Shown here: positions 1 to 64,000 of the stretch, piece by piece | How positions within the stretch are numbered: the stretch's first letter is position 1 | Layout of the letters: each line of letters starts with the position of its first letter | Assembly (NCBI GenBank): GCA_028532855.1 | Contig: JAQQAL010000025.1 | Span: 1-64,000, forward strand | Direction: 5' to 3' | Origin: Candidatus Thalassospirochaeta sargassi | GTDB lineage: Bacteria > Spirochaetota > Spirochaetia > UBA9216 | Length of the DNA stretch: 64,000 bases | Notes under the pieces: model-generated | Database searches by the model: none | The model's input: only the letters and a program-made list of their open reading frames with translations | What the model was told of the DNA's origin: nothing | Position numbers and translations under genes: made by a program

Positions 1-88
1 CTAGAAAAAATCTTCTGTTAAAATTCTGCTCTTCCATTTAAGGCGATATTATAATAAAGTAGATATAATTTTCAATACAGGATTTCGG

Positions 89-781
89 ATGGTTTACAGA
101 CTGCTGATTTTTGATTTAGACAATACGATTTTTGATTACGATAGAGCTGAAAACTTCGCCCTTGATAAGACATTTGAGCAGTTCGGTCTGCAGACTAGTG
201 ATGAGATAAAACTATCCTACCGGGAGATAAATGAGCAGAACTGGAAGCTCTTTGAGAAAGGCGAAATAAGTTCAGAAAAGTTAAGGGTTAAAAGGTTTGA
301 GGATTTTGGAGAGGCTCACGGGTTCAGGTGGAATGCATTAGATGTAAGCAGTGCATATCTGAAGAACCTGGGTTTAGGCGGCTTTATCATTGATGGAGCC
401 GATGAGCTTCTCCTAAGACTTAAAGCCGATTTCATGCTCGCCGGTTTAACCAACGGAATCTCAGATGTTCAGCGCTCCAGACTTGCAAATTCGCCATTTG
501 AAGGCATCTTTAATCCGATAATAATTTCTGATGAAGTAGGGGTTGCTAAACCTGATCCGGCCATATTTGCGCTGCTGCTTGAAAAAGCCGGCGTAAGCAA
601 CAAAACAGAAGTATTAATGATAGGCGACAGTCTCAGCTCTGATATTGCCGGAGCAATTGCTTCAGGTGTTCCTTCCTGCTGGTATAACCCGGCGGGGGGG
701 GAGCAACCTGTTAATATAAAACCTGATTTTATAATTAACAGCCTGTCTGAAGTTTTTGAGATAGTTTACCGGGAGGAATAA
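89..781 (+). CDS. HAD-superfamily nucleotidase, YjjG/YfnB-like
   Basis: A 230-residue cytoplasmic HAD phosphatase. Motif I is DLDNT with nucleophile and acid at Asp9 and Asp11. Motif II is Thr121-Asn122, the motif III lysine is Lys154 (VAKPDP), and motif IV is GDSLSSD with Asp180 and Asp185. The alpha-helical cap after motif I and the overall layout resemble the YjjG/YfnB group, which dephosphorylates pyrimidine nucleoside monophosphates; the substrate here is inferred. An AGGA lies a few bases before the ATG, and TATAAT occurs at 64-69 without a clear -35. A run of eight Gs at 694-701 lies in the last quarter of the gene and would frameshift it if its length changed. The stop codon overlaps the next ATG (TAATG), so the genes are probably translationally coupled. 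Confidence 0.85.
   Translation: MVYRLLIFDLDNTIFDYDRAENFALDKTFEQFGLQTSDEIKLSYREINEQNWKLFEKGEISSEKLRVKRFEDFGEAHGFRWNALDVSSAYLKNLGLGGFIIDGADELLLRLKADFMLAGLTNGISDVQRSRLANSPFEGIFNPIIISDEVGVAKPDPAIFALLLEKAGVSNKTEVLMIGDSLSSDIAGAIASGVPSCWYNPAGGEQPVNIKPDFIINSLSEVFEIVYREE
694..701 (+). repeat. G8 homopolymer tract inside the HAD gene
   Basis: Eight consecutive Gs encode part of Ala-Gly-Gly-Glu near residue 203 of the HAD phosphatase. Any change other than a multiple of three would replace the last 25 or so residues. Confidence 0.9.
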
Positions 782-1149
782 TGGCGTATTCAGATGATTT
801 TTACAGACAGATTTCTAAACGTGCTGAAAAGGGCTTGATAGAACTACAGAAGGTGAGAGGCTTTTTATTTGATTTTCTCCAGGACGTTCCAGAAGACCTG
901 CGATGGGATATTTTCAGCCTCTTTTTTCCTGATGCTGAGGACAATACCCGGGTATCAGTAGAAGATGCATCCGGCTTCACCGCAGTTATAGACCTTTTTG
1001 AGGGAGAATATGAAGAAGATAAGCTTGCTTTAACTGATGAACAGCTTAAATATATAAGTGAGGGTGTGAACGATTTTGCGCTTGATCTAAGCGATGAGGT
1101 TCTAATGAATGTAATGCAGGCTGCTGTATCAAGGGGATTGCTGGGATAA
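781..1149 (+). CDS. conserved-looking small hypothetical protein
   Basis: A 122-residue acidic soluble protein with no signal peptide or membrane segment. I do not recognise the family. The sequence is rich in Asp, Glu, Leu and Phe and should be mainly helical, with a basic N-terminal helix (residues 8-25). The start overlaps the upstream stop by one base, and its own stop overlaps the next start by one base. It therefore belongs to the same translationally coupled operon as the phosphatase and the HdeD-like protein. No function is proposed. Confidence 0.7.
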   Translation: MAYSDDFYRQISKRAEKGLIELQKVRGFLFDFLQDVPEDLRWDIFSLFFPDAEDNTRVSVEDASGFTAVIDLFEGEYEEDKLALTDEQLKYISEGVNDFALDLSDEVLMNVMQAAVSRGLLG

Positions 1150-1745
1150 TGTACTTTAACGACGAAATCAAACCCGGAATGCTTGGATATCTTAGAAATA
1201 CCGCCTGGGCAGGTTTTATCTATGCAGGTGCAGCGATTGTTTTTGGAATTTTTACAGTTATAACACCTTCAGGTACCCTGAGTGTATTCATAAGTGCAAT
1301 CGGTTTTTTGATGCTGGTTCAGGGAGCCGTATTCACATTCGCTGCTATTATGGGAATAAAACGTGATCCGCACTGGTATCTCGGAGCAGGTTCGGGGCTT
1401 ATACAGGTCCTTTTCGGGTTGTTTATAGTGCTTCGGGCCGGTAATATCTCGAATACTGTTTTGATGATTACAACAGTGGGAATAGGCCTGGTTGGAATTT
1501 TTGCAGGCACCCATAATATTATAAATGCAATTCGCTACAGGGAGCTTATCCGGAATGTCTGGCCTACAGCCCTGCGGGGCGGATTATTTTTTATAATCGG
1601 GATGTCCATGCTTCTTGCACCATTCGGCTTCGGGGTGGCCATGATGAGGGTTATGGGTCTATTAGCTGTGCTGATAGGCTTCCTGCAGTTATGGACGTCA
1701 ATCAGATTAATCAGGGAGCTTAGCGATGATAAAATTGAAGGTTAA
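1149..1745 (+). CDS. HdeD/DUF308-family membrane protein
   Basis: A 198-residue integral membrane protein with about six hydrophobic helices spread evenly along the chain in three hairpins, and short polar ends. This matches the HdeD/DUF308 family in length and pattern (small inner-membrane proteins, in E. coli linked to acid resistance; biochemical role unknown). The start overlaps the preceding gene by one base, and the 3' end overlaps the next gene by 20 bases. Confidence 0.75.
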   Translation: MYFNDEIKPGMLGYLRNTAWAGFIYAGAAIVFGIFTVITPSGTLSVFISAIGFLMLVQGAVFTFAAIMGIKRDPHWYLGAGSGLIQVLFGLFIVLRAGNISNTVLMITTVGIGLVGIFAGTHNIINAIRYRELIRNVWPTALRGGLFFIIGMSMLLAPFGFGVAMMRVMGLLAVLIGFLQLWTSIRLIRELSDDKIEG

Positions 1746-2364
1746 AACATACTGCCTTGGAATGTGGCAGACTAATTCATATGTAGTTTCAGCAGAAGAA
1801 ACGGATAAATGCTGGATTATCGATGCCGGTTTTGATCCGGAGCGAATGGTAGCAGATATTAAAATAAAAGAGCTCAAGCCTGAGTATCTGATCTACACAC
1901 ATGCACATCTTGATCATATTGCCGGTACCGCTGTTATACGGAAGGCTTTTCCTGAAATCAAGACTGCCATCTGTGAAGTGGAAAAAAGCTTTCTTGGCGA
2001 TCCGTCAAAAAACCTTTCCGCGTCCGCGGGAATGAGTGTCACAGCTGATGATGCTGATATAACGCTGACCGATGGTCAGAGCCTTGATTTTGAGGGGCTG
2101 CCTTTTACAGTACTTACAACACCGGGACACAGCCCCGGCGGGATATGTCTGTATCAGAAAGATTCCGGTCTTCTGTTTGCCGGCGATACAATTTTTCAGG
2201 GATCGGTAGGCCGCTATGACTTCCCGACATCAAACGGTGAGGCTCTGTTTTCATCTATCAAAACAAAACTTCTGCCTCTACCAGATGAAACAAAGGTCTT
2301 TCCCGGACATGGAGGGACTACAACAATAGGTGATGAGAAGGCTCATAATCCTTTTCTAATATAA
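1726..2364 (+). CDS. MBL-fold metallo-hydrolase (glyoxalase II-like)
   Basis: A 212-residue metallo-beta-lactamase-fold hydrolase. The metal-binding THAHLDH motif is at residues 58-64. It is followed by TPGHSPG (third His), FAGDTIF (bridging Asp) and VFPGHG (last His), so a complete dinuclear metal site is present. The length fits the short YcbL/glyoxalase II-like group, which hydrolyses thioesters, but the substrate cannot be read from sequence. GGGAG lies about 7 bases before the ATG, inside the 3' end of the membrane-protein gene. Confidence 0.85.
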   Translation: MIKLKVKTYCLGMWQTNSYVVSAEETDKCWIIDAGFDPERMVADIKIKELKPEYLIYTHAHLDHIAGTAVIRKAFPEIKTAICEVEKSFLGDPSKNLSASAGMSVTADDADITLTDGQSLDFEGLPFTVLTTPGHSPGGICLYQKDSGLLFAGDTIFQGSVGRYDFPTSNGEALFSSIKTKLLPLPDETKVFPGHGGTTTIGDEKAHNPFLI

Positions 2365-2378
2365 TACGGAGATTTACT

Positions 2379-4085
2379 ATGGCTAGAACAAAGGATATCC
2401 CGAATCCGTGGATTAATCTTGAACCCTGGCGGGGCGATGTATTTGAGGGAGAATTCCCGACCCTGCCTGAACTTTTCGAAATTTCAGAAAAACGATATCC
2501 GGATCGCAGATGTTTCACCTGCTATGATCCGACTGAAATGCAATTTACCTATACCGAAGCCTGGAAAAAAATAAACCAGGTTGCTAATTACCTGTTGAAT
2601 ATAGGACTCAGCAAAGGTGAACATGTCGGCCTCACCGGCAAGAATTCGCCCGAATGGGCTATTTCCTATCTTGCAATACTTACAGCGGGTGGCGTTGTCG
2701 TTCCTGTTGATTATTCTCTGAAGACTGATGATGTCTCACGCCTGCTGGAATTTGCGGACATAAATATCCTGTTTGTCGATTCTGAGAAATTTGATGATTT
2801 GAAGCCTTCAGCGCATAAAGGGAAACTGAAAAAGATTTCACTTTCTCCAGATAAAACCGATTACGTTCTTGATATTAATTTTTCTCAGACTATTGAACAT
2901 GAAAAGGCTGGCGAAGACGATACCGCTGCAATTCTTTTTACTTCGGGAACCACCGGTGAACCGAAGGGCGCAATGCTGAGTCACAAAAACTTTGTGTCCG
3001 ATTGTTTTATGTTTCAGGGAAATATGAACATATATCATACTGATGTTTTCTACGCTCTGCTGCCTATCCACCATTCCTATACAATGCTTGCAGTCTTTAT
3101 TGAGGCTTTTTCAGTTGGTGCTGAACTAGTCTTTGCAAAGAAGGTAGTTGTACAGCAGATATTTAAAGATCTGAAGAAGGCCAAGGTTACGATGTTTCTC
3201 GGCATACCAATGTTATTTAACAAGATTATTAAGGGTTTGATGAATGGCATCAGAGAAAAGGGGATAGTAGTCTACGGTCTTATCAGGTTTATGATGGGTT
3301 TCAGCGGTCTGGTTAAAAAGATTTTCGGGGTAAACATCGGTAAATCACTGTTCGGTGGAATCCTTTCAAAGGTTTCTCTTGATACTAACCGGATATGTAT
3401 ATGCGGAGGCGGCCCTCTGCCGGCTGAAACCTTCAAATATTTTAACCAGATGGGGATAGATTTTGTCGTCGGTTACGGTCTGACGGAAGCAGCTCCGGGG
3501 CTCACCCTGAACCCGATTTACGCATACAGGGAAAGCTCAATCGGTAAAATTATCCCGCTAGTCGAGATGAAGGTGCTTGATCCTGATTCTGACGGAACCG
3601 GAGAGCTTATTGCCAGGGGGCCCAATATCATGAAGGGTTACTACAAAAATGAGCAGGCCAGTAAAGAGGCTTTTACCGAAGACGGCTGGCTCTTAACCGG
3701 AGATTCAGGTTATATCGACGATGAAAACTATGTGTATCTTACAGGCAGAAAGAAGAATATGATCGTCACCGAAGGCGGGAAGAATGTTTTTCCTGAAGAG
3801 ATTGAGGATCACTTTCAGCTTTTTGATGAAATTGAACAGATCCTTGTTCGCGGTTATGTACAGGATGAAAAGATGCAGACCGAGGGGATTGAGGCTGTTA
3901 TCGTACCCTCGGAAGATTTCGCAAAGAATAATACTGATGAAGATATAAAAACCCGGTTAGACCAGATTATAGATGAAGTTAACCGTGAAATGCTTCCTTA
4001 TAAGCGAATATCCAGGATATCGGTAAGGAAGGAGGAGATGGAGATGTCTTCCACAAAAAAAATAAAGAGGTTTAAGGTCGAATAA
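2379..4085 (+). CDS. AMP-forming acyl-CoA ligase (long-chain type)
   Basis: A 568-residue ANL-superfamily adenylating enzyme that should convert a fatty acid, ATP and CoA to acyl-CoA via acyl-AMP. The phosphate-binding loop TSGTTGEPKG is at residues 188-197, the GYGLTEAAPG motif near 365, the hinge and TGD motif near 441, and the LTGRKKN segment near 456. The C-terminal catalytic lysine region (SSTKKIKRFK) closes the protein. No membrane segment is present. GGAG precedes the ATG. The MBL hydrolase just upstream may act on related thioesters, which is inferred from position only. The stop overlaps the next start (TAATG). Confidence 0.88.
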   Translation: MARTKDIPNPWINLEPWRGDVFEGEFPTLPELFEISEKRYPDRRCFTCYDPTEMQFTYTEAWKKINQVANYLLNIGLSKGEHVGLTGKNSPEWAISYLAILTAGGVVVPVDYSLKTDDVSRLLEFADINILFVDSEKFDDLKPSAHKGKLKKISLSPDKTDYVLDINFSQTIEHEKAGEDDTAAILFTSGTTGEPKGAMLSHKNFVSDCFMFQGNMNIYHTDVFYALLPIHHSYTMLAVFIEAFSVGAELVFAKKVVVQQIFKDLKKAKVTMFLGIPMLFNKIIKGLMNGIREKGIVVYGLIRFMMGFSGLVKKIFGVNIGKSLFGGILSKVSLDTNRICICGGGPLPAETFKYFNQMGIDFVVGYGLTEAAPGLTLNPIYAYRESSIGKIIPLVEMKVLDPDSDGTGELIARGPNIMKGYYKNEQASKEAFTEDGWLLTGDSGYIDDENYVYLTGRKKNMIVTEGGKNVFPEEIEDHFQLFDEIEQILVRGYVQDEKMQTEGIEAVIVPSEDFAKNNTDEDIKTRLDQIIDEVNREMLPYKRISRISVRKEEMEMSSTKKIKRFKVE

Positions 4086-5350
4086 TGAGCAAGATACTCC
4101 GGCTGATTTTTATTCCGTTGCTTGTATTCCCGGCATTTGCTGTAACCGCAGAGGCAGTGTACATCGAGGACACGGGGTTTGTGCTTGAACCTCCCGTGGG
4201 TTGGACGGTGCTTGATGTTACCGACAGCCGATGGACGTTTCAGGATTTCACCGGAGAGGCTTTCATGCAGATAAAAATATGGCCCGGAGACAGCTGGGAT
4301 TCGGGACAGGCCGTTTTTGACGGAGTTACCGGGGAACTTGCCGCGAAGGCAGAGGGTGAGCAATACGATCTATACGGCCGTGATGCAGTATTCGGTATCC
4401 TGGACTTCGCTTCAGGCGGCTATGAATATTCCGGGTACGGGCTGTTTACAGACGGCGAAGATTTCGACATGGCAATTCTGTCCTTTGCATCGGCTGAGGC
4501 TCTCCCGCTGTTGAACGACTATGTTCTCTCAGCCCTCGATTCCTTCGCCTTTGCGCCAGGTCTGATGCTGAACCCCGGACCTGTAAGCAGTTATTATCTG
4601 CAATCATATACTGCTTCACAGCGTATTCCCGCCTCGACAGTTTTCGAGGGTGAAGCTGTGGAATGGCAGGTTGACGGACGGGCTGTTGAGGCATCACAGC
4701 TTGTGATTGAACGTGAAGCGGCAATACTTGGCGATTTTAAGCCCGATACCGAAGAGGGGATAGAGGCCTGGAAGCGATACTATCGCCTGATCTACCGTGA
4801 TAACTACTCTAGGCTCGATTATCCCGCCGCCCTTCTGAAGGAGCGGCTTCTTCAAACTGAAGAGCTTGATGATACTGATGAATCAGGTTCTGACACTGAG
4901 GATTCATCCGGCTCCTGGTTCAGTTCAGGATCAGAAAAACGAAGACAGTCATTACGCAGTTCGGCATCGAAGCTTTCGCTTGACGCACCGCAGCGGCTGT
5001 TAAGCTGGGTCCAGGGCTTCAACTACCGGCGAACCGGCGGCTCCGACCTGATAAGCCCGCTGGCCGCCGCGGCTTTCGGTGACGGCGACTGCGACAGTCG
5101 TTCACTGCTTTACATTATCCTTCTAAACCATTATGGTGTTGATTCTGCTTTGATGGTCTCAGCAGTTTACAGCCATGCAATGGCCGCCGTCGATACCGAG
5201 GGGCCCGGAGCAAGAATAAACATCGACGGCAGAATGCTGCTTGTCGCCGAAACAACCGATGATGTTGCAATTGGAATGATAGCGTCCGATATGGCAGATC
5301 CGGCAAAGTGGACAGTAATATCGTTAATGGAGAAAGAACCATGGAATTAA
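4085..5350 (+). CDS. exported transglutaminase-like protein
   Basis: A 421-residue protein with a Sec-type signal peptide (about residues 1-23, ending TAEA). The N-terminal half resembles a small beta-rich domain of unknown role. An Asp/Ser-rich linker follows near residues 258-285. The C-terminal domain carries a transglutaminase-like triad: Cys336 in GDGDCDSRS, His364 in YSHAMAAV and Asp381 in NIDGRM, with normal spacing. It is probably periplasmic or surface-associated and could be a cysteine protease or transamidase; the substrate is unknown. It overlaps the acyl-CoA ligase by one base and the YhbY gene by ten. Confidence 0.6.
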   Translation: MSKILRLIFIPLLVFPAFAVTAEAVYIEDTGFVLEPPVGWTVLDVTDSRWTFQDFTGEAFMQIKIWPGDSWDSGQAVFDGVTGELAAKAEGEQYDLYGRDAVFGILDFASGGYEYSGYGLFTDGEDFDMAILSFASAEALPLLNDYVLSALDSFAFAPGLMLNPGPVSSYYLQSYTASQRIPASTVFEGEAVEWQVDGRAVEASQLVIEREAAILGDFKPDTEEGIEAWKRYYRLIYRDNYSRLDYPAALLKERLLQTEELDDTDESGSDTEDSSGSWFSSGSEKRRQSLRSSASKLSLDAPQRLLSWVQGFNYRRTGGSDLISPLAAAAFGDGDCDSRSLLYIILLNHYGVDSALMVSAVYSHAMAAVDTEGPGARINIDGRMLLVAETTDDVAIGMIASDMADPAKWTVISLMEKEPWN

Positions 5351-5649
5351 AGGGTTTTCAGAGAAGTTATCTCGCAAAACTTGCACATAATATCAAACCT
5401 TCAGTAATGCTGGGCGCAAAAGGGCTTACAGAGGCTCTTGTTAATCAGACTGATGAAATGCTTGAAAACAATGAGCTTATAAAAGTGAGATTTGTTGATT
5501 ATAAAAACAGTCGTGACATCCTTTCAAGGCAGCTTGCAGAAGCCACGGATGCAGAGCTTATCAGAGTTATAGGTAATATTGCCATCCTGTTCAGACAGGC
5601 AAGGATTCCTGAGAACAGGCATATCGAACTTCCTGCCCGAAAAAGCTGA
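5341..5649 (+). CDS. yhbY: YhbY/CRM-domain RNA-binding protein
   Basis: A 102-residue single CRM (CRS1-YhbY) domain. It begins LKGFQRSYLAKLAHNIKP and contains the typical GLTEALV and NELIKVRF segments. The family binds pre-50S ribosomal particles. The ATG at 5341 is preferred over an upstream in-frame codon at 5308 because GGAG lies 8 bases before it and family members begin here. It overlaps the preceding reading frame by 10 bases and closes the operon that starts with the HAD phosphatase. Confidence 0.88.
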   Translation: MELKGFQRSYLAKLAHNIKPSVMLGAKGLTEALVNQTDEMLENNELIKVRFVDYKNSRDILSRQLAEATDAELIRVIGNIAILFRQARIPENRHIELPARKS

Positions 5650-5670
5650 TAAAATAACAAAAAATTAGAA

Positions 5671-5724
5671 AATTCTCCTTCATGCTGATATAATTTAAAA
5701 TATCAGTTTCGAGTAAGGAGAATT
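5671..5724 (+). promoter_or_regulatory. nested inverted repeat covering promoter and SD of the lipoprotein gene
   Basis: A perfect 10-bp inverted repeat (AATTCTCCTT at 5671-5680, AAGGAGAATT at 5715-5724) encloses a second perfect 7-bp repeat (CTGATAT at 5685-5691, ATATCAG at 5700-5706). The outer right arm is the Shine-Dalgarno sequence of the ATG at 5727. A TATAAT lies at 5689-5694 with only a weak -35. If transcription comes from upstream, the RNA folds and hides the SD. If it starts near 5701, the repeat can act only as DNA. Confidence 0.6.
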
Positions 5725-5726
5725 AA

Positions 5727-6635
5727 ATGAGTTTAAAAAAGATGAGGCTGTTATTGATAATAACAGCGCTGGTTCTTATCCTTGTCGGATGTGAAGCTAT
5801 CAACTCTACCTTTGACGAATTATTCCTTTCTACAACCGAAGTTGAAGCAGGCGGACTTGACAATTATGACACCGGTGGAAATGCTGCTGATTCAGATGCG
5901 GATGTCGATCAGGGGATGGAGCTTGCCTTTGATGTCATTGGCGAGAGTCTGGAAATGAGAAGCATTCTTGGTGAGGATACCGACGCTGTAATCGAGGTGC
6001 TCAGAATTGCTGCGCCGGATGTTGCATCCATTGTATCGCCTGAAGAGCCAGTTTCACGGGCTGCAGCAGTGAGTGCAAGTGCTTCGGTAACTGACGAGCA
6101 GATTTCCGATGGTGATGTAACTATTGATATTGTGGAAGCCAGTGTTTCCGCTTCAATGGAAGTGGATGACCTTGATGAACCAACAAAGGCTGATGCAGAG
6201 TTTGAGGCTAAGCTGGAGATAGGTATAACCGGAATGGCCGGGGAATACTGGGACGCGAGCCTTGGAGATTTCGGAGAATATGTAGCCTATACGGTTGAAG
6301 ATTTTCAGCTGAATGTAAACGGCAACGGCAACGGAACCATGACTTTTGGAGAACTGGGCTATGAAGATCCGGAACAGATTGATTATTACACGGGACTTGC
6401 TGTTTCGCTCGGTTTCTCAATTTCTGCTCCCGACTGTTCGGGAAAATACATCGCCACATTCAAGTATGTCAACAATGCGGTTATAACAGTTCCGGATGAT
6501 CCCGACGCAGAAATGCCTGATTTCACCGGAGGGCAGACGCTCGAAATTACAGTCTATGTCTATGACAACAGCGGCGCAAGGATCTATGAAAGGGCATACA
6601 CAGAAAGTGAACTCTTTTCAAACGAACCAAGCTGA
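5727..6635 (+). CDS. putative lipoprotein, acidic, unknown function
   Basis: A 302-residue exported protein. Residues 1-21 form a lipoprotein signal peptide with lipobox LVGC and lipidated Cys22. The mature part is strongly acidic and rich in Ala, Val, Ser and Asp, with probable beta strands. I recognise no domain and no paralogue in the window. AAGGAG lies 6 bases before the ATG and sits in one arm of an inverted repeat (5671-5724), suggesting control of translation or transcription. A rho-independent terminator follows at 6663-6694, so the gene may be monocistronic. Confidence 0.75.
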   Translation: MSLKKMRLLLIITALVLILVGCEAINSTFDELFLSTTEVEAGGLDNYDTGGNAADSDADVDQGMELAFDVIGESLEMRSILGEDTDAVIEVLRIAAPDVASIVSPEEPVSRAAAVSASASVTDEQISDGDVTIDIVEASVSASMEVDDLDEPTKADAEFEAKLEIGITGMAGEYWDASLGDFGEYVAYTVEDFQLNVNGNGNGTMTFGELGYEDPEQIDYYTGLAVSLGFSISAPDCSGKYIATFKYVNNAVITVPDDPDAEMPDFTGGQTLEITVYVYDNSGARIYERAYTESELFSNEPS

Positions 6636-6662
6636 GCGTTTTATTAGAAAGTGAATTATTAA

Positions 6663-6694
6663 GGATGTTCTCTGAATGAGGACATCCATTTTTT
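6663..6694 (+). terminator. rho-independent terminator after the lipoprotein
   Basis: A 10-bp stem (GGATGTTCTC with GAGGACATCC, one G-U pair), a five-base loop and six Ts at 6689-6694. The T tract overlaps the stop codon of the convergent dCMP deaminase gene. Confidence 0.85.
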
Positions 6695-7184
6695 ACTGCT
6701 CCGCGTACTTTAGGATCTCTTCATCAACATATTCAAGGCTGATTCCAGCCTCTGCAAACATCTTTTCTGATTCCGCCCCTGCATGATATTTTTTTTCGCA
6801 GACAACCCTTGTAATTCCACAGTTTATTATGAGCATTGCACAGGTTCTGCATGGAGTCATTCTGCAATAGAGGGTTGCTCCGTCGATGCTTATACCGCGC
6901 CTCGCAGCCTGACAAATAGCATTTTGTTCTGCATGAACCGTTCGAACACAGTGCTGTGTTACCGAGCCGTCTTCATGCAGCATTTTTTTCATCTGATGTC
7001 CGACCTCGTCGCAATGGGGCAGCCCCCTCGGTGAGCCAACATAGCCTGTGACAAGGATCTGTCTGTCTTTTGCGATAACGCATCCGCTGCGGCCGCGGTC
7101 GCAGGTTGCTCTTTTTGAAATGGAGTTTGACACCTCCATGAAGTATTCGTCCCAGCTGGGTCTAATGTATTTTTCTTCCGCCAT
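6693..7184 (-). CDS. deoxycytidylate deaminase (ComEB-like)
   Basis: A 163-residue zinc-dependent cytidine/deoxycytidylate deaminase that should convert dCMP to dUMP for thymidylate synthesis. The zinc site is complete: HAE at residues 84-86 and PCRTC with Cys112 and Cys115. The N-terminal SWDEYF and GCVIAKD segments match the ComEB/dCMP deaminase family. The ATG at 7184 fits family starts; a TTG 36 bases upstream lies inside the promoter. No Shine-Dalgarno is visible, and the -10 TATAAT ends six bases before the ATG, so the mRNA is probably leaderless. Confidence 0.88.
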   Translation of the reverse strand: MAEEKYIRPSWDEYFMEVSNSISKRATCDRGRSGCVIAKDRQILVTGYVGSPRGLPHCDEVGHQMKKMLHEDGSVTQHCVRTVHAEQNAICQAARRGISIDGATLYCRMTPCRTCAMLIINCGITRVVCEKKYHAGAESEKMFAEAGISLEYVDEEILKYAEQ

Positions 7185-7190
7185 GTGACG

Positions 7191-7220
7191 ATTATAACAC
7201 TGACCCGGATAATAAAACAA
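7191..7220 (-). promoter_or_regulatory. promoter of the dCMP deaminase gene, probably leaderless
   Basis: On the minus strand TTGTTT (7215-7220), an 18-base spacer and a perfect TATAAT (7191-7196). The expected start of transcription coincides with the ATG at 7184. Confidence 0.7.
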
Positions 7221-7221
7221 C

Positions 7222-7250
7222 TTGAAAACCGGGGTTAAATGGGTTAGAAT
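7222..7250 (+). promoter_or_regulatory. promoter of the second lipoprotein gene
   Basis: TTGAAA (7222-7227), a 17-base spacer and TAGAAT (7245-7250). Its -35 box is one base from the -35 box of the divergent deaminase promoter. Confidence 0.7.
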
Positions 7251-7269
7251 TTTTTATCGAGGAGCGAAA

Positions 7270-7884
7270 ATGAGAAGACTTGTTTTTATGCTGACGCCTG
7301 CAATGTTTTTATTGTTAATTTCGTGCAGCTGGTTTCAGAAAACATACTACACAGACTTTGATTCGGATGATGGAAAATTTTCGTTTAACGAAGCTGACAG
7401 CGAAACTTTTGACACTGGAGAGATTGCCGACGGATCGCTTCACCTTAAGTCAACAGTAAATGACGAATACGGTTCTGGTGCACAGGCTGTATTCTCTGAA
7501 GAAATCCCTGTGAAATCTTCTGTCTCGTTCACAGTAACCTTCGGCAGTCAGTTTAACACCCAGCATCCGCGCGGCCATTTTAATTTTTTCCAGACAGATC
7601 CGGACAGCAGAATGGTTTTTATGGCCGGTCCCAGTACCTTATCTTATTTTGTATCTGTTGATGGAGAGACTGAATCCTATGATATAAAGGATATGGTTTT
7701 CAATGAAGATACAGCATATGAATTTGAGTTCAAGTTCAAACCTATGGCAATATACATCTATGTTGATGAGTCATTTGTTAATGTCATTGATTATCCTGAA
7801 GGGCTGCCGCTAAGCGGTGATTTCATTTTTGAATGCCACAACGAATACTGGGTGGATAACTTCGGGTACGAAATTCTTGAGTAG
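7270..7884 (+). CDS. putative lipoprotein, unknown function
   Basis: A 204-residue exported protein with a lipoprotein signal peptide (hydrophobic residues 4-18, LLIS before Cys19). The mature chain is rich in aromatic and acidic residues with an alternating pattern (FDSDDGKFSF, YTDFD, YEFEFKFKP) that suggests a beta-sandwich; I do not recognise the family. The ATG at 7270 is chosen because GAGGAG is at 7259-7264 and the signal peptide begins there; a TTG at 7222 lies in the promoter. Terminators flank the gene, so it is probably transcribed alone. Confidence 0.75.
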   Translation: MRRLVFMLTPAMFLLLISCSWFQKTYYTDFDSDDGKFSFNEADSETFDTGEIADGSLHLKSTVNDEYGSGAQAVFSEEIPVKSSVSFTVTFGSQFNTQHPRGHFNFFQTDPDSRMVFMAGPSTLSYFVSVDGETESYDIKDMVFNEDTAYEFEFKFKPMAIYIYVDESFVNVIDYPEGLPLSGDFIFECHNEYWVDNFGYEILE

Positions 7885-7898
7885 AACTATGGAGCCTG

Positions 7899-7941
7899 AA
7901 AAAAAGATGTCCGCTCCGGGAGGAGGGGACATCCTGTTTTT
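7899..7941. terminator. bidirectional terminator between lipoprotein and pfp
   Basis: Seven As (7899-7905), GATGTCC (7906-7912), a loop, GGACATC (7927-7933) and a T-rich tail to 7941. It can terminate the plus-strand lipoprotein transcript and, with seven Ts on the other strand, the pfp transcript. Confidence 0.8.
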
Positions 7942-7955
7942 CTTCTGCCAGGGGT

Positions 7956-9611
7956 TTACTTATGCTCTAATGACAGGGTAATTGTGGGAGCATTACAGAT
8001 CTCATCGGGGCCGTAGTACTGGATAGCACCCGGGAACCTGAAACTTGTTTTTACAGCCCATTCATCACGCTTTGCCGCAAATGCCTTGAAGGGTGCACCG
8101 TCCAGCTCTACCAGAGCCTTTTTGATTACAGGCTTGTTCTTTCCGTGTCTAACCTCAAGGTTCATCATCATTGTTACGGGTATACCGCCTGCAACCCACT
8201 GTGAAGCAGGTCTGGAAAGATTTTTAACCGATGACATGTATCCGGTAAGACCATTTGAGATCAGGGTGAAAGCGGTGTAGCCGAGGGCATAGCAGTAGTC
8301 AGCATCAAAGTTTGACGGGAAGGCGCATCGCCCCTCGTAACCGAAGAAGTGGTGCTGATGGCTGAAAGATCCTTTATATTTTCCTTCACTTTTGAGTTCG
8401 GCAAGTCTTGCTTCTACCATTTCAATAAGCAGGAGCTCGGTTTCAATGCGTGAAACCTGGACGTTCCCATGGGGATCTCTATCCATCAGCAGCTGCCGCT
8501 GGATGTTGTTTGGAAGGGACGAGAAGGCATAGGATGAATCTTTTGACAGGTTTTTGTTGATAAACTCGGCCTGGTCTTCAAATGTATTAAGCGTGTTGTA
8601 GTATTCAGCCTTTTCAGCGAGAAGATCATTCAGTTCGCTTATAAGAGCACCCATTTCGGGGATGAACTCAATCAGTCCTTCGGGAACAAGAACAACACCG
8701 AAGTTTTCATCATTGTCAGCTCTTTTTACTACGACATCTGTAATATCGTTTACGATGTCTGCGAGGCTTGTTTTATTTGCTTCAACTTCTTCGGAAATAA
8801 TTGCGACATTCGGCTGTGTCTGCAGAGCACATTCAAGACCGATATGGGAAGCTGATCGTCCCATGAGCTTGATAAAGTGCCAGTATTTCTTTGCAGAGTT
8901 CGCATCACGCTCAATATTTCCGATGAGTTCAGAGTAGGTTTTTGTTGCTGTGTCGAAACCGAATGATGTCTCGATATGTTCGTTCTTCAAATCACCGTCA
9001 ATTGTCTTGGGACAGCCGATTACCTGAACACCGGTGTTTTTGGCTGCAAAATATTCGGCTAGCATGGCTGCGTTTGTGTTTGAGTCGTCACCGCCTATGA
9101 TGACGATGGCGCTGATGCTGTTTTTTTTGCAGACTTCTATACTGATGTCGAACTGTTCTTCAGTTTCAAGCTTTGTTCTGCCTGAGCCGATGATGTCGAA
9201 ACCGCCTGTATTACGGTATTCATCGAGGTATCCAGCTGTAATTTCTATCTTCTTATCTTCTACGAGCCCTGAAGGTCCTCCGAGAAAACCATAGAGTTTT
9301 GATTCGGGGTTACCGGCTTTAATTCCGTCATAAAGACCGGCAATAACGTTATGACCGCCGGGAGCCTGTCCCCCTGAGAGAATCACGCCTACATTGATTT
9401 TTTTGCCGGCATCGGCATTCGGGCCTTCAACAAGTTTTGCAATTGGCATTCCGTAAGTATTTGGAAACATCTTTTTTAGCTCGGTTTGGTCCGATACTGA
9501 TTCAGTAGCGTCTCCTTTTTCTATGCTGATATTGGAAACCTTTTTTTCAAGAACTGCCGGCATATGCGGCTTGTAACCATAACGGTCTTTCTGCAATGGG
9601 GATAAATTCAT
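7956..9611 (-). CDS. pfp: pyrophosphate-dependent 6-phosphofructokinase, long clade
   Basis: A 551-residue cytoplasmic enzyme that reversibly phosphorylates fructose 6-phosphate with pyrophosphate. The glycine-rich GGQAPGG is at residues 80-86, GGDDS at 173-177 and PKTIDGD at 201-207. The second Asp in GGDDS and the Lys in PKTIDGD mark PPi rather than ATP use in this family. [11 protein letters not shown] follows as expected. The length and insertions match the long clade found in spirochaetes and plants. AAAGGAG precedes the ATG. The upstream region holds an 11-bp inverted repeat and a promoter with a nine-base T tract in its spacer, so expression may be regulated. Confidence 0.93.
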
Positions 9612-9644
9612 CTAAATAACTCCTTTGATCTGTTTATAGCCTGA

Positions 9645-9698
9645 CTTGTGCTATTCCCTTCTTACGAAAATATATAAAAAAAAAGGAAATAGCACAAG
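9645..9698 (-). promoter_or_regulatory. pfp promoter flanked by an 11-bp inverted repeat
   Basis: Minus-strand promoter TTGTGC (9692-9697), a 17-base spacer and TATATT (9669-9674); the spacer contains nine consecutive Ts. CTTGTGCTATT (9645-9655) and AATAGCACAAG (9688-9698) are a perfect inverted repeat, one arm over the -35 box and the other just downstream of the expected start. It looks like a two-site operator. Confidence 0.55.
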
Positions 9699-9765
9699 AT
9701 TGCGCCGTTTATATAATTTGACTAAAAAGGTGGAAATTTGTGATGTTTTATTGTAGCCTTCAATT

Positions 9766-11019
9766 ATGGCTGTATATAAATTAACTAATCAGATTCTTAA
9801 ATACGCATGGGGTTCAAAAACATTAATGCCTGAACTTCTCGGTTATGATAACAGTGAAAATGAACCCATGGCTGAACTGTGGATGGGCGCTCATCCAAAG
9901 GCTTCTTCAGACGTGCATATGCAAAACGGTGATATTCCACTTGATGAAATGATTTCTAAATCGCCCGAAACCGTCCTCGGCGGACGTATATCGAATGGTT
10001 TCTCGGGGAGGCTTCCCTTTCTCTTCAAGGTGCTCGCAGCAGGAAGCCCTTTGTCCATACAGGCTCATCCAACCCTTGACGAGGCGGCGGCAGGATGGGC
10101 TCGTGAGAATGAAGCAGGGATAGCTCTCGATGCGTTTAACCGTAATTACAAGGATGACAACCATAAACCTGAGATTATCTGCGCCCTGAGTGAATATCAT
10201 GCAATGCGAGGTTTCAGACAGGCTGGTGTTATTGCTGCAAATTTCAGAAAAATTATGATTCCGGAGCTCGATGCTGCAGTATCTGCCCTTGAAGCCGCGT
10301 CTGCAAGCCCTGCAGGTGATGAATCTTCTGTTTCAGCTGCTGTTTCAGCAGCATTGAAGAACTTTTTTACAGTGATTATGCAGCTCTCAGATATCGATAG
10401 GACTGCTCTGGTTGGAAAAGCGCTTGAGAAGGCGGAAAACGAAGAACTGCCTGATTCTAGATGGATTAAACGTTTTGCAGAGCTTTACCCGGGTGATATT
10501 GGAATAGTAAGCCCGTTGTACCTTAATATAGTTACCCTTCAGCCTGGAGAGGCTATGTATCTGCCGGCTGGCGAGCTGCATGCTTATCTTGAGGGGATAG
10601 GGATGGAGCTCATGGCTAATTCGGATAATGTTCTGCGCGGAGGGCTCACTCCAAAACATGTAGATGTCCCCGAGCTCTTATCCACACTGAATTTCAACCC
10701 GACAAAACCTGAAATATTGAATCCGGTAAAACTCAACAACGCTGAATCGGCATATATTACGCCGGCACCCGAGTTTTATCTTTCAAAGATTGATCTTTCC
10801 GGCGGCTATGAATTACCTGTTGAAAGCTACGGTCCGGAGCCACCGTCAATTTTTATCTGCACAGAAGGCAGCGCCATTATAGAAGATTCAACCTCGGACT
10901 CCAGTGTTGAAATCATGCAGGGCGAGACTGCCTTTGCATCTTTCGGCAGCAGGATGAAGCTTCAGGGTCGGGCTGTCATTTACCGAGCGTCAGTGCCTGC
11001 CGCAGGCGTCGTGAAATAG
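9766..11019 (+). CDS. manA: mannose-6-phosphate isomerase, class I
   Basis: A 417-residue type I phosphomannose isomerase linking fructose 6-phosphate and mannose 6-phosphate. Zinc ligands are visible: Gln99 and His101 in IQAHPT and Glu136 in HKPEI. The later PAGELHAYLEG and SDNVLRGGLTPKHVD segments carry the remaining ligand and active-site Arg. The N-terminal KYAWGSK matches family starts. I see no Shine-Dalgarno before this ATG (GGTGG lies 30 bases away). It is divergent from pfp, which uses the same substrate pool, and may share control through the inverted repeat at 9645-9698. Confidence 0.92.
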   Translation: MAVYKLTNQILKYAWGSKTLMPELLGYDNSENEPMAELWMGAHPKASSDVHMQNGDIPLDEMISKSPETVLGGRISNGFSGRLPFLFKVLAAGSPLSIQAHPTLDEAAAGWARENEAGIALDAFNRNYKDDNHKPEIICALSEYHAMRGFRQAGVIAANFRKIMIPELDAAVSALEAASASPAGDESSVSAAVSAALKNFFTVIMQLSDIDRTALVGKALEKAENEELPDSRWIKRFAELYPGDIGIVSPLYLNIVTLQPGEAMYLPAGELHAYLEGIGMELMANSDNVLRGGLTPKHVDVPELLSTLNFNPTKPEILNPVKLNNAESAYITPAPEFYLSKIDLSGGYELPVESYGPEPPSIFICTEGSAIIEDSTSDSSVEIMQGETAFASFGSRMKLQGRAVIYRASVPAAGVVK

Positions 11020-11032
11020 GGCTGAGCTGATA

Positions 11033-11482
11033 ATGATAATCTGGGTTGATGCCGATTCCTGTCCTCAGGCGGTACGCGACATCATTGCAAGGGCAGCGGT
11101 TAAACGGGGCCTTAAAGCTGTTTACGCGGCGAATGTGAAAATCCCCATTCCGGAAGATGAGCTGATCGAAATGGTTGTCGTTAAAAAAGGAGAAGGGGTT
11201 GCCGACCAGTATATTATTGATCATGCAGAAAAGGGTGATCTGGCCATAACCCGTGACATCCCCCTGGCTGCCGAGCTGGTTGATAAGCATATCGTGGTGA
11301 TAAACGATCGCGGTAATCATTTTACGCCGGATAATATCCGTGAAAGGCTTTCTATCCGCGACCTTATGAAGGACTTTCGTGAAATGGGAATAATGCCCGA
11401 AAGAGAAAGCACGTTCGGGCGGCGGGAGATACAGCAGTTTGCAGCAGCGTTTGACCGCGAACTTACGAAACTGCTAAAATAA
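11033..11482 (+). CDS. DUF188 (YaiI/YqxD) family protein
   Basis: A 149-residue protein of the UPF0178/DUF188 family, recognised by the N-terminal WVDADSCP, the central VKKGEGVADQYI with its acidic pair, and DLAITRDIPLA. The fold is PIN-like and the conserved acidic residues (Asp6, Asp8 and the TRD Asp) suggest a metal-dependent nuclease, but no activity is established. It begins 14 bases after manA and is probably co-transcribed. It ends directly against the convergent asnS with no intervening terminator. Confidence 0.85.
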   Translation: MIIWVDADSCPQAVRDIIARAAVKRGLKAVYAANVKIPIPEDELIEMVVVKKGEGVADQYIIDHAEKGDLAITRDIPLAAELVDKHIVVINDRGNHFTPDNIRERLSIRDLMKDFREMGIMPERESTFGRREIQQFAAAFDRELTKLLK

Positions 11483-12868
11483 TTAAAACTCCGCGTTGTG
11501 GACCGTTCTGGGGAAGGGGATTACGTCGCGTATATTCTGCATTCCTGTCATATACTGAATAAGCCTTTCAAAACCCAGACCGAAGCCTGAATGAGGAACC
11601 GAACCGTAACGGCGCAGGTCAAGGTACCACCAGTAGTCTTTTTCCTCGAGTCCCATGTCATTAATCCGGGCGGTAAGTTTCTCCAGGCTGTCTTCCCTCT
11701 GTGACCCCCCTATGATTTCTCCCAGACGGGGGACAAGTACGTCCATTGCACGAACAGTTTTTCCATCGTCGTTCATCTTCATGTAAAATGCTTTTATGTC
11801 TTTTGGATAGTCGGTAACGATTACCGGTCCCTTGAATACCTGCTCGGTCAGATACTTTTCATGTTCCGACTGCAGATCAACTCCCCATGAAGGCTCGAAC
11901 TCGAATTTTGCTTTATTCTTCTCAAGTTCTTTCATAGCGTCGGTATATGTAACGCGGTGGAACTCTGAGTTGACTACTGATGCAAGTGAATCTACTATGC
12001 CTTTTTCAATGAACTTGTTGAAAAGTTCCATATCTTCAGCGCAATGTTCAAGGATGTATCCTATTACGTATTTAATGAAATCTTCAGCAGTGTCCATATT
12101 CCCATCAAGGCTGCAAAAGGCCATTTCCGGTTCTATCATCCAGAACTCAGCCAAATGGCGGGCTGTATTGGAATTTTCGGCACGGAAGGTCGGGCCGAAG
12201 GTATAAACATTTGAGTGTGAAAGCGCGTATATCTCGGCTTCAAGCTGACCGCTTACTGTAAGCGCAGCACTCTTGCCGAAGAAGTCATGTGTGTAGTCTA
12301 CGCTGCCACCGGTTTTGGGGATATTGTTAAGGTCCATTGTTGTAACCTGAAACATTTCCCCGGCGCCCTCGCAATCGCTTGCAGAGATAATGGGGGTATG
12401 TATGTAATAGAACCCGCGATCCTGGAAAAAGCGGTGTACTGCAAAGCTTGCAGTGCTGCGCACACGTGTAACCGCGCCCAAAGCATTTGTCCGCGGTCTC
12501 AGATGCGCTATATCACGAAGAAACTCGAAGCTGTGTCTCTTCTTTTGCAGCGGATAGCTTTCAGCAGGCGCTTCACCCAGTATTCTTATCTCTGATGCCT
12601 GAAGTTCTACAGACTGGTTGGCTCCCGGTGATTCTACAAGAAGTCCGTCAACCTCTACGCCGGCTCCGGTCGTCAGTTTCGCAAGAATGTCATCAGGATT
12701 ATATTTCTCCTTATCAACGATAACCTGAAGGTTTTTCAGGCAGGACCCGTCGGAGAGCTCGAAAAAACAAACGTTTTTTGAATCGCGTTTTGTTCTGACC
12801 CATCCGTAAACCGTGCGGGTATCGGTATCGGGGTTCATTAACAGTATTTCTTTTATTGATGGTCTCAT
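11483..12868 (-). CDS. asnS: asparaginyl-tRNA synthetase
   Basis: A 461-residue class IIb synthetase charging tRNA-Asn. The N-terminal OB fold ([19 protein letters not shown]) binds the anticodon. Motif 2 is [21 protein letters not shown] in two parts and motif 3 is [10 protein letters not shown] near the C terminus. Its presence suggests direct charging of Asn rather than the amidotransferase route. The ATG at 12868 is chosen over an upstream TTG because AGGAG lies 8 bases before it. A promoter is visible at 12896-12924. No T-box motif is seen upstream. Confidence 0.93.
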
Positions 12869-12895
12869 GTTATACTCCTGCAATATCAATACTAT

Positions 12896-12924
12896 TTAGT
12901 AACATAGTTAGGACGGTAAGTCAA
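12896..12924 (-). promoter_or_regulatory. asnS promoter
   Basis: Minus strand TTGACT (12919-12924), a 17-base spacer and TACTAA (12896-12901), about 28 bases before the ATG. Confidence 0.6.
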
Positions 12925-12951
12925 ACTTTTAGATTCATCAGGAGAATAACC

Positions 12952-13296
12952 TTGGGTATACAGATTATCGGAACAAAAAAATGCAGGGAAACCCAGAAGA
13001 CCGAGCGCTATTTTAAGGAAAGAGGATGGCCGTATCATTTTGTAGATCTTAATCAGCGCTCACTAAGCAGCGGGGAGCTCGCAGCCATTGTTACAGCAAT
13101 AGGGGCTGAAGAGCTTATAGATACAGAATCGAAGGTGTACAAGAGAAAGGGCATGGCATATATGGAATTTGATCCGGTCGAAGAGATTGAAGAAAATCCT
13201 GCGCTCATGAAAACCCCAGTGGTGCGCGACGGCAGGAAGGCTGTTCTTGGATACAATCCGGATGAATGGAAAGAGGTTCACGGGCTTTCAAAATGA
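12952..13296 (+). CDS. ArsC/Spx-like thioredoxin-fold protein
   Basis: A 114-residue ArsC-family protein. It begins GIQIIGTKKCRETQK: a single Cys (CRET) replaces a CxxC motif, as in ArsC, YffB and some Spx relatives. The PVVRDGRKAVLGY segment near residue 90 is the family's conserved C-terminal strand. No arsenic genes are nearby, so arsenate reductase is unlikely; a redox or glutathione/low-molecular-weight-thiol role is inferred. The start is TTG at 12952, with AGGAG seven bases upstream and the right family start. The stop overlaps the next gene's ATG (ATGA). Confidence 0.7.
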   Translation: MGIQIIGTKKCRETQKTERYFKERGWPYHFVDLNQRSLSSGELAAIVTAIGAEELIDTESKVYKRKGMAYMEFDPVEEIEENPALMKTPVVRDGRKAVLGYNPDEWKEVHGLSK

Positions 13297-14066
13297 GCGA
13301 AAACGTAAAATACGCAGTACTCGGCAGCGGCTCCTCGGCAAACGCATATATATTTGAGTATAATGGTTTCGCCGTAATAGTAGATAACGGATTCTCGGCA
13401 AAACAGGCTATAGAACGTGCAACATCCCTCGGATTTGATACAGAGCAGGTTAAATATATCTTTCTGACCCATTCGCACGATGATCATTTCAGGGGAATAG
13501 AGGTTTTGTCGAGGAAGCTGCGGGCTCCTGTCGTTGTTCATGAAAAACTGAATGTAAACCGCAAGTTGAAAACTCATTTTTATAAACGTAAAGATATACA
13601 GCCCGGTCCCTTCTATACAGATGGAGAGTTCCGTTTCAAAGCGTTTCAGACTTCGCACGACGCTGAACATTCAATATCATATCATTTTGAGCTAGGCTCA
13701 TTGATTTTTACTATTATTTCGGACACCGGTGCTGTAAGTGATGAGATGATAGAACTTGCTGCAAAATCGGACATTCTTTTTCTCGAGGCTAATTACAATG
13801 AGCAGATGCTTGCTGACGGGCCATACCCTGATTATCTTAAACGCAGAATCGCATCAAATCATGGCCATCTCTCCAACCTGGACGCGATGAGGTTTCTGAA
13901 TGAAGCAGGGCTAAGAGATGACTCGCGCCTGAACAAGGTTTTTTTCTGCCATCTATCATCAACAAATAACAGGCCTGATGTACTCGAAAAAGATATCAAA
14001 CAGTACCTGGAATGGCCGGGAGACTGGGTGATTTGCCGAAAGGGTGAACCGCTTGCCTGCAATTGA
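13293..14066 (+). CDS. MBL-fold hydrolase, YycJ/WalJ-like
   Basis: A 257-residue metallo-beta-lactamase-fold protein of the YycJ/WalJ type. It opens with AVLGSGSSANAYIFE. The metal motif THSHDDH is at residues 59-65, followed by ISDTGAVSD (bridging Asp), EANYNE, SNHGHLSN and CHLSS. Relatives are exonuclease-like MBL proteins involved in DNA or cell-wall coordination; the exact substrate is unknown. The ATG at 13293 is preferred over 13266 because it matches family starts and overlaps the upstream stop by four bases, pointing to translational coupling. Confidence 0.82.
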   Translation: MSENVKYAVLGSGSSANAYIFEYNGFAVIVDNGFSAKQAIERATSLGFDTEQVKYIFLTHSHDDHFRGIEVLSRKLRAPVVVHEKLNVNRKLKTHFYKRKDIQPGPFYTDGEFRFKAFQTSHDAEHSISYHFELGSLIFTIISDTGAVSDEMIELAAKSDILFLEANYNEQMLADGPYPDYLKRRIASNHGHLSNLDAMRFLNEAGLRDDSRLNKVFFCHLSSTNNRPDVLEKDIKQYLEWPGDWVICRKGEPLACN

Positions 14067-14107
14067 ATCTTGCAATTAAACCCGAGAAAAGATAAGATCC
14101 GCATGTT

Positions 14108-15148
14108 ATGAAGAAAACAAACAACTTAAGAATTCTGACGGTTGAACCGGCAATATCTCCGGATGATTTGCGGGCCGAATTCCCGGTAACCGAGAAGAGC
14201 AGTGAGACTTTGTTTAAAAGCCGAGTGTCTGTTAAGGATATTATAGAAGTTCGGTATGATCGATTTCTTATAGTAACCGGACCCTGCTCTATTCACGATG
14301 AAAACGCAGCTATCGAATATGCAGAAAAGCTGAACCGATTGAGACTGAAATATGAAGACCGACTATATATTGTAATGAGGGTGTATTTTGAGAAGCCTCG
14401 AACCACAGTGGGCTGGCGGGGCATGATTATTGATCCCGAGCTTGACGGTTCATATAATATTAATATGGGATTGAGGAAGGCCCGGAAGCTTCTGCAGAAG
14501 ATTACCGATATGGGTCTGCCGACAGCAACTGAGGTTCTGGATCCTATTATACCACAGTATATTGCCGACCTGATAAGCTGGGCAGCTGTAGGTGCCCGCA
14601 CAACCGAAAGTCAGACCCATAGAAATATGGTCAGCGGCTTGTCCATGCCCGTAGGATTCAAAAATGGAACTGACGGTAGTGTTGAGAAGGCTATAAATGC
14701 GATTGAATCTGCCAGAAGTCCACACAGCTTTCTCGGAATAGACGACGACGGTAAAACATGTATTCTCAGCACCTCAGGAAATGAGGCTACACATCTCATA
14801 CTTCGCGGGGGTATTGTCGGTCCGAACTACTATGAAGAAACGGTTGAAGATGCCGAAGAACTGTTTGATGCGAATAATATCAATGCATCGATTATAGTGG
14901 ATTGCAGCCACGCCAATTCAGGAAAGAAGCACCAGAAGCAGTTTCGTGTTCTGCGTTCCGTGCTTGAACAGCGCAACCGGCATGACTCAATTAAAGGCGT
15001 TATGATTGAAAGCAATCTGTTTGAGGGGAACCAGAAGATACCGACTGATATAAAGACTCTTGCATACGGAGTTTCAATTACCGACGAATGTGTAGGCTGG
15101 GACGAAACCGAACGGATGATGGATTTTGCCTGGAATCAACTTGCTTAA
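14108..15148 (+). CDS. 3-deoxy-7-phosphoheptulonate synthase, class I (AroG-like)
   Basis: A 346-residue enzyme condensing phosphoenolpyruvate and erythrose 4-phosphate in the first step of aromatic biosynthesis. Class I AroFGH-type signatures are present: TGPCSIHD, MRVYFEKPRTTVGW, TEVLDP, GARTTESQTHRNM, PVGFKNGTDGS and the metal site near DCSHANSGK. The length (about 350) and N-terminal extension match the feedback-regulated E. coli type; which amino acid inhibits it cannot be told. No strong Shine-Dalgarno is visible. The gene stands apart from other aro genes in the window. Confidence 0.93.
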   Translation: MKKTNNLRILTVEPAISPDDLRAEFPVTEKSSETLFKSRVSVKDIIEVRYDRFLIVTGPCSIHDENAAIEYAEKLNRLRLKYEDRLYIVMRVYFEKPRTTVGWRGMIIDPELDGSYNINMGLRKARKLLQKITDMGLPTATEVLDPIIPQYIADLISWAAVGARTTESQTHRNMVSGLSMPVGFKNGTDGSVEKAINAIESARSPHSFLGIDDDGKTCILSTSGNEATHLILRGGIVGPNYYEETVEDAEELFDANNINASIIVDCSHANSGKKHQKQFRVLRSVLEQRNRHDSIKGVMIESNLFEGNQKIPTDIKTLAYGVSITDECVGWDETERMMDFAWNQLA

Positions 15149-15188
15149 CTTACATTTTTTCATGTTTGATAGATAAAAGGAGAATTTT

Positions 15189-15746
15189 ATGAAGAAGGTA
15201 ATAATATTTCTTGCCGAAGGATTTGAAGAGGTAGAAGCGCTTACCCCGATTGACTTTTTAAGACGAGCTGAGGTGGACGTTACTACAGTCGGCATCGGAG
15301 GTAAGTCGGTGCTCAGCGCTCACGGAGTGAGGGTTGAAGCCGATACCGCACTGTCTGAGCTGGGTAATACTGAAATCTTCGACGGCCTCGTCTGTCCAGG
15401 CGGAATGCCGGGAGCAACAAACATAGCCGCAGCAGATGAAGTTACCGATCTGATAGCTGAGTTTAACCGGCAGGGGAAAACCGTCGCTGCAATCTGTGCC
15501 TCTCCGGGAATTGTTCTTGCGGGCACCGGAGTTCTCGACGGCCGGCAGGCTACCTGTTATCCCGGCTTTGAAGAGCATTTCAGCTCAAAGACTGTTTTCA
15601 GCGAGAAGCGGGTTGTTATAGACGGTAATATAATCACAAGCCGGGGCCCCGGTACATCTGCCGAGTTCGCAATTGAGCTTGTAAAGATTTTTGCGGATGC
15701 GGAGGCCGCCGAAGCTATTAGAAAGGGGACACTTCAGAATTTCTGA
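15189..15746 (+). CDS. DJ-1/PfpI-family protein (YajL-like)
   Basis: A 185-residue DJ-1 subfamily protein. The nucleophile elbow cysteine is Cys103 (AAICASPG) and the partner glutamate is Glu17 or Glu14 in GFEEVEA; GGMPGA is at residues 71-76. The family includes oxidative-stress sensors, glyoxalase III-like enzymes and proposed deglycases; the role here is unresolved. AAAAGGAG precedes the ATG. A tiny membrane ORF follows 12 bases downstream. Confidence 0.87.
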   Translation: MKKVIIFLAEGFEEVEALTPIDFLRRAEVDVTTVGIGGKSVLSAHGVRVEADTALSELGNTEIFDGLVCPGGMPGATNIAAADEVTDLIAEFNRQGKTVAAICASPGIVLAGTGVLDGRQATCYPGFEEHFSSKTVFSEKRVVIDGNIITSRGPGTSAEFAIELVKIFADAEAAEAIRKGTLQNF

Positions 15747-15758
15747 AGCCTGTAGTCT

Positions 15759-15899
15759 ATGATAAAAAGAATAATTTACGCTCTGTTTGTCGTCATTATA
15801 GGCTGCATAATGTTTATGACAGCCTGGAAAAATCTGCCGGCAGAACAGGCTGATTCCGACAATTCAGTGAAGCCAGGCTTCATGGATTGCAGGAGATAA
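15759..15899 (+). CDS. possible 46-residue membrane or lipoprotein
   Basis: A short open frame encodes a basic start (MIKRI), a hydrophobic stretch IYALFVVIIGC and a polar tail. The shape is a single membrane anchor, or a lipoprotein signal with lipobox IIGC and Cys16. No clear Shine-Dalgarno is visible; it could be translated by coupling to the DJ-1 gene 12 bases upstream. It ends right at a terminator, as a real last gene would. I recognise no homologue. Confidence 0.4.
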   Translation: MIKRIIYALFVVIIGCIMFMTAWKNLPAEQADSDNSVKPGFMDCRR

Positions 15900-15946
15900 A
15901 AAAAGGGGGCTGAAAGGAAATGCCAATCAGCCCCTCGTCTATTTTT
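15899..15946. terminator. bidirectional terminator between DJ-1 operon and ackA
   Basis: An A tract, GGGGCTGA (15906-15913), a 13-base loop, TCAGCCCC (15927-15934) and a T-rich tail to 15946. The A tract gives a T tract on the minus strand, so it also serves the convergent acetate kinase gene. Confidence 0.8.
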
Positions 15947-15959
15947 AAAACTTAAAAAA

Positions 15960-17336
15960 TCAGCAGTTGCAGTTTCCGCAACAACCACTGTTTCCGGATT
16001 TGCCCGGTTCACAGATAATCTGATCGAGACCGTTCCATTTCTTAAGATCTTTAGGAAGACCTGCTTCTCTTTCCTTGTTGACGTAATCAGCATCCTCAAA
16101 GTGATATTTATACTTTGTATGCACATCATATGTGCCTTCAAGAAGTGCGTATGTATCTTCGGTCATTACGAGCTCTTCGTTTGTAGGAATGACAAAGACC
16201 TTTACCTTTGAATCGTCAGTGCTGATGCATGTTTCAGCGTTTCTTGTCATCGATGCTTTATTCTTGGCGTCGTCAATCTTAACGCCCATGTACTCAAGAC
16301 CTTCACATGCGAGTTTTCTTGTAATCGGTCCTCTTTCTCCAACACCTGCGGTGAACACAATTGCATCTGCTCCACCGATAGCCGCAGAATATGCTCCGAT
16401 GTATTTCTTAATTCGGTATGATTCAATCAACTGACATAGAATTGCTCTCTCATCGCCGTCTTCAGCTGCAATTTCGATATCACGACGATCCACCCATTTT
16501 TCAGTGATCCCTAATACACCGCTTTCTTTATTCAGTGCTTTTTCAACCTCTGCAGCACTCATGCCTGTCTTATCCATGATAAAGAAGGGGATGGCAGGAT
16601 CAATATCACCTGAACGCGTTCCCATCACAAGACCCTCGAGCGGGGTGAGTCCCATTGAGGTGTCGAATGAACAGCCGTTTTTAACAGCATTTATGCTTGC
16701 GCCGTTTCCAATATGAGCAATAACAAGATTTGTTTTGAATGGATCCTTACCCAGAAGGACTGCGGCTCTTTTTGCAGTATAGAGGAAGGATGTACCGTGG
16801 AAACCGTATCGTCTAACGCCGTATGTCTTATACCAGTCGTAAGGGAGAGCATAGATGTATGAAGATTCAGGCATGGTTTGATGCCAGGCTGTATCCATAA
16901 TCGCGCAATGCTTTACATCGGGAAGAACAGCCTTTGCAGCTTCAATACCAATGAGGTTTGCAGGAATGTGCAGAGGAGCAAGGTTCTCCAGTTCTTTAAA
17001 GGTTGCCATTGCTTCATCAGTAATCACAAGGGATTTTGCGAACTTTTCAGCACCATGTACAACCCTGTGTCCTACAGCGCTGATTTCCCTAATGTCGCTG
17101 ATTGCACCGTATTCGGGGCTTAGTATAGAATCGATAAGAAGAGACATAGCCTCTTTGTGTGTGGGCATTGCGCTTTCAATCTTTACTTCATCATGATTCT
17201 TGGCTTCATGTTTGATGAAACTTCCTTCAAGTCCGATTCGCTCTACAATACCGGTCGCAAGAGTCTCTGATTTTGCCCAGTCATAGAGCTGATACTTCAA
17301 AGACGAACTTCCGCAGTTTAAGGTTAAAATTACCAA
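15960..17336 (-). CDS. ackA: acetate kinase with cysteine-rich C-terminal tail
   Basis: A 458-residue acetate kinase (acetyl phosphate plus ADP to acetate plus ATP). Family signatures are clear: LNCGSSSLKYQ at the N terminus, GHRVVHGAEKF, RRYGFHGTS, HIGNGASI and TAGVGERGP. The usual enzyme ends near residue 397. Here about 61 extra residues follow, ending in a cluster with Cys442, Cys452, Cys453, Cys456 and Cys458, absent from the paralogue at 18952. The start is TTG at 17336, supported by AGGAGG six bases upstream. The tail could bind metal, which is inferred only. Confidence 0.92.
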   Translation of the reverse strand: MVILTLNCGSSSLKYQLYDWAKSETLATGIVERIGLEGSFIKHEAKNHDEVKIESAMPTHKEAMSLLIDSILSPEYGAISDIREISAVGHRVVHGAEKFAKSLVITDEAMATFKELENLAPLHIPANLIGIEAAKAVLPDVKHCAIMDTAWHQTMPESSYIYALPYDWYKTYGVRRYGFHGTSFLYTAKRAAVLLGKDPFKTNLVIAHIGNGASINAVKNGCSFDTSMGLTPLEGLVMGTRSGDIDPAIPFFIMDKTGMSAAEVEKALNKESGVLGITEKWVDRRDIEIAAEDGDERAILCQLIESYRIKKYIGAYSAAIGGADAIVFTAGVGERGPITRKLACEGLEYMGVKIDDAKNKASMTRNAETCISTDDSKVKVFVIPTNEELVMTEDTYALLEGTYDVHTKYKYHFEDADYVNKEREAGLPKDLKKWNGLDQIICEPGKSGNSGCCGNCNC

Positions 17337-17436
17337 TTATTTCCTCCTGGAGTTGGTTGTTGTCGTTTTGTAATGATATCATACATAAATAGACAAAATT
17401 TTCAAGCGTGCTAAAAAAAATGAGTTATAGAATAGT

Positions 17437-18831
17437 ATGAAGAAGTACATATTCTCCGTGCTGCTTGTATTTTGTTGCGCTGGACTGCGGGCGGAATGTC
17501 CTGCTGATGCAGAAACTACTGAAGAAGCAGGAATTACAGCAAGTATTGCAGTCCAGCTTGAAAATGACGGGACCTGGAATAACAGAATAAGAATATTTGA
17601 AGACGATAAACGTTTCAGTATTGTAATTTCGGTGGAAGATGCCGGTATATTGTATGAAAACTCAGAGTTGCTGTGGGCTGATATCAGTATGTCCTGCGAA
17701 GCATGTTACAAGTCTCCAGTATTTTATGCAGGCAGGCTTGAGCTTAAATCAATGATCAGAGAAATCTACGGTTCGGACTGCAGTACAGCCGGAGCGTCAG
17801 TATTCCTTGAAAACGGAATGCTCAGTGTAACTGATTCTTTCAGCGGCAGTTCCCGCTACGGGGCCGTTTTCTTTCCACAGACAGGTGCTGATACAGCATT
17901 ATGGGGATTCCGTGAAAACGACGGGAGCCTGTCTTCGGGGGTATATACTGAACTGCCTGTACATCTCCGGCCGGCGGAGAATTTGCTTCTCAACTTGGAG
18001 TTTCTGCTCTGCGGCAGCATTGCACCTGAAACCGTATGCAGCGGATGGTTCTCTGATGAGGCGGTAATGCCTCTTCAGCCAGTACTAAACCCTGCTGCGA
18101 CAGTAATGTTTGATGTGAAGGGGGCCAGAGATTTCAGCCTTGCGCTCTCTATGTTATCAGCATGCAGCCTGCCAATGTATACAGAACCGGGCGGCTTTTT
18201 CAGGCTGTTCGGTCAGTGTGAAACCGCAGGGCTAAGCCTCTGCTGCAGCCTTGGTCTTGCCGGCCGCGATTACCTAACCCCCGGGGGAGAAAAAGCCAGA
18301 TACCCCTTATCCGCGGGGTTCGAACTGACGGGAATACAGCAAGCAGGGAGGGCTGAGTTCGATTTTGAAGCCTCCTACAGCTATCGCCGCGGCAGGATGG
18401 CTGTGGTACCATCGAGGGTATTTGCGCAGAAGGAGGAGCTGAGCGTTGAAGCCGGGATGTTACTTGGAAGGATAAAATGCACTGCAGTAACCGAATACTG
18501 TCGCAGATGGGATGAAGAGGGATTAATAATAGAAAACATAGATACCGGTGCCGAACTGGGATTGAAACTCGAAGGTTTTTTTATTGAACTAGACGGCGGA
18601 ATATCTATGGAAGCAGAATACGGCTGGTACAGCCCCTTGTGCGCTGAGGGAGGAGCTGCATTTGAATACTCAGGTGAACTGTTTGGTATAAGTCTGAGTG
18701 TAAAAAATGGTAAGGAATTTAATTCTTCAGCCGGATTATGTTTTACAACCGGAACGGCAGTTGTGGGTATAAATATTGATCTGAATGAAAGAGAGGGATT
18801 CAGTTTCAGGATTAGTGCTGAAACACGATGA
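17437..18831 (+). CDS. exported protein, possible beta-barrel, unknown
   Basis: A 464-residue protein with a signal peptide (residues 1-19, ending GLRA). The mature part has many short alternating hydrophobic/polar stretches and ends in strand-like segments (VGINIDL, FSFRISAETR), compatible with an outer-membrane beta-barrel. Several cysteines lie in the first third. I recognise no family. No Shine-Dalgarno is visible; TATAGA ends five bases before the ATG, but no good -35 accompanies it. It sits alone between the two acetate kinase genes, and a link to them is not evident. Confidence 0.6.
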   Translation: MKKYIFSVLLVFCCAGLRAECPADAETTEEAGITASIAVQLENDGTWNNRIRIFEDDKRFSIVISVEDAGILYENSELLWADISMSCEACYKSPVFYAGRLELKSMIREIYGSDCSTAGASVFLENGMLSVTDSFSGSSRYGAVFFPQTGADTALWGFRENDGSLSSGVYTELPVHLRPAENLLLNLEFLLCGSIAPETVCSGWFSDEAVMPLQPVLNPAATVMFDVKGARDFSLALSMLSACSLPMYTEPGGFFRLFGQCETAGLSLCCSLGLAGRDYLTPGGEKARYPLSAGFELTGIQQAGRAEFDFEASYSYRRGRMAVVPSRVFAQKEELSVEAGMLLGRIKCTAVTEYCRRWDEEGLIIENIDTGAELGLKLEGFFIELDGGISMEAEYGWYSPLCAEGGAAFEYSGELFGISLSVKNGKEFNSSAGLCFTTGTAVVGINIDLNEREGFSFRISAETR

Positions 18832-18879
18832 TGTTTTATGGAGAAATTGGACAAATATCCAAACAATGAAAAAAAGTGA

Positions 18880-18905
18880 ATTAAATATTGAATAATATAT
18901 TTAAT
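18880..18905. repeat. AT-rich inverted repeat upstream of the second acetate kinase
   Basis: ATTAAATAT (18880-18888) and ATATTTAAT (18897-18905) are perfect inverted arms with an eight-base spacer, 47 bases before the ATG of the second acetate kinase gene. It may be an operator, but composition makes chance possible. Confidence 0.35.
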
Positions 18906-18951
18906 CGGTTTAAAATCTGTTAATAAATATAAAATAAACCGGAGCGGAGAA

Positions 18952-20178
18952 ATGGAAAAACTTCTTGTAATTAATTGCGGCAGCTCATCTCTGAAATACG
19001 AGGTTTATGCGATGCCGAACAAAACTAGTCTTGGTAAGGGACTTGTGGAACGTATCGGCTCTCCGACGGGAATTATTACTCAAAAGTCCGATAAGGGTGT
19101 CATAGAATTGAATGAGCCTCTACCAGATCATGATGCGGCAATGGTTCTTGTCAAAAAAGCCTTAACCGATCCTGACAAAGGGATATTAAAAGCAATTGAT
19201 GAAATCTCAGGTGTAGGTCATCGAACGGTGCACGGAGGTGAGGATTATTCAACATCCGTAATTATCGATGAAGATGTAATTGAAGCTATAAAGCGGAATA
19301 CGGATCTTGCACCATTGCATAATCCTGCAAACCTTACCGGTATAAAAGCTGCGATGGAAATGTTGCCGGGGGTTCCGCAGGTAGCGGTCTTCGATACAGC
19401 TTTTCACCAGACGCTTGCCCCGTCCTCATATCTTTATGGACTGCCCAGGGAACTGTATACAAAACATAAGATCAGACGTTATGGTTTTCACGGAACCAGC
19501 CATCGTTATGTCTCAAAAGAAGCAGTAAAACTTATGAAGCGGGATGTTGAAAATACTAATGTAATTTCATGTCATCTTGGCAACGGAGCATCTATAACTG
19601 CTATCAGGCAGGGCAAATCGGTGGAAACTTCAATGGGTTTTACTCCTCTTGAAGGTCTGGTTATGGGAACGCGCAGCGGTGATCTGGATCCTGCCATCCT
19701 CCTGTTTCTTCTTGAAAAAGGATATTCAGCTGAAGATATAAACAAGATGATAAACAAGGAAGGCGGATTGCTGGGCTTGTCGGGTGTTTCAAATGATATG
19801 AGAGATATACATCTCGCGGCAGATAAGGGTAATCAGGATGCAATTGAAGCACTTGAGGTGTTCGCTCACAAGATTAGACAGTATATAGGTGCGTACTCAG
19901 CTAACATGGTTAAAGTCGATGCACTCATTTTTACCGGTGGTATTGGCGAGAATGATATCAGAATGCGGGAAATGATCTGCCACCGGCTGGAAAATATCGG
20001 CATTGTAATGGACTATGATAGGAACAAAGCAAATGGTTCAAAGCCCGGAATTGTTTCTAAGGATTATTCACCTGTAACCATAATAGTAATGCCGACGAAC
20101 GAAGAATTGCAGATTGCAACTGATACTTATGAGTTGATTAATGAAAAATATAAAAGTTGGGTTCTTCTTAAGGAATAG
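18952..20178 (+). CDS. ackA: acetate kinase, standard length
   Basis: A 408-residue acetate kinase of normal length. Signatures: VINCGSSSLKYE, GHRTVHGGEDY, RRYGFHGTSHRY, HLGNGASITA, GTRSGDLDPAI and TGGIGENDIR. It is a diverged paralogue of the gene at 15960-17336 and lacks that gene's cysteine-rich tail. GGAG precedes the ATG. No phosphotransacetylase is in the window, so the partner enzyme must be elsewhere. A strong terminator follows at 20236-20272. Confidence 0.94.
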   Translation: MEKLLVINCGSSSLKYEVYAMPNKTSLGKGLVERIGSPTGIITQKSDKGVIELNEPLPDHDAAMVLVKKALTDPDKGILKAIDEISGVGHRTVHGGEDYSTSVIIDEDVIEAIKRNTDLAPLHNPANLTGIKAAMEMLPGVPQVAVFDTAFHQTLAPSSYLYGLPRELYTKHKIRRYGFHGTSHRYVSKEAVKLMKRDVENTNVISCHLGNGASITAIRQGKSVETSMGFTPLEGLVMGTRSGDLDPAILLFLLEKGYSAEDINKMINKEGGLLGLSGVSNDMRDIHLAADKGNQDAIEALEVFAHKIRQYIGAYSANMVKVDALIFTGGIGENDIRMREMICHRLENIGIVMDYDRNKANGSKPGIVSKDYSPVTIIVMPTNEELQIATDTYELINEKYKSWVLLKE

Positions 20179-20235
20179 AAATTCATAGGGTTAATCCCTT
20201 GATGTAGGTGTTTGGAATAGCTTCAATGCTTTCCG

Positions 20236-20272
20236 GGGCCGGTGGTTTGGTTGACCGCCGGTCCTTTTTTTT
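20236..20272 (+). terminator. rho-independent terminator after the second ackA
   Basis: An 11-bp stem (20236-20246 with 20254-20264, two G-U pairs), a seven-base loop and eight Ts at 20265-20272. Confidence 0.85.
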
Positions 20273-20300
20273 GGGAAACTTCTTTATGTGGAAGTTGAAA

Positions 20301-21635
20301 CTAGATCATCAGCATCTTGGCAATTTCGAAATATATTGTCAGTCCGGCAATATCTATTACTGTGGCCATCAAAGGGGCGGACATTACCGTAGGGTCGAAT
20401 CCCATTCGGTTGATCAGTAAGGGGGCAAGGGTTCCTACCAGAGTGGAAAATAGAACTACGAAGGCGAGCGAAATCCCTATTGTCAGAGACTCCTGAAAGC
20501 CAATGCCGGGAGGCAGAAAATAACCTCGTATTATGATCACGGCTCCGGTTATCAGACCCATAAGAATTCCAACTGCTATTTCCTTGAAAAGTATCTTACC
20601 TGCGTCGCGGGAATGTATTTCACCGGTAGCAAGACCGCGTATCATCAGGGTGGAAGCCTGACTTCCGGAATTCCCTCCGGTCTGGGTGATAACCGGCATG
20701 AAAATAAAGAGAAATGCAGCTGTAGTAATAAGCCCTGAATAATGATTTACAACATTGGTCGAAAAAGTACCCAGAAGCAGCAGGACTATCAGCCATGGAA
20801 TCCGTTTTTTGACCAGGCCCCAGACAGATGAATCAAGGTATCTGTCTACATTACCTGTCATAGCTCCCATCTTGTATGTATCCTCGGTATGCTCCTCACG
20901 GATAACGTCTATGATATCGTCGAAGGTGACGATACCCAGCAGCTGATTACGGTTGTCTAAAACCGGAAGAGCGATAAGATCGTAGGTTTCAAGTGTTTTT
21001 GCTACCTCTTCCTGGTCTGTTTCTTCATGAACTGAGATATAGTTGGTTTCCATAATATCATTAACCAGTTCACTGTCATCAGCCATTAAAAGCTCCCTGA
21101 GTGATACAACGCCCTGTAGACGCTTAAACTCGTCCAGGATGTATATATAGTAAACAGTTTCAACCTCCTGAGCACCGCGTCGTACAAAATGCAGTGTTTG
21201 CGCCACGGTAATTCCGGCTCGTACAGCAAGATACCTCGGGGTCATAAGACCGGCTGCGTCGTCCTCGTCAAATCTTAGAAGAAAAAGTGTTTCTTTCTTT
21301 GCGTCTTCACTGAGGCTGTTCCAGGCTTCTCTTCTGACTTCCGGAGAAACAGACTGAATAAAGTCAGCAAGGTCGTCCGGATCCATTTCTGAAAGAATCT
21401 GGTTAATACTCTGTGCGGAGAGAGATTCAATAAGTTTTTCCTGTTCGGTATTGGAAAGAGCGTTGAGCAGATCGACTTTGTTGTCTACCGGCAGATTGAC
21501 CATTATTCTAAGGGCCTCTTCGTCGTTGAAGGTGTCCCATTCTTCAAGAATATCAGCAAGGGGCATCTCTGCAAGGATCTTCTTCAGCTCTTCAGGAGGC
21601 GTTCCATCTATGTTCAGTTTTTCTTTCAGCTCCAT
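20301..21635 (-). CDS. mgtE: magnesium transporter MgtE
   Basis: A 444-residue Mg2+ channel. Domain order: cytoplasmic superhelical N domain (residues about 1-120, with DPDDLADFI), two CBS domains (about 120-250) that sense Mg2+, and a five-helix membrane domain from about 275 containing TQTGGNSGSQAST and APLMATVID. The ATG at 21635 is chosen because AGGAGG lies nine bases upstream; an upstream in-frame start would run through that site. The gene starts 87 bases after murB on the same strand. That gap is too short for an M-box riboswitch, so control is probably through the CBS domains. Confidence 0.93.
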   Translation of the reverse strand: MELKEKLNIDGTPPEELKKILAEMPLADILEEWDTFNDEEALRIMVNLPVDNKVDLLNALSNTEQEKLIESLSAQSINQILSEMDPDDLADFIQSVSPEVRREAWNSLSEDAKKETLFLLRFDEDDAAGLMTPRYLAVRAGITVAQTLHFVRRGAQEVETVYYIYILDEFKRLQGVVSLRELLMADDSELVNDIMETNYISVHEETDQEEVAKTLETYDLIALPVLDNRNQLLGIVTFDDIIDVIREEHTEDTYKMGAMTGNVDRYLDSSVWGLVKKRIPWLIVLLLLGTFSTNVVNHYSGLITTAAFLFIFMPVITQTGGNSGSQASTLMIRGLATGEIHSRDAGKILFKEIAVGILMGLITGAVIIIRGYFLPPGIGFQESLTIGISLAFVVLFSTLVGTLAPLLINRMGFDPTVMSAPLMATVIDIAGLTIYFEIAKMLMI

Positions 21636-21722
21636 CGGCCCATACCTCCTGATCAGGTTTTTTTCAGGATATACCATTTTTTTGAAATTTAAAAGACGAA
21701 ATCAGAAACTAATTAAGCATGA

Positions 21723-22649
21723 TTAGAGTAAATCGGAAAAATCTCCGACCATACGAATCTCAGGTTCAAGTTCGAAACCTAATTCATCTCTAACCTTTGT
21801 CTGAACAAAGTTGATAAGCCTGTAGATGTCGGCGGATGTCGCGTTACCTTTGTTGATGAATATATTTGCGTGGTGGTCCGAAATTTTAGCCCCGCCTATT
21901 TCCGTTCCGCGTAGATTCAGCGAATCGATGATTGCACCGGACGGCTTTCCGAATGCCCTGTTGTTTTTAAAAACAGATCCTGCGCTAGGGCCTGCGTAGT
22001 GGCCCTTGGCCTCTCGGTCGCTGCGATTTTTATCCATTTCTTTTCTGATTATTTCCCGACTGCATTTTATCAATCTGAATTCTGCTTCAAGTATTACGGA
22101 ATCTCCATTCTGAAAAGGAGAAATCTTATAATCAAAGTCGCCTTCCTGAGGCGTCATGGTTCTGATGCTATGTGATTCATTGAGGTAGGTTACAGATGCA
22201 AGTATGTCTGAAATTGATCTTCCGTAGCATCGGGCATTCATCCATACAGCACCTCCGACTGTGCCCGGCATACCGTAGAATGAATCGAAACCGCTGAAAC
22301 CGGCTTCGAGAGCTGCTTCTGCTGCAGAGTCTACAATGAGCCCGGATCCGAAGCTTGCCCTACCGTCGTCCGCAATGTTGATGCCGTCAAAATGTTTGAT
22401 GTCAATAACGAGACCGGGAATGCCTTTGTCGGAAACAAGGAGATTAGCGCCGCCTCCGAGGATAAAGTAATCGGATGCGCAGCGGTTTGCGGCTTCAAGG
22501 ACCTCGATAAGCTCCCGGGTATCAGCCGGAACGCAGAATATCTCGGCCGGACCTCCGGTTTCATAGGTTGTGTGTCCAGACATGGGTTCGTTGAATAGTA
22601 ATTCACCCTTTATGTTGATTTTTTTGAGTATATTCCGTAAATTAACCAC
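21723..22649 (-). CDS. murB: UDP-N-acetylenolpyruvoylglucosamine reductase
   Basis: A 308-residue FAD enzyme reducing UDP-GlcNAc-enolpyruvate to UDP-MurNAc in peptidoglycan synthesis. The FAD-binding segment LGGGANLLVSD is near residue 64, GMPGTVGGAVWMNARCYG near 126, the catalytic Ser in AGSVFKN, and the Glu in ELEPEIRMVG near the C terminus. The compact form with GSVFKN fits the type II (Gram-positive and spirochaete) enzymes. The start is GTG at 22649 with no obvious Shine-Dalgarno. TATAAA lies 13 bases upstream, so the leader may be very short. The gene is divergent from cysS. Confidence 0.92.
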   Translation of the reverse strand: MVNLRNILKKINIKGELLFNEPMSGHTTYETGGPAEIFCVPADTRELIEVLEAANRCASDYFILGGGANLLVSDKGIPGLVIDIKHFDGINIADDGRASFGSGLIVDSAAEAALEAGFSGFDSFYGMPGTVGGAVWMNARCYGRSISDILASVTYLNESHSIRTMTPQEGDFDYKISPFQNGDSVILEAEFRLIKCSREIIRKEMDKNRSDREAKGHYAGPSAGSVFKNNRAFGKPSGAIIDSLNLRGTEIGGAKISDHHANIFINKGNATSADIYRLINFVQTKVRDELGFELEPEIRMVGDFSDLL

Positions 22650-22700
22650 AAAAGGATTTTACTTTATAAATTAAGGTTAATCCATACTCAGGAGATTTTT

Positions 22701-24116
22701 ATGAACGTGAAGCTGTACAACACATTAGGCCGCGAAATGCAGGATTTTAAGCCGATTAATGAAAAAGAGGTCGGCCTCTACTGTTGCGGCCCTACAGTTT
22801 ATAATTACGCACATATTGGAAATCTCCGCACCTATGTTTTTGAAGATTTACTACGTCGAACCCTCGAATATGCCGGTTACAATGTGAACCATGTAATGAA
22901 TATTACGGATGTAGGCCACTTGACAGGTGATGCAGACGAGGGTGAAGACAAGATGGAAAAGAGTGCTCGTGAGACGGGGCGCAGTCCCGCTGAAATTGCT
23001 TCATTTTATACTGATGCTTTCTTTAATGACATAGACAGGCTTAATATAGTCAGACCGAAGACCGCGTGTGCTGCAACCAAACATATAGGCAACATGATAG
23101 GTTTGATAAAAAAACTTGAAGCAAAGGGATTTACCTATATTTCAGGTGGGAATGTATATTTTGATACCTCAAAATTCGACAGATACGGTGAGCTAGCTTT
23201 ACTTGACAGACAAAAGTTGCGCGCAGGAGCAAGAATTGCAGTCGATGACAATAAAAAGAACCCGGCAGACTTTGTTCTATGGTTTACAAATTCAAAGTTT
23301 GAGAACCACATAATGCAATGGGATTCCCCCTGGGGAAGTGGTTACCCGGGCTGGCATGTCGAATGTTCTGCCATGAGTATGAAATATCTTGGTGAATCAT
23401 TCGATATTCACTGCGGAGGTATAGATCATATACCTATTCATCATACCAACGAAATAGCGCAGTCGGAGGCGGCAAGCGGAAAGAAGTGGGTCAACTATTG
23501 GATCCACGGTGAGTTTCTGCTGATGGACAAACAGAAAATGGCTAAATCAGCCGGTAATTTTCTTACTCTCCAAACACTCATTGATAAGGGCTACGATCCG
23601 CTTGACTACAGATACTTCTGCCTCGGTGGGCATTATCGCTCCCAGCTCGTTTTTAATTTTGAATCACTTGACGCAGCAAGAACCGCAAGGATGAATCTGG
23701 TTGAAAGGATCGCAGCAATGAAGCTTGAGAGTGACCCGACACCGGTAGAAAACCTCAGCCCGCGTGCAAAGGAACTTCTTGAAAACTTCAACAACGGGCT
23801 GCTTGGGGATCTGAACGCTCCGAAGGCTCTTGCTGAATTATGGCAGCTGATGAAGGATAAGGATCTTGGTGTTGCTGATAAGCTAGGCGCTGTTTTTGAA
23901 ATGGACAGAGTGCTGGGGCTGAGACTTGATGAAGCCGAAGCACCCTCTGTTGCACTCACTGATGCAGAGGCCGCGCTTGTCAGGGCCCGTGAGCAGGCAA
24001 GGGCAGATAAAGACTGGGCAAGGGCAGATGAATTGCGTGCCGAATTACTTGAAATGGGTATTGAAATCAAGGATACGGCCAAGGGAACCGAATGCAGAAA
24101 GTCTGTGAACCGTTAA
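22701..24116 (+). CDS. cysS: cysteinyl-tRNA synthetase
   Basis: A 471-residue class I synthetase. The HIGH-type motif is AHIGN near residue 37 and the KMSKS-type motif is KMAKSAGN near 276. Zinc-binding Cys and His residues include Cys29 (CCGPTVYNY), the Cys in HVECSAMS and the His in IDHIPIHH. AGGAG precedes the ATG. A hairpin at 24107-24138 overlaps the stop codon. The ECF sigma operon follows 53 bases later. Confidence 0.94.
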   Translation: MNVKLYNTLGREMQDFKPINEKEVGLYCCGPTVYNYAHIGNLRTYVFEDLLRRTLEYAGYNVNHVMNITDVGHLTGDADEGEDKMEKSARETGRSPAEIASFYTDAFFNDIDRLNIVRPKTACAATKHIGNMIGLIKKLEAKGFTYISGGNVYFDTSKFDRYGELALLDRQKLRAGARIAVDDNKKNPADFVLWFTNSKFENHIMQWDSPWGSGYPGWHVECSAMSMKYLGESFDIHCGGIDHIPIHHTNEIAQSEAASGKKWVNYWIHGEFLLMDKQKMAKSAGNFLTLQTLIDKGYDPLDYRYFCLGGHYRSQLVFNFESLDAARTARMNLVERIAAMKLESDPTPVENLSPRAKELLENFNNGLLGDLNAPKALAELWQLMKDKDLGVADKLGAVFEMDRVLGLRLDEAEAPSVALTDAEAALVRAREQARADKDWARADELRAELLEMGIEIKDTAKGTECRKSVNR

Positions 24117-24138
24117 AACGAAAAGTTTTTAGCGGTTC
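24107..24138 (+). other. long imperfect hairpin between cysS and the sigma gene
   Basis: GAACCG (24107-24112) pairs with CGGTTC (24133-24138), and inner bases can extend the stem through TAAAAC and GTTTT. There is no T tail, so it is not a standard terminator. It may stabilise the cysS mRNA end or be part of the sigma-gene promoter region. Confidence 0.4.
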
Positions 24139-24169
24139 AATGTAACTTACTGATGGTTTTGTTGTTTAT

Positions 24170-24688
24170 ATGATAGAAGACGAGAGGATCGTTGAGTCCT
24201 TTGACCAGGTTTACGAAGAAGTATTTCCGATCCTCATTCGGGTGGCGTACCATATTACAGGCAGCACGGACGTCAGCGAAGAACTTTGTCAGGAAGCCTT
24301 TATAAGATACATAAGCCGTGAAGCAGCTATCCCCACTGTGGAGCAGTCGCGTTACTGGCTTATAAGAGTTGTGAAGAATCTCTGCTATAATTATGTGAAA
24401 CGAAAGGGCAGGGAAGGTAGAGCAGTAGACAGGATTAAGGAATTGCCTCAGCCGGAAACAAGTAACGGTGAGCATGAACTTATCAGGAAGGAAGAGATAG
24501 AAACCGTACAGGCGGCTCTTATGCAGCTGCCTCTGAAACTCAGAACGGTTATAATCCTGAAGGAATACGGGCAATTGAGTTATAAAGAAATTGCATCTAT
24601 TTTGAGAATCACAGAAGGTAACGTGAAGGTAAGAGTTTACAGAGCAAGAGCCGGTCTTGAAGATATCCTTTCCGGGGGGGGGCTATGA
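24170..24688 (+). CDS. ECF-type RNA polymerase sigma factor
   Basis: A 172-residue extracytoplasmic-function sigma factor with region 2 (about residues 10-80, including DVSEELCQEAFIRYIS and YWLIRVVKNLCYN) and region 4 (about 112-165, with YKEIASILRITEGNVKVRVYRAR as the DNA-binding helix-turn-helix). Regions 1 and 3 are absent, as usual. The last codons contain a run of nine Gs (24674-24682), after which the stop overlaps the ATG of the anti-sigma gene. One extra G would join both proteins in frame. No Shine-Dalgarno is visible before the ATG. Confidence 0.9.
   Translation: MIEDERIVESFDQVYEEVFPILIRVAYHITGSTDVSEELCQEAFIRYISREAAIPTVEQSRYWLIRVVKNLCYNYVKRKGREGRAVDRIKELPQPETSNGEHELIRKEEIETVQAALMQLPLKLRTVIILKEYGQLSYKEIASILRITEGNVKVRVYRARAGLEDILSGGGL
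24674..24682 (+). repeat. G9 homopolymer at the sigma/anti-sigma junction
   Basis: Nine Gs encode three glycines at the end of the sigma factor, two bases before the anti-sigma ATG at 24685. The tract may also act as the ribosome binding site of the anti-sigma gene. Confidence 0.9.
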
Positions 24689-25227
24689 TGTGTCCCGATA
24701 AGGAATTGATATCGGCCTGGCATGACGGTGAAACCGGCAGAAGATGGTCCGAAGAAATTACAATGCATATTACAGATTGTGAGGACTGTGCAGCAGAAGC
24801 CGGCAGGCTGGATTCATTGAGCATCCTGCTGCATGAATCTAAAATACCCGGTGAAAAGGAAATCCGGGACAGGGTATACAATGCAATAGAGAGAAGGCGG
24901 GCAGTAGGGAGCAGTGAAGCTTTCTGGCGACGGCATATTGATATTTCAATGCCGGTGCTTCTCAGTGCTGCAGCTATGCTGATTGTATTCTTTGCCGCTG
25001 TTTTATTCGCTTTTCAGCGTTTGGAGGCTGTGCCGGAGGTTGTTGAGGAGATACAGCCTGAACCCGAGATTTCACTTCAGGTAATCAGCCTGGAAGATGC
25101 CGCTGCTATTCTACTTTCGGATGATTCGGGTTTCGATGTTCTGATAACAATACCTTCCGGGGATGCTTTATCAGTTACCGGTGAACCGCAGCTTATAAGA
25201 GAAGCGGATTACAGGCGGGGTGAGTAG
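24685..25227 (+). CDS. membrane-bound zinc-finger anti-sigma factor
   Basis: A 180-residue protein. The N-terminal domain has the zinc anti-sigma signature HxxxCxxC (MHITDCEDC, about residues 28-36), which binds the sigma factor. A single membrane helix lies at about residues 90-112, followed by a periplasmic tail rich in Glu, Val and Ser. It overlaps the sigma gene by four bases (ATGA), the standard arrangement for a sigma/anti-sigma pair. It should hold the sigma factor at the membrane until an envelope signal arrives; the signal is unknown. Confidence 0.85.
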   Translation: MMCPDKELISAWHDGETGRRWSEEITMHITDCEDCAAEAGRLDSLSILLHESKIPGEKEIRDRVYNAIERRRAVGSSEAFWRRHIDISMPVLLSAAAMLIVFFAAVLFAFQRLEAVPEVVEEIQPEPEISLQVISLEDAAAILLSDDSGFDVLITIPSGDALSVTGEPQLIREADYRRGE

Positions 25228-25239
25228 GTAGGTACGTAC

Positions 25240-25734
25240 GTGAAACGGCTATTATCTGCTTTATCTCTGCTTTTACTTATGATTGTAGACTTATCCGCCC
25301 AAAGCGGAAGTCTCGACCTCTCCTATATCGAGAATAAAAAGCTGTCGATAAACATGACTACCAGAATACTCGGTGATGAAAACGAAACGATCTGGCACAT
25401 GGACAGTTCAAAGATTACAGTTTCGGGTGAAGCTGTAAAGGTTAAGCTATCCGGAGGAAATCTGATCGTAATTGCAAATATCACACCATACCTGAATTCA
25501 GATAATACCCTGTTTCTTGTTGCCAAAGGCGAGATTTTTATGACCGACAGTGCTGACAGTGAGGAAGTAAAGTACTATACTACCTTAAAGAGTCTGCCTG
25601 TGACGGTCGGCGAGAAGGTTATTTTCTTTCCGCTCGGGATGGCTTATGACTCGAACAGCAACTTTTACAGTATGGAAATGGAGATCCAGGTCCAGTCTGT
25701 AGAAGACCCCGATGATTCAGCGAAGGTGGAATGA
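25240..25734 (+). CDS. exported protein of unknown function in the ECF operon
   Basis: A 164-residue protein with a signal peptide (residues 1-20, cleavage after LSAQ likely). The mature part looks like an all-beta domain (alternating segments such as VKVKLSGGNLIVIANI and LPVTVGEKVIFFPL). I do not recognise the family. The start is GTG at 25240, preceded by repeated GTAGGTAGGTAC, which may serve as a weak ribosome site. The stop overlaps the next ATG by four bases. Position suggests an envelope protein under the ECF sigma factor. Confidence 0.7.
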   Translation: MKRLLSALSLLLLMIVDLSAQSGSLDLSYIENKKLSINMTTRILGDENETIWHMDSSKITVSGEAVKVKLSGGNLIVIANITPYLNSDNTLFLVAKGEIFMTDSADSEEVKYYTTLKSLPVTVGEKVIFFPLGMAYDSNSNFYSMEMEIQVQSVEDPDDSAKVE

Positions 25735-27386
25735 TAAAAAATATTCTTAAAAGCAGGTTCTTTTTCCCGCTGCTTATTTTAGCGGCAGTCTGTGTTTTTT
25801 TTATTCTGAATGCATATAGTTATTACCGCTTCCCGGAGATCGATTACATCGAGCCTGCAGTGGCATATCCAGGCGAGACTATAACAATAATCGGTTCTCA
25901 TTTTGGAAACAGCCGGAAGGGTGCCGAGGTAAGAATTGCAGGTGAACGCCCGATGTCCGATTCGTATTTATTGTGGAGCGATTCGGAAATTACCGTAGAG
26001 GTCCCCTCTGACTCAGGATCGGGAATGGTTATCGTGAAAAACCGGCGGGGCGGAAGCAACGGTGTACTTTTTACAAATCGCGAGCATATCCCCACTATAC
26101 TCTCAGGACCTCAGAAACCTGGATACCCTTATCTTGAAAAAGTTCTACCCGCGAGTGCAGCCGTTGGTTCAATGATCACTCTGAGCGGTTTGAATTTCGG
26201 ACATGAAAGGGGAGAAGCAGCTGTATATTTCACTGCGTCAGGCCTTTATGATAATGAAGGCTTGAACGAGCAATCGCTCGCCGGAATGATACAGGCTTCT
26301 GAAATTGATTACGACTATGAAAGCTGGGGCGATCAACAGATAAATATATGGGTGCCGGATGGTGCGTCATCAGGAAATATCAGGATTAAAACAGACCGCG
26401 GAATCAGTAATGCACTTTATTTTGAGGTAACCGGCAATGTCGGTACCAAGACCTTCGGGGAAAAAATGGGGTTCCAGGTTGAATATGGGATAGATATATC
26501 AGGTGCAGCCGGCGAGCCGGAGAACGGCCTTGATTTATGGGTCCCTGCCGTTAGAGCGGGGCTGGAACAGCGCAATGTCGAGACAGTTACTGAGCCTCTT
26601 CCGTTATGGGATGATTATTACGGTCTTATGAGGTACCACCTGGATGATCTGCTGTCCGGAGAAACCTACAAAGTTTCAGTAAAATCATGGCTCGAACGAT
26701 ATGAAATCGATACTAGAGTGGTCTCATCAAGGGTAAAAACCTGGTATGACGAAGACAGAAGACTTTACCGGAACTATACTTCGGCGGAAAATCTAATACC
26801 AGCTGATAATGAAGACGTTATAAGCGCTACAAAGAAGGCTGTCGGAACTGAGAAGAACCCCTATCTGAAAGCCCTGGCAATATATAGATATCTTTTGAAA
26901 ACTCTAGATTATAAGACTAAACCAGGTTCATCCTCGGTAATAAATAATCTTAATGACAGTGAGGGCGACTCATACACATACAGTATTCTCTTTACTGCAA
27001 TGTGCAGGGCTGCGGGAATCCCCGCACGACCGGAAGCTGGTGTACTCGTATATAACAATAAGCAGGCTGCCAACCACTATTGGGCGGAATTCTACCTTGA
27101 AGGATTCGGATGGATACCTGTAGATGTCGCCCTTGGTGACGGTGCCCGTTTCGGGAATTTCCCGATTGACGAGGATTTGGATCCTGTGGAATACTATTTT
27201 GGTAATCTTGACAGTCATCATATTACCCTTACAGAGGGTATTGTGCCTGTAAGGCAGATAGATCCACAGGGAGTGCTGGGCGGAAGGAAGGGATTATACT
27301 CTCTGCAGACGATTTATGAAGAATCTGCCGGTTTATCGAGTTATTCTTCGTATTGGAGGGCTGTCAGAATCATCGACTGGTGGTAG
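25731..27386 (+). CDS. IPT/TIG plus transglutaminase-like protein with Cys to Ser change
   Basis: A 551-residue protein with an N-terminal membrane anchor (residues 8-28). Two IPT/TIG immunoglobulin-like domains follow (about 36-115 and 134-232, each with a PxxxxxGxxxTIxGxxFG-type start), then a helical linker and a transglutaminase-like domain (about 365-500). In that domain the nucleophile position holds Ser414 (GDSYTYS) rather than Cys, while His449 (NHYWAEFY) and Asp465 (PVDVALGD) remain. It is therefore probably a non-catalytic binding protein or uses a serine nucleophile. It overlaps the preceding gene by four bases and ends the ECF operon. Confidence 0.8.
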   Translation: MIKNILKSRFFFPLLILAAVCVFFILNAYSYYRFPEIDYIEPAVAYPGETITIIGSHFGNSRKGAEVRIAGERPMSDSYLLWSDSEITVEVPSDSGSGMVIVKNRRGGSNGVLFTNREHIPTILSGPQKPGYPYLEKVLPASAAVGSMITLSGLNFGHERGEAAVYFTASGLYDNEGLNEQSLAGMIQASEIDYDYESWGDQQINIWVPDGASSGNIRIKTDRGISNALYFEVTGNVGTKTFGEKMGFQVEYGIDISGAAGEPENGLDLWVPAVRAGLEQRNVETVTEPLPLWDDYYGLMRYHLDDLLSGETYKVSVKSWLERYEIDTRVVSSRVKTWYDEDRRLYRNYTSAENLIPADNEDVISATKKAVGTEKNPYLKALAIYRYLLKTLDYKTKPGSSSVINNLNDSEGDSYTYSILFTAMCRAAGIPARPEAGVLVYNNKQAANHYWAEFYLEGFGWIPVDVALGDGARFGNFPIDEDLDPVEYYFGNLDSHHITLTEGIVPVRQIDPQGVLGGRKGLYSLQTIYEESAGLSSYSSYWRAVRIIDWW

Positions 27387-27481
27387 AATAGAGGGGTGAC
27401 GACAGGTATTTCTGTTTAGGATTAAGGTGTAGTAAGCCGATACTTAAATAGACTAAAATAAAAATTCTGGTTAGGTGGTGT

Positions 27482-28714
27482 ATGGATAATCCTCTACAAC
27501 TCTCTCTGCAGACATTCAGAAAAGGCTCTTACATTATAGTTGAAGGGAAACAGAAGGCTGATTATTTCTACATCATTAGAAACGGCAAGGTCAGGCTCAG
27601 CAAAGAGGTTGAGATTGTCGAAGAAGTTGGCGGTAACGTACTTTCTCCCGGTGACTTTTTCGGTGTTGTATCGACAATGTCTTCCCACAGCCATATTGAA
27701 ACCGCACAGGCATTAACTGACTGTGCGCTTATAACCGTCCATCGTGAACAGTACGGACTTCTCATCGAGAGAAATGCTCCTGTTGCGATGAAAATAATTC
27801 AGCAGTTCTCTCAGAAAATGCGTTTTCTTGATGAAGCTTTGACTCAGATTACTTTTAAAACCACCGCGACTGATGATATTTCACATCTTTTCAAGGTAGC
27901 GGAATACTATGCGCGTCAGAGTCAGTATAATCAGGCATATTATGCTTATCATCAGTATATAAAATATGCACCAGGCGGTGAGAATATAAATACAGCCAAA
28001 GAACGTATGGCAAAGATTAAGCCATATGCCAAGGTTGTTTATCTCGACGGAGATGAGAATAATTTTACGCGCTCATACCCCAAAGATACTATGATCTTCA
28101 GTGAGAGTCAGCCCGGACAGGAGCTGTATATAATCCAGAAGGGAAGCGTTAAAATCACAAAGATAGTAAACGATAATGAACAGCTGCTTGCTCTGCTGAA
28201 GCCCGGAGATATTTTTGGTGAAATGTCTCTGCTTGAGAACAAACCACGTTCGGCTTCAGCGATTGCCCATGATGAAACGGTACTTATGGCTGTAAACAAT
28301 GCCAACTTTAACCGTATGGTGGCATCTCAGCCACAGATTATATCAAAGCTTACTCAGCTGCTTTCAGAGCGCATCTGGTTCATCTATAAGCAGCTGGCTA
28401 ATACCCAGCTGACTGATCCTCTCGGACGTCTCTATGATGCGCTTCTTATCCAGCTTGAAAAATTAAGGGTCCCGGTAGGAACTCAGGCTTATACCTTTGA
28501 TTTCGGTCCCCAGGAGCTTATAAATCTTGTAGGGCTTTCAAAGGATGAGGGTAATGTACTTATAAGGAAGCTGTTTGAAAACTCCAAGGTTAAGGTTTTG
28601 AATAATAAAATACATCTGACCAGCACCGAAGAGGTTGAGAAGCAGGCTAAGTACTACCGCAAGATGGAACGCATTGATAAGTCACGAAAAAAAGGTTCTA
28701 TAAATAATTTCTAA
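27482..28714 (+). CDS. regulator with two cyclic-nucleotide-binding domains and HTH
   Basis: A 410-residue protein. The first cNMP-binding fold covers about residues 8-120 (GDFFGVVSTM). A helical, TPR-like linker follows (about 135-185, with KVAEYYARQSQYNQAYYAY). The second cNMP fold covers about 195-310, with a good phosphate-binding cassette FGEMSLLENKPRSASA. A Crp-type winged helix follows (about 350-395, LINLVGLSKDEGNVLIRKLFE). It is probably a transcription factor responding to cAMP or cGMP. The first cassette lacks the Arg-Ser-Ala pattern and may not bind nucleotide. AGGTGGTG precedes the ATG. It converges with, and overlaps by four bases, the PIMT-like gene. Confidence 0.82.
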   Translation: MDNPLQLSLQTFRKGSYIIVEGKQKADYFYIIRNGKVRLSKEVEIVEEVGGNVLSPGDFFGVVSTMSSHSHIETAQALTDCALITVHREQYGLLIERNAPVAMKIIQQFSQKMRFLDEALTQITFKTTATDDISHLFKVAEYYARQSQYNQAYYAYHQYIKYAPGGENINTAKERMAKIKPYAKVVYLDGDENNFTRSYPKDTMIFSESQPGQELYIIQKGSVKITKIVNDNEQLLALLKPGDIFGEMSLLENKPRSASAIAHDETVLMAVNNANFNRMVASQPQIISKLTQLLSERIWFIYKQLANTQLTDPLGRLYDALLIQLEKLRVPVGTQAYTFDFGPQELINLVGLSKDEGNVLIRKLFENSKVKVLNNKIHLTSTEEVEKQAKYYRKMERIDKSRKKGSINNF

Positions 28715-29439
28715 TTTGTAATCCTAAGTGCTTTTATCTCGGGGAAGTAGCAGCTGCCTCCGCAGCTTATGCTGTCGCCGAGAAGAGAGCGTCTAAGCGA
28801 TACTATCTGCTGAAATCCGCCTTCCTCAGCGAGGATGAAGGTCATGTTGCCCTGAATTGCCAGGCGCTCAGTGAGCTTTTCGGACACCTCGGAAACAGCA
28901 CCGCAGATGAAAATCTTATCAAAAGCAATTATATCACTGAAGGCGTTTATATCCGATTTTGCTGATGTCCGTATATTGGATATTCCGAGTTCGGCAAAAA
29001 GAGACTTATATTCACCGGCTGCCGGGGTTTCTTCTATCAGGTAAATTTCAGCTGCTAGTTCGGAGAGAATTGCAGCTGGATACCCGGTGTTACTGCCGGC
29101 TATCAGTATTTTGTCCGAGGATGATGGTGAAAGCATTCCGATGGCTGCAAGTGTATCGCCGGGAGAGGCAAGAAAGCCGCCATAGCTGCCGGGTAGGGAG
29201 ATGTTGTCATAGGCAATGCTGCTGTAGGTTTCATCAATAAAAATATGTCTGGGGACTTTTTTGAGGGCTTCTATTATTGATGAGTTGATACCGCGACCGG
29301 ATGATGAAAGTTCAGTTGCAAGATTGATATTATTATTAATCCATTCCACTTTGGCCTGTTCACTCTGGGCATACAGAGACATGAGTGAAAAAAGAGAGAA
29401 TATAAAGAGTGCTCGACGAAAGAAGCGTATACGAAACAT
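28711..29439 (-). CDS. exported PIMT-like (isoaspartyl methyltransferase-like) protein
   Basis: A 242-residue protein with a clear signal peptide (basic MFRIRFFRR, hydrophobic core, cleavage near YAQ at residue 25). The rest follows the protein-L-isoaspartate methyltransferase pattern: VPRHIFIDE, AYDNISLPG, a Ser at the QTIS position (GGFLAS) and a SAM-site-like IAGSNTGYPAAIL. The usual GxGxG of that site reads GSNTG, and S-adenosylmethionine is not expected outside the cytoplasm. It may be a repurposed binding protein. Its 3' end overlaps the convergent cNMP regulator by four bases. Confidence 0.65.
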   Translation of the reverse strand: MFRIRFFRRALFIFSLFSLMSLYAQSEQAKVEWINNNINLATELSSSGRGINSSIIEALKKVPRHIFIDETYSSIAYDNISLPGSYGGFLASPGDTLAAIGMLSPSSSDKILIAGSNTGYPAAILSELAAEIYLIEETPAAGEYKSLFAELGISNIRTSAKSDINAFSDIIAFDKIFICGAVSEVSEKLTERLAIQGNMTFILAEEGGFQQIVSLRRSLLGDSISCGGSCYFPEIKALRITN

Positions 29440-29562
29440 ATAAAAAGATTAGCACATTATGGAGATCTTTGCCATACGAAGGTATTTTCGATTTTAGCTT
29501 GATTGATGCAAAGCCGCTAATCTGATAATATCCAAACCTGAAATTACTTACGGAGACGATAG

Positions 29563-32217
29563 ATGAGTACCAGCGAAATGGCAAAGGCTTACAACCCAAA
29601 AGATTTTGAAGACAGGATTTACAAGTACTGGACGGAGAACGGCTGCTTTCAGCCCGCAGATACTTCCGATGAAGATAAAGATCCTTTTGTCATAGTGATT
29701 CCGCCTCCTAACGTAACGGGTGTTCTTCATATGGGGCACGGTTTGAACAACATACTTCAGGATGTCTTAATCCGTTATCACAGAATGAACGGCAGACCGG
29801 CGCTATGGGTTCCTGGTACCGATCATGCAGGAATTGCAACACAGAACATAGTAGAAAAAAGGCTTCGTGCAAAGGGTATTGAACGACATGAGCTTGGACG
29901 CGAGAAGTTCGTCGAAGAAACCTGGAAGGTTAAGGACGAGCATCATGCAATTATAAAGAAACAGCTGCAGAAGATAGGATCTTCATGTGACTGGAGCCGG
30001 GAGAGGTTCACCCTTGATGAGGGCTGCTCAAAAGCTGTTCGCGAGGTTTTTGTGGGGCTCTACGAGCGTGGTCTCGTTTATAAGGGTAACTATCTTGTAA
30101 ACTGGTGTCCCTCCTGCGGGACTGCGCTTGCAGATGATGAAGTAGAGCATGAAGAACAGCAGGGTAAGATGTATCACTATTATTATCCCCTTGAAGACGG
30201 TAGTGGAAAACTTGAGATTGCTACAACCCGACCAGAGACCATGCTTGGAGACAGTGCTGTTGCTGTTCATCCTGATGATGAACGCTATAAACACCTCATC
30301 GGTAAAATGCTGAAACTGCCTCTTACCGATAGGCTTATACCGATAGTTGCCGATTCTTATGTTTCAATCGAGTTCGGTACCGGTGCGGTCAAGGTTACTC
30401 CGGCCCATGACCCGAATGACTGGGAGATAGGAAACAGGCATGATCTTGAACGTATAAACATTCTTAATGATGATGCAACTCTGAACTCCAACGTTCCTGA
30501 AAAATATCGAGGACTGGACGTTATTGAAGCAAGAAAGGCTGTTGTTGAAGATCTTAAGGCTGAGGGACTCTATATAAAGGATGTGGAGCATGTTCATCAG
30601 GTAGGGCAGTGCTATCGCTGTAATACTACTGTTCAGCCTTATCTTTCAAAACAGTGGTTTGTTTCCATGAAGGGGATGGCTGAAAAGGCACTGAAAGCCT
30701 GGGAGAATGATGAAATCGAATTTTTCCCCAGAAAGTGGGAGAATACATATAAACATTGGCTGAACAACATACGCGACTGGTGTATTTCCAGGCAGTTGTG
30801 GTGGGGGCATCGAATTCCAGTCTGGTACTGTGATGACTGCGGCGAAATGATTGTCGCGAATGATGATCCGTCAGAATGTCCTAAATGCGGAAGTATGAAA
30901 CTTACTCAGGATTCTGATGTACTTGATACCTGGTTTTCATCATGGCTGTGGCCGTTTTCCACCCTCGGCTGGCCTGAGAAAACAGATGATCTGAAGAAGT
31001 TTTTCCCGACATCAACCCTGGTAACCGGTTATGATATTATTTTCTTCTGGGTTTCCAGGATGATTATGGCTTCGCTTGAGTTTATGGAAGAAGTTCCATT
31101 CCGGGATATTTATATCACAGGTCTTGTTCGTGATAAGCAGGGCAGGAAAATGTCAAAGTCTCTCGGTAATGGTCTTGATCCGCTTGAAATTGTCGATGAA
31201 TTCGGTGCCGATGCCCTGAAGTTCACTATGACCTTCCTCTCAGCTCAGGGACAGGATATCCTGATAGATACTGAATCATTCAAGCTTGGTTCAAAATTCG
31301 CAAATAAGGTATGGAATGCTTCGCGTTATATTATGATGAATGTTGAAGGCAGAAATATTATTCCGTTTGAAAATATTGAACTTAAAGAGATCGATAAATG
31401 GATTCTCCATAGGCTGAATGAAGGTCTAAAGAATGCTAATGCTGCACTTGAAGTTTACCGCTTCAATGATTTTGCACAGGCCGGCTATGAGTTTTTCTGG
31501 AACGATTTCTGCGACTGGTATATTGAGGCTTCCAAACTGTCTCTGTACAGCAAGGATGAAGCAGAGAAGGATAGGGCGATATCAATGCTTGTGTATGTGC
31601 TTGAACAGGGGCTGAAGATGCTGCATCCCTACCTTTCGTTTATAACTGAAGAAATCTATCAGAAGCTGCCGCAGACAGAAGGTCCGCTGATTACTGCTGA
31701 ATATCCGGCGGTCACTGAAGCGCACACTTTTCCTGATACTGCCGAAAGTTTTGCACTGCTTCAGGATCTAATCAGAGGGATCAGAACACTGCGTTCAGAA
31801 TTCACCATTCCGCCTGAGAAAAAGATACCTGTAACTGTTTTTATGGATGATGGTTTCAGGGCCGTTGATTTTTTCAGCGGTCATAAGGCTCTTATCGCTC
31901 AGCTGGTTAACACCGATAAGCTCGAGCTGACTACAGTTAAACCTTCAATTGAGGGCAGTGTTGCAGCAGCGGGCAGCGGTTTCGAAGCCTATGTATACAT
32001 CAGGGATGTAATAGACATTGATAAAGAGGTTGCAAAGCTTAAGAAGGAACAGCAGAAAATGGAAAAGATGATTAAGCAGACCGAAGGTAAGCTTAAGAAT
32101 GAAAGGTTCTTGTCTAACGCTCCTGAGGATGTAGTTGAAAAAGAAAAAAGTAAGCTTGCTGAGTTCACCGAAAGGGCTCAGAAGGTTGGTTTTTATATCT
32201 CAGAACTGACCGAATAG
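29563..32217 (+). CDS. valS: valyl-tRNA synthetase
   Basis: An 884-residue class I synthetase. HIGH-type motif HMGH in PPNVTGVLHMGHGL (about residue 55), the editing (CP1) domain with TTRPETMLGD and HDPNDWE, a Zn-type CPKCG, KMSKS in GRKMSKSLGN (about residue 530), and the C-terminal coiled-coil arm (about 820-884, rich in Lys and Glu) typical of ValRS. GGAG lies upstream of the ATG. No T-box leader is seen. It ends one base from the convergent histidine kinase gene with no terminator between. Confidence 0.95.
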   Translation: MSTSEMAKAYNPKDFEDRIYKYWTENGCFQPADTSDEDKDPFVIVIPPPNVTGVLHMGHGLNNILQDVLIRYHRMNGRPALWVPGTDHAGIATQNIVEKRLRAKGIERHELGREKFVEETWKVKDEHHAIIKKQLQKIGSSCDWSRERFTLDEGCSKAVREVFVGLYERGLVYKGNYLVNWCPSCGTALADDEVEHEEQQGKMYHYYYPLEDGSGKLEIATTRPETMLGDSAVAVHPDDERYKHLIGKMLKLPLTDRLIPIVADSYVSIEFGTGAVKVTPAHDPNDWEIGNRHDLERINILNDDATLNSNVPEKYRGLDVIEARKAVVEDLKAEGLYIKDVEHVHQVGQCYRCNTTVQPYLSKQWFVSMKGMAEKALKAWENDEIEFFPRKWENTYKHWLNNIRDWCISRQLWWGHRIPVWYCDDCGEMIVANDDPSECPKCGSMKLTQDSDVLDTWFSSWLWPFSTLGWPEKTDDLKKFFPTSTLVTGYDIIFFWVSRMIMASLEFMEEVPFRDIYITGLVRDKQGRKMSKSLGNGLDPLEIVDEFGADALKFTMTFLSAQGQDILIDTESFKLGSKFANKVWNASRYIMMNVEGRNIIPFENIELKEIDKWILHRLNEGLKNANAALEVYRFNDFAQAGYEFFWNDFCDWYIEASKLSLYSKDEAEKDRAISMLVYVLEQGLKMLHPYLSFITEEIYQKLPQTEGPLITAEYPAVTEAHTFPDTAESFALLQDLIRGIRTLRSEFTIPPEKKIPVTVFMDDGFRAVDFFSGHKALIAQLVNTDKLELTTVKPSIEGSVAAAGSGFEAYVYIRDVIDIDKEVAKLKKEQQKMEKMIKQTEGKLKNERFLSNAPEDVVEKEKSKLAEFTERAQKVGFYISELTE

Positions 32218-32218
32218 A

Positions 32219-33475
32219 TCAGACTGGCAGATTGAGGGTGAAGGTTGAGCCTTGGCCCTCAATGCTTTTTACCTCAATGCTCCCGCCTAATAATTCAGCA
32301 TAAGATCTACATATTGAAAGACCCAGACCGTTGCCGCGGTAGGGGCGTTCATAGCCGCTGTTGATCTGAAAAAAAGGACTGAAAATCTCCTGCATATATT
32401 CGGACGCAATACCAATGCCGGTATCGCGGACGTTTATCTCAAGCCGGTTTTCTTTAAGTTCGCATATAAGTGCCACCTCACCTGTCTCTGTAAATTTAAG
32501 AGCATTTCCTATGAGGCTGTTAAGCATGGCCCGGAGCTTATGGCTGTCAGTGTTTATGTTTGTGTTTTCTGATATTCCGCTGAAAATCAGCTTCAGGGTG
32601 ATATTCTTGGAAGATGCTCTTATAGAAAACACCCTGCTTACATCCCTGATGAAGGGCCGGATTGACAATAATTCTATATCGCATTCGACATGACCAGTCT
32701 CGATTCCGGCAATATCAATAATACTGTCCACTGTTTCTGTAAGCTGGTCTCCGCATTCTCTGATTATCTTCAGATAGCTCTGGTCGCATTTGTCTCCAGC
32801 TTGTATGGAAATCAGTCTGGAGTAACCGATGATGCCGTTTAAGGGTGTTCTAATTTCATGGCTTATATTAGTGAGGAAGGCTGTTTTTATCATGTTTGCC
32901 TTCTCTGCCTGGATTCTGGCATCCTCAGAAGTTTTTATCTCTTCGTGAATGCGCATTGTCCCCATTAAAGAAATAATCCCTGTAAAGGTTATAAAAAAGA
33001 CATTACCCGCAAGCCAGCTGTGCCCATTGGAATAGATGGCTTCATCAAGTATTTTCTGCTCAAAAATTGCAGTAAGAATATACGAAAGTTCGGTAAGGAT
33101 GAAGAACAAGGCTGTTGAAAGAATATTAAGTCTGAATATGAAATCGCAGGCAAGTATCATCAATGAAAGGCCGGCAGAATAAAAATAAAAAGCCGGCTCT
33201 TCAGGTTCTGATATAATAAGAATAAGGAGGATTCCTGCAACACCGCTTATCAATAGAAAATGGCTTAGGGCTCCGGCAATTTTTTCAGCCATTGGGATGT
33301 ATGTTAATCCTAAAGCAATTAAGGACGCAGGAATAAGCAGGAAGTAGCGAATAATCCATGCATTTTTAAAATTAATGGGTAGGGCATAATAATCCAGAAC
33401 TCCGAATATACCGTAGATAACAAGGGCTAGAAAAATACTTTTTCGAATTACCTTTATACCTTCTGATTTTGCCAC
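32219..33475 (-). CDS. membrane sensor histidine kinase
   Basis: A 418-residue sensor kinase. Six or seven hydrophobic helices (residues about 12-175) form an integral sensor with no large extracytoplasmic loop. The HisKA domain has phospho-acceptor His206 (SHEIRTPLNG), and the ATPase domain has N-box GNALKF, DTGIGI and GNGLGLSI. There is no receiver domain and no adjacent response regulator. The start is GTG at 33475 without a Shine-Dalgarno; TATAAT ends six bases upstream, suggesting a leaderless mRNA. The sensor type suggests a membrane-state or small-molecule signal, which is inferred. Confidence 0.88.
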   Translation of the reverse strand: MAKSEGIKVIRKSIFLALVIYGIFGVLDYYALPINFKNAWIIRYFLLIPASLIALGLTYIPMAEKIAGALSHFLLISGVAGILLILIISEPEEPAFYFYSAGLSLMILACDFIFRLNILSTALFFILTELSYILTAIFEQKILDEAIYSNGHSWLAGNVFFITFTGIISLMGTMRIHEEIKTSEDARIQAEKANMIKTAFLTNISHEIRTPLNGIIGYSRLISIQAGDKCDQSYLKIIRECGDQLTETVDSIIDIAGIETGHVECDIELLSIRPFIRDVSRVFSIRASSKNITLKLIFSGISENTNINTDSHKLRAMLNSLIGNALKFTETGEVALICELKENRLEINVRDTGIGIASEYMQEIFSPFFQINSGYERPYRGNGLGLSICRSYAELLGGSIEVKSIEGQGSTFTLNLPV

Positions 33476-33481
33476 ATATAA

Positions 33482-33510
33482 ATTATAGGATGTTTGATTC
33501 CAGAATGCAA
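33482..33510 (-). promoter_or_regulatory. promoter of the histidine kinase gene, probably leaderless
   Basis: Minus strand TTGCAT (33505-33510), a 17-base spacer and TATAAT (33482-33487), six bases before the GTG start. The expected start of transcription is at the GTG. Confidence 0.6.
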
Positions 33511-33520
33511 CAAACCTTTT

Positions 33521-34030
33521 TTAATCCTGAACCTCGGTAACAAGAGCGTCAAAAAGGGTCATCATATCTTCGTTGGTCTTTCTGAGCCTTCCGCCTATGA
33601 TTTTAGCAATCGCCCTGGTAACGGGAAGTCCGATATGCGGGTCGGAATCCCCAAGTTCAAGAAAGTCTTTCTTGCCGATAACAAGGGCCGTGGTATCCTC
33701 GGTAGCCATTACAGTGGCTGAACGTTTATCATCATCAATCAGAGCCATCTCTCCGATGAAAATGTTGTATTCAGCTTTCAGGCTGGCTACTACATAGTCG
33801 TCCCCGGCCATAGTTTTTTTTAGGATATCTACGCTGCCCTCAAGAAGGATGAATAGCTCGTCTCCCATATCTCCCTCTTTGATTAGGCAGTCGTTTTTAC
33901 CGAATTTACGAATTGAACAGATATCAAGAACCTGTTTTACTGCATCCTCATTATCTTTAATAGATTCGAAGATAGCGATTTTTTTAAGTTTTTCTGCGTG
34001 TTCCGCTAATTCTTTATTGAAGAGTCCCAT
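33521..34030 (-). CDS. single cyclic-nucleotide-binding domain protein
   Basis: A 169-residue soluble protein made mainly of one cNMP-binding fold (about residues 20-140). The cassette reads FIGEMALIDDDKRSATVMA, with the Glu and Arg that contact the nucleotide phosphate and ribose. Short helices flank it and no DNA-binding domain is present. It starts 10 bases after the K+ channel gene on the same strand with AGGAG upstream, so the two are probably one operon. The simplest reading is a separate ligand-sensing subunit or regulator for that channel. Confidence 0.85.
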   Translation of the reverse strand: MGLFNKELAEHAEKLKKIAIFESIKDNEDAVKQVLDICSIRKFGKNDCLIKEGDMGDELFILLEGSVDILKKTMAGDDYVVASLKAEYNIFIGEMALIDDDKRSATVMATEDTTALVIGKKDFLELGDSDPHIGLPVTRAIAKIIGGRLRKTNEDMMTLFDALVTEVQD

Positions 34031-34040
34031 CCTATATCTC

Positions 34041-35270
34041 CTATACCGCTGCTTCAGTAGAATTCGGGACGGTTTTTACAAAACGCTCTATAACTATAGC
34101 TCTTGAATGTTTCTGGATGATATAGTCATCCGCCGGAATAAATACAGGTTTGTTGATTGAAAGATCTTTGACAAGCTGCAGGTTTGTAACAAGTTTAGAG
34201 ATGTCGGGAGTTTTTTGTGCTTCCCTTACGGCTTCCATTTTTACTTTGTTAGGCGAACCGGTATTTTCGAGGATGCCTATCAGCATCCTTGAGCCGTCAC
34301 CGGAGAAATTCTCTTTATAACTGCCGAATGTTTCCCCAACATTTTTTGGATCAATTCTTATTGTGTTCAGATGAGTGTCTGACTCAAGGTTTGATACAAG
34401 ATTGTTAAGGATGTTGGCCAGTCCATTGGTGACTGTAGTTCCTGCAAGCATCTGGCGATTCAAATCTCTTGGGAAGAGAATCTCGTCGCACATCGCATTT
34501 CGCAGATACGGCTCGTATTTTTTATCTACAAGTTCTGCGCAGACATAAAGATCCTTTGCCATAGATTTAATAGTAAGCACGGTCATAACGGTTTTGGAAT
34601 CAGCCTCGGATGATCCGGCGCTTTCAAAGGTGTCTCCAAGAATAATTGCTTTTAACGCCCTTTGGATATTCGCTCTCTTAAGGGTATCTTCTGAGAAGTA
34701 GTCACCTCTGATATATTTAACTTTTTTAAGTGCCGGAAGTTCTTTGAGTGCTTCAATTCTTTCTGAATCTATATTCGAAATTATTACAATCTTTTCGGCT
34801 GTTGTCTTATCTGACAATTCCAGAATATCACGAACGATATCGCTCATATTATTCTTCCATCCGCAGATTATAATGTGGTCTTCAAGTTTTGGGAAATCCA
34901 TTAATCCTCTCCTTGCTCTGGTGTTACTTTCAACGAAAACAGACGCGAAAGTACCTGACAGAAGGCTGACTAATGCCATACTGCCGAAAATTGCTACCAT
35001 TGTGATAGCCTGTCCCGGAACAGTAACAGGTGATTTGTCACCGTATCCGACAGTACTGAAGGTAATAACAGCCCACCAGATTCCGTCGAAAAAAGATTTA
35101 AACTGTTCGTTTTGACCAATCTCAAGTAATGTGACAAGACCTGCCATCCCACCGAACAGAAGGACGAAGAAAATCGTCAGTCTATAAAATGGCGATTCGG
35201 TAAATGTGTCCCATGCCTGCCTGAGTTTTTTTCTGATTCTTGCTCGTTTACTCATCTCTATATATAACAT
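34041..35270 (-). CDS. two-helix K+ channel with RCK/TrkA-N domain
   Basis: A 409-residue potassium channel. TM1 lies at about residues 30-50, the pore loop carries the selectivity filter TVGYGD at 73-78, and TM2 at about 85-113. A cytoplasmic RCK domain follows (HIIICGWKNN near 130), with a Rossmann core and a long C-terminal part. The GxGxxG of the RCK nucleotide site is not complete (CGWKNN), so NAD or ATP binding is uncertain. The start is ATG at 35270; another in-frame ATG at 35255 is possible and neither has a good Shine-Dalgarno. The next gene encodes a lone cNMP domain. Confidence 0.85.
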   Translation of the reverse strand: MLYIEMSKRARIRKKLRQAWDTFTESPFYRLTIFFVLLFGGMAGLVTLLEIGQNEQFKSFFDGIWWAVITFSTVGYGDKSPVTVPGQAITMVAIFGSMALVSLLSGTFASVFVESNTRARRGLMDFPKLEDHIIICGWKNNMSDIVRDILELSDKTTAEKIVIISNIDSERIEALKELPALKKVKYIRGDYFSEDTLKRANIQRALKAIILGDTFESAGSSEADSKTVMTVLTIKSMAKDLYVCAELVDKKYEPYLRNAMCDEILFPRDLNRQMLAGTTVTNGLANILNNLVSNLESDTHLNTIRIDPKNVGETFGSYKENFSGDGSRMLIGILENTGSPNKVKMEAVREAQKTPDISKLVTNLQLVKDLSINKPVFIPADDYIIQKHSRAIVIERFVKTVPNSTEAAV

Positions 35271-35313
35271 CGAACTAAATACACTTTATCTTGATATTTA
35301 AGAAAGAAAAAGC

Positions 35314-35342
35314 GTGACATATGAAAAAAATGATTGTAAAAT
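35314..35342 (+). promoter_or_regulatory. codB promoter
   Basis: GTGACA (35314-35319), a 17-base spacer and TAAAAT (35337-35342). The -10 box and expected start (about 35349) lie inside the palindrome at 35330-35367. Confidence 0.65.
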
Positions 35343-35367
35343 GTAACCGGTTACATTTTACAATCAT
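35330..35367. promoter_or_regulatory. 38-bp perfect palindrome with LacI-type operator core
   Basis: Two 19-base arms (35330-35348 and 35349-35367) are exact reverse complements with no spacer. The centre, TGTAACCGGTTACA (35342-35355), has the form of a LacI-family operator with a central CG. It covers the -10 box and transcription start, the expected place for repression. A 12/14 match to the core lies in the LacI gene promoter at 40187-40200. Confidence 0.8.
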
Positions 35368-35387
35368 AATTGTTACAAGGAGATGTT

Positions 35388-36683
35388 ATGTCAGAGATTA
35401 AAGAAGAAAAGGTAGTCGATCAGGACTATCCTCTTGGTCATGTTCCTATGCATGCAAGGAAAGGACTTCTGAGTATTGCAGCAGTTTTACTTGGATTTAC
35501 ATTTTTCAGTCCGACTATGCTCGCCGGTGCGCAGTTGGGTGCGGCTTTCAGTTTAAAGCCGCTGATGATTATTCTAATAGGCGGTTCAGTAATTCTGGGT
35601 GTTTATGTTGCTGTAATGTGTCTGCTCGGGGCAAAAACAGGATTAACTTCAGTTCTGCTTTCAAAATATACGCTTGGGAAGGGTGGTGCAAAATGGGCAG
35701 ATATCATTCTCGGCGGCACTCAGATAGGATGGTATGCTGTTACATCAGCTTATATGGGAGAATTATTTGCGAAAGGTCTTGGCATGACCGGGTGGAGTGT
35801 CACCTTTACAATTTTCTGGGCTGTTGTAATGGGCATAACCGCTGTTTACGGTTTTAAAGGAATGGAAATTGTTTCCTATTTTGCATTGCCTGCAATACTG
35901 ATCCTTGTCATATACATTCCGTATCTCGGAGTAAAAGAGGTCGGGGGATGGGGTGCCATGGCGGCTCTGCAGCCGGCTTCAACAATGTCGATAGGCGCAG
36001 CTATTACGGTAGTTGTCGGTACGTTTGCCTCCGGAGGAACTCAGGCTGCTAACTGGTCGCGGTTTGCTAAAAACGGAATGACCGGATTTTGGGCCGGACT
36101 TATTGCATTCCTGCTTGGAAACGGATTGATGATTTTTTCAGGTATGATTGGTGCTCTTGCATTCAATAACGGTGATCTTGTTGAAGTTATGATTGCAATG
36201 AATATTACAGTTCTTGCACTTATTATCCTGACCATGAATATCTGGACAACAAATAACGCTACTGCATACGCCTTCGGTGTTGCCGGTGCCGAGCTTTTCA
36301 ACAAACCGAACAAGCGTCCGTTTATTATAGGCGGTGTGCTGATTGCTATTGTACTGGCGGTTACGGGTATTTATAAAAACTTTATTCCGATGCTTGTTCT
36401 TTTCGGTACTTTTATTCCCCCGTTGGGCGGTGTAATAATCGGTGATTTCTTTTTTACTTATAAAGGTAAACTCCCTGATATAGAAACCGTCGAATTCAAG
36501 AATTTCAGGATAGCGCCGGTTATTGCGTATGTTATAGGTTCGTTAGCTGCTTACTTAGGCGGACGCCTGGGAATCGGTATTCCCCCGCTGCAGGGAATTA
36601 TAATTGCAGCGCTGATGGTTCCGGTAATTAACGCAATTATAAAAGCAGCCGGTGTTAATGACATGCATGCAATAAAGGAGTAA
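35388..36683 (+). CDS. codB: cytosine permease (NCS1 family)
   Basis: A 431-residue NCS1-family transporter with about twelve hydrophobic helices. The N-terminal YPLGHVPMHARKG and the helix 1 and helix 6 segments (PTMLAGAQLGAAF, GTFASGGTQAANWSRF) resemble CodB. Cytosine as substrate is supported by the cytosine deaminase gene three bases downstream. The ATG at 35388 is chosen because AAGGAG is at 35377-35382; an in-frame TTG at 35370 lies before it. Expression should be repressed by the LacI-family protein at 39144 through the palindrome over the promoter. Confidence 0.9.
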   Translation: MSEIKEEKVVDQDYPLGHVPMHARKGLLSIAAVLLGFTFFSPTMLAGAQLGAAFSLKPLMIILIGGSVILGVYVAVMCLLGAKTGLTSVLLSKYTLGKGGAKWADIILGGTQIGWYAVTSAYMGELFAKGLGMTGWSVTFTIFWAVVMGITAVYGFKGMEIVSYFALPAILILVIYIPYLGVKEVGGWGAMAALQPASTMSIGAAITVVVGTFASGGTQAANWSRFAKNGMTGFWAGLIAFLLGNGLMIFSGMIGALAFNNGDLVEVMIAMNITVLALIILTMNIWTTNNATAYAFGVAGAELFNKPNKRPFIIGGVLIAIVLAVTGIYKNFIPMLVLFGTFIPPLGGVIIGDFFFTYKGKLPDIETVEFKNFRIAPVIAYVIGSLAAYLGGRLGIGIPPLQGIIIAALMVPVINAIIKAAGVNDMHAIKE

Positions 36684-36686
36684 CGG

Positions 36687-37964
36687 ATGGATCTGCTAAT
36701 AAAAAATGCAAAGCTTAAGGAAGGCGGAGCATATGTCGATATTGCTGTTGAAAACGGAGTGTTTCAGGCTGTTGAACAGAGCATAGCCGGAAACGGATGC
36801 AAAGAAATAGATGCCGGCGGAAATCTCGTTGTTCCCCCCTTTATTGATCCTCATGTGCATCTTGATGCTGTTCTTAGTGTAGGAGATCCGCAATTCAATA
36901 ATACCGGAACTCTTCTTGAAGGAATCAGAATTTGGGGTGAACGGAAGAAAACCCTGACAAAGGAAGTAATTGTTGATAACGCTGTTGAAGCGGTGAAGTG
37001 GGAAGTGGCAAACGGAGTTCAGCAGATAAGAACCCATGCTGATACAACCGATCCGACCTTGACGACGGTTGAGGCGCTACTTGAGGTAAAGGAGGCTGTA
37101 AAAGACATTGCCGATGTTCAGATTGTGGCATTCCCGCAGGATGGAATCTTCACATCTAAAGACGGCGCTCCGCTTATGGAGAAGGCCATGCAGATGGGGG
37201 TAGATGTTGTGGGGGGAATACCCCATAACGAGTTTACCCGTGAAGATGGTGTCGCTGATGTTGAGTTTGCTTTTGAGCTTGCGGAAAAATACGATGCTTT
37301 AATAGATATTCATGTTGATGAAACCGGAGATGATCAGTCACGCTTTGTAGAAGTTATGGCTAAGCTTGCGATAGAAACCGGTATGGGTAGTCGAGTTACT
37401 GCAAGCCATGCAACATCAATGCATAATTTTAATAACGACTATGCTTTTAAGCTGATTGGAATCCTCAAACGTTCGAATATGAATGTTATAACTAATCCCT
37501 TTGATAATTCCGTACTTCAGAATCGTACCGACGGATATCCGAGAAGAAGGGGACATACACGTGTAGACGAGCTTGATGCACGCGGCGTTAACGTAAGCAT
37601 CGGTCACGATTCAATCATGGACCCTTGGTATCCGATGGGAAAAGGAAGCATGCTGCAGGCAGCAAACCTGCTGATGCATACGGCTCATATGAGCGGTTAT
37701 GATCAGATCCACAGGCTTTTTGAGATGATAACTGATAATACAGCCGTGACAATGAATACCGCAGATAAATACGGAATTGAAAAAGGCAAACCGGCTAATT
37801 TTTCTATTCTTGACACTGATACTGTTTTTGATGCGTTAAGGCTGAACTCTGAATGTTTATATGTGGTCAGAGAAGGGCGGATAATTTCAGAAGCTGTACC
37901 TGCAAAGAGAAAAGTTATACATGACGGGTATGAACATGATATTGATTTTAAATTAAAGAAATAA
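36687..37964 (+). CDS. codA: cytosine deaminase
   Basis: A 425-residue amidohydrolase converting cytosine to uracil and ammonia. The metal site starts with His56 and His58 (PHVHLD). Other CodA-like blocks are GTLLEGIRIWGERK, IRTHADTTDPTLT, VAFPQDGI, IDIHVDETGDDQSRF, VTASHATSMH, YPRRRGHTRV and GHDSIMDPWYPMG, which together match E. coli CodA well. AAGGAG overlaps the codB stop, and the ATG follows it by three bases, so they form one operon. A terminator follows at 37975-38006. Isoguanine or 5-methylcytosine could also be substrates. Confidence 0.92.
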   Translation: MDLLIKNAKLKEGGAYVDIAVENGVFQAVEQSIAGNGCKEIDAGGNLVVPPFIDPHVHLDAVLSVGDPQFNNTGTLLEGIRIWGERKKTLTKEVIVDNAVEAVKWEVANGVQQIRTHADTTDPTLTTVEALLEVKEAVKDIADVQIVAFPQDGIFTSKDGAPLMEKAMQMGVDVVGGIPHNEFTREDGVADVEFAFELAEKYDALIDIHVDETGDDQSRFVEVMAKLAIETGMGSRVTASHATSMHNFNNDYAFKLIGILKRSNMNVITNPFDNSVLQNRTDGYPRRRGHTRVDELDARGVNVSIGHDSIMDPWYPMGKGSMLQAANLLMHTAHMSGYDQIHRLFEMITDNTAVTMNTADKYGIEKGKPANFSILDTDTVFDALRLNSECLYVVREGRIISEAVPAKRKVIHDGYEHDIDFKLKK

Positions 37965-37974
37965 TCTGAATTTT

Positions 37975-38006
37975 ATCGGTCTGCAGCGAGCAGGCCGATT
38001 TTTTTT
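37975..38006 (+). terminator. rho-independent terminator after codA
   Basis: A 10-bp stem (ATCGGTCTGC with GCAGGCCGAT, one G-U pair), a five-base loop and eight Ts to 38006. It reaches the 3' end of the convergent PreA-like gene. Confidence 0.88.
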
Positions 38007-39132
38007 AACCTTTCTGATACCAGGACATAGATATAAGTTTTTCAGGGCATACATTTATACACATCCCGCAGCCGGAGCACATATTACGGTTGAGGTTTAT
38101 TTTCCCTTCGGTGAAGGATATGGCATCATAGGTGCAGGCATTGCGGCAGTGCATGCAGTCTGATTTATGACAATCAGTTTTAAACTCTGCCGCAAGGGGA
38201 TCGCTTCTGAGATCCTGAAACGGAGAAATGCGCTTGGAAACGATTCCTTTCAGCTCCTGTATACTTCGGTAATTATGATTGTCGAGCCAGGCTGTAAGTT
38301 CCTCAAGAATTATGCCTATATTTGAGTATCCGTTTGTTAGTATAGACGAACCTATCTGAACCGATTGAGCTCCAAGCATGAAATATTCGACAGCATGACT
38401 GAAACGGCTTATGCCGCCGATGCCGCAAACCGGAATCCCGACAGCTTCCGAAATCATTGAAATAATTGCCATTGATACAGGTCTTACTGAAGATCCGGAA
38501 AGACCTCCCAATGACGGCAGGTAGGGGGTAGCGGTTTCTATATCAATACCTGCAAAGGCGCGAACCGAATCAATTCCGGAGATGCCCGACGCTCCTCCGC
38601 GCTCAGCGGCTCTGGCGCAGGCAACCGGATTTGTGACGGTAGCGGACAGTTTTACTGCCACCGGAATTTTTACAGCCGTGGTTACCGCTTCAGTATAGTT
38701 AAAAACAAACTCCGGGTCGGAGCATTTTATTTCCAGCCCCTCTCCAAAAGGTGCGGCGGCTCCTATTTCAATTGCATTTGCTCCAAAGCTTTCAACCGAT
38801 TCTGCGAGGTATGCAAGCTCTGAAGGAGACTCTCCCATTATACTCGCAATTATTGTTCCGCCGTTATTTCTTGTTTCGCCAATAGTTTTTTTCCAGTCTT
38901 CAAGAGTCAATTCGCTGTACAGTCTGATGTTTGAAAGGCTGTATTCTTTATAAAACAGGCGAGGGCAGTGTGTGGGGCTCGGTTCACTGACTATTGAGGC
39001 TGTAACTACAGCTGAAGCTCCGGATTCCAGAGCCTTGCTTATAGTTGAAGTATCCCTGCTCCATGGGCCTGCGGATACTATGAGGGGATTTTCGAGCTCT
39101 AATCCCGCATATTGTGTTTTCAGTTCAGCCAT
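38005..39132 (-). CDS. PreA/DHODH-like flavoprotein with two 4Fe-4S clusters, altered active site
   Basis: A 375-residue protein. Residues about 5-295 form a dihydroorotate/dihydropyrimidine dehydrogenase-type FMN barrel (ENPLIVSAGP, IASIMGES, AVKLSATVTN, GGISRFSHA, VQIGSSIL). Residues about 318-372 carry two ferredoxin motifs, CHKSDCMHCRNAC and CSGCGMCINVCP. In PreA and DPYD the segment N-x-S-C-P holds the catalytic Cys; here it reads GAAAP, so the Cys is Ala. The reaction may differ from uracil reduction or oxidation. GAGGTGATG precedes the ATG. It lies 11 bases after the LacI gene, in one operon facing codBA. Confidence 0.75.
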   Translation of the reverse strand: MAELKTQYAGLELENPLIVSAGPWSRDTSTISKALESGASAVVTASIVSEPSPTHCPRLFYKEYSLSNIRLYSELTLEDWKKTIGETRNNGGTIIASIMGESPSELAYLAESVESFGANAIEIGAAAPFGEGLEIKCSDPEFVFNYTEAVTTAVKIPVAVKLSATVTNPVACARAAERGGASGISGIDSVRAFAGIDIETATPYLPSLGGLSGSSVRPVSMAIISMISEAVGIPVCGIGGISRFSHAVEYFMLGAQSVQIGSSILTNGYSNIGIILEELTAWLDNHNYRSIQELKGIVSKRISPFQDLRSDPLAAEFKTDCHKSDCMHCRNACTYDAISFTEGKINLNRNMCSGCGMCINVCPEKLISMSWYQKG

Positions 39133-39143
39133 ATCATCACCTC

Positions 39144-40157
39144 TTAATATTTTGTGCGACCATGGCCGCAGGATTCTCTGATATTGAGTGCAGTTTGAAG
39201 AAATATTTCCTGGCTTTCATAGCCACGGTTGTCAATGTCGTCGAAAAGCAGTCTGGCCGATAAAAGTCCCAGCTTGTGAGCCGGAAAAGCAATAGTAGTC
39301 AGCCTGGGACTTACAAGCTCAGATATATCAACATTATCAAATCCGATTATTGCAATTTGTTCAGGTACCTTTATTTCGTTTTCATTAAGGCATTTTAGTA
39401 CTGCAAGTGCAGCAGGATCACATGAAACCAGGAGTGCTTCCGGCAGACTTTTTCCCATGAGAAGTTTTTTAGCTGCGCGGGTTCCTCCGCGGATTGATTT
39501 TTCATCTTCAATGATGAAATTTTCATTTATGCTGATAGAATGTTCATTTATCGCCTGGACAAAGCCCGAGAATTTTTCTTCATCTTCAAACGCCGTGGAT
39601 TTATTGGAAATGAATCCGAGAGATCTGTACCCCAGTGAAATGAAATGTTTTGCTGCGTTATAACTGCCCCTGGCGTAATCAATATAAACTGCATTTGTAT
39701 TTTCAATTTGTCTTTTACGTCCGGCAAGAACAATTGGAACCTTTTCCTTTTGAAGTGAATAGAGCTCATCATCTGAAAGAAGGGAGTTTACAAGAATAAT
39801 TCCGTCGACTCTGCGTCCTTTTACAAGCATATCAAGGTTCTCAAGTTCTCTTTCATGATTGTTTTCTGAATTACAAAGGAATACAAAGTATCCTTTCTGA
39901 TGGGCGATCTCCTCTATACCCCGTGCAATTTTTATATAACTCATATCGAGCACATCGGGAAGTATCAGTGCAATAGAGTTCGATTTATCCAGTGCAAGAC
40001 CTCTTGCGTGTGTATTAGGAGTATATTCCATGTCTCTCATAATTTTAAATACTTTTTCGCGAGTATCCGGGGAGACTGAGTTTGGGTGATTTATTACCCT
40101 GGAGATTGTTGCTACAGAGTATCCTGATGCTTTTGCGACTTCTCTAATATTAGGCAT
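39144..40157 (-). CDS. LacI-family transcriptional repressor, probably of cytosine genes
   Basis: A 337-residue regulator. The N-terminal HTH reads MPNIREVAKASGYSVATISR, with a hinge helix near residue 50 (NTHARGLALDKS) and a periplasmic-binding-protein-like sensor domain to the end (IALILPD, IIGFDN, TIAFPAHKLG). The ATG at 40157 fits family starts; longer frames run back through the promoter. It precedes the PreA-like gene by 11 bases. An operator-like site in its own promoter and the palindrome before codB point to autoregulation and control of codBA. The effector is probably a pyrimidine or derivative, which is inferred. Confidence 0.9.
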   Translation of the reverse strand: MPNIREVAKASGYSVATISRVINHPNSVSPDTREKVFKIMRDMEYTPNTHARGLALDKSNSIALILPDVLDMSYIKIARGIEEIAHQKGYFVFLCNSENNHERELENLDMLVKGRRVDGIILVNSLLSDDELYSLQKEKVPIVLAGRKRQIENTNAVYIDYARGSYNAAKHFISLGYRSLGFISNKSTAFEDEEKFSGFVQAINEHSISINENFIIEDEKSIRGGTRAAKKLLMGKSLPEALLVSCDPAALAVLKCLNENEIKVPEQIAIIGFDNVDISELVSPRLTTIAFPAHKLGLLSARLLFDDIDNRGYESQEIFLQTALNIRESCGHGRTKY

Positions 40158-40173
40158 AATTATTCCGGTAGCA

Positions 40174-40203
40174 ATTGTAACATCAAGGTAACTGGTTACA
40201 CAA
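40174..40203 (-). promoter_or_regulatory. promoter of the LacI gene with operator in its spacer
   Basis: Minus strand TTGTGT (40198-40203), an 18-base spacer and TACAAT (40174-40179). The plus strand reads GGTAACTGGTTACA at 40187-40200, matching the codB palindrome core in 12 of 14 bases and overlapping the -35 box and spacer. Confidence 0.65.
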
Positions 40204-40266
40204 GAAAATAAGTGAATATTGGAGATCGCGATAGGCGTCACGATTGTTCTCGATCAGTGACCGTAC

Positions 40267-40295
40267 TTGACCACAGGTTAAAATTTCCCTAGAAT
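40267..40295 (+). promoter_or_regulatory. ileS promoter
   Basis: TTGACC (40267-40272), a 17-base spacer and TAGAAT (40290-40295). The leader of roughly 95 bases holds a 14-bp palindrome (40337-40350) and a six-bp hairpin (ACTCCG 40352-40357, CGGAGT 40365-40370). No T-box sequence is seen. Confidence 0.7.
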
Positions 40296-40395
40296 ACATA
40301 ATCTGAAAATCCTATCTCTACAATAAAAGACAGGAAAAATATTAATATTTCACTCCGCATATAACGGAGTATTGATAATACAACTGGAGGACATT

Positions 40396-43300
40396 TTGTA
40401 TAAGTCTGTTGACCCTAAAATCAGCTTCCCGAAGATGGAAGAGCGAATACTTGAATACTGGAAAAAGAATAGAATCTTCGAGAGATCAATAGAGCAGAGA
40501 GAGGGGGCAAAGGAATTTGTTTTCTACGACGGACCTCCCTTTGCAACCGGCCTGCCTCATTTCGGACATTTTGTCCCCGGTACAATCAAGGATATTATTC
40601 CCAGATACCAGACAATGAAGGGGCATAAGGTAAGCAGACGTTTCGGTTGGGATTGTCATGGGCTGCCGGTTGAGTATGAAATGGAAAAAGAACTCGGTAT
40701 TTCCGGTAAAAAAGAAATAGAAGAGTTCGGCATTGCCAAATTTAATGAATCATGTCGTTCAATCGTTCTTCGTTATACAAAGGAATGGGAGTCAATTATA
40801 ACAAGACTCGGTCGATGGGTTGATTTTGAAGATGACTATAAGACAATGGAACCGGATTATATGGAATCAATCTGGTGGGTTGTTAAATCTTTATGGGACA
40901 AGGGTTTAATGTATGAAGGCCATTATATTCTTCCCTACTGTCCGCGCTGTTCGACAGTTCTTTCAAATCACGAACTCAACCTCGGTGGCTACAAGGATGT
41001 TCATGATCCGGCGATAACGGTTAAATTTAGACTCAGGGGTGAAGAAAACACATACATCCTGGCCTGGACAACAACCCCCTGGACCCTGCCTTCAAACCTT
41101 GCACTCGCAGTAGGCGATGATGTCGATTATGTAAAGGTTAAAGATGGTGAAGAATCATATATCCTGGCTGAAGCAAGGCTTGATGCGTATTACAGAGATG
41201 CCTCGGAATATGAGATTGTTACAAAAATGAAAGGCCGTGATCTCGTTGGTTCGGAATATGAACCGCTGTTCCCCTATTTTGAAGACGCCGTAGAGAAGGG
41301 TGCTTTTAGAGTACTTGCTGCTGATTATGTAACAACTGAAGACGGTACAGGTATTGTCCACACTGCTCCCGGTTTCGGTGAAGATGACTACAATACATGT
41401 AAGGGCACAGGTATCCCGACAATCTGTCCTATAGACGATGAATGTAAGTTTACATCCGAGGTTTCCGATTATAGCGACCGTTTCGTTAAAGACTGCGATA
41501 AGGATATAATCAAGCGTCTGCGCGAAGAGGGCAGGCTTATCAAACGTGATAATTACCTGCACTCATATCCGCATTGCTGGCGCTGCGACAGTCCTCTAAT
41601 ATACCGTGCTGTATCATCATGGTTTGTCGACATCGGCAAGATCAAAGAAAAAATGCTTGCAGCTAATGATACCGTACTCTGGGTTCCCGGCCACCTTCAG
41701 AAGGGGCGGTTTGGGAAATGGCTTGAGGGTGCTCGCGACTGGGCCATTTCAAGAAACCGTTTCTGGGGTAACCCGATACCGGTTTGGAAGTGTCCGGACT
41801 GCAACGAAATGATCTGCATCGGTTCACGTGATGAACTTAAAGAAAAATCCGGGGTAAGACCCGATGACCTTCATAAGCATTTTGTTGATGACATCGAAAT
41901 CGACTGTAAATGTGGAGGTAAGATGAAAAGAATCCCCGACGTTCTCGACTGCTGGTTTGAATCAGGCTCAATGCCCTATGCTCAGAACCACTATCCGTTT
42001 GAGAACAAGGAGCATTTTGAGCAGAATTTCCCTGCAAACTTTATCTCAGAAGGGCTTGATCAGACTCGAGGCTGGTTTTATACCCTGACAATACTGGCTG
42101 CTGCCCTTTTTGACGGACCGGCCTTTGAAAAGGTAATTGTAAATGGTCTTGTACTTGCTGAAGACGGAAAGAAGATGTCTAAATCAGCCCGAAACTACTC
42201 AGACCCGGTCGAGGTTATAGACAAGTTTGGAGCCGATGCGTTAAGGCTGTTTCTAATGAACTCGGCGGTTGTCAGGGCTGAAGACCTTAAATATACAGAT
42301 GATGGTGTTCTTGATATTCTCAAAAGCATTATTATTCCGCTGTGGAATGCCTACAGCTTTTTTGTGACATATGCCAATCTCGATAATGCATCGCCTACCG
42401 GGGCACCGGCAGAACCGGACAATCCGCTTGACAAGTGGATTCTTTCCGAGGTTGAAAAACTTGTTCATGATGTAACAGAACAGCTTGATGCTTACGAGCT
42501 TCAGAAAGCTATTGTCCCTATCTTGAACTTCATCGACCTGTTGAATAACTGGTATATAAGGAGATCGAGGCGAAGGTTCTGGCGTTCAGAAAATGACAGC
42601 GATAAGGACCAGGCTTATCAGACCCTGTACTATGTTCTTTCGAGACTCGTTACAATAGCATCTCCATTCATACCCTTTGTTACCGATGAGATTTACATGA
42701 ACCTGAAGCCTGAAGGCGGATGTGATTCAGTCCATCTCTGCGACTGGCCCGCCTATGATGAAGGCCGACGTGATTTTGAACTTGAACACAAGATGGCTGT
42801 AACGCGTCAGGCTGTTTCAATGGGCCGTGCGCTTCGTTCAATGCACTCGCTTAAAACCCGCCAGCCGCTTAAGTCCTTAAACCTGGTTACCCGTGACGAG
42901 AAAGAAAAACTTGTACTTCGGGAAATGACTGACATCATTTCCGAAGAGCTCAACGTAAAAGAGGTTATTTTCCGAGATAACGAAGAGGAGCTTGTAGAAT
43001 ACAGTGCTAAAGCCAATTTTAAGGTGCTGGGTAAGCAGCTTGGTCCTAATATGAAGACGGCTGCGGCGGCAATTGCAGAATTGAAACCTTCAGAGATTCA
43101 GTCACTGCTTGAGGGAGCAACCCTGTCGCTTGACCTGAGCTTCGGCTCGCTTGATTTGACCGAGGAATCGGTAGTAATCCAGCGTAGTGAGAAAGAGAAT
43201 ATGAAGGTTCTAAATGAGGGTTCTCTTACCGTAGCGCTCGATTCCGAGATGACTGAAGATCTTTTACAGGAAGGAATGGTCCGGGACATAGTACGTTCTG

Positions 43301-43515
43301 TTCAGAATCTAAGAAAGGAAAGCAAACTTGATGTATCCGACAGGATTATACTCTCTCTAAGCGGTCACTACAGGGTTAAAGAGGCAGTTGAAGCCTTTCA
43401 GGATTATCTTGCATCTGAAACGCTTACCGAGAAATGGATATGGAATGAAGCAGTCGATTCTGTAAAGGTGGAATGCGGTGATGAGGAATGTTTTATATCG
43501 CTTGAAAAAGCATAA
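40396..43515 (+). CDS. ileS: isoleucyl-tRNA synthetase
   Basis: A 1039-residue class I synthetase of the long (eukaryote-like) type. HFGH stands for HIGH in GLPHFGHFVPG, the editing domain contains TTTPWTLPSNLALAV and GTGIVHTAPGFGEDDY, and KMSKS is in GKKMSKSARNY. A C-terminal anticodon domain follows. The length and HFGH variant resemble mupirocin-resistant type IleRS, so reduced mupirocin sensitivity is possible. The start is taken as TTG at 40396, because TGGAGG lies five bases upstream and typical proteins begin MYK-VDPK; a further TTG at 40372 is in frame. A lipoprotein gene overlaps the 3' end. Confidence 0.94.
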   Translation: MYKSVDPKISFPKMEERILEYWKKNRIFERSIEQREGAKEFVFYDGPPFATGLPHFGHFVPGTIKDIIPRYQTMKGHKVSRRFGWDCHGLPVEYEMEKELGISGKKEIEEFGIAKFNESCRSIVLRYTKEWESIITRLGRWVDFEDDYKTMEPDYMESIWWVVKSLWDKGLMYEGHYILPYCPRCSTVLSNHELNLGGYKDVHDPAITVKFRLRGEENTYILAWTTTPWTLPSNLALAVGDDVDYVKVKDGEESYILAEARLDAYYRDASEYEIVTKMKGRDLVGSEYEPLFPYFEDAVEKGAFRVLAADYVTTEDGTGIVHTAPGFGEDDYNTCKGTGIPTICPIDDECKFTSEVSDYSDRFVKDCDKDIIKRLREEGRLIKRDNYLHSYPHCWRCDSPLIYRAVSSWFVDIGKIKEKMLAANDTVLWVPGHLQKGRFGKWLEGARDWAISRNRFWGNPIPVWKCPDCNEMICIGSRDELKEKSGVRPDDLHKHFVDDIEIDCKCGGKMKRIPDVLDCWFESGSMPYAQNHYPFENKEHFEQNFPANFISEGLDQTRGWFYTLTILAAALFDGPAFEKVIVNGLVLAEDGKKMSKSARNYSDPVEVIDKFGADALRLFLMNSAVVRAEDLKYTDDGVLDILKSIIIPLWNAYSFFVTYANLDNASPTGAPAEPDNPLDKWILSEVEKLVHDVTEQLDAYELQKAIVPILNFIDLLNNWYIRRSRRRFWRSENDSDKDQAYQTLYYVLSRLVTIASPFIPFVTDEIYMNLKPEGGCDSVHLCDWPAYDEGRRDFELEHKMAVTRQAVSMGRALRSMHSLKTRQPLKSLNLVTRDEKEKLVLREMTDIISEELNVKEVIFRDNEEELVEYSAKANFKVLGKQLGPNMKTAAAAIAELKPSEIQSLLEGATLSLDLSFGSLDLTEESVVIQRSEKENMKVLNEGSLTVALDSEMTEDLLQEGMVRDIVRSVQNLRKESKLDVSDRIILSLSGHYRVKEAVEAFQDYLASETLTEKWIWNEAVDSVKVECGDEECFISLEKA

Positions 43516-44452
43516 AACTTTTAAACTGGTACTGCTTGCGGCGACAGCGTTTTTAGCGTTTTCTTGTCGTACAGTACCTCCTCAGGCTGATATGGAAAGC
43601 AGTGTATCGCTGCTGCCTGAAGGCTCCGATGTTATTATATATGCCGATATTAGGACTAATACGGAATTATTTGAACCGGTGCTTGAGATGCTTCAAGGGC
43701 TTCCCCCGAAACTTACAAAAGAATTTCTTGAGAGGACCGAAGTTGTCTGGGCCGGGCTGGATTTTGATACAAGAAACAGCGAAGATGATTCCTGGATGCC
43801 CGTGCCCACGTTTAAGAGCAGTATTGTTGCTAAGGGCGATTACCCCGCATCAACCGTGGAGTGGGGACTTCGTTTTGAGAGGAACTGGAAAAAAGAGGAT
43901 TATAATCCTCTTCCTGATATGCGATCGAATGTTCCGTACTGGTACGAAAAGGAAGGTGAGAACCAGATTGTGATGCCCAACGACCAATATCTGATGGCAT
44001 CAGCGGGTGAGATCAAAGAGATGATAGGTTTATGGGCTGCCGGTACGGCAATGCCCGCAGACGGGGCATGGATTAATGCCGAAAAATCCGCTGACCTCGT
44101 CATATTGACACGTAATCTTGTTGCTGAGGATTACGGGAAATTTATCCCGCAGTTCAGCAGGGTCCCGCTTGAATCTCTCCTGATCAAGCTTAACCGAAAG
44201 GGCGCTGATTATGAGATCTCCGGAAGGTTTGAAATGGAAAACGAAGTCAGTTCATTTCTGTTCGCAACCCTGTTTCGCACAATGGTAATTGCGGCAAAAA
44301 CGGAGACCGGTGAAAAATTATTTGGGAACCCGCTGGATATATCAATAAAAAAAGACGGTTCATCTGTTGTCCTTGACGGTATGGTGCTGCCGGTCGCACA
44401 GGTGGCCGCTGTAGAAGCGAGATGGCTGGGTATAGCCGGTATGAATGAGTAG
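43478..44452 (+). CDS. putative lipoprotein, unknown function
   Basis: A 324-residue exported protein with basic N terminus, hydrophobic core and lipobox-like LAFSC, giving a lipidated Cys near residue 30. The mature domain has segments typical of a mixed alpha/beta periplasmic protein (SDVIIYADIRT, LLIKLNRKGADYEISGRF). I do not recognise the family. The start may be GTG at 43478 or ATG at 43481; both lie inside the last 40 bases of ileS in another frame, so translation may be coupled. It overlaps the hisH region and probably shares its transcript. Confidence 0.7.
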   Translation: MMRNVLYRLKKHKTFKLVLLAATAFLAFSCRTVPPQADMESSVSLLPEGSDVIIYADIRTNTELFEPVLEMLQGLPPKLTKEFLERTEVVWAGLDFDTRNSEDDSWMPVPTFKSSIVAKGDYPASTVEWGLRFERNWKKEDYNPLPDMRSNVPYWYEKEGENQIVMPNDQYLMASAGEIKEMIGLWAAGTAMPADGAWINAEKSADLVILTRNLVAEDYGKFIPQFSRVPLESLLIKLNRKGADYEISGRFEMENEVSSFLFATLFRTMVIAAKTETGEKLFGNPLDISIKKDGSSVVLDGMVLPVAQVAAVEARWLGIAGMNE

Positions 44453-44462
44453 AGGACGGGAT

Positions 44463-45068
44463 ATGATTGGAATAGTTGACTATGAAGCAGGAAATCTTAG
44501 AAGCGTTGAGACGGCCATGAAACACCTCGGCGCCGACTTTTTTATAAGTCGTAACCCCGAAGAGCTTTTGAAGGCGGACAGGATGATTTTCCCCGGCGTG
44601 GGTGAGGCAAAGTCTTCGATGGAAGTTCTTGAGCGAACAGGACTCGATAAAGCGGTAAGAGAATTCGCTGATTCTGGCAAACCGATGCTTGGAATCTGTC
44701 TCGGCTGTCAGATATTTTTTGAGCATTCAGAGGAACGTGATACAGAATGTCTGGGTATAATTCCCGGCAGGGTGAAAGAGTTTTCTGCTGATATGGGGTT
44801 GAAGGTTCCCCATATGGGCTGGAACCAGGTACGGCACGAAGGTCGTCATCCGGTTTTTGAAGGAATAAAAGAAGAATCGTCTTTCTACTTTGTTCACTCA
44901 TTCTATCCTTCTGCGCCGAAGGAGTTTGAAATAGGCTCAACCGAATACGGTATAGGTTTTACTTCAGCTGCATCAAAAGACAATGTTGTCGCAACCCAGT
45001 TTCACCCGGAAAAATCCGGTGAGGTAGGGCTGAAGCTTATAACAAACTTCATTAACTGGAAAATATAA
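44463..45068 (+). CDS. hisH: imidazole glycerol phosphate synthase, glutaminase subunit
   Basis: A 201-residue class I glutamine amidotransferase. The nucleophile is Cys79 (GICLGCQ), the oxyanion loop PGVGE is at residues 44-48, and the His-Glu pair is in TQFHPEKSG near residue 182. It delivers ammonia to HisF for imidazole ring formation. The ATG at 44463 matches family starts ([11 protein letters not shown]) with GAGGACGGG upstream; an in-frame ATG at 44445 lies before it. hisF follows after 19 bases. No other his genes are nearby. Confidence 0.92.
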
Positions 45069-45087
45069 CGGGAAACGGGATAGTAAA

Positions 45088-45855
45088 ATGCTTGAAAAAC
45101 GAATAATTATATGTCTTGACGTCAGGGATGGTAAAACAACCAAGGGTGTTAAATTCAAGGGTAATGTAGACATTGGCGATCCGGTAGAGATGGCCGCCGA
45201 ATATTATACCCAGGGAGTAGATGAACTGGTATTTTACGATATAACTGCCTCGTCTGAGAAGCGCGGTATCATGATTGATGTTGTTGAGCGCGTTGCCGAG
45301 CAGATCTTTATTCCATTCTGTGTCGGCGGAGGAATCGCAACCACAGCAGATATGCGTGCCGTTCTGCTGGCAGGAGCTGAGAAAATTTCAGTAAATTCTC
45401 AGGCTGTAAAGAATCCTGCTATTATAGAAGAAGGCGCCGGGCTATTCGGTCGTCAGTGCATCGTGCTAGGAATGGATGCGGCCGCGGACAGGAATATGCC
45501 GTCCGGTTACAGGGTTGTTATTAACGGCGGGCGAACTCCGACTGAGCTGGATGCGCTTGAGTGGGCTCTCAGAGCTGAAAAGCTTGGGGCCGGGGAGATT
45601 GTGCTTAATTCGATTGATGCAGACGGAACTCAGGACGGTTATGAGATTAATGCTACACGTATGATTTCCGAGGCTGTGGGCATCCCTGTGGTGGCCTCCG
45701 GCGGTGCGGGCACGTCCGGACACTTGAAGGATGTGCTGACCGAGGGTAAGGCTGATGCCGCGCTTATTGCGTCAATGGTGCACTTTGGCGGTTATACTGT
45801 AGGCGGAATTAAAGAATACCTGAATAAAGAGAATGTACCAGTGAGGATCCTATAG
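45088..45855 (+). CDS. hisF: imidazole glycerol phosphate synthase, cyclase subunit
   Basis: A 255-residue (beta/alpha)8 barrel with catalytic Asp11 in CLDVRDG and a second Asp in VLGMDA near residue 130. The phosphate-binding repeats FCVGGGI and ASGGAGT match His[17 protein letters not shown] and the insertion after GMDA resemble a subgroup seen in some anaerobes. It pairs with hisH upstream. A strong terminator at 45874-45907 ends the ileS-lipoprotein-hisHF unit. Isolated hisHF pairs sometimes serve surface-sugar pathways, but no such genes are near. Confidence 0.92.
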
Positions 45856-45873
45856 ATTAATAAAAAATAAACT

Positions 45874-45907
45874 AAAGGCTGCGTTTTATTATCGCAGCCT
45901 TTTTTTT
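45874..45907 (+). terminator. rho-independent terminator after hisF
   Basis: AAAGGCTGCG (45874-45883), a nine-base loop, CGCAGCCTTT from 45893 and a run of eight Ts to 45907. Confidence 0.92.
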
Positions 45908-45938
45908 GAATATCATGTTTATTCATTCTGAAATAAAT

Positions 45939-45970
45939 ATCCCCTGAATGGGGGATGTACAAGTAGTACA
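45939..45970. promoter_or_regulatory. two adjoining inverted repeats upstream of the LuxR-type gene
   Basis: ATCCCC (45939-45944) with GGGGAT (45951-45956), then TGTAC (45956-45960) with GTACA (45966-45970). They lie 57-88 bases before the LuxR-type start and could be operator sites. Confidence 0.4.
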
Positions 45971-46026
45971 CGGTAACACTAATATGTCTACAGGCTCTTT
46001 ATTGTAGGAATTAAGGACATTGATAA

Positions 46027-46899
46027 ATGGGTAGTAACACAGTTTTCAGAGTGCAGAGAAGGGTTTCATTAATCAGCGGAATAATCGGCATTGCAGTTGC
46101 AATAACAAATTTCACTTATTTTGTTTCTGCACATAGTGTTATAGAGAGTTTTATCGCTCCTGCAGTGTCTTTAATAGTACTTGTTAGCATTTTAGTGCTT
46201 TTCACAGCTTTCTGGGATCATGCTGTATCAAGGATAGTCCAGCTTGCCCTGGTTTATCTGATGGGGGCTGTATCAATTCTTGACGTTTATAATTCAATAG
46301 CCGGGATAGGAATGATGCTTATCTTTGCTGTAATTGCTTTCAAATATGGATATTTCAAAAAACATTCTATTGTAAAATTTATCATTTTTCTTATCAGCAT
46401 TTATTTACTTACGTTTATTTCAGTTCAAAATCATCCGCATAAAAAAGGGTTCATGCTGGGTTTTGATGCGATTCTTTATACAACTATGTTTATTACAGTT
46501 CTATATTCAGTTTATTTAGATGAAATAAAAGAATACAGTAAAAGGGCCGATGTTGCAGAACGAACAGTTAATGAGCTGATAATTCAGAGACAAAAGTTGA
46601 ATGATGAACTTGATAATCTGACAAATCAGATTATCAACTTTGAAAAAAGCACAAAACCCCTTGATTTTGAAATGATAAAAATAACGCCCAGGGAACAGGA
46701 AGTTATAAAAGTCCTGGTTGTTAATGGTGGAGCAACGGAAAAAGAGATAGCAGAAGCACTGAACATAAGTCCAGAAACTGTAAAAACACATATGAAAAAT
46801 ATCAGACGAAAGCTTGGCGTTGATCGAAAAACTGAAATAATTGATCTTTGCAGAAATAATTTTAAAATAGTCTCCCGATCATATGTGCTTGACGATTGA
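46027..46899 (+). CDS. membrane-anchored LuxR-type regulator
   Basis: A 290-residue protein with six or so hydrophobic helices in the first 170 residues, a coiled-coil-like linker (about 170-215, rich in Lys, Glu and Asn) and a C-terminal LuxR helix-turn-helix (about 222-285: ITPREQEVIKVL, EKEIAEALNISPETVKTHMKNI). It should read a membrane or external signal and act directly on DNA without a phospho-relay. The sensor part is not a recognised domain. AGGA lies 11 bases before the ATG. Inverted repeats upstream may be its own operator. Confidence 0.85.
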   Translation: MGSNTVFRVQRRVSLISGIIGIAVAITNFTYFVSAHSVIESFIAPAVSLIVLVSILVLFTAFWDHAVSRIVQLALVYLMGAVSILDVYNSIAGIGMMLIFAVIAFKYGYFKKHSIVKFIIFLISIYLLTFISVQNHPHKKGFMLGFDAILYTTMFITVLYSVYLDEIKEYSKRADVAERTVNELIIQRQKLNDELDNLTNQIINFEKSTKPLDFEMIKITPREQEVIKVLVVNGGATEKEIAEALNISPETVKTHMKNIRRKLGVDRKTEIIDLCRNNFKIVSRSYVLDD

Positions 46900-46962
46900 A
46901 GTCTATATTATTATATTATGCTCAGAAATAACTGATAATTTAATTCCTTGTGGAGAAGCAAT

Positions 46963-47268
46963 ATGCCTACTTATGAATACGAATGCGTTGAATGCGGACA
47001 CCGATTTGAAGCCTTTCAGGCTATGTCAGAAGACCCCTTAACAGAATGTGAGCACTGCAAGGGACCCGTTAAGCGATTGATATTCGGTGGTACCGGAATT
47101 ATTTTCAAAGGCAGCGGTTTCTATGTTAATGACTCTTCAAAAGCCGGAAAACAAAGTACACAGGCTGCCAAATCAGAACCTAAGGATAGCGTTTCTGAAA
47201 AGAAGAGCGATTCCGGGGTTTCACAGGCAAGTAAGTCTGATAAAAAAGAAAAAGCAGCCGCTAAATAA
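46963..47268 (+). CDS. FmdB-family zinc-ribbon protein
   Basis: A 101-residue protein starting MPTYEYECVECGHRFE, with two CxxC pairs (CVEC and CEHC) forming a zinc ribbon. It continues with the FmdB-typical VKRLIFGGTGIIFKGSGFY. The last 35 residues are Lys/Ser/Glu-rich and disordered. The role is unclear; FmdB proteins are called regulatory from limited data. The ATG at 46963 has GGAG upstream and the family start. The stop codon sits in the loop of a terminator hairpin used by the convergent hisS. Confidence 0.87.
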   Translation: MPTYEYECVECGHRFEAFQAMSEDPLTECEHCKGPVKRLIFGGTGIIFKGSGFYVNDSSKAGKQSTQAAKSEPKDSVSEKKSDSGVSQASKSDKKEKAAAK

Positions 47269-47278
47269 CGGCTGCTTT
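47251..47278 (-). terminator. terminator of hisS inside the fmdB 3' end
   Basis: AAAGCAGCCG (47251-47260), an eight-base loop holding the fmdB stop codon, and CGGCTGCTTT (47269-47278). On the minus strand it is followed by TTTTTCTTTTTT, so it mainly terminates hisS transcription. Confidence 0.8.
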
Positions 47279-47299
47279 ACAGTATTTACGTTCTGTATA

Positions 47300-48607
47300 T
47301 TAACCTGATATTTCTTTTATCTTCTCAATAGCTTCTTCGATTGTGAGCATTTCGAAGTTCTGTCTGGCATTAAGATCCTTCAATGTTACTCGGTTTTCTT
47401 TGAATTCATCCTCACCGCAGATGACTGCAAAAGGAATGGCTTTTCGTTCTGCAAAGGAAAACTGGTTTTTAAACTTCTTATTATCAAGGAAAACCTCGGC
47501 ATTAAGACCTGCCTCTCTGAGTTTAGTGGCGAGACTGAAATAATGCCCTTTCAGGCTTCTGTCCATATTCATTATGAGCACGTCGGTAAGGCTCTTCTTT
47601 GATGATGATGTTCCTAGTTCATCAAGAGCAGCCATAAGCCTGTCGAGTCCGATTGATGAACCCACCCCGGGCATTTCTGTTTTGGAATAAATAGATGCAA
47701 GATTATTGTAGCGTCCCCCGGAACATACTGAACCGATGGCCGGGAGGGCATCCAGAAAGGTCTCGTAAACAATGCCTGTATAGTAATCCAACCCACGGGT
47801 AATGGACGGGTTGAGAACAAACAGCTCTTCTATACCGCAGTCAATCATCATCTGTCGAACTATCCTTATCCGCTCGCTTCCAGGAGTTGGCCCTCCGGAG
47901 AGGTTTTCGAGTTTTCCAAGTATATCATCAAAACTACCCTCGGCGCTGATATATTCCAGAATCCTGGATGCTTTGTCCCCATCGGCAAGTTCAGTTAGCA
48001 TTTCCAAAACCTTGTCTTCACCGATTTTAGCAAGCTTATCTACTATACGCAGAATTTCTGCTAAATCGTCTGAAATCCCAAGGTGATCAAGAAAGGCATT
48101 GAAGATGCCACGATGAGAAATATGAATATGAATATCTGGAACACCGAGAGCTTTTAATGAGGCATGCATAATTGAGAGTATCTCAAAATCAGCCTCAGGT
48201 GTATCGACACCGACAATATCAAAATCGCATTGTGTGAACTCTCTGTACCGGCCGCGTTGCGTATTTTCACCGCGCCAGACCTTGGAGATATGGTAACGCT
48301 TAAATGGCAGATAAAGTTCATTTATATGAGCAGCCATGAAACGAGCGAATGGTACAGTAAGGTCGAATCGCATCGCAACATCGCGCTTACCGTGGTCATT
48401 AAAACGATAAATCTGTTTATCTGTTTCTCCGCTGCCCTTTCCGAGAAGAACATCAGTATATTCGAGGACAGGTGTATCTATAGGGACCATGCCGAATGAT
48501 TTAAAAGTCTCTTCCAGCGTCTGCTGAATGTCCTTTCTTGAAATTTCAGTTTCCGGAAGAAAATCCCTGAAGCCCTTTAAAACTTTAGGTTGAATAAGAT
48601 TGGCCAT
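47300..48607 (-). CDS. hisS: histidyl-tRNA synthetase
   Basis: A 435-residue class II synthetase. Motif 1 region GFRDFLPETE, motif 2 VWRGENTQRGRYREFTQCDFD, the histidine motif RGLDYYTGIVYE, motif 3 GSSIGLDRLMA and a C-terminal anticodon-binding domain (about residues 335-435) are all present. AGGAG precedes the ATG; this site is part of a self-complementary AGGAGCTCCT. It has no nearby hisZ-like neighbour, and length and motifs fit true HisRS. Its terminator is at 47251-47278. Confidence 0.94.
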   Translation of the reverse strand: MANLIQPKVLKGFRDFLPETEISRKDIQQTLEETFKSFGMVPIDTPVLEYTDVLLGKGSGETDKQIYRFNDHGKRDVAMRFDLTVPFARFMAAHINELYLPFKRYHISKVWRGENTQRGRYREFTQCDFDIVGVDTPEADFEILSIMHASLKALGVPDIHIHISHRGIFNAFLDHLGISDDLAEILRIVDKLAKIGEDKVLEMLTELADGDKASRILEYISAEGSFDDILGKLENLSGGPTPGSERIRIVRQMMIDCGIEELFVLNPSITRGLDYYTGIVYETFLDALPAIGSVCSGGRYNNLASIYSKTEMPGVGSSIGLDRLMAALDELGTSSSKKSLTDVLIMNMDRSLKGHYFSLATKLREAGLNAEVFLDNKKFKNQFSFAERKAIPFAVICGEDEFKENRVTLKDLNARQNFEMLTIEEAIEKIKEISG

Positions 48608-48722
48608 AGGAGCTCCTGTAACTTATTGATGACTGAGTTTAATAGAATAAGGTATTATTTTCAAGCTTAGGGCTTGAAAGTCTTTAGAAGCACTTCGAAA
48701 GTACTAATTAAATTTAATGAAT

Positions 48723-48750
48723 TTGATTGTATTTGAAATTAATGTATAAT
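48723..48750 (+). promoter_or_regulatory. promoter of the nucleotidyltransferase gene
   Basis: TTGATT (48723-48728), a 16-base spacer and TATAAT (48745-48750). ATTTGATT (48721-48728) and AATCAAAT (48748-48755) are a perfect eight-bp inverted repeat covering both boxes. Confidence 0.6.
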
Positions 48751-48788
48751 CAAATGTAAAAAATTATTATACATCCAGGATTATACAA

Positions 48789-49910
48789 TTGCTGATAAGA
48801 TACGGAACAAATGGAAAGGGCCGAAGAGTCAAGATAGCTAATATATATACTATCGAAGAACACGGTATAACAACGGGCATGATCGACAGCGACGCGCTGA
48901 AGATTATAAAGCGATTGAGGCATGCCGGTTATAACGCATATGTCGTAGGCGGTGCAGTACGGGATCTGCTGCTTAATAAAACGCCGAAAGATTTTGATAT
49001 AGCTACGGATGCTCACCCGAGACAGATAAAGAAACTCTTCTACAACGCAAAAATAATTGGAAAGCGATTCAGGCTGGTACATATTCAGTTTCAAAACAAG
49101 ATAATTGAGGTTTCAACCTTCCGTGGGCTTACCCCCGGAGATGAGCAGAATACCTTCGGTACCATAGAAGATGATGTGAAAAGACGGGATTTTTCATTTA
49201 ATGCATTATATTATTCGCCTGTTGAAGAACAGCTGCTTGATTACATCGGGGGGTACGATGATGTTAAGCAGGGAAGGATTAGATCTCTCATACCGCTCGA
49301 TGTTACCTTCAAGGAAGATCCTGTCCGGTTGATTCGAACGGTCAAGTATGCCTCAACAACAGGATTTCAACTGCCCGGAAAAATTAAAAAAGCTTTGAAG
49401 AAGTATTCCTCCGAATTAGATCGTGCTGCAGTTTCAAGGCTAACGGAAGAATTGATGAAAATTCTTGCCTGCGGAAGTTCAAACCAGATTTTTAGATACT
49501 GCATGGAATACGATATGCTTAAATATATAGTTCCTGTAATTGCATCCAACGCTACTGAGGAAATGATGGACAGTCTTGTGACGCTTGATTCTGAAATATT
49601 GGAAAGACATGGTGTGAAGCGCGAATATATGCTGTATGCCCTGACAAGGACATATTTGAATAAGCCGACAGAATCTATGATAAAGACAAAAACAGCATTC
49701 AGAGAGGTTTTTAAAGAGATGAAGGCTATAATAGCACCGCTTACTCCGCCGAACATCGAAGTAGAGAAGGCTGTAGTTCTTTATTTTAAAGAGCTGGGCA
49801 TATCAGTTAGAATTCCGAATCAACATAGTAATGCAAAATACAGAAGGGGCGGTAAACGCAGACGTCCGCAGCATCGCAAGGGCAGACCTGCGGAATCAAC
49901 CACTAAATAA
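48789..49910 (+). CDS. PcnB/CCA-adding family nucleotidyltransferase with basic tail
   Basis: A 373-residue class II nucleotidyltransferase. The head has VVGGAVRDLLL and the metal pair in DFDIAT; RRDFSFNALYY and DPVRLIRTVKYAS follow. The pattern is closest to PcnB-type poly(A) polymerases, but CCA-adding activity is equally possible in this family. The last 25 residues are highly basic (RRGGKRRRPQHRKGR) and should bind RNA. The start is taken as TTG at 48789 with AGGA upstream; no ATG gives a full-length head. A strong terminator follows. Confidence 0.85.
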   Translation: MLIRYGTNGKGRRVKIANIYTIEEHGITTGMIDSDALKIIKRLRHAGYNAYVVGGAVRDLLLNKTPKDFDIATDAHPRQIKKLFYNAKIIGKRFRLVHIQFQNKIIEVSTFRGLTPGDEQNTFGTIEDDVKRRDFSFNALYYSPVEEQLLDYIGGYDDVKQGRIRSLIPLDVTFKEDPVRLIRTVKYASTTGFQLPGKIKKALKKYSSELDRAAVSRLTEELMKILACGSSNQIFRYCMEYDMLKYIVPVIASNATEEMMDSLVTLDSEILERHGVKREYMLYALTRTYLNKPTESMIKTKTAFREVFKEMKAIIAPLTPPNIEVEKAVVLYFKELGISVRIPNQHSNAKYRRGGKRRRPQHRKGRPAESTTK

Positions 49911-49912
49911 AT

Positions 49913-49948
49913 AAAAACGGCTGTTCGCAATGCGAAACAGCCGTTTTT
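49913..49948. terminator. bidirectional terminator
   Basis: AAAAACGGCTGTTCGC (49913-49928), a three-base loop and GCGAAACAGCCGTTTTT (49932-49948), with one bulged base. It can stop both the nucleotidyltransferase transcript and the convergent exported-protein transcript. Confidence 0.9.
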
Positions 49949-49970
49949 ATTTATCGGGCGGAATCCTGAA

Positions 49971-51242
49971 TCAGAACGCACACAAAGCAGCATAAAATTC
50001 AGTCTGGCATAAACCGAGGGTCTCGAGGTAGCTCGTTACAAAACCGGGCTGTTCCTTCTCCATCTGAACCATCAGGGATACTGATTTTTCACCGTAAAAG
50101 TCCGGATCCGCACGGTATGAACCTACAAGGCTGTCTACTGCCTCTTCAAATCTGTTGTCGGCATATGCGTTAACTCCAAGTGCGTAAAAGGTTATTCCCT
50201 CTTCTCCCCCCATCTGAATTGCGGTCTGGTAGTAGTAGTCAGCCATCATATAGTCGCGTTCAGCGTAATATATCAGGCCGAGGTAGTAATATGGTACCGG
50301 GTGATCATCGCGCATGCTGAGGGCGTTTATGAATGTTCTTTCAGCCATTGATAAATCATTGTCGCTGTAGTAATCCATTCCGTCCTGAATAAGATCGGGG
50401 AAGGTTTTGATTCTGTCGATATATGTTATGAAATCAGTTGAAAATTCGTTCTTGCCTACCCATTCAAATGCGTTTTTAATGATCGCGACCTCATTGTTTT
50501 TCCTGTCGTTTACCGGTGAAAGGGTTTTAATTGAATCCCAGATGATTCTATTATAGGCATTGTCACTACTGTTAAGCAGGAAGTGTACAAGACCCCACGA
50601 CTGGGCATAGAACACGTCGATACTCGCATTTGCATTTTCTACATTCATAGTAAGAAGTGTTGGAAAAGGAATTATTGAGTTTTCATAACCCTCGGCAGTA
50701 TTGCTGATATACTTTTTAAGGGTGAAAAGCCAATCAAGGTTTTCCTTGTACTCAACAGTCTTTACCTCAGGAGAATAGTAGCTGTCTTCAAAATAAATTG
50801 CAAAACCCTTCTGCATCCAAAGCGGTGGGTTTGGAATGAAGGTTTTAAGAAACTGCATAAATCCATGATGAGCCAGATAGGTGTTATATGAATCATCGTC
50901 AGTGTAGTAGCAGATTAATTCATTTTTATCAGGCTGATTATACTGAAGAAATACAAAAGAGCTTTTTTCTTCGGGAATGATATCGGCAAGATAATCGTCG
51001 AAAGCATCCTTATCTTTAAATACCTTCACCTTCATCTTGTAGGTAAGGGCTGTCTCATCGAAATGAAAATATTGATTGTAGAAGTTGAAATAGGCATCCA
51101 GAATCTCGGCGGTTTCAGCAGCGTGTCCGACGCTTACCTCAGAATAAATTTTGTAGTAATCACTTTCGATTAAATTCATATCCTGTGCGAAGATAAATAC
51201 AGAAAGCAGAATAAAAATCGCGCAAAACAATAGCTTTTTCAT
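49971..51242 (-). CDS. exported peptidase-MA-like protein with TPR repeats, zinc site lost
   Basis: A 423-residue protein with a signal peptide (residues 1-20, cleavage after FAQ likely). Residues about 25-280 resemble the peptidase MA (gluzincin) layout: a LAHHGFMQFL helix at 123-132 and PPLWMQKGFAIYFE at 139-152. The HExxH site reads HHGFM and the usual third ligand EG reads KG, so catalysis is unlikely. Residues about 285-400 contain TPR-like helices (PVPYYYLGLIYYAERDY, GITFYALGVNAYADNRF). It is probably a periplasmic binding or scaffold protein. AAGGAG precedes the ATG. Confidence 0.65.
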   Translation of the reverse strand: MKKLLFCAIFILLSVFIFAQDMNLIESDYYKIYSEVSVGHAAETAEILDAYFNFYNQYFHFDETALTYKMKVKVFKDKDAFDDYLADIIPEEKSSFVFLQYNQPDKNELICYYTDDDSYNTYLAHHGFMQFLKTFIPNPPLWMQKGFAIYFEDSYYSPEVKTVEYKENLDWLFTLKKYISNTAEGYENSIIPFPTLLTMNVENANASIDVFYAQSWGLVHFLLNSSDNAYNRIIWDSIKTLSPVNDRKNNEVAIIKNAFEWVGKNEFSTDFITYIDRIKTFPDLIQDGMDYYSDNDLSMAERTFINALSMRDDHPVPYYYLGLIYYAERDYMMADYYYQTAIQMGGEEGITFYALGVNAYADNRFEEAVDSLVGSYRADPDFYGEKSVSLMVQMEKEQPGFVTSYLETLGLCQTEFYAALCAF

Positions 51243-51302
51243 TTTGGAATCTCCTTACGTCTAATGTAGACAGGCAAATTCTATGCAATAGTTTGGAATA
51301 TG

Positions 51303-52181
51303 TCAAACATTTTTCTTTTTTGTGAAAAAATCTTCAACATTTATACTTACTGAATCAATCATAATGCCTGAATACCGCTGTAGATTGTCAATCAAGTACT
51401 CTCTAAAGCTGTGAACCTTGTCGGAAACCTCAATTCCATAGGGCAGGCGGACATTGAGTTTAAGAATGTATCCGTTAATTTCTTCTCGTACCGAGACTTT
51501 CATTATGGTTATTGAGCTATCGTACTCATCGGCACAGTGAAGAACCATTTGGGTAAGAGCTGATTCTGAGATGCTTACCCGGCCTTTTTTGTTAAACTCA
51601 GGTCGTACTACGGTTTTTTCGAAATATTTTCCTTTCTTTGTAAAATTAAGCAAACTTTTTTCCATGAATACCTTGACTGAGTCGTAGACCATCTGTGAAT
51701 AATTTCGGTTAATTTCAACTGCAGGGACAGGAATAACATGTTTGCCCTCAAGTTTTCTTGAGCGGACCGCAGTATTAATTTCTTCCTCGGTAGCAATATC
51801 TTCAATTTGAATAATCTTTGAGATTGCCGGCAAATGAAGACGCGCTGCTATTTTATGTGTCATCCTTTCTGATGTACCGATTATAAGAATGCGTTTGAAC
51901 TTTTCCTCTCTCAGCTTTCTGATAACCGATTCTCTATGTGCTTTATCGTCAAAAAGGGCAGTTTTAATGGCGCCGAGGTAGGTCGGCTCTTTTTTTGCAG
52001 ATTTTCCGGCGATGATTTTTTTCCCTCTGATAAGCAGTCCGTCGTCAATAATAAGTTCGATGCCGAGTTTGTCTGCGATGAGTTTAGCTCTGAAACTCTT
52101 ACCCGTACCACTCTTACCTACGAGAGAAAAAACCTTTACGCCTTTGAGTACCCACTGTATATGTCTGAAAAGATGATTCAT
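51303..52181 (-). CDS. P-loop ATPase fused to an Asp23-like domain
   Basis: A 292-residue cytoplasmic protein. The Walker A motif GKSGTGKS is at residues 22-29, followed by a small P-loop domain to about 170 (ILIIGTSERMTHKIAARLHLP). The C-terminal 100 residues (VSISESALTQMVLHCAD, YILKLNVRLPYG, IDSVSINVEDF) have the shape of an Asp23/Gls24 domain. This join is unusual and the function is unknown. No Shine-Dalgarno is visible; TATTAT ends six bases before the ATG, so a leaderless start is possible. It follows the RluA gene by about 40 bases on the same strand. Confidence 0.7.
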   Translation of the reverse strand: MNHLFRHIQWVLKGVKVFSLVGKSGTGKSFRAKLIADKLGIELIIDDGLLIRGKKIIAGKSAKKEPTYLGAIKTALFDDKAHRESVIRKLREEKFKRILIIGTSERMTHKIAARLHLPAISKIIQIEDIATEEEINTAVRSRKLEGKHVIPVPAVEINRNYSQMVYDSVKVFMEKSLLNFTKKGKYFEKTVVRPEFNKKGRVSISESALTQMVLHCADEYDSSITIMKVSVREEINGYILKLNVRLPYGIEVSDKVHSFREYLIDNLQRYSGIMIDSVSINVEDFFTKKKNV

Positions 52182-52187
52182 ATAAAT

Positions 52188-52216
52188 ATAATATATATAA
52201 GTACTTAAATATCCAA
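52188..52216 (-). promoter_or_regulatory. possible leaderless promoter of the P-loop/Asp23-like gene
   Basis: Minus strand TTGGAT (52211-52216), a 17-base spacer and TATTAT (52188-52193), six bases before the ATG. The region is very AT-rich, which lowers certainty. Confidence 0.4.
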
Positions 52217-52222
52217 GAGAAA

Positions 52223-53212
52223 TCAGGAATTTATTTCAATTTTGATCTTTTCAATTGTTTTATTAAGAATTTCAGCGCCGAATAAAGATTCGGCTTTTCT
52301 CTGTGAGCGGGGTGGAAGCGGTGCCGTGCAGGTTTTAAATCCGCATATTTCATCAAAGTCTTCCAGTGATATTGCGAAAGAGTGTAAGATGAAGGTTCTG
52401 AATCCCTTTCTGCCGCCTCCGTATTTTACATCACCCGCAAGCGGAAATCCTGCGGCAGCAGCCTGGGCGCGTATCTGGTGGGTAAGGCCTGTTTCAATCC
52501 TGAACAAACATAGACTGAGCCCATCCTCGCGGATCAGACTTTCAGCAAAGGTTACCGCTTCGTTTCCTGAATCATCAGTCTCAGCGCCGACGAGTGTTCT
52601 TGTAACTTTTTCTGTTCGCTGAAGCCTATCGGATAGTTTGACCTTTTTATCCGGCCCGCCAATGCAGATACCAAGGTAGTATTTCTTCAGCCTGCGCCCG
52701 CGCATAAGTTCGCTGAATTGATGCGCTCCTTTTATACTGAGTGAGGCAGTAATAAGGCCCGATGTGTTGCGGTCAAGACGGTGCAATGGCGCCGGCCTGA
52801 AAGACAGTGACTCAGCGCCGGCATCAAGACCGCTCTGCAGCAGCGAAGCAAGTGAATCATCTCCATGAGTCAGCATTCCTGCGGGTTTATTAAGAAGCAG
52901 AAGGTTTTCATTGCTGAATACTGTTATTTTTTTCAGCGTGTAGACAGCGCCTGAATCGGCTGGGGGTGGAGAAGTTTTAGCCTGAAAAATTATTGTTTCA
53001 CGTACCGCAATCTGATCACCCTGCTGAAGTCTGTCGGATTGTTTGCTCTTTTTTTCATTTACCCTGATAAGCCCCTTTCGAAGGCCGGAATAAATTAGTC
53101 CGGCGGGGATGTCGGGGAGAAGTTTTTTAAGAACCCTGTCGAGTCTTCTTCCTTCGTCGTCCGGGCCGCAAATAAACAGATTATATCCTTTCACTGATTG
53201 TAATACTAACAT
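52223..53212 (-). CDS. RluA-family pseudouridine synthase
   Basis: A 329-residue enzyme with an N-terminal S4-like RNA-binding region (GRRLDRVLKKLLPDIPAGLIYSGLRKGLIRVN) and the RluA catalytic domain. The active-site motif HRLDRNTSGL carries the catalytic Asp, and LLNKPAGMLTHGDD and GLTHQIRAQAAAAGFPLAGD are also present. It modifies uridines in 23S rRNA or tRNA; which site is unknown. No good Shine-Dalgarno precedes the ATG. A TATAAA ends six bases upstream, but I find no matching -35. Confidence 0.9.
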   Translation of the reverse strand: MLVLQSVKGYNLFICGPDDEGRRLDRVLKKLLPDIPAGLIYSGLRKGLIRVNEKKSKQSDRLQQGDQIAVRETIIFQAKTSPPPADSGAVYTLKKITVFSNENLLLLNKPAGMLTHGDDSLASLLQSGLDAGAESLSFRPAPLHRLDRNTSGLITASLSIKGAHQFSELMRGRRLKKYYLGICIGGPDKKVKLSDRLQRTEKVTRTLVGAETDDSGNEAVTFAESLIREDGLSLCLFRIETGLTHQIRAQAAAAGFPLAGDVKYGGGRKGFRTFILHSFAISLEDFDEICGFKTCTAPLPPRSQRKAESLFGAEILNKTIEKIKIEINS

Positions 53213-53275
53213 GGCTGGTTTATAATATCCAGACGACAGGGAATTCCCGAAAAAATCTAAAGGTATGACGATTTA

Positions 53276-54775
53276 ATGCTTAAGCGCTGTATATATAATC
53301 TTCCTCTGATGATTCTTTTTGTAGTGCTGTGCGCTATTCTTTTTATGCTTGGCGGAAAGGCCGGAAATGAAAGAATTTGGGATGATTATTATATAATCGG
53401 TCTTCCGGCCGGTAGTGCAGAAGAAGTGCTTGATAGATATTTATCAGACTATGAAACTGTCTCTTATTATAATTCTTCATTTATCTTTAATGATTTTCAA
53501 TTAATGGATACTGTCAACCTGAAGGATGTGGCCTCGCGTTTTATTGAGGGAGATCCGCGGGTGGATGCCTACATGGCCGGTGCTGAAAATTATTTTTTCA
53601 CATCAGATTCTGACGGAAACAAATATGAACTTATCTATGTGAAAAGTGAAAAATCATTTAAAACCTTCTATCTCAGCATCCAGAGAGCAGCCGGAGATTC
53701 TGCGGATGAATGGATTTTTCCGGATTTCAATATTAAAAACCGTGTTTCAACCCTTGTGCTTTTTTCCATTTGCTGGTTTTTCGGTATTTGGAACGCAAAG
53801 GGGTTCAGACTCTCTGCCGCAGCAGCCGGACTTCCCTGGATTGCCGCTGTAATTGTTAACAGTTCAGTAATACTTCCAGCAGCAGTTTTAATCTATATGA
53901 CATTTATTCTTCTTTTGAAAGAAACATATCCGGACTTTATCTACTATCTTAACTATGGCATTGTAAGGTTCAGAACCGGTATTGCGCTGCATGCGATAGC
54001 CTTTGCTGCCGCAATGATCTCAGGAATGATATTAACGATAAGACAGGGCGGTCCCCTTATTCCGATAGTCATTTCAATACTCGAAGGTTGTATATCAATG
54101 TTCGTCTTCTACAGCCTCAGAAGTCAACGAGTCAGGATGCAGGAGCACCGACTATTTTTCCCGGTTAGCATTAAATCCGGTGAAAGGGCTTATGATGCGG
54201 GATCCCGCTTGCCTGAAACAGCCGCTGCAGTAGCAGCAATTGTGCTGCTACCGTTGTTTACCCTGTTTTTTCAGCATGAACTGCCGGTGGAAGTGCCAGT
54301 ACCTCAAGAATCAGTGGATAGTTTCAGCAGCTGGTCATGGGAAAGTCTCGGCTACCTGGATAAAACAGATGAGGGGCTGGTCAATGCCGCTGATTTTGTA
54401 ACCCACAGGGCCTATCAGGAAGGTTTTATGTATGATCGTGAATGGGGTTTCCCTGATCAGGATGAGCAGATTATTTCAGGTGAGTATGTGGCTGTAAAAA
54501 GTCAAATTGAATATAGGGAGAAATGTATTCAACAGTTTACAGAAGATTGGTATACAAGTATAATCAATACGAACTTAGAAACAGGTTTAACGGCACTTCT
54601 ATTAAGTCAGCGCTCACCTGGGGGGATAATACTAAAATCTGATATCTCAGATAAAGTAGGCAGTTTTTACCCTGTCAATTATGTACTTATTAGCCTTTTG
54701 GCTATTCTGCCCGTAACGGGTTATATATTTTCAAATGTTAAAATTACAGTGAGGAGAAAGGGTCAAGAAGCATGA
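53276..54775 (+). CDS. membrane protein of unknown function preceding the rnf genes
   Basis: A 499-residue integral membrane protein. An N-terminal helix (about residues 10-28) is followed by a 130-residue soluble domain, then five to six helices (about 158-290), another helix near 318, a second soluble region (about 335-470) and a final helix near 473-490. I recognise no family. Its stop overlaps the rnfC start by four bases (ATGA), so it is probably made with the Rnf complex. It may be an assembly or accessory protein, which is inferred from position only. Confidence 0.7.
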   Translation: MLKRCIYNLPLMILFVVLCAILFMLGGKAGNERIWDDYYIIGLPAGSAEEVLDRYLSDYETVSYYNSSFIFNDFQLMDTVNLKDVASRFIEGDPRVDAYMAGAENYFFTSDSDGNKYELIYVKSEKSFKTFYLSIQRAAGDSADEWIFPDFNIKNRVSTLVLFSICWFFGIWNAKGFRLSAAAAGLPWIAAVIVNSSVILPAAVLIYMTFILLLKETYPDFIYYLNYGIVRFRTGIALHAIAFAAAMISGMILTIRQGGPLIPIVISILEGCISMFVFYSLRSQRVRMQEHRLFFPVSIKSGERAYDAGSRLPETAAAVAAIVLLPLFTLFFQHELPVEVPVPQESVDSFSSWSWESLGYLDKTDEGLVNAADFVTHRAYQEGFMYDREWGFPDQDEQIISGEYVAVKSQIEYREKCIQQFTEDWYTSIINTNLETGLTALLLSQRSPGGIILKSDISDKVGSFYPVNYVLISLLAILPVTGYIFSNVKITVRRKGQEA

Positions 54776-56097
54776 AGGGACTTAAAACTTTTTCCAGGGG
54801 TGGGATCCATCCCCACGGAAGAAAGAACCTGACGAATAAAAAAGAAATCGTCACAGCAGATATTCCCGAAACTCTTATTGTTCCAATGGCGCAGCATCTT
54901 GGTGCGCCTGCCGAAGTTGTAGTTGCCGCAGGAGATGAAATAAAAGAGGGAATGCTTATAGGCAAACCCGCTGGTTTTATCTCGGCTGCGGTGCACAGTC
55001 CGGTGAGCGGTACAGTAAAAGAAATAACGGATGTCTACCTGGCAAACGGCATGAAATCCAGCGCCGTTGTCATAGAAAAAGAAGAAGGCTTTATACCGGC
55101 TGAGAAGACAAAATCCGACAGCTGGAAGAGCAAGACACCGCAGGAATTAATTGAAATTGTCAAGGATTCAGGTGTTGTAGGTTTAGGCGGAGCAACATTT
55201 CCTGCGAATGTGAAATACATGGTGCCCAAGGGTGAAAAGGCTGAGTATCTGATAATAAATGCTGTAGAGTGTGAGCCTTATCTCTCAGCCGACCACAGGC
55301 TTATGCTGGAGAAGGCTTCAGAATTAATTGAAGGACTTCGAATTATCAGTAAAATGGTGGAACCTGAAAAGGTTGCTATCGGTATTGAAATAAACAAGCC
55401 TGATGCTATTGAAATAATGAGAAAGCAGGCTGAGGCAGAAAACTTTGATCTTGAAGTCGTTCCGCTGAAGCTTAAATATCCCCAGGGTGATGAAAAACAG
55501 CTGATAAAGGCTGTTACCGGCCGTGAGGTTCCCTCCGGCGGGCTGCCAATTGCCGTAGGTTGTGTAGTTTCCAATGTCGGAACTGTCAACGCAGTTTACG
55601 AGGCAGTTGCACTTGGCAAACCGCTGTATGAGCGGACTGTATCTGTTACTGGTCTCGGTGTTAAAAACCCGGGTAATTTTCTTACCCGTGTTGGAACACC
55701 TATCAGCAGTCTGCTTGAAGCCTGCGGCGGTATAATAGATAACCCTGCCAAGGTTGTCGTCGGCGGTCCAATGATGGGGTTTTCTATCTATGATCTTGAT
55801 ACGCCGGTAACAAAGGGGACATCCGGTATACTCATCCTTACCGACGAGGAATCTGGTTCCGGCTCAAGGACTGCATGCCTGTCATGCGGAAGATGTGTTT
55901 CGGTCTGTCCAATGGGGCTTAACCCTACGAAGATGTTCAAGTTTGTTGATCACGATGATTATGATTCTGCAATGCAGAACAATCTGATGGACTGTAAGGA
56001 GTGCGGCTGCTGTGCGTATGCATGCCCCGCTAACATTCCGCTTGTTCAGGGTATGCGCCTAGGAAAGAAGATGGCAAGGAAAAAGAAGGTTAGCTGA
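54772..56097 (+). CDS. rnfC: Rnf complex subunit C
   Basis: A 441-residue peripheral subunit that binds NADH and FMN and carries two 4Fe-4S clusters. GGIHPHGRK marks the N terminus, GLGGATFP (about residues 137-145) the flavin/NAD region, and CLSCGRCVSVCP and CKECGCCAYACP (about 365-430) the cluster sites. The Rnf complex couples ferredoxin oxidation and NAD+ reduction to ion transport. This is the first gene of the standard rnfCDGEAB order and starts inside the stop of the upstream membrane-protein gene. Confidence 0.94.
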   Translation: MKGLKTFSRGGIHPHGRKNLTNKKEIVTADIPETLIVPMAQHLGAPAEVVVAAGDEIKEGMLIGKPAGFISAAVHSPVSGTVKEITDVYLANGMKSSAVVIEKEEGFIPAEKTKSDSWKSKTPQELIEIVKDSGVVGLGGATFPANVKYMVPKGEKAEYLIINAVECEPYLSADHRLMLEKASELIEGLRIISKMVEPEKVAIGIEINKPDAIEIMRKQAEAENFDLEVVPLKLKYPQGDEKQLIKAVTGREVPSGGLPIAVGCVVSNVGTVNAVYEAVALGKPLYERTVSVTGLGVKNPGNFLTRVGTPISSLLEACGGIIDNPAKVVVGGPMMGFSIYDLDTPVTKGTSGILILTDEESGSGSRTACLSCGRCVSVCPMGLNPTKMFKFVDHDDYDSAMQNNLMDCKECGCCAYACPANIPLVQGMRLGKKMARKKKVS

Positions 56098-57128
56098 TGT
56101 CTGAAGAAATGAAATTAAAAATAAGCAGTTCTCCGCAGATTCATTCGCCCGCTTCAACAGCGAAGATTATGTGGATTGTTGTAGTAAGCCTGATACCGGC
56201 TGGAGTCTGGGGTGTTTATGCCTTCGGGCCGAGATCAATTCTTGTACTCGCAGCCTCAATCCTGGCTGCTGTTGCATCAGAATACCTGATGGGGCTGGTT
56301 TTCAAGAAGAGTACACTCGCTGACGGCAGTGCTGTGCTTACCGGATTGTTGATTGGATATAATATGCCGGCTGAAGTTCCCATTTATATTGCAGTATTAG
56401 CATCAGTTTTTGCTATTGTGATCGTTAAATGGACATTCGGCGGTCTTGGGACAAACTGGATGAACCCGGCGCTCGCCGGCCGTGTATTTGTTTTCTTTTC
56501 GTGGACAGGCGGTATGAGCAGGTGGTCTATGCCTCATATGGTTCCAGATACTGTCAGCGGTGCGAGTCCGCTGGGATTTCTGAAAACTAACATGATGACA
56601 TTCAGTGGTACCTCATCCGGTCCGATGGACTTTCTTGCAGGCCAGAATTATCCTGTCGACAGTTATATGGATCTTTTCATAGGTCGCATTCCAGGATGTA
56701 TTGGTGAGGTTTCAGCCCTGCTGCTTCTGATTGGCGGAATCTTTCTTATTATATTGAAGATTGTAAACTGGGAAATCCCGGTATTTTATATTGGCTCCTT
56801 TGCATTGCTTACCTGGATATTCGGTGGCATGGGATTCGGAAACGGATTTTTTTCCGGTGATATACTATTTCATCTTTTTACTGGCGGTCTTATGTTGGGC
56901 GCCCTTTTTATGGCTACTGATATGGTTACTTCACCGATAACACGCAAGGGTATGATTATTTACGCAATAGGCTGTGGATTCCTTACATTCCTGATTCGGT
57001 TCTACGGTTCATTTCCTGAAGGCGTATCTCTTGCAATTATACTAATGAATATCTTTGTTCCGCTTATCAACAGAGCGACTCAGCCGGTTAAATTCGGTAA
57101 TTTGCCAAAGGAAAAGAAGAATGACTGA
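56097..57128 (+). CDS. rnfD: Rnf complex subunit D, Ser at the flavinylation site
   Basis: A 343-residue membrane subunit with about nine helices. The covalent FMN site of RnfD/NqrB normally reads SGATPL with modified Thr; here it is SGASPL with Ser157. The GLGTNWMNPALAGR segment and the C-terminal FVPLINRATQPVKFG match the family. The start overlaps the rnfC stop by one base. Either Ser157 is flavinylated by ApbE or this subunit lacks the covalent flavin. Confidence 0.93.
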   Translation: MSEEMKLKISSSPQIHSPASTAKIMWIVVVSLIPAGVWGVYAFGPRSILVLAASILAAVASEYLMGLVFKKSTLADGSAVLTGLLIGYNMPAEVPIYIAVLASVFAIVIVKWTFGGLGTNWMNPALAGRVFVFFSWTGGMSRWSMPHMVPDTVSGASPLGFLKTNMMTFSGTSSGPMDFLAGQNYPVDSYMDLFIGRIPGCIGEVSALLLLIGGIFLIILKIVNWEIPVFYIGSFALLTWIFGGMGFGNGFFSGDILFHLFTGGLMLGALFMATDMVTSPITRKGMIIYAIGCGFLTFLIRFYGSFPEGVSLAIILMNIFVPLINRATQPVKFGNLPKEKKND

Positions 57129-57669
57129 TATGTTGAAAACTGGAAGTAAACTTGCCCTGATTTGTGCTGTTGCTGCACTTTGTCTGGGCGCTGTAAATAT
57201 GGTCACCGAGCCGCAGATTGCCAAGTTCAGGGCTGCCAAACTTCAGGAAGCTCTCGGACAGGTTTCACCCGGGGGGGCTATCGGTGAAGAAGTTGCTGCT
57301 GATGATGCGGTTGTAATCAGCTACTACCCGGTTGAGGATAGCGGTGCTATTTCCGGATATATTCTTAATCTGAAGGGTGCAGGCTATGGCGGAGATTTGA
57401 TTATTCTTGCAAGCTTTAAACCGGACGGTGAATTGATTGGTTCAGTCCTGATGGAACATGATGAAACACCTGGACTTGGAAAGGAAGCCGAGAATGACTG
57501 GTATATGAAAAAATATCTTGGTTTCAAAGGCGGTAATATCCCGACATCAAAAACGCAGCTTTCACAGGCTGATGCAGATGCTATATCCGGCGCGACAATT
57601 ACATACACCGGAATAGGCAACGCGCTAATTGCCGGTTCTGATTTTGCCGTAGAATTGGGGGGTAAATAA
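57121..57669 (+). CDS. rnfG: Rnf complex subunit G
   Basis: A 182-residue subunit with one N-terminal membrane helix (about residues 8-27) and a periplasmic FMN domain. The flavinylation motif is SGATITYT near residue 160 with the usual Thr, preceded by HDETPGLGKEAE. The ATG at 57121 overlaps the rnfD stop by eight bases and has AAGGA upstream; an earlier in-frame codon at 57055 lies deep inside rnfD. A run of seven Gs at 57271-57277 is in the coding region. Confidence 0.92.
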   Translation: MTDMLKTGSKLALICAVAALCLGAVNMVTEPQIAKFRAAKLQEALGQVSPGGAIGEEVAADDAVVISYYPVEDSGAISGYILNLKGAGYGGDLIILASFKPDGELIGSVLMEHDETPGLGKEAENDWYMKKYLGFKGGNIPTSKTQLSQADADAISGATITYTGIGNALIAGSDFAVELGGK

Positions 57670-58295
57670 TGTTTAAGGAATTTTCCAAGGGTCTTATCAA
57701 AGAGAACCCTGTATTTGTCCTTGCTCTGGGACTTTGTCCCGCGCTTGGGGTTACATCGAAGGTTGTAAACGCCCTGGGTATGGGAGCCGGCGTAATCTTC
57801 GTTCTGTTAGGCTCGAATATCTTTGTTGCGCTTCTAAAGAATTTTATTCCTGAAAAGGTTAGAATCCCGGCTTATATTGTGATTATCGCCTCCTTTGTTA
57901 CTATCGTTGAGATGGTTATGGAAGCATTTATTCCGTCACTTTACGAATCTCTCGGTGTGTTTGTCCCGCTGATTGTAGTTAACTGTGTCATTCTTGGAAG
58001 GGCGGAGGCTTTTGCCAATAAAAATAATGTAGGAACTTCAATCCTGGATGCACTCGGAATGGGTATAGGTTTTACCCTTGCCCTTGTAGCTATTGCGCTT
58101 GTGCGTGAGATTCTAGGTGCAGGTACAGTGACTCTGATTCCGGTTGGAAGCTGGGACGGAATAATTACAATTCCCGGACTGTCCCAATCACCTGCCAGGG
58201 TATTTTCGCTTGCGGCTGGTGCCCTTCTTGTAATGGGCTACCTGCAGGCATTAATTAACTGGGCTACAACAAAAAAAGCAGGAGAAAGTAAATGA
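57669..58295 (+). CDS. rnfE: Rnf complex subunit E
   Basis: A 208-residue membrane subunit with six hydrophobic helices, homologous to RnfA and to NqrD. Characteristic segments are ENPVFVLALGLCPALGVT, with the conserved half-site cysteine (GLCP), and VPLIVVNCVILGRAEAFA, with the second Cys. The RnfA and RnfE cysteines together are thought to hold an intramembrane iron-sulfur cluster. The start overlaps the rnfG stop by one base. Confidence 0.94.
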   Translation: MFKEFSKGLIKENPVFVLALGLCPALGVTSKVVNALGMGAGVIFVLLGSNIFVALLKNFIPEKVRIPAYIVIIASFVTIVEMVMEAFIPSLYESLGVFVPLIVVNCVILGRAEAFANKNNVGTSILDALGMGIGFTLALVAIALVREILGAGTVTLIPVGSWDGIITIPGLSQSPARVFSLAAGALLVMGYLQALINWATTKKAGESK

Positions 58296-58882
58296 CATAT
58301 GTAGGCATAATAATAACATTCGTATTCATAAATAACTTCATCCTCGCACAGTTTATGGGACTATGTCCCTTCATAGGCGTTTCGAAGAATGTTGAATCTG
58401 CAGTAGGTATGGGGTTCGCGGTAACATTCGTTATGTCGATTGCAGCGCTTGCAACATGGGCCATTCAGAATTTCATCCTCGTCCCACTGAATATAGAGTT
58501 TCTGCAGACAATTACATTTATTCTGATGATAGCAGCCCTTGTTCAGTTTGTTGAAATGTTTATTCAGAAATCATCGCCATCACTTTATAAAGCGCTTGGA
58601 ATATACCTTCCGCTTATTACTACAAACTGTGCAGTACTCGGTATTGCCCTCATAGCAGTAAGAAGCGACTATAACGCGCTTGAAAGTTTTGTAGCGGGTA
58701 TATCTGCCGGACTCGGTTTTCTGCTTGCTATCGTACTTATGTCTGCAATCAGAGAGAAGCTTGATTCAGAGTGGGTTCCGGAACCGCTTAAAGGTACGCC
58801 TATAGCTTTTATAACCGGCGGATTGATGGCGCTGGCCTTCATGGCTTTTGATAAGGCGCTGCTGAACAACCTGATAGGCTAG
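58292..58882 (+). CDS. rnfA: Rnf complex subunit A
   Basis: A 196-residue membrane subunit with six helices, paralogous to RnfE in inverted topology. Signatures are NNFILAQFMGLCPFIGVSK and YLPLITTNCAVLGIAL, each with the conserved Cys. GGAG precedes the ATG, which overlaps the rnfE stop by four bases. Together with RnfE it forms the ion and electron path across the membrane. Confidence 0.94.
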   Translation: MTYVGIIITFVFINNFILAQFMGLCPFIGVSKNVESAVGMGFAVTFVMSIAALATWAIQNFILVPLNIEFLQTITFILMIAALVQFVEMFIQKSSPSLYKALGIYLPLITTNCAVLGIALIAVRSDYNALESFVAGISAGLGFLLAIVLMSAIREKLDSEWVPEPLKGTPIAFITGGLMALAFMAFDKALLNNLIG

Positions 58883-58895
58883 GAGAACGGAAATT

Positions 58896-59705
58896 ATGAT
58901 TAATAGAGTAATATACGCCTTTCTTTCGGTAGGAATACTCGGCGGGGCATTAGGTCTGGCCCTTGCATATGCCGCAAAGATTTTTGCAGTTAAGAAAGAC
59001 GAAAGAGTCGGAGCACTGGAAGAAATACTTCCAGGTGTAAACTGCGGCGCATGCGGATATCCCGGATGTTCGGGATATGCTGAGGCCATAGTAATGGAAG
59101 ATGCTGAAATGACTCTCTGCAGCCCAGGCGGAGCAGCTGTAGCTGCGAAGATCGGCGAAATTATGGGTGCTGAAGTAAATGTAAGCAGCGAAAAGATGGT
59201 CGCACAGATCATGTGCCGCGGTACAAGAGAGACCAGTAAAACAAAGTTTGAATATGACGGCATTCAGGACTGTAACGCCCTTCATTCGTCATTTGGCGGT
59301 GATAAGGTTTGTCCATACGGATGTTTAGGTCTCGGTAGTTGTATTGATGTCTGTCCGGTAGATGCTATAGCAAAAACCGAAGCAGGCTATCTTGAAATAG
59401 ACAGGGATAAATGTATTTCATGTGGAAAATGTATTGATGTTTGTCCTACAGGCGTGATAAAAATGATACCCTATAATGCGCGCCATATTGTCGCATGTAA
59501 CTCAACCGACAAGGGCGGTGTTGTAAGAAAGTACTGTTCAGTGGGTTGTATTGGGTGTAAAATGTGTGAAAAGAAATCACCGGAAGGCGGTTTCAAAGTC
59601 GAAAATTTCCTCGCTGCAATCGACTATAGCGCAGAAGGCAGCCGGGCTGAAGCGGTGGAAGTTTGTCCCGCAAAATGTATAATTGATCTGGATGTTGTCG
59701 AATAG
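58896..59705 (+). CDS. rnfB: Rnf complex subunit B
   Basis: A 269-residue ferredoxin-accepting subunit. After an N-terminal membrane helix (about residues 5-30) comes an Fe-S domain (CGACGYPGCSGYA, about 49-61, then a Cys near 75). Further cluster motifs follow: CPYGCLGLGSCIDVCP, CISCGKCIDVCP, CSVGCIGCKMC and a final CPAKC, enough for several 4Fe-4S clusters, as in clostridial-type RnfB. AGGAG precedes the ATG. It closes the rnf operon; the GH57-like gene follows after 29 bases. Confidence 0.94.
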   Translation: MINRVIYAFLSVGILGGALGLALAYAAKIFAVKKDERVGALEEILPGVNCGACGYPGCSGYAEAIVMEDAEMTLCSPGGAAVAAKIGEIMGAEVNVSSEKMVAQIMCRGTRETSKTKFEYDGIQDCNALHSSFGGDKVCPYGCLGLGSCIDVCPVDAIAKTEAGYLEIDRDKCISCGKCIDVCPTGVIKMIPYNARHIVACNSTDKGGVVRKYCSVGCIGCKMCEKKSPEGGFKVENFLAAIDYSAEGSRAEAVEVCPAKCIIDLDVVE

Positions 59706-59734
59706 GGAGGGGCGGCAGCCGGAGTAGGCGGATA

Positions 59735-61744
59735 GTGAAGAAAGTAAAATTAATTATCGGTACCGTTAACAGCTGTTCTGTTGCAGACGGTGAAACCAGA
59801 CTTAAGGACGTCTATGAGCGTTCATACAAGCCCTTTCTCACTACTGTTCATAAGAACAAGCTCCCTGTAACGATGTATTACAGTGGAGAGCTGCTGACAT
59901 GGATCCTCGATAAACATGACGGCATGCAGATGCTGGTAAACGATATTGTAAAAGGAAAGAACATTGAATTTCTAGGGGGAGGGTTCTATTCTCCCCTGTT
60001 TTCTCTAATCCCGCGAAAAGACCGGGTAAGTCAGATCGAATTGATGACGACTGAAATCCGTAAAAGGTTTGGAAGACGCCCGAGGGGTATGTGGATCACT
60101 GAAAAGGTTTGGGAACCATCCATGCCTATGACGATGAAAAACGCAGGAATGGAGTTTTCCTTCCTTGATGAAGAATTTTTTGAAGATGCCGGATTATTTA
60201 ATGGTGAGCTATACCGTCCCTGTATGACTGAAGATCAGGGTAAGAAGGTTGTTCTGTTTCCAATTGCAAACCGGCTCATAAGTCAATTTCTGCTTGAAGA
60301 ACCTGAGAATGTTCTTGATCAGATTATTAGTTACGGTTCGGAAAAGGAAGAGCGGGTGGTAAGTCTGATGATCCCGGGTGAGGAATTGGATTTCAGTGAT
60401 GGTGACGCCGAAAAACTTGAAAAATTTTTCAGACTTGTCGAAGAGAATAAAAAGAACATTGAAGTAGTTCTGCCCGGGAAAATTGTCAGGGAACTCGGAA
60501 TCATGAGGAAGGTTTATTTCGGCTGTGTCTCTCCGGGGGATATAGGCAGATGGAGTGGCCCTATATACAGGGACATGATAAATGCTAACGGAACTGATGA
60601 AACACCAGCACCCTTTGAAAATAAGCCTGTGAACACACAGAGCTTTTTCAGGCATTTTCTTGCCAAATACCCTGAAAGTAATTTTCTGTATTCAAGAATG
60701 ATTGATGTTCATTTACAGGTTTCACAGCTTAGAGGCGATAAGCAGAGAAAAAAGTCGGCGGAGGTAGAACTCTACAAGAGCCAGAATCATTCCGCCTTCT
60801 GGTACGGGGGAGGAAGCCCCGGTATATACTCGTCTGAGACACGACGTAAGGCGTATGAGAGCCTGATAGAGGCTGAAAAATTTACCCGGGAAAGGGGTGA
60901 GTTTAAATCCACCCTTATAAAAGATGACTTTGATATGGATGGAATAGATGAATACATCTTTAGAAGTCTGAGTTTAAATGCTAATATTCATCGCAAGGGC
61001 GGTGTACTATTTGAACTGGATTATATGCCGTCATCTCACAATTATCTTGCTACGATGGCAAGACATCATGAATGGTATCATGATCACGAAACTGTTGATA
61101 AATATACGAGAAATGCTTTCGTTGATCACTTCCTGCAGCCTGAAGAAAAAATGAACAGTTTTTTTGAAATGAGTTACCGGGAAAATGGTGACTTTGTATC
61201 AGGTATATATGAGCCAGTCAGGTATAATAAAGAAAGAAAGATTATTGAGTTTGAACGTCTAGGTTCTATCATTACCAAAAAGAGTAAATTCTCCGTTAGG
61301 GTTAAAAAGAAATACAGCTTCAGAAGAAACACTGTTGCTGTCGACTATGAAATAATCAACGAATCAGATGCTGTAATAAACACTGTTTTCGGTTCTGAAT
61401 TAAATATGGCCTTCAGTTCCCCTAAAGGAAGAAATATAGAACTGAAACTATTTAAAGGTGAAAAGCAGGTAAAAGTATCAAATGATAATTTTGAAGATAA
61501 GGGTATAACGGAATTTCTGATTACTGATAAAGCCAGAAAAAATAATGTTGTGATAAGCTCTGAACTCGAATGTTCACTATGGGGATTCCCGATATATACA
61601 AAAACCGGGACCGGTAAAGTTGTTGAAAACCTTTATCAGTCCGATTGTTTCTTACCCATGTGGTCTATATCACTCGGCCCCGGTAAAAGCTGGAAAAATA
61701 AAATTCAGCTGAGGGTTGAAAGACGGTTAAAAAAAACAGATTAA
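59735..61744 (+). CDS. GH57-like protein, probably altered or inactive
   Basis: A 669-residue protein with the layout of GH57 4-alpha-glucanotransferases: an N-terminal barrel (about residues 1-330), a DUF1925-like middle and a DUF1926-like beta domain (about 420-665, with HHEWYHDHE and FVDHFL). The nucleophile is kept as Glu123 in MWITEKVWEP. The N-terminal HxHQP motif is replaced by VNSCS, and the acid/base region (normally DDGEKFG) reads IPGEELD, with Pro214 near the Asp position. Catalysis is doubtful. The start is GTG at 59735, 29 bases after rnfB, so the gene may be co-transcribed with rnf. Confidence 0.7.
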   Translation: MKKVKLIIGTVNSCSVADGETRLKDVYERSYKPFLTTVHKNKLPVTMYYSGELLTWILDKHDGMQMLVNDIVKGKNIEFLGGGFYSPLFSLIPRKDRVSQIELMTTEIRKRFGRRPRGMWITEKVWEPSMPMTMKNAGMEFSFLDEEFFEDAGLFNGELYRPCMTEDQGKKVVLFPIANRLISQFLLEEPENVLDQIISYGSEKEERVVSLMIPGEELDFSDGDAEKLEKFFRLVEENKKNIEVVLPGKIVRELGIMRKVYFGCVSPGDIGRWSGPIYRDMINANGTDETPAPFENKPVNTQSFFRHFLAKYPESNFLYSRMIDVHLQVSQLRGDKQRKKSAEVELYKSQNHSAFWYGGGSPGIYSSETRRKAYESLIEAEKFTRERGEFKSTLIKDDFDMDGIDEYIFRSLSLNANIHRKGGVLFELDYMPSSHNYLATMARHHEWYHDHETVDKYTRNAFVDHFLQPEEKMNSFFEMSYRENGDFVSGIYEPVRYNKERKIIEFERLGSIITKKSKFSVRVKKKYSFRRNTVAVDYEIINESDAVINTVFGSELNMAFSSPKGRNIELKLFKGEKQVKVSNDNFEDKGITEFLITDKARKNNVVISSELECSLWGFPIYTKTGTGKVVENLYQSDCFLPMWSISLGPGKSWKNKIQLRVERRLKKTD

Positions 61745-61765
61745 AACTGAAGAAATTATTCAGTT
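61745..61765 (-). terminator. possible weak terminator between convergent genes
   Basis: AACTGAA (61745-61751) and TTCAGTT (61759-61765) form a seven-bp stem. On the minus strand a T tract follows after eight bases. It is weaker than the other terminators here. Confidence 0.35.
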
Positions 61766-63003
61766 GAAGTTATTCTTAGTTTCTTGAAAAGGCTATTTAT
61801 CCACGGCCTCGATTCTATATAGTATGTTTCCTCAGCAAAAAGAAATGATGTGAAAGCTTTCTTATAGTCACCTGTGAAGTAATAAATCTGACCGAGATAA
61901 AAGTAGACTGAAGCTTCAATGGTTCTTGAGCGCTTGATTTTCTGATATTCAAGCAGTTTTACCATTGCTGAATTGAAGTTACCGGTCATGAAATCGGTTT
62001 CAAGTATATCTCTCAGCATGGCTTGTTCACTGCCGCTTTCCGGATTGCGATCATTTTTTAATATCGTTGGTTCAAGCTTGTCTTCCGGCGATATATCAAT
62101 ATTAACAAGTAGTTTTTCTACTATCGAATCAGTGTGATCTGAAATATTTTTTTTATCGGGAATACTGTCGATTACTGAAGCAGAGAGTTGCCGACCGGTC
62201 TGATAGCCCCTTGAGATTGAGAGATAAGGCAGCGGTTTTGGTCTTGATGACGGTATATCAGGTAACCCTACACGTTCGGATGATGTTATTTCAAGTTCCA
62301 CTGGTAATACGGTGATGTTTTCACCGGCTTTAAAGCTATAGTTTCCCGTTTTTATCAGATTGGAGTCAATAATACCATAGTAGTAACTAATTCCCGGTAC
62401 GGGATAGTCGGTATATGATGAGGCGGCTCCTGAAAGAGTTGCTATCAGGTTGGCGGTGAGTATATCATTTTCGCCCTCGATAGGCCTGGTGTTCCTATAT
62501 ATGAAAAGTTCAGCTGTAGGTTTACTGCATTTGAATGAAAGCTGGACGGCATCATTTCCTGCCCAGGCTTTGAGTGCTGTAATGAGAGCCGGACTGTCAT
62601 CTTTTGTTTTCTCTGTAATTGAGGCGGCACTGATAGAAACATTTCGAAGAGGTATAAAAACTTCATGCAGAAGTGAATCCGAATCTTCGACAAGGACTGC
62701 GTAAAAATAATCAGTCTGTGTATATGGAGGAAAATCTTCGTAGTATTCAACACCCTTAGGTACTCGCGCAATCTTTACAGCTTCTTCAATATTATTTTCA
62801 TTTATCTCAGAGGTATGTCTGTACAGGATGCAATTTCCTTCTATGTCCGCAGTATCTTTCCAGCTTATTTTTACGCTGCTGCTTTCAGACTCCACTTTAA
62901 GGCGTGAAACAAATGGGGCGAAGATACTATCTACCTGGGAATAAACCGGAGAAGATGCAATAAGTAAAAGTATAAATATCGTGAAAAAAAGAGTTCTTTT
63001 CAT
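61756..63003 (-). CDS. exported protein with fibronectin-like and TPR-like parts
   Basis: A 415-residue protein with a signal peptide (about residues 1-22, cleavage near VYSQ). The next 230 residues hold two strands-and-loops units resembling fibronectin type III folds (VKISWKDTADIEGNCILYRHT, with Trp and Tyr at the usual places; VQLSFKCSKPTAELFIYRNT). The C-terminal 80 residues have TPR-like helices (EASVYFYLGQIYYFTGDYKKAF). No catalytic motif is seen. The ATG at 63003 is where the signal peptide starts; a longer frame runs into the divergent gene. A TATAAT lies seven bases upstream without a clear -35. Confidence 0.65.
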   Translation of the reverse strand: MKRTLFFTIFILLLIASSPVYSQVDSIFAPFVSRLKVESESSSVKISWKDTADIEGNCILYRHTSEINENNIEEAVKIARVPKGVEYYEDFPPYTQTDYFYAVLVEDSDSLLHEVFIPLRNVSISAASITEKTKDDSPALITALKAWAGNDAVQLSFKCSKPTAELFIYRNTRPIEGENDILTANLIATLSGAASSYTDYPVPGISYYYGIIDSNLIKTGNYSFKAGENITVLPVELEITSSERVGLPDIPSSRPKPLPYLSISRGYQTGRQLSASVIDSIPDKKNISDHTDSIVEKLLVNIDISPEDKLEPTILKNDRNPESGSEQAMLRDILETDFMTGNFNSAMVKLLEYQKIKRSRTIEASVYFYLGQIYYFTGDYKKAFTSFLFAEETYYIESRPWINSLFKKLRITSTE

Positions 63004-63055
63004 ATCTTTTATTATAATCGGAAGGATAATACATTGGCGATAGAAAAAAGAGGGT

Positions 63056-63084
63056 TTGACATAAAAAAAATATCTTTCTAAACT
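63056..63084 (+). promoter_or_regulatory. promoter of the Cas2-like gene, probably leaderless
   Basis: A perfect TTGACA (63056-63061), a 17-base spacer with eight As (63063-63070) and TAAACT (63079-63084), six bases before the ATG at 63091. Confidence 0.6.
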
Positions 63085-63090
63085 GTATAA

Positions 63091-63363
63091 ATGTTTGTAG
63101 CTGTAATTTGTGATATCGCCGATGCCGGACACAGGGATCTCGTTATAGATTATTTGAAACGATACGGTTTTAAAGAGATTATTGAGAATACCTTTGAAAC
63201 AACATCTATAAGTGAAAAAGCTCTTTTAAGATTAAAAAGAGACATAGACAAATCTACTGATTTTTATGATAAAATAAGGTTCTACCAGTATCCTTTTGAA
63301 AATACTATGGTAATATCATTCTTATACGAAAAAAAATGGAAGAAGTCCGTAATAAGGACATAG
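63091..63363 (+). CDS. orphan Cas2-like ferredoxin-fold protein
   Basis: A 90-residue protein resembling Cas2. It starts with a beta strand ending in Asp8 (MFVAVICDI), then a helix (RDLVIDYLKRYG), a strand reminiscent of the Cas2 SVFE segment (IENTFETTSI), a helix (EKALLRLKRDIDK) and a strand (DKIRFYQYPF). No cas1, other cas gene or repeat array is in the window. It is probably a Cas2/VapD-fold protein with a non-CRISPR role, perhaps a nuclease or RNA-binding protein. No Shine-Dalgarno is visible and the promoter points to a leaderless start. prfB follows 15 bases later. Confidence 0.6.
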   Translation: MFVAVICDIADAGHRDLVIDYLKRYGFKEIIENTFETTSISEKALLRLKRDIDKSTDFYDKIRFYQYPFENTMVISFLYEKKWKKSVIRT

Positions 63364-63377
63364 GGTAAGGAGACCGT

Positions 63378-64000
63378 ATGCTGCAGGAAATTGAGCCTAA
63401 GTTAAATGAGCTAGAAGAGAAAATTCTTGAAACCTGGAGGCGTCTTTGACCCTGATGGGTTGAGAGATTCAATACAGAAACTTGAACAGAAAACAGTAGA
63501 CGCTGATTTCTGGAATGACAGGGAAAATGCTGAAAAAGTACTCGGTAAACTGAAGATTCTAAAGAACAGGCTTGAGCCCTGGGAAATTCTGAAAAGCGAT
63601 GCGGATGATATCCGTGAGCTCTATGAACTGGGTGTTGAAGAGGATGATGAATCGGTAGAATCCGAGATCAAAGAAAGTATTTCAAAAATGGAGGCAGAGT
63701 TTGAACGGCTTGAGGTTCTTGAGCTTTTAGGCGGAAAATTTGATTCAAATAATGCTTTTATAACTATTCATTCGGGTGCAGGCGGAACTGAAGCCTGCGA
63801 CTGGGTAAATATGCTTTACCGAATGTATACGAGGTGGATTGAACGAAATAACTTCAAGCTTCAGATTCTCGATATGCTCGAGGCTGAGGGCGGAATAAAA
63901 TCCGTCACCATGCAGATAAGCGGAGAATATGCTCACGGTTATCTCAAGGGTGAATCCGGTGTACACAGGCTTGTCCGGATATCGCCTTTTGATTCAAGTG
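63378..64000 (+). CDS. prfB: peptide chain release factor 2, programmed +1 frameshift, partial
   Basis: The gene starts with ATG at 63378 (AAGGAG five bases upstream). It reads 23 codons to an in-frame TGA at 63447-63449 and continues in the +1 frame to the window's edge. The shift site is CTTTGAC at 63444-63450 with an SD-like TGGAGG at 63435-63440, three bases before CTT, the standard RF2 autoregulation signal. The continued frame encodes the RF2 N-terminal helices and HSGAGGTEACDW, SGEYAHGYLKGE and GVHRLVRISPFDS. The GGQ loop lies beyond the window. RF2 terminates at UGA and UAA; low RF2 favours the shift. Confidence 0.93.
63435..63450 (+). other. RF2 programmed frameshift site
   Basis: TGGAGG, a three-base gap, then CTT-TGA-C. 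The ribosome pauses at TGA and slips from CTT to TTT so that GAC is read next. Confidence 0.92.

Follow-up and report, generated by a model that had tools for sequence, protein, structure and literature searches.

A nested inverted repeat around the SD of a spirochaete lipoprotein gene and its possible role in silencing read-through RNA

Results

The lipoprotein gene and its leader

The window, by which we mean the whole 64-kb stretch of DNA that was analysed, is a piece of contig C25 from a genome of 3.84 Mb. On the plus strand a tightly packed run of genes starts near position 89 and ends at 5649 with yhbY as its last member, and an AT-rich gap of 77 nt separates yhbY from a gene for a lipoprotein, with which a deaminase-like frame is convergent (Table 1). 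No Pfam family matched the lipoprotein above the cut-off, and its predicted structure was poor (mean pLDDT 54.6). The scan for terminators called no terminator-like site on the plus strand between yhbY and the lipoprotein gene (5649–5727), and the yhbY run would be the source of any read-through RNA that enters the lipoprotein gene. The top score in a promoter scan of 4000–7600 belonged to an antisense promoter-like sequence inside yhbY (TTGAAA-18-TATAAT, 5498–5527, minus strand, 11/12 matches).

Table 1. Positions of genes and leader elements in the window
Feature	Position	Strand	Basis
yhbY (CRS1/YhbY domain)	5341–5649	+	CRS1_YhbY, E 6.4e-23
-35-like hexamer TAGAAA	5666–5671	+	
Left outer arm AATTCTCCTT (anti-SD)	5671–5680	+	inverted-repeat search
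Left inner arm CTGATAT	5685–5691	+	
-10-like hexamer TATAAT	5689–5694	+	
Right inner arm ATATCAG	5700–5706	+	
Right outer arm AAGGAGAATT, includes SD AAGGAG	5715–5724	+	inverted-repeat search
Lipoprotein gene, 302 aa	5727–6635	+	signal peptide, LVGC lipobox (by eye)
Perfect 9-bp hairpin in signal-peptide codons, just 3' of the start	5747–5767	+	
Coding stretch TCCTTG, pairs with 5714–5719 and partly re-hides the SD in short RNA	5779–5784	+	folded structure of 5701–5790
Deaminase-like frame, convergent with the lipoprotein gene	6693–7220	-	named by eye from sequence, not by family search

The original prediction placed the SD of the lipoprotein gene in the outer stem of a nested inverted repeat, and this description proved exact. 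The outer arms, AATTCTCCTT and AAGGAGAATT, are complementary at 10 of 10 positions with a spacing of 34 nt, the inner arms are complementary at 7 of 7 with a spacing of 8 nt, and the centres of the two repeats lie 2 bp apart. The SD AAGGAG occupies 5715–5720 in the right outer arm, where it faces CUCCUU in a perfect Watson-Crick match, and is followed by a six-base spacer and the ATG at 5727–5729; the start AUG is outside the outer helix. The hairpin in the signal-peptide codons was, by eye, not found in the orthologue described below. When the leader was searched for as a repeat element, its single match in the genome was itself, and the reading of the leader as a repeat element was therefore dropped.

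A promoter-like sequence, TAGAAA-17-TATAAT, spans 5666–5694, matches the consensus at 10 of 12 positions and has a TG-extended -10 element, which overlaps the left inner arm. Of the 762 genes sampled from the same genome, 24 had a site of this score or better within the preceding 120 nt; when the bases of the gap were shuffled 5000 times, 21 of the shuffles produced one. Transcription from this site would be expected to start at about 5700–5702, between the outer arms, giving a leader of about 26 nt, and because the left outer arm is located between the -35 and -10 hexamers, that arm would be absent from the RNA. The arrangement follows an IS10-like logic in that the -10 hexamer lies between 5671–5680 and 5715–5724, the promoter being a consensus match with a predicted start. 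The 11-mer that contains the -10 hexamer, GCTGATATAAT (5684–5694), is nearly identical to a second 11-mer, GCTGATAAAAT (5645–5655), 39 bp away.

The SD is predicted to be buried in read-through RNA

Folding of the RNA from 5671 to 5727 produced both stems at -18.5 kcal/mol, compared with a mean of -6.0 kcal/mol for shuffled sequences, none of which (0/200) was equally stable; for the 89-nt leader (5641–5729), 2 of 4000 shuffles were equally stable. The computed cost of opening the SD was 9.0–10.3 kcal/mol when the RNA began at 5600 or 5650, and 1.2–1.7 kcal/mol when it began at 5695–5703 and ended at 5780 or before. The value of 9.3 kcal/mol obtained for the lipoprotein gene was the third highest among 325 sampled genes, the median of which was 1.9. 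By computation, the SD would be paired in read-through RNA, and would stay unpaired in RNA that starts at the predicted promoter for as long as that RNA lacks the downstream codons. Once codons ~18–21 have been transcribed, the cost for the short RNA climbs to 3.9–6.3 kcal/mol, as the coding stretch listed in Table 1 can then pair with the SD region. The long RNA acquires its left arm ahead of the SD, and this arm should outcompete the downstream pairing. The yhbY reading frame closes at 5649 and leaves 21 nt to the left arm, so ribosomes that terminate there are expected to leave the arm intact. The single-stranded DNA from 5661 to 5735 also folds (-10.2 kcal/mol, 0/200 shuffles equally stable), which follows from the repeats and teaches nothing further.

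We tentatively favour the view that the repeat serves as a translational silencer of read-through RNA and so ties expression of the lipoprotein to the gene's own promoter. In the proposed mechanism, most transcription of the gene would come from a sigma-70-type promoter of its own (5666–5694) with a start between the outer arms, and the resulting RNA, with its leader of about 26 nt, would present an open SD. RNA entering from the yhbY run would carry both arms and would fold once the right arm has been transcribed, and the 10-bp helix enclosing the inner hairpin would bury the SD, such that the read-through RNA would be hardly translated. The repeats, the promoter-like site, the lack of a called terminator and the computed contrast in SD opening are the parts of this reading that the analysis shows, and use of the promoter, the occurrence of read-through and a lowering of translation by the fold are the parts that are inferred.

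It had been predicted that expression would depend on which promoter is used, and choice of promoter does fit the anatomy, because the SD is costly to open in RNA from upstream and cheap to open in RNA from 5695–5703. Together with the lack of a called terminator, this anatomy and the computed contrast support such a dependence as plausible, with the qualification that the short RNA partly re-hides its own SD (codons ~18–20).

The further proposal that the structure is an RNA switch or thermometer fared less well. In favour of a thermometer, or of another switch in the main transcript, are the presence of the SD within a helix and the lig lipoprotein genes of Leptospira, which are described as having an SD-hiding stem with an effect of temperature (PMC7821625). 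In the RNA of 5560–5790, the computed probability that the SD is unpaired stayed at about 0.065–0.07 from 10 to 60 °C and was 0.10 at 70 °C, and the cost of opening dropped smoothly from 12.5 kcal/mol at 10 °C to 3.7 kcal/mol at 70 °C; the computation did not open the helix in the range of 10–70 °C. Thermometers of the fourU and ROSE types have bulges, G-U pairs or a U-rich arm opposite the SD. The lipoprotein leader has the unbroken CUCCUU opposite AAGGAG and gave no Rfam match at the gathering score. Because the modelled helix stays shut and the promoter-made RNA, likely the main one, would be without the left arm, a thermometer fits poorly, and we consider this explanation very unlikely. 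The switch claim, taken as a described riboswitch, likewise found no match, as cmscan of 5000–6700 returned four matches with E values up to 10 and none at the gathering score of any Rfam family, and a riboswitch was dropped as a candidate.

How often such repeats arise by chance

For the background, 762 genes were drawn from 864 kb of this genome, and 566 of them have an SD-like word. The gene calls came from a simple script that accepted ORFs of at least 90 aa and chose the start by the SD, and not from an annotation, and some of the starts are surely wrong, a doubtful example being C22:59410, which has a likely terminator directly before it. Genes less than 120 nt from the end of a piece were excluded, as were, from the SD tests, genes without an SD-like word (92/417 in the first sample, 196/762 in both samples). 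The promoter test kept only genes with a promoter-like site, which were 96/417 in the first sample, 76/345 in the replicate, 102/359 in the genome G003 and 75/372 in the genome G030.

An outer arm of at least 10 bp over the SD was present in one of the 566 genes, the lipoprotein gene itself, which also has the inner repeat; two more genes had an arm of 9. When upstream parts were swapped between genes (400 rounds), an arm of at least 10 over the SD appeared in 74 of 226,400 cases, or ~1.1 per 3,500 genes, and the nested form, with an inner arm of at least 7 as well, in 10 of 226,400, or ~0.15 per 3,500 genes, where 3,500 is a round figure for scale and not a count. The outer 10-bp arm alone is thus unremarkable genome-wide and the nested form is uncommon, though the features were picked post hoc.

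Repeats that straddle a promoter-like site were in excess in the first sample, which includes the lipoprotein gene, with 10 against 3.8 expected for arms of at least 7 and 28 against 13.9 for arms of at least 6. The excess was not replicated in a further 400 kb of the genome (4 against 3.1 and 13 against 10.9, respectively) and was absent from the G003 sample (4 against 4.4 and 18 against 16.1); the G030 sample had a slight excess (5 against 2.8 and 13 against 10.2). In the first sample, strong occlusion of the SD (opening cost of at least 8) was observed for 7/325 genes where 1.4 were expected; the corresponding figures were 3/241 against 2.5 in the replicate, 3/275 against 1.75 in G003 and 8/296 against 3.5 in G030. 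With these results in the replicate, G003 and G030, we do not propose a general promoter-straddling device, and the idea of one specific to this genome was dropped.

The 8-bp core of the outer repeat, TTCTCCTT-N16-46-AAGGAGAA, was present once each in 12 of 41 genomes, compared with seven control hits in the same set. An open frame of at least 150 aa starts 4–7 nt after the core repeat, on either strand, in 5 of the 12 genomes and in none of the other 7. Two of the five frames, the lipoprotein gene and one resembling dprA in G034, start with ATG and three with TTG, including a lipoprotein-like frame in G028 (names given by eye), and some frames adjacent to AAGGAGAA are to be expected because AAGGAGAA is itself an SD.

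These frequencies bear on the possibility that the structure has no selected function, in which case the AT-rich gap would hold a promoter and an SD of the usual kind that by chance form a hairpin rarely present in transcripts. Such an explanation is a credible one: it draws on the expectation from leader swapping of about one 10-bp arm over an SD in the 3,500-gene scale, on the control hits for the core and the seven genomes in which no long frame follows it, on the lack of enrichment in the replicate sample, and on the loss of the repeat in the orthologue. Against it speak the nested form, for which the expectation over an SD falls well below one on the same scale, and the leader shuffles, of which so few fold equally well.

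Several other repeats were noted near an SD or promoter. In the dprA-like gene of G034 (locus L023, minus strand, ~1501–1550), the SD is covered by a nested hairpin composed of the core TTCTCCTT/AAGGAGAA and an inner hairpin AGTCTT/AAGACT. In the genome studied here, moxR (C24:88784, locus L051), one of the promoter-straddling cases of the first sample, has a promoter-like TTGACG-17-TATATT inside a long imperfect inverted repeat, the right arm of which holds the SD AGGAG; in G001, of the same genus, the moxR promoter is also within a repeat, which differs in sequence and leaves the SD outside, and G002 and G003 gave no clear sign of one. At C11:211747 of the same genome, a CTCCAG/CTGGAG repeat with TATAAT in its loop covers the SD of a 203-aa gene, the product of which had no Pfam match at E 0.001 and presumably resembles AbiEi-type antitoxins. 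At the acetate kinase gene (window position 18952), an 8-bp repeat straddles a promoter-like site and its right arm adjoins the SD.

The inner palindrome as a possible operator

The repeat could also be read as DNA, with the palindrome CTGATAT-N8-ATATCAG over the -10 hexamer and start site being bound by a repressor, and the outer arms being either second contacts or due to chance. Operators typically lie over the -10 and start site, and the inner palindrome covers both. In G003, a perfect 17-bp hairpin lies over the SD of a TetR-family gene (C43 near 295353, minus strand; TetR_N, E 1e-14), perhaps as that gene's own operator, so repeats of such a look may be operators. With up to two mismatches, the genome has the inner palindrome at 71 places and the reversed pattern at 13, and in a 464-kb sample with up to one mismatch, the 8-nt spacing gave three places (itself included) against 0 or 1 for each other spacing from 2 to 15. 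Exact copies numbered only one in the genome, with six places having one mismatch and 64 having two. The reversed pattern is moreover a poor control, because the 8-nt spacing was not special at up to two mismatches in the 464-kb sample, where it gave nine inverted occurrences against 12 direct and two everted ones, and other spacings gave 3 to 10. As this was no clear excess of the palindrome at that spacing, an operator family was dropped. Further points against an operator are the distance of 2 bp between the two centres, the lipoprotein gene itself, which does not encode a regulator, and the orthologue's lack of the palindrome, and we give this reading a lower probability than silencing or the absence of function.

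On the minus strand, the repeat is followed by the T-rich stretch TTCTAATTTTTTG, as it would be if the hairpin were a terminator for transcription in that direction. The terminator scan, in which loops were limited to 3–8, did not call it; the hairpin has a 34-nt interior and an AT-rich stem base, and the closest probable gene on the minus strand has its end at 6693. These properties make a minus-strand terminator the least probable of the functions considered.

Relatives of the lipoprotein gene

The lipoprotein gene is present in two of the five genomes of the genus, itself included, although absence from a genome of the genus is no proof here because three of the five are 81–96% complete or more than 5% contaminated. 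A search of 60 genomes gave two hits including itself, and a second one, over 394 genomes that belong to the class and were taken from a larger group, gave six, namely itself, the same-genus genome G004 and four distant relatives. Relatives in genome_contigs numbered one (UBA9216) among the matches listed, and there were none in viral_contigs or plasmids. The G004 gene, with 54% protein identity and the same neighbours, was the sole orthologue found. In G001 and G003 the deaminase frame directly follows yhbY and the lipoprotein gene is missing, so that its cassette lies behind a gene run that also occurs on its own, which counts in favour of the silencing reading; the G002 contig ends in yhbY.

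Neither the 10-bp outer repeat nor the inner palindrome is present in the leader of the G004 orthologue. The SD of that gene is touched by a different, weak 5-bp hairpin, CCTAT-ATAT-ATAGG, at -5.9 kcal/mol (14/200 shuffles equally stable), which would probably lie in the gene's main RNA. In the stretch searched in G004, each strand had one promoter-like site, weak on the plus strand, where 1.2 were expected for the two strands together. A promoter-like TTGACA-17-CATAAT, with 11/12 matches and a TG, lies 22 nt before the ATG of L015, a distant homologue (29% identity) in another family, and likewise counts in favour of silencing; shuffles of that stretch gave 2.1 sites of at least 9/12 on both strands.

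Retention of the structure in relatives would be supportive of read-through silencing, without defining it, and the structure is absent from G004. The alignment comprised two leaders, which are too diverged to show covariation. Conservation therefore lends the silencing reading no support, and a single compared sequence at 54% identity would be compatible with recent selection.

Discussion

Among the readings considered, silencing of read-through RNA ranks first, closely followed by the absence of any function and then by an operator, and a thermometer is unlikely. We are more doubtful of the wider description, under which the lipoprotein gene would exemplify a chromosomal gene with its promoter inside a hairpin, where promoter choice alone decides translation and the leader itself holds a terminator-free insulator against read-through. 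If it is true, chromosomal genes use a trick of insertion sequences to silence leaked-in transcripts at the level of translation, and same-strand neighbours with no terminator between them need not be co-expressed. The weight of the case is small because it is a single one and support from conservation is lacking; the leader looks like an apparently isolated, unconserved case of a known type of control.

In IS10/Tn10 and IS50/Tn5, a fold-back hides the start region of the transposase in RNA that enters from outside the element. The lipoprotein leader resembles these elements in having the gene's own promoter inside the repeat, with both arms and a hidden SD only in RNA from outside. It differs in that it precedes a single-copy chromosomal lipoprotein gene with no transposase, and in that it matches itself alone in the genome. 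The open literature searched, including passages of PMC5006887 and PMC4265352, yielded no description of the IS10/IS50 read-through silencing.

A leader structure over a ribosome-binding site is also a feature of the ISPpu9 transposase mRNA of Pseudomonas putida, for which PMC8450116 proposes that the structure blocks the site and that a small RNA opens it; such a proposed opener sets ISPpu9 apart from the lipoprotein-gene leader. The spirochaete parallel is provided by ligA and ligB of Leptospira, which are lipoprotein genes with the SD sequestered by a stem-loop in the leader. According to PMC7821625, tests by mutation and compensation support the stem, which also covers the AUG, and expression of the fusion rises with temperature. 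The gene described here shares with them a spirochaete lipoprotein product and an SD in a stem-loop; unlike in ligA and ligB as described there, its AUG is outside the helix, the computed temperatures leave that helix unmelted, and its likely main RNA would be made without one of the arms.

Follow-up and report, generated by a model that had tools for sequence, protein, structure and literature searches.

A 38-bp perfect palindrome at a spirochaete codB promoter: a probable LacI-family operator with a lineage-specific extension

Introduction

A perfect palindrome of 38 bp lies over the predicted promoter of the cytosine permease gene codB in Candidatus Thalassospirochaeta sargassi (GCA_028532855.1), raising the question of whether the whole repeat is a regulatory site or whether a shorter operator has been extended, and by what process. 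In the LacI family, known operator motifs have even palindromic symmetry over 16-22 nt and CG at the centre, and most lie 30-140 bp ahead of the start codon (Ravcheev et al. 2014, PMC4052901). The locus was analysed within the window (the whole stretch of DNA under study, 64,000 nucleotides of contig JAQQAL010000025.1), against other parts of the same genome and against related loci.

Results

The palindrome and its gene neighbourhood

The features of the locus are as follows.

34041-35270, minus strand: K+ channel gene, the upstream neighbour, divergent from codB
35314-35342, plus strand: predicted codB promoter GTGACA-17-TAAAAT, 10/12 matches
35330-35367: perfect palindrome ATGATTGTAAAATGTAACC/GGTTACATTTTACAATCAT, 38 bp, arms 35330-35348 and 35349-35367
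35330-35340: left outer arm, holding most of the -10 box TAAAAT (35337-35342)
35341-35356: probable core operator ATGTAACCGGTTACAT, 16 bp, LacI-family type with CG at its centre, with conserved counterparts before codB/permease genes in the clusters of LacI orthologues
35357-35367: right outer arm, the mirror copy in the codB 5' leader
35372-35377: lone additional half-site GTTACA, downstream of the palindrome and ahead of the SD, weak
35377-35382, plus strand: codB ribosome-binding site AAGGAG, from the sequence
35388-36683, plus strand: codB, cytosine permease (NCS1; Transp_cyt_pur; NF008241 at 384.6 bits, cut-off 326)
36687-37964, plus strand: codA-like cytosine deaminase gene (NF006685 at 501.8 bits, cut-off 483)
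38005-39132, minus strand: PreA / dihydroorotate-dehydrogenase-like protein with a 4Fe-4S (ferredoxin) domain (DHO_dh; PreA model below cut-off)
39144-40157, minus strand: LacI-family regulator gene, the probable operator owner
40187-40200, minus strand: candidate second operator TGTAACCAGTTACC, 30 bp before lacI, found allowing 2 mismatches, one end degenerate

We confirmed on the sequence that the two arms, 19 nt each, are 100% complementary with a spacer of 0 nt, as the first-pass annotation had described, and that this is not a chance arrangement. The chance expectation per 64 kb is about 3e-7 with the composition of the window and 6e-6 with AT-rich intergenic composition. The runner-up spacerless palindrome within the window has 10-bp arms. 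The background analysis covered 464 kb of the same genome (the window and 20 stretches of 20 kb); no second spacerless palindrome with arms longer than 12 bp was found there, the runner-up having 12-bp arms. The expected number and this background rule out a chance origin. A dispersed repeat or mobile element is ruled out as well, by a search of the genome that found no further copy of the 19-mer arm with 0 or 1 mismatch. The two other genome matches differ at 2 and 3 positions, a level similar to that of a reversed-pattern control, and in the 2-mismatch match the core half-site is broken. Elsewhere in the window, an inverted repeat with 19-bp arms and a 10-nt loop (49907-49954), with an A-run before and a T-run after its G+C-rich part, looks like a bidirectional terminator.

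The codB and codA-like genes are faced by the PreA-like gene and lacI on the opposite strand. The promoter GTGACA-17-TAAAAT is the best sigma-70-like site of the region, in which shuffling yields a mean of 1.1 promoter-like sites, and we regard it as plausible. If it is correct, transcription would start at about 35349, which is the palindrome centre. For lacI, the longest ORF begins at a GTG (40241), and the second operator would then fall inside the gene; the ATG at 40157 agrees with the starts of the orthologues and is the likely start.

The core is centred 39 bp before codB, and TGTAACCGGTTACA has exactly one exact occurrence in the genome. The centre had been proposed to fit a LacI-family site covering the -10 box and the expected start of the codB promoter. 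Both parts were borne out: the core is an even 16-nt palindrome with central CG that is conserved in relatives, and it overlaps the predicted start and the last bases of the -10 box, the promoter itself being only plausible. A site is also present before the regulator's own gene, and TGTAACCAGTTACC probably serves autoregulation. At the GTTACA half-site, the centre of a dyad would lie 22 bp downstream of the palindrome's own, with about 8/14 matches. No convincing further regulon members were found in the genome, the examined 2-mismatch near-matches lying almost all inside ORFs.

The core in related genomes

An alignment of six LacI proteins of this kind was used to scan the named genomes, yielding 80 loci. 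The LacI gene stands beside a PreA-like gene in about 60 loci, in Clostridia and Spirochaetota, and the orthologous LacI proteins share mostly 35-47% identity. Examination of 63 named loci, including 17 codB genes with enough upstream sequence, detected the pattern TGTAA[CT]NN[AG]TTACA upstream of codB in 10/17 cases and upstream of lacI in 4/61. Across all 80 upstream regions together, 0.005 sites are expected after shuffling; 22 sites were observed, versus 0-1 in all 712 kb. The core is thus conserved among relatives that carry this gene set, and its absence from them, which would have counted against the first-pass annotation, was not observed. The pattern as written is absent from 7/17 codB upstream regions and from most lacI upstream regions of the relatives; either it is too strict or the regulon varies.

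In the nearest family member, which belongs to another genus (G001; L029/L106), the gene order is codB-codA-lacI and two exact copies of ATGTAACCGGTTACAT precede codB, their centres 42 bp apart. In G299 and G341, lacI is divergent from codB, with ATGTAACTAGTTACAT between them. G080 carries ATGTAACTGGTTACAT upstream of a uracil-permease-like gene, with lacI-preA on a separate contig; each of the two contigs breaks off within a preA-like gene, suggesting that they may adjoin. Two operator dyads precede codB in L100, L101, L106, L110, L111, L125 and L157, with centres 40-42 or 67-74 bp apart, suggesting paired dimers or looping. The T. sargassi codB promoter has a single full dyad and at most the isolated extra half-site, whereas in many relatives a second dyad lies at a distance of 40-74 bp.

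Gene content varies around the conserved pair. In L099-L161 (Clostridia, Spirochaetota) the LacI-family and PreA-like genes stand together, often with codB-codA, and some of these loci add a second PreA, a glutamate-synthase-like (PreT-like) gene and a hydantoinase/carbamoylase gene. In a cultured Clostridium (L113, at 9271) the same operator precedes PreT-like, PreA and hydantoinase/carbamoylase-type genes. L089 (10-3374 and 5456-7160) has what we take to be DUF1116-type, DUF2877-type, thiolase-like and cyclase-like genes beside a uracil-permease-like gene and preA, a possible nucleobase-breakdown cluster.

The scan of the phylum also returned core matches outside the codB/PreA LacI regulon, which were set aside. 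One of them, in another phylum member (L030, 1501-1516), is an identical ATGTAACCGGTTACAT flanked by a PTS gene and by a lacI-type gene of another kind; its owner would be an unrelated LacI-family regulator with the same site. The flanks of L031-L043 resemble those of L030. The 16-mer alone is therefore not diagnostic of the codB/PreA LacI regulator.

The outer arms

Over 24 related sites, arm pairing was 67-100% at positions 1-8 from the centre and 24%, the chance level, at positions 9-19. Conserved outer-arm pairing was looked for in these 24 orthologous operators and was not found, 24% being the level of unrelated sequence; the longest perfect arm among them measured 11. The first-pass annotation had taken the perfection of the palindrome as a sign of selection on both arms, for which the outer pairing in the relatives gives no support. 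It appears unlikely that one element combines a LacI operator in the core with a minus-strand terminator or a cooperative extended operator in the outer arms, both arms being selected.

The two components of such an element were weighed separately. Selection of the whole 38 bp for LacI binding, with outer arms that strengthen or extend it (for example, through overlapping dimers) in place of the second operator of the relatives, would suit the single dyad of this promoter, since several related codB promoters have two, with centres 40-74 bp apart. The half-site TGTAA is repeated 7 bp further out in the outer arms, and LacI-family sites that overlap one another have been described, with 13 bp as the favoured spacing (PMC4052901). 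A 7-bp offset is, however, outside the known spacings, and the best overlapping dyads (offsets -7 and +7) match at just 9/14. Together with the chance-level outer pairing of the relatives, this leaves the earlier suggestion that the outer arms recruit further dimers without support, and we consider selection of the whole repeat as an extended operator quite improbable. Alternatively, the palindrome might also end minus-strand transcription as an intrinsic terminator, so that antisense codA-codB transcripts (for example, lacI-preA read-through) stop before the K+ channel gene. The minus strand reads a 17-bp stem and a 4-nt loop followed directly by TTTTTT, an arrangement of which shuffles yield 0.1 sites, and the RNA fold has -17.5 kcal/mol (z -7.8). 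Yet only 3/17 stem pairs are G-C, unlike the G+C-rich stems of strong terminators, the T-run arises from reading the A-rich promoter spacer on the opposite strand, the related codB promoters have no long stem, and the source transcript is itself hypothetical. We keep a weak terminator as a residual alternative, a side possibility that is rather unlikely.

RNA structure on the plus strand was considered too. Transcribed in full, the palindrome gives an RNA with a fold of -21.7 kcal/mol, whose stem ends 9 nt before the SD, as would fit a codB-leader hairpin controlling translation. The mRNA from the predicted start, however, has one (right) arm and folds at -4.1 kcal/mol, no better than shuffles; the codB mRNA would lack the hairpin because this start is at the palindrome centre. 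The hairpin proposed earlier, formed before the codB SD by transcription from upstream, is unlikely for the same reason and because transcription of the adjacent upstream gene runs in the opposite direction. Control of codB translation by such a hairpin is accordingly a very remote explanation. More remote still is a dyad-symmetric divergent promoter in which the mirrored TAAAAT drives the K+ channel gene: the palindrome does place TAAAAT on both strands, but the hexamers 16-18 bp from the mirrored -10 box match TTGACA at no more than 2/6 (by eye), and the promoter scan yields only a weak 9/12 minus-strand site, located elsewhere.

As to how the outer arms arose, we moderately favour copying with a template switch around the operator. 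We rank it as the likeliest origin, with selection for some outer-arm function next. Template switching at inverted repeats in bacteria leads to more perfect repeats (PMC7202029), and one such event can create a perfect hairpin stem (PMC8794818). The features expected of such an event were found: a perfect repeat on a shorter palindrome, with relatives that have the palindrome without the extension. Replication would have switched template at the core palindrome, a ready seed, and the promoter-bearing left arm would have been copied into the 5' leader, giving the outer 11+11 bp, which would then be neutral or nearly so. Compared with the G001 promoter, the left arm matches at 7/11 (p = 0.08, shuffling) and the right arm at 2/11, a hint only; G001 is the closest relative with the gene. 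Only one such palindrome is present in the 464 kb sampled, so template switching has left no general trace there.

Discussion

Taken together, the data suggest that the palindrome is probably an ordinary operator with an unusual, probably mutational, lineage-specific extension. We are fairly confident of the operator part, in which the core would be bound by the adjacent LacI-family regulator, as the sequence comparisons point to, and the owner is probably the neighbouring LacI-family protein (39144-40157). The likeness to the LacI-family operators described previously (PMC4052901) includes the even palindrome, the central CG, the TGTAA half-sites, the adjoining LacI-family gene, the 30-140 bp spacing and the autoregulatory site. 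The difference is in length: symmetry extends over 16-22 nt in those operators and over 38 bp here, the extra part being missing from the orthologous sites. The quasipalindrome products of template switching (PMC7202029, PMC8794818) are similar in having a perfect inverted repeat around a shorter, older palindrome, unconserved in relatives; in the present case we infer the event from the extant sequence only.

The proposed mechanism is likely promoter occlusion at codB. A LacI dimer on 35341-35356 would mask the predicted start at about 35349 together with the final bases of the -10 box, and when bound it would keep RNA polymerase off codB-codA. From 40187-40200, LacI would repress its own gene. 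The effector is probably a pyrimidine or related nucleobase, or a pyrimidine intermediate, because nucleobase permeases, cytosine deaminase and PreA-like enzymes are encoded in the clusters; the genes behind the L113 site point the same way.

E. coli PurR, a LacI-family regulator, controls purine and some pyrimidine genes through an operator that is a 16-bp palindrome. The regulator described here is similar in family, in its nucleobase genes and in its 16-bp palindromic operator, but the half-site is different, TGTAA being that of the T. sargassi operator. Its protein scores 213.7 with the NCBIfam PurR model (cut-off 501) and is thus not a PurR orthologue. A term search of the main text of PMC4052901 found no mention of cytosine, Spirochaetes or TGTAAC, and the literature searches found no description of a cytosine/PreA LacI regulon, so this nucleobase regulon is apparently undescribed so far.

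Selection on an entire repeat does not necessarily follow from its being a long perfect palindrome at a promoter: here the 16-bp core could be told apart from its extension by comparing orthologous sites. The effectors assigned to the LacI family are mostly sugars. The present analysis provides a concrete operator motif and a regulon for a LacI-family regulator of nucleobase uptake and deamination in Clostridia and Spirochaetota.
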